Positions 1 to 13,812 of a DNA stretch of 13,812 nt are shown here, piece after piece (position 1 is the first letter of the stretch; every line of letters begins with the position of its first letter). The position numbers were made by a program, and so were the translations under genes. The notes below the pieces were generated by a model. That model did no database searches. It saw only the letters and a list, made by a program, of their open reading frames with translations, and was not told the origin of the DNA. Origin of the DNA: Candidatus Desantisbacteria bacterium CG1_02_49_89 (GTDB taxonomy: Bacteria > Desantisbacteria > UBA1551); the NCBI GenBank assembly GCA_001871075.1, contig MNUP01000092.1, positions 1 to 13,812 of the forward strand, in the 5' to 3' direction.

Positions 1-607
1 TGCTGCTGCCTATTTTTGGCTCTGTTCTATTAAACAAACGTTTTATATTAGACCGGTGCCTGATAATAATGAAGAACGCGATAACTACTGAAAGTATCTT
101 TGCTATCGCCGGATAGGTAATCGGCCATTCCAGAAAGAAGACAAAAAACGGGAATGCCGCAGACGCTATTATGGACCCAAGCGAGATATATTTCCATATC
201 TTGACAACTACCGCCCATATCGCGAAACACAGGAGGGCCGGCACAGGCATCAGCGCGAGCGCGACCCCCAGGCTTGTATTGACCCCCTTTCCTCCTTTGA
301 ATCCCAGGAATATAGTCCAGTTATGCCCCGCGATCACCGCGCAGCCAGCTGCCACGCGCACCCACATTTCATTTTGATCCGGAAAGATAATATAGGCGAT
401 AAGGACCGGGGCGATCCCCTTTACTATATCGAGCACCTGCACGATCCTGCCGGTTTTTTTGCCCAGTACGCGCGCAACGTTGGTTGAACCGATGTTACCG
501 CTGCCTTCCTTGCGTATGTCTATGCCGCGCATCTTCCCCGCGATATAGCCGAAAGGCACGGCGCCAATAAAATATCCCGCGATTATCACGAGTATGTTCG
601 TAAGCAT
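1..607 (-). CDS. plsY: Glycerol-3-phosphate acyltransferase PlsY, 3' end cut by window edge
   Basis: PlsY is an integral membrane enzyme that transfers an acyl group from acyl-phosphate to glycerol-3-phosphate, the first acylation of phospholipid synthesis. The 202 visible residues carry the family motifs in order: GSGNIGSTNVARVLG near residues 36-50, GHNWTIFLGFKGGKGV near 95-110, and RHRSNIKRLFNRTEPKIG near the C-terminus. Several hydrophobic segments are present, including residues 3-20 and a long stretch after residue 120. The usual family length is about 190-220, so only a few residues can be missing beyond base 1. The ATG at 607 is preceded by GAGG with good spacing. No clear promoter is visible in the repeat-filled gap upstream. 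Identification is secure from the motifs. Confidence 0.95.
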   Translation of the reverse strand, partial: MLTNILVIIAGYFIGAVPFGYIAGKMRGIDIRKEGSGNIGSTNVARVLGKKTGRIVQVLDIVKGIAPVLIAYIIFPDQNEMWVRVAAGCAVIAGHNWTIFLGFKGGKGVNTSLGVALALMPVPALLCFAIWAVVVKIWKYISLGSIIASAAFPFFVFFLEWPITYPAIAKILSVVIAFFIIIRHRSNIKRLFNRTEPKIGSS

Positions 608-640
608 GTTTTACCTCAACAGCAGATAATAAGATTCTAT

Positions 641-675
641 AACCACACGATTACACACGATTTCCACCAGATTTC
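641..675. repeat. Short-word array (ACACGATT type)
   Basis: The words AACCACACGATT, ACACACGATTT and CCACCAGATTT follow one another at about 10-bp spacing. The same word occurs in the opposite orientation at 8122-8155, and related CACGAATTT/CACGGATTT words occur at 7145-7174 and 3315-3346. The array lies in the leader of plsY, about 35 bp before its start codon. Confidence 0.6.
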
Positions 676-775
676 AGACTAATTTTGCAATTTACAATTT
701 ATCCCCGCAGATTTCTTATGAAATCTAGACGCTGGGATCCCTTAGGGACAATTTGACTTTTGCAATGAATCTCTA
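676..775. other. Gene-free gap with small hairpin and repeat words
   Basis: This is the rest of the 168-bp gap between the phosphoesterase and plsY. It holds GCAATTTACAATTT words at 686-700, a perfect hairpin at 709-726 (AGATTTC, loop TTAT, GAAATCT), and GGGATCCCTTAGGGAC at 734-749. The last is nearly repeated inside the long hairpin at 11234-11300. The hairpin has no T-run, so it is not called a terminator. Confidence 0.5.
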
Positions 776-1264
776 TTAAATCTTAACTATTTCGGCTTTT
801 ATGTCGGTGCCGTTTATCTCGAGTATGCCGAACGTGTTGGCGGTGGAAAAGATCGTGTCCGTGGGGCTGCCGGGGTTGAAATACAGCCTGCCGTCGATCA
901 CTTCATTTCTTGGTATGTGCGTGTGGCCGTATACAATGCAGTTCAGTTTTTCCTTCGTAAAATTGGCAGGCACCCTGTGAATAAGGTCCCACGGAATACC
1001 GCAGCCGTGCACAAGCCCTATCCTGACTTCCCCGGCCTGTATTATTTTCTTTGAAGGCAGCTTTATTTTCAGATCATCCTCATCCATGTTGCCGGCCACC
1101 GCTTCGATCTTTTTCATGCCCGCGAGCATTTCGTAGACCTGCCTGTGGACGAAATCCCCGGCGTGCAGGATAAGGTCAACCTGTTCCAGGCGTTCAACCA
1201 GCTTTTTCGGAAGCTCTTTAGCTCTTGTGGGAATATGAGTATCAGACAGCACCGCTATTATCAT
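776..1264 (-). CDS. YfcE/MJ0936-type metallophosphoesterase
   Basis: A 162-residue calcineurin-like phosphoesterase, the usual size for the small YfcE/MJ0936 family of metal-dependent phosphodiesterases. All metal-binding motifs are visible: DTH (D8, H10), GD (D37), GNMD (N59), HG (H86) and GHTH (H114, H116). The late NPGSP segment is also typical. It has no signal peptide and is presumably cytoplasmic. The physiological substrate cannot be read from the sequence. The ATG at 1264 follows AGGACAAGG. A repeat array (1289-1392) fills most of the gap to the upstream thymidylate-synthase-family gene, so the two may be cotranscribed. That array carries a perfect TATAAT (minus strand, 1343-1338), but no good -35 box goes with it. 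Confidence 0.92.
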   Translation of the reverse strand: MIIAVLSDTHIPTRAKELPKKLVERLEQVDLILHAGDFVHRQVYEMLAGMKKIEAVAGNMDEDDLKIKLPSKKIIQAGEVRIGLVHGCGIPWDLIHRVPANFTKEKLNCIVYGHTHIPRNEVIDGRLYFNPGSPTDTIFSTANTFGILEINGTDIKAEIVKI

Positions 1265-1288
1265 TCCTTGTCCTCTAAATGTGGGGTT

Positions 1289-1392
1289 TACTAAAATTAT
1301 GAATTATGAGTGATGAGTTATGAATCAACAGTAAGGTATTATATTTAAATAAAATTCCTTCATTCATAAATCATAATTCATAACTCATAATT
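1289..1392. repeat. Inverted heptamer arrays (TTATGAATTATGAG) around an A/T-rich AAGG...CCTT core
   Basis: The left arm (1296-1328) repeats ATTATGA-type heptamers. The right arm (1361-1392) is the same word inverted. Between them lies a 28-bp core, 1333-1360, that begins AAGG, ends CCTT and has the perfect palindrome TATTTAAATA (1342-1351) at its centre. The phrase TTATGAATCAA followed by a few bases and AAGG is repeated at 9381-9399, and the same kind of core recurs at 13596-13625. Stop codons occur in the word in both orientations. Confidence 0.8.
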
Positions 1393-1414
1393 GGAGACTC
1401 GGCGTTTCAGCGAT

Positions 1415-2230
1415 CTATTTTTCTTTCCCGAGTCTCAGGCGGGCTTCGGCGAACACCGGCTCAGCGAATTCGCTCGTCCAGGTGCGCTCCTCAAACGACC
1501 GCTTCTGCACGGTGTCCAGAAAACCCTTGAACTGCCCAAAATAAGAACCGTATATATGGAACGAATCCGTTATGTCCGTATAACGCCCTATTTTTGTTTT
1601 CTTCCCGGTCTTTTTCCCGATCTCCCCGGCTATCATCCTCTGCAGGTCTGTAAGAGCGAATATATTCATGAACGCCGCCTTGTACGCGTCCCTGGAGCGC
1701 CAGTGCGTGTTCATATTGAGCACCGGGCTTCCTTTCTCGTCATCGAGGATCCTGAACCACACCCTCTGCAAACAGGGAGGGTCGTTTGTTGGCGGGTCTG
1801 TCGCCGGATTCCAGGTAATACCCTGCGCCCTGCGGGAATACGGGGTCTTTGAAAGTTTTTCAATTATATAATTTATCTGGTTTATGGCTTTGCCTTCCGC
1901 TTCAAAAGCAAAAAGGCGCTGGTGGTAGGTGTAGGTCCACTTGCCTTCCTGCGGGCAGATCCAGGAATCGTGGACGCCGTCGATCACTTCCTGCCTGTAA
2001 ACCTCCAGGTCTTCAAGGCCTGCGGGAAAAGCCCGGTGAATGCGGGGCTCTTTGAACGGGTCTTTGCAGACCATTATCATAGTGCAGTCCCTGGACGCCG
2101 GGTCACCCGGCTTGTCGTATTCTGTTTTTATCTGGGCTCCGTCCTGCCAGGTCTTCAGCACTGCTTTCTCCCACGCTTCAGGCAAAGTTTCGCCTTCTAT
2201 CATGAATACGGGAATGTTTCCGTTACTCAT
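1415..2230 (-). CDS. Archaeal-type thymidylate synthase family protein (ThyA superfamily)
   Basis: Thymidylate synthase methylates dUMP to dTMP with methylenetetrahydrofolate; relatives hydroxymethylate dCMP. The 271-residue protein has the superfamily landmarks in order: YSRRAQGITW at 131-140 (phosphate-binding Arg region), NDPPCLQRVW at 149-158 with the catalytic Cys at 153, NTHWRSRDAY at 174-183 (R178, R180, D181), MNIFALTDLQ at 188-197, and ITDSFHIYGSYFGQ at 220-233 (D222, H225, Y227). The usual bacterial PCH is PCL and the spacing differs from E. coli ThyA, closer to the putative synthases of methanogens. The open frame extends 13 codons upstream to 2269, but those codons lie in a repeat array. 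The ATG at 2230 has GGAGG just upstream and is chosen. Whether the substrate is dUMP or another pyrimidine nucleotide is not settled. Confidence 0.82.
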   Translation of the reverse strand: MSNGNIPVFMIEGETLPEAWEKAVLKTWQDGAQIKTEYDKPGDPASRDCTMIMVCKDPFKEPRIHRAFPAGLEDLEVYRQEVIDGVHDSWICPQEGKWTYTYHQRLFAFEAEGKAINQINYIIEKLSKTPYSRRAQGITWNPATDPPTNDPPCLQRVWFRILDDEKGSPVLNMNTHWRSRDAYKAAFMNIFALTDLQRMIAGEIGKKTGKKTKIGRYTDITDSFHIYGSYFGQFKGFLDTVQKRSFEERTWTSEFAEPVFAEARLRLGKEK

Positions 2231-2244
2231 CCTGCCTCCATATA

Positions 2245-2316
2245 GTGACCAGTGGCCAGTGGTCAGCAATCAACAATCAGTGATCAGTAGTGAGTGAACA
2301 GCAGACAGCAATCAAT
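2245..2316. repeat. Left heptamer array (CAGTGGTCAGCAATCA)
   Basis: Degenerate copies of the heptamers TGGCCAG, TGGTCAG, CAATCAA, CAATCAG, TGATCAG and TAGTGAG run from 2245 to about 2316. Read backwards they match the array at 2696-2755. The array overlaps the extended N-terminus that the thymidylate-synthase-family frame would have if it began at 2269, which argues against that start. Confidence 0.75.
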
Positions 2317-2336
2317 AAATATCGGTCAATATTCGG

Positions 2337-2690
2337 TTACAGTTTTGAAATAAGACCTCTCGTCATTTTTCTCAATTCGGTAATCTTCATATCAAATTTA
2401 TTTAATTCTTCCTCTGTTAAATATCCCAAATCCTTCGATATACATAATTGCGTGTCAAGTTCTGCAAGGGAACCCAATGCTATATGGAGAAATTGAATAA
2501 ATTCTTTTGAGTGCTGCCTAGCCTGCCCCTCAGCGATATTTGTAGGGATAGAGTTGGCGGACCTAAGAATTTGACTTATTAAAATATATTTTTCAATTTC
2601 TGGAAACTTCCTGATTGCTATATAAACCTCTTTTACAAGGTCTTTTGCTTTATTCCAGATCAATAAATCTTTATAATATTTAACTGTCAT
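2337..2690 (-). CDS. Four-helix-bundle protein, S23 / 23S rRNA IVS-encoded family
   Basis: A 117-residue protein of the family encoded in the intervening sequences of some bacterial 23S rRNAs (often called IVP or S23) and structurally related to Avd of diversity-generating retroelements. The family pattern is clear: YKDLLIWNKAKDLVKEVY (6-23), FPEIEKYILISQILRSANSI (residues 29-48), PTNIAEGQA, then EFIQFLHIALGSLAELDTQL (63-82), and a last helix to the C-terminus. Known members form pentameric helical bundles that bind nucleic acid; their cellular role is unknown. This copy is not in an rRNA gene. It is roughly one-third G+C, while its neighbours are near half. GGTGAG, 6 nt before the ATG, comes from the flanking repeat word and may be its ribosome-binding site. 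Confidence 0.9.
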   Translation of the reverse strand: MTVKYYKDLLIWNKAKDLVKEVYIAIRKFPEIEKYILISQILRSANSIPTNIAEGQARQHSKEFIQFLHIALGSLAELDTQLCISKDLGYLTEEELNKFDMKITELRKMTRGLISKL

Positions 2691-2695
2691 TTTTT

Positions 2696-2755
2696 ACTCA
2701 CCACTGACCACTCACCTTAGATTGCTGATCACTGATCACTCACCACTGACCACTG
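2696..2755. repeat. Right heptamer array (inverted copy of 2245-2316)
   Basis: Copies of CACTGAC, CACTCAC and TGATCAC fill the space between the ATG of the four-helix-bundle gene and the stop codon of ogt. On the minus strand it reads CAGTGGTCAGTGGTGAGTGA and continues to 6 nt before the ATG. It is therefore the leader of that gene, and the left array is its 3' flank in inverted form. Confidence 0.75.
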
Positions 2756-2758
2756 TTT

Positions 2759-3304
2759 TTAAGTAAGTAAAACCCCCTCAAGCTGCAAGAGCCGTTCTTT
2801 CCATCTTATGCCGAGAGAAAATCCGCCGATCTTCCCGCCCTCCTCTATCACCCTGTGGCAGGGAACAAGAAGCGGCAATAAATTTACTTTAAGCGCCTGG
2901 CCCGCTGCCCTGGCTCCCCTGGGATTCCCTATCTTCCTTGCTATCCAGCGGTATGAACGGGTTTCGCCGTATGGAATGCCCCTGGCGGCGGTGAAAACGG
3001 CGCTCTGGAAAGGGGTGTATCCTGAAAGATCAATGGTATATTCAAGGTCTGCGGGCTTGCCGTTGAAATAACCTGCAAGGTCCTTTTTCAGGTCCGCGAA
3101 ATGGCCGGGATCGTCCTCAAGTTCAGCTGACGAAGCCTTGGCGTAGTCAGCCGCATGTTTCTGGATGATCGCCATCACCTCTTCCTTTTCTTCCCGCGGA
3201 AGCACGAGAAGGGAGATACCTTTTTTTGTGGAGCAGACGCCGGCAAATCCCGGCTCTATCTTAAATACCGCGTATTTTATTACCTGCTGCTTCTTTTTTG
3301 ACAT
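2759..3304 (-). CDS. ogt: Methylated-DNA--protein-cysteine S-methyltransferase
   Basis: A suicide DNA-repair protein that takes the alkyl group from O6-alkylguanine onto its own cysteine. The 181-residue sequence has the C-terminal catalytic domain intact: GIPYGETRSYRWIARKIG near 109-126, RAAGQALKVNLLPLLV before the active site, PCHRVI with the acceptor cysteine at C149, then GGFSLGIRWKERLLQLEG, the usual end of the domain. The first 90 or so residues form the variable N-terminal domain. The ATG at 3304 has GAGGA upstream. The stop codon lies only three bases beyond the end of the heptamer array at 2696-2755. Assignment to Ogt rather than Ada-C is by the single-domain architecture. Confidence 0.94.
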   Translation of the reverse strand: MSKKKQQVIKYAVFKIEPGFAGVCSTKKGISLLVLPREEKEEVMAIIQKHAADYAKASSAELEDDPGHFADLKKDLAGYFNGKPADLEYTIDLSGYTPFQSAVFTAARGIPYGETRSYRWIARKIGNPRGARAAGQALKVNLLPLLVPCHRVIEEGGKIGGFSLGIRWKERLLQLEGVLLT

Positions 3305-3314
3305 ATTATTTCCT

Positions 3315-3391
3315 CACAAATTTAGCCACGGTTGCGCACGGATTTTTTCCCTTAACCTTTTTAACCTTTAACCCCTTTAACCTTTTTAACC
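3315..3391. repeat. CACGGATTT words followed by TTAACC array
   Basis: At 3315-3346 there are CACAAATTT, CCACGG and GCACGGATTT words of the type seen at 7145-7174. From 3352 to 3391 the words TTAACCTTT, TTTAACC and CCTTTAACC repeat five times at spacings of 6-10 bp. These are two word families placed end to end in the leader of ogt. Confidence 0.65.
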
Positions 3392-3395
3392 GATA

Positions 3396-3418
3396 GCAGG
3401 GCAAGCCCTGCGGCTACA
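3396..3418 (-). repeat. GTAGC-prefixed perfect hairpin
   Basis: The hairpin GCAGGGC, loop AA, GCCCTGC (3396-3411) is followed on the plus strand by GGCTACA. On the minus strand this reads TGTAGCC then the hairpin. The same plan, a GTAG(C/T)(C/G)G prefix and then a hairpin, is seen at 3472-3496, 11234-11300 and 11317-11340 with different stems. Confidence 0.7.
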
Positions 3419-3433
3419 TCCACCCTTCTAATG

Positions 3434-3467
3434 GATTGCTTCGTCATTGCATTCCCCGCAATGACAG
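3434..3467. repeat. Partial copy of the GTCATTGCGAG...GATTGCTTCGTC repeat
   Basis: GATTGCTTCGTC, a short spacer, then CCGCAATGACAG matches the right half of the long palindromic repeat at 13700-13785. Within this half, GTCATTGC and GCAATGAC are also an inverted pair. Repeats of this wording are dispersed in many bacterial genomes. Confidence 0.7.
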
Positions 3468-3471
3468 CATT

Positions 3472-3496
3472 GTGCGACGAAACGTCGCACCGCTAC
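3472..3496 (-). repeat. GTAGCGG-prefixed hairpin supplying a stop codon
   Basis: The perfect hairpin GTGCGACG, loop AAA, CGTCGCAC (3472-3490) is followed by CGCTAC. On the minus strand the order is GTAGCG and then the stem. The TAG of this prefix is the stop codon of the CBM9-like gene ending at 3493. Confidence 0.75.
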
Positions 3497-4242
3497 TTAA
3501 TGGGATCTTTCTTTGTGAATTCGATGTAACCGAATTCAGCGGGTACGTGATGGTCCCTTGTCGGGGACCAGGCATGGTCTTCAAGCCTGATCTTCCCCCT
3601 CCGGTTCCTTTGGAACCTCCAGATGTTGGCCCTCCACACATCCCCTTCTTTCGGCGGGATATTCGCGGCGCCGAATCCTTCCAGACTTTTGAACGGCATT
3701 ATTATCATTGCCACCCATCCCGCATCCGTATCGTCCCTGAAATTGATGGTGCCGTCGATCCTGGAAACGACCTTCAATCCTTCCATTTCCCATTCCGCGC
3801 TTTTCTGCCAAGGTTCAACCCAGGGAGCGGGCAGGACCAGGTCAATACAGCTGTTCAAAGGGCCCATCTCAACGCCCGGGTAATTTTTTCCGTCGCTGTC
3901 AGGGTCCAGGTAGATCTCAATATTATCCGCTTCCCACACCGGCTCGTCATGCTTGCCTTTATTTGACCAGATATCGTCATCCCCCATCTCGTAAGCGGTA
4001 TAAAAATTGGTGTCGTCCCAGCACATCCAGGCGCGCGTTTTGTAAAACGGCTGGGTATATTTGTTAACGATAGTGAAATTGTCTATCGCCTCGATCTTTG
4101 TCCACGGGTATTTATCTATGCGGGCATCTATGTCAGGCGGAGTTTTGACATACCTGCAAACGTACCTTGCGGGCTTTGTCTCCTCACAATATGCGTTTAC
4201 CGCGACAGACATGACTATCAGAACCATAACGGCTGATCTCAT
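3493..4242 (-). CDS. Secreted CBM9-like carbohydrate-binding protein
   Basis: A 249-residue protein with an N-terminal hydrophobic signal segment (residues 3-18) and a plausible cleavage after VNA. The rest matches the CBM9-like (DOMON-related) fold found alone or in glycan-active proteins. Landmarks: PWTKIEAIDNF near 46-56, WMCWDDTNFYTAYEMGDDDIW near 72-92 (two blocks, WMCWDDTNFY and AYEMGDDDIW), EADNIEIYLDPDSDG near 103-117, and GDVWRANIWRF near 200-210. No catalytic domain is present, so a binding role outside the cytoplasm is inferred; the ligand is unknown. The ATG at 4242 has GAGG upstream. It is a paralogue of the gene at 4472-5248. The stop codon TAG comes from the hairpin repeat at 3472-3496, so the native end may have been slightly different. 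Confidence 0.8.
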   Translation of the reverse strand: MRSAVMVLIVMSVAVNAYCEETKPARYVCRYVKTPPDIDARIDKYPWTKIEAIDNFTIVNKYTQPFYKTRAWMCWDDTNFYTAYEMGDDDIWSNKGKHDEPVWEADNIEIYLDPDSDGKNYPGVEMGPLNSCIDLVLPAPWVEPWQKSAEWEMEGLKVVSRIDGTINFRDDTDAGWVAMIIMPFKSLEGFGAANIPPKEGDVWRANIWRFQRNRRGKIRLEDHAWSPTRDHHVPAEFGYIEFTKKDPIK

Positions 4243-4260
4243 TTTTTGCCTCGACTGGTT

Positions 4261-4471
4261 TTGAGTCTAGGAGTCGCCACTGAACCACTCCCCACCGCGA
4301 ATTATCGGTGGGTCGGATTCAGGGCCTGGGGTTCTCCGACGTTGCGTCGGAGCTGGAGTTGTGGAGTCAAAGCTGTTACTCCTAGACTCCCACCCGCCAG
4401 TAATCGTGGCGGGAACCCCAAGACTCCAAGGCTCGCTATTTTTCTACGCGAGCCGACTCCATGACTATTTT
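4261..4471. repeat. GAGTC-word array interrupted by four perfect hairpins
   Basis: This 229-bp gap between the two CBM9 genes holds GAGTC-type words. GAGTCTAGGAGT at 4263-4274 and its perfect inverse ACTCCTAGACTC at 4378-4389 mark two arms. Four hairpins interrupt them: CCCACCG/CGGTGGG (4291-4312), CTCCGACG/CGTCGGAG with loop TTG (4334-4352), CCCGCCA/TGGCGGG (4393-4413) and GGCTCGC/GCGAGCC (4430-4454). None is followed by a T-run on the minus strand, so no terminator is called. Confidence 0.75.
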
Positions 4472-5248
4472 CTACTGGGTCTTATCCGAAAAAGTGACAT
4501 AGGCGAATTCGCCCAGATTATGCGGCGCTTTTGTAGGGGACCAGGCGTTCCACTCGACACCCGTCCTTCCTTTTTTCCAATGCTCCGCGCGGTAGCACTG
4601 TATCCTCCAGACATCGCCGTTCTTCGGCGGAAGGTTCACGGGCAGCGCAGCCGTGGTCGCGTCAGAAAGGCTTGAGAACGGGATCGCTATCTCACCGGCC
4701 CATTTCTCATCCGTGTCGTCCTTGAAATTAAGGGTCCCGTAAACCCTTGTCGCGTATTTCATGTCGGCTACGTTGAAAACCGCGGCTTCTTTCCAGGGAA
4801 CCTTCCAGGGAGCGGGTATTAAAAGATCGAGGCAGTAGTTGAGAGGGCTTATCTCAATTTCCACATAATTCAAACCATCCCCATCAGGATCAATATATAT
4901 CTCAAAAGCATCGTCCTCCCAGACATCCAGGTCCTTTTTCGCTCTGTTCCCCATTATATCAGTATCGGCGCATACCCATGCCAGGTAAAGGTTCTCGGCA
5001 TCCCAGCACATCCACGAGGTTGTCGCATGACCTGCAGGCTGATATAGCTTCTTGTTGTCCACGCAGATGGTCCAGTCCTTCATCGGCGCGGCTTTCTTCC
5101 AGGCCGGGTCGTCAGGAAGCGCGTCAAGCACTACCGGCTTTTCAGTCCTGTAACAGGTGTATTTCAGCGGGTTCGTGTCCGCCGCGGACAACACCCCTAC
5201 CCTGCAGAAAATGGAAACCGCGAATAAAAACAAAACAATCCTTCTCAT
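4472..5248 (-). CDS. Secreted CBM9-like carbohydrate-binding protein, second paralogue
   Basis: From the ATG at 5248 the protein has 258 residues. It starts MRRIVLFLFAVSIF, a signal peptide with likely cleavage near LSA. The open frame runs 11 codons further up, but those codons lie in a repeat, and the ATG at 5248 has a G-rich GAGGGGGG ribosome-binding site. The CBM9-like pattern is strong: DDPAWKKAAPMKDW, TTSWMCWDAENLYLAWV, DDAFEIYIDPDGDGLNYVEI, GTLNFKDDTDEKW and NGDVWRIQCYRAEHWKKG. Gene 3493-4242 shares the same order of motifs, including LNYCLDLLIPAPW versus LNSCIDLVLPAPW, so the two are tandem duplicates that have diverged widely. Only 53 bp separate it from lepA, so cotranscription is likely. 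No catalytic residues or anchor are seen. Confidence 0.8.
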   Translation of the reverse strand: MRRIVLFLFAVSIFCRVGVLSAADTNPLKYTCYRTEKPVVLDALPDDPAWKKAAPMKDWTICVDNKKLYQPAGHATTSWMCWDAENLYLAWVCADTDIMGNRAKKDLDVWEDDAFEIYIDPDGDGLNYVEIEISPLNYCLDLLIPAPWKVPWKEAAVFNVADMKYATRVYGTLNFKDDTDEKWAGEIAIPFSSLSDATTAALPVNLPPKNGDVWRIQCYRAEHWKKGRTGVEWNAWSPTKAPHNLGEFAYVTFSDKTQ

Positions 5249-5252
5249 AGAC

Positions 5253-5292
5253 CCCCCCCTCACCACAATCCTCTCCCACAAGGGGAGAGGAA
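5253..5292. repeat. CCCTCACC...CTCTCCC-ACAA-GGGGAGAGG hairpin repeat
   Basis: CCCCTCACCACAAT leads into a perfect stem CCTCTCCC (5270-5277), loop ACAA, GGGAGAGG (5283-5290). The unit fills almost the whole lepA-CBM9 gap. On the minus strand its GGTGAGGGGG end becomes the ribosome-binding site of the CBM9 gene at 4472-5248. Similar CTCACC/CTCTCCC wording is dispersed in many bacterial genomes. Confidence 0.65.
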
Positions 5293-5301
5293 GATTATTG
5301 A

Positions 5302-7125
5302 CTAAATTTTTAAAATGGAAAGGAAGGCTTCCTGCGGGATCTCAACCCTGCCTATCTGCTTCATGCGCTTTTTACCTTCCTTCTGCTTCTCCCACAGCTT
5401 CCTCTTGCGGGTAATGTCCCCGCCGTAACATTTGGCTGTAACCATTTTTTTCATCGCGGGTATTGTTTCCCTGGCGATTATCTTCCCGCCTATGGCAACC
5501 TGAATAGCGACCTCGAACATGTGCCGCGGGATGAGTTCCTTCAGTTTCTTGGCAAGCTCCCTGCCGCGGTGCCCGGCGTCTTCCCTGTGCACTATGAAGG
5601 AAAGGGCGTCGACCTTTTCTGTGGCGACCAGCACGTCTATCTTAACAAGGTCCCCGGCCCTGTAATCTATCAGCTCGTAGTCCATGCTCGCGTACCCGCT
5701 GGACGCGGTCTTGAGCTGGTCGTAGAACTCGAGTATCATCTCGCCCAGCGGCATCTCGTATTCAAGGTAAATATTCATCTCGTCCATATATTTCATGTTC
5801 TTGAATATACCGCGCTTATGCTTCAGTATCAGGTCCATTACGTTGCTGACGTATTTCTGGGGGGAGATCACAAAGATCTTGACAAAAGGCTCTTCTATCC
5901 GCTCCACGGAATTGCGGTCAGGAAAGCGCGAAGGGCTGTCTATCTCTATCACGCCCTTGCGCGTCGCGACGCGGTATATTACGCTGGGCATGGTCAGGAT
6001 GAGCTCAAGCCCGTATTCCCGCTCAAGCCGCTCGTTCACAATATCCATATGAAGCAGGCCGAGGAACCCGCACCTGAAACCGGGCCCCAGCGCGGGTGAG
6101 TCTTCCACAGCATAAGTAAAAGAAGCATCGTTAAGGCTCAGCTTGTCCAGGGAACGCTTCAGCATTTCAAAATCGCCCTGTCCCACCGGATAGAGGCTGG
6201 CAAAAACCATCGGTTTTATTTTTTTATACCCCGGCAGAGGCGCCAAAGCGGGCCTGCCGTCATTGGTGACCGTGTCGCCTATCTGCACGTCCCTGATGTT
6301 CTTTATATTCGCGATTATGTAACCGACGCGGCCCGCTGAAAGAGAATCGGTTTGTATCATCTTGCGGGGCTCAAAGACCCCGACTTTCGTGACCTCGTAT
6401 GTTTTATCCGTGAACATAAACCTTATTTTATCGCCCCTTTTGACCTCCCCGCACATTACTCTTACGTAAACGATCACGCCTTCGTAAGAGCTGAACGAGG
6501 AATCGAACACGAGGCAGGAAAGCGGCTCTGCCAGCGAACCTTTTGGAGGCGGGACTTCCCTGACGATCGCTTCAAGGACCTCCTTTGCACCCTGTCCTGT
6601 TTTAGCGCTGGCCAGGATAATGCTGGATGTTGGATGCTGGATGCCCGAAGATGCTGGATCACTGCCAAGGAGCTGAAGAAGCTGGGCGCGGGTGCGTTCC
6701 ACCATCGCGTTCGGAAGGTCTATTTTATTGATGACGGGTATGATCTTAAGCTTGTTCTGCATAGCAAGGTGCGCGTTTGCGATCGTCTGGGCTTCTACCC
6801 CCTGGCTTGCGTCCACAAGGAGCACCGCGCCCTCGCACGCGGCGAGGCTTCTTGAAACCTCGTAACTGAAATCAACGTGGCCCGGCGTGTCTATCAGGTT
6901 CAGAATGTAGTCTTTTCCGTCGTCCGCCTTGTATTTAATGCGCACCGCCTTTGCCTTGATGGTTATGCCCCGCTCCCTTTCCAGGTCCATTGAATCCAGG
7001 ACCTGGTCCTCCATGACCCTCTTGTCAACCGAGCCTGTTATCTCAAGCAGGCGGTCGGCAAGAGTGGATTTACCGTGGTCGATGTGCGCCACTATGCAAA
7101 AATTGCGTATCGGTTCCGTTTCCAT
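5302..7125 (-). CDS. lepA: Elongation factor 4 (LepA), with a repeat-coded insertion
   Basis: LepA is a ribosome-associated GTPase that acts on stalled or mis-translocated ribosomes. The G motifs are intact: AHIDHGKST at 13-21, DTPGH at 79-83, NKID at 133-136 and SAK at 173-175. The C-terminal domain ends in [20 protein letters not shown], typical of LepA. The length is 607 residues against 599 in E. coli. The surplus falls between NKID and SAK, at about residues 156-168 ([14 protein letters not shown]). That segment is encoded by GGATGCT/GGATGTT heptamers (6621-6660), an in-frame array of the word also seen at 13564-13655. The ATG at 7125 has AGAGGA upstream at rather long spacing. The leader is wholly repeat, so its promoter is probably upstream of the HAD gene or further. 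Confidence 0.96.
6621..6660. repeat. In-frame GGATGCT heptamer array inside lepA
   Basis: TGCTGGATGTTGGATGCTGG, ATGCCCGAAG and ATGCTGGATC form a short heptamer array. Read on the minus strand it is free of stop codons and encodes residues about 156-168 of LepA, in the loop before the SAK motif. It matches the intergenic array at 13564-13655. Confidence 0.75.
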
Positions 7126-7144
7126 TTATTAAAACATCCTCTAA

Positions 7145-7213
7145 CCACGAATTTGCACGGATTTCCACGAATTTAACTGGCTGAACTGGCATAACTGACT
7201 AAACTGGCTAAAC
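7145..7213. repeat. Decamer array joined to nonamer array
   Basis: At 7145-7174 the decamers CACGAATTTG, CACGGATTTC and CACGAATTTA repeat with period 10. At 7175-7213 a different word takes over with period near 9: minus strand GTTTAGCCA, GTTTAGTCA, GTTATGCCA, GTTCAGCCA. The first GTTTAG supplies the TAG stop codon of the HAD gene. The two arrays together fill the leader of lepA, leaving no room for a normal promoter. Confidence 0.75.
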
Positions 7214-8083
7214 TCTCTTCACTATCTTGCTGATCTGCGTAACGTCTTTCAGAATATAATCCGGTTTTTGCCTGCCTTTAGCCCCGCGCGCCATCTCCTG
7301 GTCGGTAGTACCGCTCAGGACGAGTATTGAAGAAACGCGCATCCTGTTTGCAAGCACTATATCCGTGTCAAGCCTGTCCCCGATGACAAAAGTATTTCCG
7401 CGGTTCAACCCGGACATGCCCGGTATGCCTTTTATTATATAAGGATTTGGCTTGCCGACAACACAGGGCTTGATGTTTGTTGCGGCTGTGAGGGCGGCAC
7501 CGATGGCGCCGCATCCGGGCCTCAGCTTTCTTCCCTGCATTGGATAAGTTTTGTCATTGTTCGTCGCTATGAAACCCGCGCCGCCGATTATAGCATCCGC
7601 TGCTCTTGCAAGCTTTTTATAGGTCAGGTGCCAGTCCGCTCCGATAACAACGTAATCTATTCTTCCGCCGTCTTTTACTGAAACTACTCTTACAGGCAGC
7701 TTCTCCATTTCACGGACAAGTGGTTTTTCCCCGATCACGAATATCCTTGGTTTTTTGGTTCTTAATCTTTTACTTGACACTGGTCGCCACTTCGGCGACC
7801 CGCCGATGAGGCGGGACACTGGACACTGGACACTGGACACTTTCTTTGCCAGGTACATCCTTGCCGCATTTGCCGAACAGATTATTTCTTCAAGGCGCGC
7901 TTTTATGCCAAGGCGCGAGAGTTTCTTCTGGTAACCGCGCTGGTTATTCGTTGAGTTGTTGGTAAGGTAATAAAGCCTGTGCCCTTTGCTTTGAAGCTTT
8001 TTCAGCAAAGCGGGTACGCGGGGATCCACAAGCTTATCCCCCAGCCATATCACGCCGTCAAGGTCGAAAATCAATGTAGCCAT
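7208..8083 (-). CDS. HAD-IIA (NagD-like) phosphatase with a repeat-coded insertion
   Basis: A cytoplasmic phosphatase of the haloacid dehalogenase superfamily, subfamily IIA (NagD, PLP phosphatase, p-nitrophenyl phosphatase). Motifs: DLDGVIW with nucleophile D7 and acid D9, TNNST at 41-45, GKPNP with lysine K211, and GDRLDTDI with D236 and D241. The cap region holds DYVVIGAD and FIATNNDKTYP. The substrate cannot be told from the sequence. Residues about 81-110 are extra relative to the family: they are encoded by a GGACACT heptamer array with two hairpins (7775-7843), placed between YLAKK and PRIFVIGE, which normally lie nearly adjacent. The stop codon TAG is inside the nonamer array at 7175-7213. 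The ATG at 8083 follows AAGGG. It lies 79 bp after the GGQ-protein gene. Confidence 0.9.
   Translation of the reverse strand: MATLIFDLDGVIWLGDKLVDPRVPALLKKLQSKGHRLYYLTNNSTNNQRGYQKKLSRLGIKARLEEIICSANAARMYLAKKVSSVQCPVSRLIGGSPKWRPVSSKRLRTKKPRIFVIGEKPLVREMEKLPVRVVSVKDGGRIDYVVIGADWHLTYKKLARAADAIIGGAGFIATNNDKTYPMQGRKLRPGCGAIGAALTAATNIKPCVVGKPNPYIIKGIPGMSGLNRGNTFVIGDRLDTDIVLANRMRVSSILVLSGTTDQEMARGAKGRQKPDYILKDVTQISKIVKRV
7775..7843. repeat. In-frame GGACACT heptamer array with two hairpins inside the HAD gene
   Basis: GACACTGG words at 7776-7783 and three further tandem copies at 7815-7840 flank two adjacent perfect hairpins: GGTCGCC/GGCGACC with loop ACTTC (7782-7800) and CCCGCC/GGCGGG with loop GATGA (7799-7815). 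The whole is read through by the HAD gene without a stop codon and encodes a peptide with SSVQCPVSRLIGGSPKWRPV. Confidence 0.85.
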
Positions 8084-8121
8084 TTTCCCTTATATTCAGT
8101 GTCAAAGTAAAAACAAAGATA

Positions 8122-8155
8122 GATCTCGTGATAATCGTGTGAAATCGTGTGGTTA
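8122..8155. repeat. Short-word array (ATCGTGTG type)
   Basis: ATCTCGTG, ATAATCGTGTG, AAATCGTGTG and GTTAAAA follow at about 10-bp steps. This is the inverse of the AACCACACGATT words at 641-675. The array lies in the 79-bp gap between the GGQ-protein stop and the HAD start. Confidence 0.65.
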
Positions 8156-8162
8156 AAATTTC

Positions 8163-8531
8163 TCATTGGTTATATTTTGCATCCGCCCTCTGCCTGCGCT
8201 TCGCCTTCCTGCGGCGCAGCTTTTCAAACTCCGCGAGACGCTGCGAGGTTTGGGGTGAAACCCGCATTTCGATCCTGTCCACAAGCTCGCGCAGGGCAAG
8301 GAACCTGTTTATACTGCGCCTGCGGTCTTTCTGCGTTTTAACTTCAATATTCAACTTCGAATAATTCAGGCGGACGCAGTTTGCTGTTTTGTTTATTTTC
8401 TGCCCGCCTTTGCCGCTGCCGCGGATAAACTGTTCCTCAATATCCGTAAGGTTTATTTTCAACCGCTGGATCCGCTCTTTGAGCGCGGTAATCTTCGCCG
8501 GCGATATCTGCGGCAATTCATTCAGTTTCAT
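8163..8531 (-). CDS. Release-factor-like GGQ protein (RF-1 domain only)
   Basis: A 122-residue protein with only the peptidyl-tRNA hydrolase domain of class I release factors. The motif GSGKGGQKINKTANCVRLNY (38-57) carries GGQ at 42-44, the loop that triggers ester hydrolysis on the ribosome. The domain is followed by RRRSINRFLALRELVDRI and a strongly basic tail, RRRKAKRRQRADAKYNQ. There is no codon-reading domain, so it belongs with the ArfB/YaeJ/ICT1 or mtRF-R (C12orf65) type rescue factors. The N-terminal 35 residues differ from ArfB. Its role in ribosome rescue is inferred. The ATG at 8531 overlaps the stop of the EamA half-gene as ATGA, a sign of coupled translation. The open frame extends back to 8804, but that part overlaps the transporter gene and has no family match. 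Confidence 0.88.
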   Translation of the reverse strand: MKLNELPQISPAKITALKERIQRLKINLTDIEEQFIRGSGKGGQKINKTANCVRLNYSKLNIEVKTQKDRRRSINRFLALRELVDRIEMRVSPQTSQRLAEFEKLRRRKAKRRQRADAKYNQ

Positions 8532-8938
8532 ATGCTTATAAGTATAAGGCCGACAACACCGTTGACGATACCCAGGACCGCCCTGAACCCTATTTTTTCC
8601 CTGAAAATAATGACCGCGAAGATCGTGACGGTGACCAGGTTCCCTCCGACCGCGACTGGGTATACTATCGTGCCCGGCACCTTGTTCAGCGCGAACATCA
8701 GGAATAAAGAACCAAGGAAACTGCTTATTCCCGCTCCCATTCCAGTAAAAATTTCCTTTTTCCCGAAGACGATCTTGTCCTTCAGGCAAAAGAAAAGGGA
8801 CCACAGGAACCCGGCTGAGTAGAATACGAACAGGTAGAATAAATTATGGCTGCCCAGGCCTGCCTGCACCAGGATCTTGGAAAACAGGAGGCATAAGCCG
8901 TTAAAGAAAAACGCCATTATAACGAATTTCTTCCACAT
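8528..8938 (-). CDS. EamA-type transporter, C-terminal half
   Basis: A 136-residue membrane protein with about five hydrophobic helices. The last four are: NLFYLFVFYSAGFLWSLFFC, a segment around GISSFLGSLFLMFALNKV, GTIVYPVAVGGNLVTVTIFA, and a last one ending GVVGLILISI. The phrase ALNKVPGTIVYPV, then REKIGFRAVLGIVNGVVGL, is characteristic of one EamA repeat of drug/metabolite transporters. The ATG directly follows the TAA of the preceding half-gene in the same reading frame, so the two could be one ten-helix protein broken by a stop codon, or a true two-subunit transporter. GGAG, 11 nt before the ATG, could start translation. The 3' end overlaps the GGQ-protein gene by 4 bp. The substrate is unknown. 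Confidence 0.8.
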   Translation of the reverse strand: MWKKFVIMAFFFNGLCLLFSKILVQAGLGSHNLFYLFVFYSAGFLWSLFFCLKDKIVFGKKEIFTGMGAGISSFLGSLFLMFALNKVPGTIVYPVAVGGNLVTVTIFAVIIFREKIGFRAVLGIVNGVVGLILISI

Positions 8939-9340
8939 TTAACTGTCGGCTCCTATCATGATTATCGCGAAACAGATAAGGGATAAGCCTGTGATCTTCT
9001 TCGGGTCAACCAGTTCTTTCCACAGGAATATGGAAAAAATGACCGGTATGACCATCCCCAGGTTCATTATCGTCCAGCAGGTGGAAATTTTCCCGTCTTT
9101 TAAAGCAAGAAGCGTGAACAGGAACGCAGCGAAGAGGAAGCTTCCCCCGCAGAGCGCCAGCAGCATGACTTTGCCGTGATACTGGTTCAGGCTGAAAAGG
9201 AAGAAAACGAAAGCCGACAGGCTGGCAAAGAGCAGGGTGTTCATGTTCACCGCGGCCGGGTTGCATTTCTTATGCGAGCTCAGCTTGAAAAACAACCCGA
9301 AGAGAGTATAAAACATCAGCGATAAAAAAGAAAACAGCAT
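8939..9340 (-). CDS. EamA-type transporter, N-terminal half
   Basis: A 133-residue membrane protein with about five hydrophobic helices: residues 1-20, 32-52, 57-80, 84-106 and 114-130. ALKDGKISTCWTIMNLGMVIPVIF followed by LWKELVDPKKITGLSLICFA is the repeat pattern of EamA drug/metabolite transporters (the stretch spans residues 80-123). In full-length members two such repeats lie in one chain of about 290 residues; here the two open frames together give 269. The stop TAA (8941-8939) is immediately followed, in frame, by the ATG of the second half. The ATG at 9340 has AAGGA upstream, and the leader carries the TTATGAG array at 9353-9413. Confidence 0.8.
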   Translation of the reverse strand: MLFSFLSLMFYTLFGLFFKLSSHKKCNPAAVNMNTLLFASLSAFVFFLFSLNQYHGKVMLLALCGGSFLFAAFLFTLLALKDGKISTCWTIMNLGMVIPVIFSIFLWKELVDPKKITGLSLICFAIIMIGADS

Positions 9341-9352
9341 ATAATCCTTAGG

Positions 9353-9413
9353 TTAATTATGAGTTATGCCCCGAGGGGCATTATGAATCAAAGACAAGGA
9401 TTTTTATTTGAAA
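9353..9413. repeat. TTATGAG array split by a GCCCC-GA-GGGGC hairpin, with core half
   Basis: TTAATTATGAGTTATG is followed by GCCCCGAGGGGC (9368-9379) and then ATTATGAATCAA, so the hairpin interrupts the word array at a word junction. The phrase TTATGAATCAA, then AAGG and an A/T-rich run, repeats the design at 1320-1350. The inverted right arm seen at 1361-1392 is missing here. Confidence 0.75.
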
Positions 9414-9472
9414 CCGTGTTTATCTGTATCTCTGTGATTGTTTTGCAATAATCCGTGGAAATCTGTGGTTTA
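9414..9472. repeat. GTGTTTATCTGTATCTCTGTG and CCGTGGAAATCTGTGG words
   Basis: CCGTGTTTATCTGTATCTCTGTG is followed by TTGTTTTGCAA and then ATCCGTGGAAATCTGTGG. These are further decamer words of the ATCCGTGG kind, related to CACGGATTT at 7145-7174. The array ends at the stop codon of the ROK gene. Confidence 0.6.
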
Positions 9473-10543
9473 TTATTTTCCCGCCCTTTGGAAGGCGGTC
9501 TTGGCAGCGCCAACCGCTCCCGCGTCATCCGGGAGCTTTCCTGCCACGATCATTAATTTTTTAACCGGGCCTTTGAACGCGCGTGCGCGCACCGTTTTCC
9601 ACATCGGTTTGAATAAAAGATTTCCCGCCCCGGTCAGGCCGCCTGTCAAAACCACGATCTCCGGGTTGAAAATATTCACGTAGTTCGCAATGGCGGAACC
9701 CAAATAGTATCCTGTGTCGTCCCAGATCTTTCTGGCAAGACCGTCGCCTTTCCGCGCTGCCTGCGCCACAACCGCGGGAGTGACCCTGCCCGGATCCCCG
9801 CCGATCAGTTTATACACAAGGCTCTTCTTGTTTTTCCTCAGGGCTTCTTTTGTCCTTCTTATTATCCCTATTGCCGGGGCATACGCTTCAAGGCAGCCAA
9901 GATTCCCGCACCCGCACTTCGGGCCGTCGAAAGAAAGCGAGATATGACCCAGTTCTCCCGCGTATCCGTCAGCGCCGTGGTAAACCCTGCCGTCTATTAT
10001 TATACCGCCGCCTATGCCTGTGCCCAGCGTAAGGCATATCATGTACCTGGTCCCTTTTCCCGCCCCTATCCACCATTCGCCAAGCGCGGCTGAATTCGCG
10101 TCGTTCTCAAGGAACGTGCGTATGCCGAACTCCCTTTTGTAAATGCTCGCAAGCGGCACGTTGTTCCATCCCGGGATATTGGGCGCCTCGTAAACTATTC
10201 CCTTTTCAAGGTTGACTAATCCCGGAGTCCCGATGCCTATCCCCACTACTGCCGTCGTGCGTCGTGCGTCGTGCGTCGTGCGTTGCCTCAACTTTTGTTG
10301 AGCTGGCAGCGAAATCCCCCCTGCCTGCCCATTAAGGGCAAGGGGAGACATTTTGCATTTTGCATTTTGCATTTTGCAATTCAGCACGCTGGCTATGCCC
10401 TGCGCGATCCGCCCGATAACATGGTCTTTTCCCTTCCATCCCTCCGTTGCGCGTTTATCCCGGGCCATGATCTTTCCCTTCTCGTTCATTAGAATCGTTA
10501 CTATGTTTGTGCCGCCCAGGTCAACGCCCACCGCGTACTTCAT
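9473..10543 (-). CDS. ROK-family sugar kinase (glucokinase-like) with a 43-residue repeat-coded insertion
   Basis: ROK proteins are ATP-dependent hexose kinases or sugar-responsive repressors. This one has no N-terminal DNA-binding domain, so a kinase is likely; glucose is only a guess. Motifs: phosphate-binding VDLGGTN (7-13), GIGIGTPGLV (101-110), catalytic ENDANSAALGE with D148, LTLGTGIGGGI (171-181), ELGHISL with H200, and the zinc motif CGCGNLGCLEAY (C210, C212, C217). The length is 356, more than the usual 300-320. The surplus is residues 55-97, which sit just before GIGIGTPG and read NCKMQNAKCKM, then a proline/glycine middle, then QRTTHDARRTTA. They are encoded by two different heptamer arrays and two hairpins (10253-10381). 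The rest appears intact, so the enzyme may still be active. The ATG at 10543 is the first residue of the family's start. Confidence 0.92.
   Translation of the reverse strand: MKYAVGVDLGGTNIVTILMNEKGKIMARDKRATEGWKGKDHVIGRIAQGIASVLNCKMQNAKCKMSPLALNGQAGGISLPAQQKLRQRTTHDARRTTAVVGIGIGTPGLVNLEKGIVYEAPNIPGWNNVPLASIYKREFGIRTFLENDANSAALGEWWIGAGKGTRYMICLTLGTGIGGGIIIDGRVYHGADGYAGELGHISLSFDGPKCGCGNLGCLEAYAPAIGIIRRTKEALRKNKKSLVYKLIGGDPGRVTPAVVAQAARKGDGLARKIWDDTGYYLGSAIANYVNIFNPEIVVLTGGLTGAGNLLFKPMWKTVRARAFKGPVKKLMIVAGKLPDDAGAVGAAKTAFQRAGK
10253..10381. repeat. In-frame composite of two heptamer arrays and two hairpins inside the ROK gene
   Basis: On the plus strand, CGTCGTG repeats four times at 10253-10282. 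A hairpin CTCAAC-TTTT-GTTGAG follows (10287-10302), then TGCCC-ATTAA-GGGCA (10326-10340) inside a wider C-run/G-run pair, then TTTTGCA repeated four times at 10351-10379. Both arrays have period 7. The whole 129 bp is read in frame by the ROK gene. Confidence 0.88.
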
Positions 10544-10558
10544 TTAACCCCCAAGAAT

Positions 10559-10658
10559 AACCACAGAGGCACAGAGACACAGAGTCTTTTAATTTAAAAA
10601 ATAAAATGGCCAGAGAATTAAAGTAAATATTTTCTCCGTGCCTCCGTGTCTCCGTGGT
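10559..10658. repeat. Inverted octamer arrays (CACAGAGA / CTCCGTGT) around an A/T-rich core
   Basis: The left arm ACCACAGAGGCACAGAGACA... (10560-10584) and the inverse of the right arm (10634-10658) agree at 20 of 25 positions. The five differences are all A/G and fall every fourth base. The core 10585-10633 is A/T-rich. In a minus-strand transcript four of the five differences become G-U pairs, so the RNA stem is almost continuous. The array starts 2 bp after the stop of the PLD-family gene. Confidence 0.8.
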
Positions 10659-10660
10659 AA

Positions 10661-11218
10661 TTATTTGCAGAGAGTAACTATATCCTCGAAATATTTGATG
10701 TATTCCTTCGCGACCTGCTCCGAATCAATAAGCGCGTTGGTTTCGTTGTTCTGGTTAAGCGCCTGGTACGACCAGTTGGTGCTTCCCACCACGGTGAAAC
10801 GCGAATCTACCACCAGGAGCTTCGAATGGGTGGTCACCTTCTTGTCATCCATATAGACCTTTACCCCTCCGGCGGAAAGTATCTTCGCGACGTCCTCGTT
10901 GTCGGGAGAGCCTTGCGTTTTCCGCTCCTCTCCCATCCTGTCCATAATGACACTGACGTCCACGCCGCGCTTCCTGGCGGCGACAAGGCTTTTGACAAGC
11001 CTGTTAGAAAGGCTGTCGGGATATTTTTCGTAGTAGATGGTGTGGTACATTATCACGTAAACCGATCTCTGGGCATTGGATATCAGGGAATAGACTGTTT
11101 TGAAGTAGGCGGAATCGTTCAGGGGTTTTACTTCAGCGGGGAAGGAATGGCAGGACATACAGATTGAGGCTGAGATTAAGACTAAAGCAAAAATATACAA
11201 ATATTTTGCGGGTTTCAT
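10661..11218 (-). CDS. Secreted or membrane-bound PLD-superfamily protein, single HKD motif
   Basis: A 185-residue protein with a hydrophobic N-terminal segment (residues 6-22), followed by one phospholipase-D-type domain. The HKD motif is THSKLLVVDSRFTVVGSTNW with H131, K133 and D138, then N148 and the downstream NNETN with E159. Single-HKD members such as the Nuc endonuclease work as dimers; the family includes nucleases, lipid hydrolases and transferases. The substrate is unknown. Cysteines at 20 and 23 lie near the signal end but do not form a good lipobox, so lipid anchoring is doubtful. AAGG precedes the ATG at 11218. The upstream gap to proS consists of hairpin repeats, so expression probably depends on read-through from proS. 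Confidence 0.85.
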   Translation of the reverse strand: MKPAKYLYIFALVLISASICMSCHSFPAEVKPLNDSAYFKTVYSLISNAQRSVYVIMYHTIYYEKYPDSLSNRLVKSLVAARKRGVDVSVIMDRMGEERKTQGSPDNEDVAKILSAGGVKVYMDDKKVTTHSKLLVVDSRFTVVGSTNWSYQALNQNNETNALIDSEQVAKEYIKYFEDIVTLCK

Positions 11219-11233
11219 TGAATACCTTTTTCA

Positions 11234-11300
11234 GGCAGAGCCCCAAAGGGGTCCCCCAAGGGGATCCCATAGGGACCTTTGGGACAGGCTCTGCCACTAC
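11234..11300. repeat. Long nested hairpin with GTAGTGG prefix
   Basis: GGCAGAGCC (11234-11242) pairs perfectly with GGCTCTGCC (11287-11295). Inside, CCCAAAGGGGTCCC faces GGGACCTTTGGG, and at the centre lies GGGATCCCATAGGGACC, nearly the same as GGGATCCCTTAGGGAC at 734-749. On the minus strand the unit is preceded by GTAGTGG, the prefix type of 3472-3496 and 11317-11340. It lies in the leader of the PLD-family gene. Confidence 0.75.
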
Positions 11301-11316
11301 TTTTAAATCAATAACG

Positions 11317-11340
11317 GGTCGGATAAATCCGACCGCTACA
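11317..11340 (-). repeat. GTAGCGG-prefixed hairpin supplying the proS stop codon
   Basis: The perfect hairpin GGTCGGAT, loop AA, ATCCGACC (11317-11334) is followed by GCTACA. On the minus strand the order is TGTAGC and then the stem. The TAG is the stop codon of proS. After the stem comes CGTTATTGATTT, a weak T-run, so a terminator role is possible but not convincing. Confidence 0.75.
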
Positions 11341-13054
11341 GTTTAATTAATTTTAAAATTTCGCTGACTGCCTCAGATTTTTCAACTTTCTGTTTTTCGC
11401 CTGAGGACCGGAGCTGGACCTCGACCTTTCCTTCTTTCAAAGCCCTGTCGCCAAGCACGACCTTGACCGGTATGCCGGTCAGGTCCGCGTCCTTGAACTT
11501 CACGCCCGCAGGCTCGTTCCTGTCGTCCAGCAGGACATCGGCTCCCTTTGCGGTAAGCCCTTCGTAGATTTCTTCAGCGAGTTTTTTCTGGGTCTCGTCA
11601 TTCATGTTGAGCGGGAGTATTACTGCGGAAAAAGGCGCTATCGAGAAAGGCCAGATTATCCCGTTCTCGTCGTTATGCTGCTCGATGACCGCGGCTATTA
11701 TGCGGCTCACCCCTATGCCGTAGCAGCCCATGACCATGATCTTTTCTTTCCCGTCTTCGTCAAGGAATTTCGCTTTCATAGCTGAGCTGTAACGCGTGCC
11801 CAGGTTGAAAGTGTGGCCCAGTTCTATGCCTGTCTTGACCTCGGTGCCGGCGCCGCATTTCGGGCACGGGTCACCGTCCCTTGCGGCCGTCAGGTCTTCG
11901 AATCTTTCAATCTTGAAATCTCTGTCAGGGTTCACATTAAACAGGTGCGTGTCCTTCTTGTTCGCCCCCGTGACAAAATCAGACATCCCGGCCACCGAAT
12001 GATCCGCGATCATCCCGGCCTTCAGGCCTACAGGGCCGCTGAAACCCATGGGCCCGCCTGTAAGCTCCTCTATCTGGTCCGCGGAAGCAAGTTTTAAACC
12101 GGCGGTTTTCAGCACTGACATCAGCTTCGCTTCATTCACTTCCCTGTCACCCGGAACAAGCACTGCAACAGGTTTCCCGTCAGCGTAGTATATAAGGGTT
12201 TTTACAAGCTGCGAAGGTTTTACTTTCAGGAAAGCCGACACCTGCTCCACCGTCTTCATGTCCGGCGTGTTTACTTCTTTCATTTCGTCGTGCGTCGTGC
12301 GTCGTAAGTCGTACGACGTCTGACGTTCGACGTCCGACGGTTTATCAGGTTTATCCGCGTTGGCGCGGTAACCGCACTTGGGGCACAACACAACAATATC
12401 CTCGCCGCTTGGGGCAAGCACCATGAACTCGTGCGAAAGGCCCCCGCCGATAAGGCCGGGGTCCGCCTCGACGATCTCGCAGTCAAGACCGCAGCGCCTG
12501 AATATCCTCACGTACGCGTCATAAACTTTTTTATAGGTTCCCTGCAGGCATTTGTCGTCTCTGTGGAAGGAGTAGGCATCTTTCATGAGGAATTCCCTGC
12601 AGCGCATCATTCCGAAACGGGGCCGCGGTTCATCCCTGAACTTTGTCTGTATCTGGTACAAGAGCAGCGGGAGCTCCTTGTAGGAACGGACCTCGTTGCG
12701 CACCAGGTTAGTGATCGCCTCTTCGTGGGTGGGCGCGAGGCAGAAAGGCCTTTTCTTGCGGTCAAAAAGGTGGAACATGTCCTCGCCGTAAAGGTCCCAC
12801 CTGCCGGATTCGTCCCAGAGTTCCTTGGGGTGGACCGCGGGAAGCAAAACTTCCTGCGCTCCGGCGCCGTTCATTTCTTCCCTGACTATTCCGATAATCC
12901 TTTGAAGGACCCGAAACCCAAACGGCAGATAGTAATAGATGCCGCTGGCAAGCCTTCTTATAAGCCCGGCCCTCAGCATAAGCTGGTGGCTCCTGATCTC
13001 GGCGTCGCTGGGTACTTCCTTCAATGTGGGGAGAAAAAATTCACTTCTTCTCAT
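11336..13054 (-). CDS. proS: Proline--tRNA ligase, bacterial type, with a repeat-coded insertion
   Basis: ProRS charges tRNA-Pro and clears mischarged alanine through an insertion (editing) domain. Class II motifs are present: motif 1 around SGIYYYLPFGFRVL (37-50), motif 2 with FRDEPRPRFGMMRCREFLMKD (two parts: FRDEPRPRFG at 139-148, MRCREFLMKDA at 150-160), and motif 3 in GCYGIGVSRIIAA. The editing domain runs from about residue 262 to 400 and includes VKTLIYYADGKP and GFSGPVGL. At 572 residues the length is usual. Residues about 237-256 (DKPSDVERQTSYDLRRTTHD), between CPKCGYRAN and EVNTPDMKT, are coded by a CGTCGTG repeat array (12286-12340). AAAGGA precedes the ATG at 13054. The stop TAG belongs to the hairpin repeat 11317-11340. 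Confidence 0.96.
   Translation of the reverse strand: MRRSEFFLPTLKEVPSDAEIRSHQLMLRAGLIRRLASGIYYYLPFGFRVLQRIIGIVREEMNGAGAQEVLLPAVHPKELWDESGRWDLYGEDMFHLFDRKKRPFCLAPTHEEAITNLVRNEVRSYKELPLLLYQIQTKFRDEPRPRFGMMRCREFLMKDAYSFHRDDKCLQGTYKKVYDAYVRIFRRCGLDCEIVEADPGLIGGGLSHEFMVLAPSGEDIVVLCPKCGYRANADKPDKPSDVERQTSYDLRRTTHDEMKEVNTPDMKTVEQVSAFLKVKPSQLVKTLIYYADGKPVAVLVPGDREVNEAKLMSVLKTAGLKLASADQIEELTGGPMGFSGPVGLKAGMIADHSVAGMSDFVTGANKKDTHLFNVNPDRDFKIERFEDLTAARDGDPCPKCGAGTEVKTGIELGHTFNLGTRYSSAMKAKFLDEDGKEKIMVMGCYGIGVSRIIAAVIEQHNDENGIIWPFSIAPFSAVILPLNMNDETQKKLAEEIYEGLTAKGADVLLDDRNEPAGVKFKDADLTGIPVKVVLGDRALKEGKVEVQLRSSGEKQKVEKSEAVSEILKLIKL
12286..12340. repeat. In-frame CGTCGTG / ACGTC array inside proS
   Basis: CGTCGTG repeats three times from 12286, meets the perfect palindrome GTCGTACGAC (12308-12317), and continues with inverted ACGTC-type words (ACGACGTCTGACGTTCGACG). 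It has the same heptamer as the array inside the ROK gene (10253-10282). The minus strand is open through it and encodes about 19 residues at the edge of the editing domain. Confidence 0.82.
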
Positions 13055-13065
13055 AAAATTCCTTT

Positions 13066-13155
13066 GCGATTACAGCGATTTTAGAATACGATTTCAGCGA
13101 TATGAAAAATATGACTAAAACGACCTTGGTCTTTCATCGCTGGCATTCGTCTTTT
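13066..13155. repeat. AGCGATTT word array with inverted arm
   Basis: TTGCGATTACAGCGATTTTA, ATACGATTTCAGCGATATGA and later TTTCATCGCTGGCATTCGTC fill most of the 140-bp gap between the DUF948-like gene and proS. AGCGATATGAAA and TTTCATCGCT form an inverted pair around an A/T-rich centre. A similar TTTCAGCGATC occurs at 1405-1415, next to the end of the thymidylate-synthase-family gene. Confidence 0.6.
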
Positions 13156-13162
13156 TATCGAC

Positions 13163-13184
13163 GTAGCCCGCAAAGAATCTTGCG
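13163..13184 (+). repeat. Possible GTAGC-prefixed hairpin
   Basis: GTAGCC is followed by CGCAA, loop AGAATC, TTGCG. This has the plan of the GTAGC hairpin family but in the plus orientation and with a weaker stem. It lies about 10 bp past the stop codon of the DUF948-like gene. Confidence 0.4.
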
Positions 13185-13194
13185 AAGCAAACAT

Positions 13195-13443
13195 CTATTT
13201 TTTATCGCTGTCATCGGTTTTAGCACTGACTTCTTCGCCCTTTTCAACCAGTTTCTGGAACACGCTGGTCATGAAGGATATGAGCCATGTCGCCGGCATC
13301 ATTCCGATCTTCAGTATGTCCGATGCTTTTTTCCAGTCCCGCACTATCCGCCGCAGGTCAAGAAGTATCGGGACCGCGAGAACGGCGATCACCACAACCG
13401 AACAGGCGGCAACCAGGATCGCGATTTCAATAATAATAGTCAA
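13195..13443 (-). CDS. Small DUF948-like membrane protein with TTG start
   Basis: An 82-residue protein with one N-terminal transmembrane helix (about residues 3-28, VVVIAVLAVPILLDL at its end), followed by a charged segment (RRIVRDWKKASDILKIG) and an acidic/lysine tail. The layout, a helix followed by a LLDLRRIVRDW-type segment, resembles DUF948 proteins, whose function is unknown. The start codon is TTG at 13443: GGAGG lies four bases upstream, and a near-perfect promoter (13500-13472) would give a leader of about 20 bases. No ATG offers a better start. It is the first gene after that promoter and may be cotranscribed with proS, though a repeat array fills the 140-bp gap between them. Confidence 0.72.
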   Translation of the reverse strand: MTIIIEIAILVAACSVVVIAVLAVPILLDLRRIVRDWKKASDILKIGMMPATWLISFMTSVFQKLVEKGEEVSAKTDDSDKK

Positions 13444-13471
13444 ATTTCCTCCGATATAATTATTTTCTTAA

Positions 13472-13500
13472 AGTATAACACAGAAATATAGTTTTGTCAA
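13472..13500 (-). promoter_or_regulatory. Sigma-70-type promoter for the leftward genes
   Basis: On the minus strand TTGACA (13500-13495), a 17-base spacer and TATACT (13477-13472) form a near-consensus promoter. It ends about 30 bases before the TTG start of the DUF948-like gene and is the best promoter seen for the leftward block. Confidence 0.8.
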
Positions 13501-13518
13501 GTGTTTTTGGCATATTGC

Positions 13519-13547
13519 TTGACAAAAATCCTCTTTTATGATATACT
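13519..13547 (+). promoter_or_regulatory. Sigma-70-type promoter facing right
   Basis: TTGACA (13519-13524), a 17-base spacer and TATACT (13542-13547) give a second near-consensus promoter, back to back with the leftward one. TTGTCAAG and CTTGACAA around the 18-bp centre form an inverted repeat that might also bind a regulator. Transcription would start near 13554, just before the repeat element at 13564. No gene follows within the window. Confidence 0.75.
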
Positions 13548-13563
13548 CTCTATATTTATGACA

Positions 13564-13655
13564 GATGCTGGATGTTGGATGCTAGATCCTTGATCAAGGA
13601 TTTTCAATTAAAATAGAAATTCCTTCCGTTCCGGAATCCAGCATCCAGGATCTAG
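13564..13655. repeat. Inverted GGATGCT arrays around an A/T-rich AAGG...CCTT core
   Basis: The left arm GATGCTGGATGTTGGATGCT and the right arm (13633-13655; inverse CTAGATCCTGGATGCTGGAT) carry the same heptamers inverted. Between them lie the perfect 16-bp palindrome ATCCTTGATCAAGGAT (13586-13601) and a 30-bp core that begins AAGG (13596) and ends CCTT (13625), like the core at 1333-1360. The word is the one inserted in lepA at 6621-6660. Confidence 0.82.
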
Positions 13656-13699
13656 TGTGGTGTCACATAAATCCCTTGACATTTGATTCTGCTTTGAGT
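13656..13699. other. Gene-free spacer
   Basis: The right end of the window from 13558 on has no gene that can be supported. Between the two repeats this stretch holds only CCCTTGACATTTGATT, with a TTGACA but no matching -10 box. A start codon at 13558 opens only 11 codons before a stop. Confidence 0.5.
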
Positions 13700-13785
13700 T
13701 GTCATTGCGAGCGACCAAAGGGAGCGTGGCAATCTCGATTTTTAGGTCGAGATTGCTTCGTCGTTAACACTCCTCGCAATGACAG
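13700..13785. repeat. Dispersed palindromic repeat TGTCATTGCGAG...CTCGCAATGACA
   Basis: The outer arms TGTCATTGCGAG (13700-13711) and CTCGCAATGACA (13773-13784) are a perfect 12-bp inverted pair. The inner arms GCAATCTCGA (13729-13738) and TCGAGATTGC (13747-13756) form a perfect 10-bp stem. GATTGCTTCGTC leads to the right outer arm. A half copy is at 3434-3467. The wording is familiar from dispersed repeats in many unrelated bacteria. Confidence 0.85.
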
Positions 13786-13812
13786 CCCAAATGTAAAGAT
13801 CTGTTAGAGACA

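What the first reader, a model, noticed from the sequence alone, without database searches (positions are those of the whole stretch)
6621..12340. Repeat arrays inside four conserved genes use only words free of stop codons
Arrays lie in frame in lepA, the HAD gene, the ROK gene and proS. The words are GGATGCT, GGACACT, TTTTGCA and CGTCGTG. A heptamer cycles through all three frames, so a word containing a stop in its coding orientation must stop translation within 21 bases. These four words contain none on the minus strand. Words that do contain TGA or TAA (TTATGAG, TGGTCAG and their inverses) are found only between genes. This is what random insertion followed by selection would leave. Known precedent: Rickettsia palindromic elements inserted in frame in proteins. 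Here several unrelated words behave alike, which suggests one mechanism that copies the pattern and not a particular sequence.
Basis: partly seen in the sequence, partly recalled or inferred. Interest (0 to 1): 0.85.

Follow-up and report, generated by a model that had tools for sequence, protein, structure and literature searches.

The report
Heptamer arrays are mobile-element ends

Summary
Period-7 arrays number 235 in 770 kb of this genome against 3 expected. The lepA, HAD and ROK arrays are insertions absent from relatives; the proS array replaces a variable linker. The stop-free rule also holds, but it is forced: only arrays open on the coding strand can be seen inside a gene.

The arrays have a source. 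Window gene 2337-2690 is an IVP gene (PF05635) between inverted heptamer arrays. Seven of ten IVP genes here have such arms, each with its own word. Across phyla, 43 of 74 IVP genes have inverted flanks above the 99% null level, mostly of period 7. Array words in this genome, in genes and outside, match IVP arm words far above chance. In Nostocales plasmids, IVP plus arms is present or absent as one 417-506 bp unit, with 3-5 bp apparent target duplications; an internally deleted copy and an IVP-less hairpin lie at such sites. GxxExxY genes (PF13366) have similar ends with periods 8-10.

How they move, and why the spacing is seven, is inferred: the IVP pentamer may read one unit per subunit. 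The papers I could search do not make this link.

The parts
2244..2310 (+). period-7 arm (AGTGACC AGTGGCC AGTGGTC AGCAATC AACAATC AGTGATC ...), left end of the IVP element
   Evidence: pairs with 2696-2755 as inverted repeat (score 26)
2337..2690 (-). IVP gene, four-helix-bundle '23S rRNA-intervening sequence protein' (PF05635, E 7e-39; bAvd PF22296 E 5e-7)
   Evidence: relatives with solved structure 2gsc and 2rld, five chains each
2696..2755 (-). inverted period-7 arm, right end of the IVP element
   Evidence: whole element folds with a long closing stem, z = -7.2
6620..6644 (-). heptamer array inside lepA (coding GCATCCA), 9-aa insertion absent from 28 of 29 relatives; the same-order relative has a different 29-aa insertion at this site
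7774..7843 (-). HAD-gene insertion with array 7814-7841 (coding CAGTGTC) and two small hairpins; +19 aa against the nearest relative; outer limits approximate
10253..10381 (-). ROK-gene insertion with two arrays, 10253-10283 (CGTCGTG) and 10349-10381 (TTTTGCA); about 34 aa absent from relatives
12286..12339 (-). palindromic array in proS, in a variable linker (+4 aa against the same-order relative)
1295..1392 (.). AATTATG mini-element: four heptamers, about 40-nt core, four inverted heptamers; member of a dispersed family (19 copies aligned in 770 kb) with sharp ends
   Evidence: DNA fold z = -4.8
13564..13655 (.). GGATGCT mini-element (same word as the lepA array), inverted arms
   Evidence: DNA fold z = -5.2
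10562..10656 (.). period-8 inverted pair (CACAGAGG / CTCCGTGC), of the kind found around GxxExxY (PF13366) genes elsewhere
   Evidence: DNA fold z = -3.0
7146..7228 (.). period-10 (CCACGAATTT) and period-9 (AACTGGCTA) arrays between lepA and HAD

Best explanation
The arrays are terminal arms, and decayed remnants of arms, of small mobile hairpin elements. The gene-bearing form is [heptamer array] - IVP gene - [inverted heptamer array], about 0.4-0.5 kb; shorter forms have lost the gene, and single arrays are deletion derivatives. Each element lineage has its own word; the period (7, sometimes 8) is what is conserved. Copies landing in a gene persist only if open in the coding strand and tolerated by the protein, which gives the stop-free rule. 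Shown here: the anatomy, the cross-phylum association, presence/absence as one unit with 3-5 bp apparent target duplications, and the shared words. Inferred: IVP, whose solved relatives have five chains and which has invariant polar residues, binds the arm with one 7-nt unit per subunit, so period is selected while the word drifts with the protein; movement goes through a hairpin intermediate with host or trans-acting enzymes. I put the element claim at about 0.85, the ring-reading step at about 0.3, and offer no firm transposition chemistry.
For: Own genome: window, C39, C114, C56, C23, C6 and C125 IVP genes lie between inverted arrays with seven different words. Cross-phylum: 43 of 74 IVP genes have inverted-repeat flanks above the 99% level of mismatched-flank nulls (0.7 expected); 30 of 36 periodic arms have period 7. 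Mini-elements: in this genome 25 of 42 neighbouring array pairs 30-60 bp apart are inverted, against about 4% of random pairs; one family has sharp ends and four units per arm. Words: 37 of 222 outside arrays and 5 of 19 in-gene arrays match an IVP arm word exactly, expected 1.7 and 0.1. Mobility: Trichormus plasmid C versus Nostoc linckia plasmid, flanks 98-100% identical, 428-bp insert with GTAAT on both sides; Nostoc ATCC 53789 plasmids, 506 bp (ATG) and 417 bp (TTCTA). Derivatives: L374 retains one array and part of the gene; L377 has inverted arms without IVP at the tra site where L358 has IVP. IVP-positive genomes: 15 period-7 arrays in 290 kb; IVP-negative: 0 in 454 kb. Structure: five chains in 2gsc and 2rld; N51 and E77 invariant in 66 of 66 sequences, Q40, S47, E54 in 97-98%.
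Against: 31 of 74 IVP genes show no significant inverted flanks at the threshold used. The genome-level co-occurrence is weak as a count of genomes (Fisher p = 0.057); one IVP-positive genome holds 10 of the 15 arrays. The commonest family here (AATTATG) has no IVP copy with the same word in this assembly. No transposase or reverse transcriptase is consistently present, so the enzymology is unknown. Empty sites come from cyanobacterial plasmids, not from this genome, and only three give clean junctions. The Mantel correlation is small and may reflect common descent only. The five-fold ring reading rests on chain counts, not on binding data.
Confidence: 0.8

Rival explanations
1. Arrays grow in place by polymerase slippage with a preferred step of seven bases (the proposal of Mrazek et al. 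2007 as reported in PMC4679880 and PMC4692102); the IVP association is incidental.
For: Heptamers are the commonest 5-11 nt class in many bacterial genomes (PMC4679880); array lengths vary between copies.
Against: Does not predict inverted arms of the same word around one gene family in several phyla, a dispersed family with fixed four-unit arms, conserved core and sharp ends, or gain of both arms plus gene as one unit with short duplications. Slippage may still adjust unit number.
Confidence: 0.08
2. Arrays are independent insertion-prone or regulatory repeats, and IVP genes merely insert into pre-existing arrays.
For: Small elements are reported to favour repeats in cyanobacteria (own knowledge, not checked here); many arrays here have no IVP.
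Against: In three empty sites there is no array: arms and gene arrive together. Left and right arms are inverted, not direct as splitting one array would give.
Confidence: 0.05
3. The elements are RNA-level retroelements moved by a reverse transcriptase with IVP as an Avd-like partner (a variant of the best explanation that differs in the enzyme).
For: IVP is homologous to the DGR accessory protein Avd (PMC10053308; bAvd profile hit).
Against: RVT_1 was not found in 8 of 12 IVP-positive genomes tested, including G004, G017 and G040.
Confidence: 0.15

Closest known systems
Intervening sequences (IVS) of 23S rRNA with an S23p/IVP reading frame (Leptospira, Coxiella; PMC4990558)
   Same: Same protein family; about 0.4 kb; complementary ends forming a stem with the gene in the loop; treated as selfish elements.
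   Different: Here located between and inside protein genes, not in rRNA; arms are periodic arrays with lineage-specific words; gene-less derivatives are abundant. RNase III excision untested.
Heptamer repeats: cyanobacterial STRR, Xanthomonas GGGAATC, Beggiatoaceae TAACTGA (PMC4692102, PMC4679880)
   Same: Period 7, mode near four units, mostly intergenic; in Xanthomonas 70-75 inverted pairs per genome.
   Different: Those reports treat single words and found no mobile element; here many words share one anatomy and a gene.
MITEs
   Same: Short, terminal inverted repeats, short target duplications, gene-less derivatives of a gene-bearing element.
   Different: No transposase; termini conserved in period, not in sequence.
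REP sequences and REP-associated tyrosine transposases
   Same: A gene flanked by inverted copies of a short repeat also scattered alone over the genome.
   Different: IVP is a four-helix bundle, not a Y1/HUH transposase (from the family's known fold); the GTAG/CGTC tag of REPs was not searched for.
Rickettsia palindromic elements
   Same: Palindromic repeats tolerated in frame inside conserved proteins.
   Different: RPEs are families of one sequence; here several unrelated words, and often a single arm only.

Membership tests
23S rRNA IVS / S23p element | encodes PF05635 protein | tested here: met
   E 7.3e-39, over cut-off
23S rRNA IVS / S23p element | complementary ends forming a closing stem | tested here: met
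   (z -7.2)
23S rRNA IVS / S23p element | lies inside a 23S rRNA gene | tested here: not met
   window copy lies between protein genes
23S rRNA IVS / S23p element | excised by RNase III | not testable with these tools
   needs RNA work
Heptamer STRR / long simple sequence repeats | tandem 7-nt units well above chance, mostly intergenic | tested here: met
MITE | terminal inverted repeats and sharp ends in many copies | tested here: met
   (AATTATG family, 19 copies)
MITE | target-site duplication | tested here: inconclusive
   3-5 bp repeats at three cyanobacterial plasmid sites; not testable in the window genome
MITE | cognate transposase with the same ends | tested here: not met
   gene between matching ends is IVP or GxxExxY, not a transposase
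Diversity-generating retroelement | reverse transcriptase present | tested here: not met
   absent from 8 of 12 IVP-positive genomes; one partial RT in this genome
Rickettsia palindromic element | in-frame insertion in conserved proteins | tested here: met
Rickettsia palindromic element | one homologous sequence family | tested here: not met
   unrelated words in lepA, HAD, ROK, proS

The most novel reading that the evidence does not exclude
A widespread class of bacterial mobile element whose ends are defined by a period (7 or 8 nt with IVP, 8-10 nt with GxxExxY) and not by a sequence, because a ring-shaped protein reads one repeat unit per subunit; the long-known heptamer repeats of cyanobacteria, Xanthomonas and others are its debris.
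Probability: 0.4. Interest if true: 0.92.

Novelty: new variant of a known kind. Interest (0 to 1): 0.82.

Why it matters
Heptamer repeats in bacteria have been noted since Calothrix STRRs, with slippage, G-quadruplexes and translation control offered as explanations. IVP/S23p ('four helix bundle protein') is a common family with solved structures and no function. Tying the two together explains the first, gives the second a testable role, and offers a mobile element whose ends keep a rhythm while the letters change. It also explains odd peptides such as RRTTHDARRTT or NCKMQNAKCKM in otherwise conserved proteins.

Tried and rejected
Reverse transcriptase as common driver: rejected as a general rule. 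IVP hits that are partial or diverged (for example L147, L149-L151, L160) show no arms and lower the 43 of 74 figure; I kept them in. My first gene caller cut gene starts at inserts, so in-gene status was redone from open frames and from flanking coding scores. A test of stop-free words against gene interiors is circular, because gene calls require open frames; I report it as such. Covariation between arms was not scored, since orientation of near-palindromic copies is ambiguous. Xanthomonas XCC0516 could not be read in the collections available. The nrd-operon pair (L353/L372), the integrase pair (L357/L371) and the tra pair (L358/L369) gave no clean junction. Literature: ten searches of the open-access library; none linked heptamer arrays with IVP, but subscription papers are not covered.

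Full report
CHECK OF THE OBSERVATION. ROK holds two, so there are five arrays in four genes. Period 7 is strongly in excess in this genome: 235 arrays in 770 kb against 3 in a third-order Markov control, with smaller excesses at 8, 9 and 10. The window is a whole contig (C96) of a 2.48-Mb assembly in 150 contigs. Its closest named relative in the collections is Candidatus Desantisbacteria CG1_02_38_46 (LepA 76-78% identical).

ARE THEY INSERTIONS? In lepA the array is a 9-aa insertion absent from 28 of 29 relatives; the same-order relative carries a different 29-aa insertion at exactly this place, so the site is tolerant. In HAD there are 19 and in ROK about 34 additional residues. In proS the array lies in a linker of variable length and is almost length-neutral.

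THE STOP-FREE RULE. All 19 in-gene arrays found in the sample are open on the coding strand, and none of 87 arrays with stops on both strands is in a gene (Fisher p = 3e-4). This is expected of any survivor inside an intact gene and is partly circular. Most stop-free arrays are intergenic too. Arrays interrupt open coding sequence in 6% of cases against 39% for random positions. So insertion plus selection is right, but it says little about the maker.

THE MAKER. The window gene at 2337-2690 is an IVP (PF05635). It lies between two inverted heptamer arrays, and the whole folds into a long closing stem (z = -7.2). The genome has ten IVP genes, counting one pseudogene hit in two pieces. Seven lie between inverted period-7 arrays, each with another word; one (C55) has period-8 arrays on both sides, and one at a contig end has a period-8 array on its visible side. 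Among inverted array pairs 300-700 bp apart, five of nine enclose an IVP and one a GxxExxY gene.

CROSS-PHYLUM TEST. From IVP genes in other genomes and in plasmids I compared upstream with downstream flanks. 43 of 74 have an inverted repeat above the 99% level of mismatched flanks (expected 0.7); of 36 arms with clear periodicity 30 have period 7, four period 8, two period 9. The words differ widely. Closely related IVPs have similar words (AACAGGG/AAAAGGG; ACAGGTG/ACAGGGG, the latter from Anabaena and from another lineage); overall Mantel r = 0.155, p = 0.006. The upstream arm is purine-rich on the coding strand in 29 of 36.

MOBILITY. Plasmid hits for IVP are mostly from Nostoc, Calothrix and other cyanobacteria, the group known for heptamer repeats. 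Trichormus variabilis plasmid C and a Nostoc linckia plasmid are 98-100% identical on either side of a 428-bp unit made of arm, IVP and arm; GTAAT occurs on both sides of the insert and once in the empty site, directly at the upstream stop codon. Nostoc ATCC 53789 plasmids give two further units (506 bp, ATG; 417 bp, TTCTA), also at gene ends. At such sites other plasmids have derivatives: one array plus a truncated gene (L374), and a 232-bp IVP-less hairpin with inverted arms (L377). These are the steps that would lead to the gene-less and single-array forms in the window genome.

MINI-ELEMENTS IN THIS GENOME. Of 42 neighbouring array pairs 30-60 bp apart, 25 are inverted. The AATTATG family, including window 1295-1392, has four heptamers, a 40-45-nt core and four inverted heptamers with sharp ends in 19 copies. 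Array words match IVP arm words of the same genome exactly in 37 of 222 outside arrays (1.7 expected) and 5 of 19 in-gene arrays (0.1 expected).

A SECOND FAMILY. GxxExxY genes (PF13366) have inverted arms with periods 8, 9 or 10 (CACAGAGG, CAGATTACG, CACGAATTT, CACGGATGAA) in this and other genomes. PF13366 occurs in 8 of 12 IVP-positive and 1 of 24 IVP-negative genomes (p = 1e-4). The other arrays of the window (7146-7228, 10562-10656) have such words.

MECHANISM. Solved IVP relatives 2gsc and 2rld have five chains each, and PMC4990558 describes the Xanthomonas protein as a homopentamer. Arms have a median of about five units and array length peaks between four and five. A ring with one 7-nt contact per subunit would select for period and let the word drift, as the TRAP ring does with its spaced triplets (own knowledge). 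Invariant N51 and E77 and nearly invariant Q40, S47, E54 suggest that the protein does more than scaffold. A reverse transcriptase does not seem to be required. These steps are inference.

LIMITS. The genome-level co-occurrence of arrays and IVP is suggestive only (15 arrays in 16 positive genomes, 0 in 24 negative; Fisher p = 0.057 by genome; one genome contributes ten). 31 of 74 IVP genes lack recognisable arms. The target duplications rest on three sites. The library searched has no subscription papers, so an earlier description cannot be excluded.

Noticed in passing
L356, L360, L363 (cyanobacterial plasmids): IVP genes sit inside CRISPR operons (between cas6 and cas4; between cas10 and a cmr3-like gene); this may explain reports of IVP as a CRISPR-linked gene.
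   Followed up: no
G009, e.g. C7:104028-104554, C2:122174-122711: One genome carries 19 short IVP hits arranged as divergent pairs a few hundred bases apart, a different layout from the array-flanked form.
   Followed up: no
L066 / G001:C125 (lepA): The same-order relative has a different 29-aa, non-periodic insertion at the same point of LepA, so this loop appears to be a tolerant insertion site.
   Followed up: partly
window 13660-13800; L024, L057: The right end of the contig shares a longer dispersed repeat (GATTGCTTCGTCGTTAACACTCCTCGCAATGACA) with other contigs, probably why the assembly breaks there.
   Followed up: no
own genome, period 9 (AGTTTACAG) and period 8 (GTGTCAAC) families, e.g. 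L007:6273-6400, L007:7757-7853: Further hairpin families with inverted arms of period 9 and 8 and short cores, without an identified gene.
   Followed up: partly
IVP alignment, residues Q40, S47, N51, E54, E77 of the window protein (2337-2690): Invariant or nearly invariant polar residues in a family regarded as of unknown function; they look like an active or binding site.
   Followed up: no
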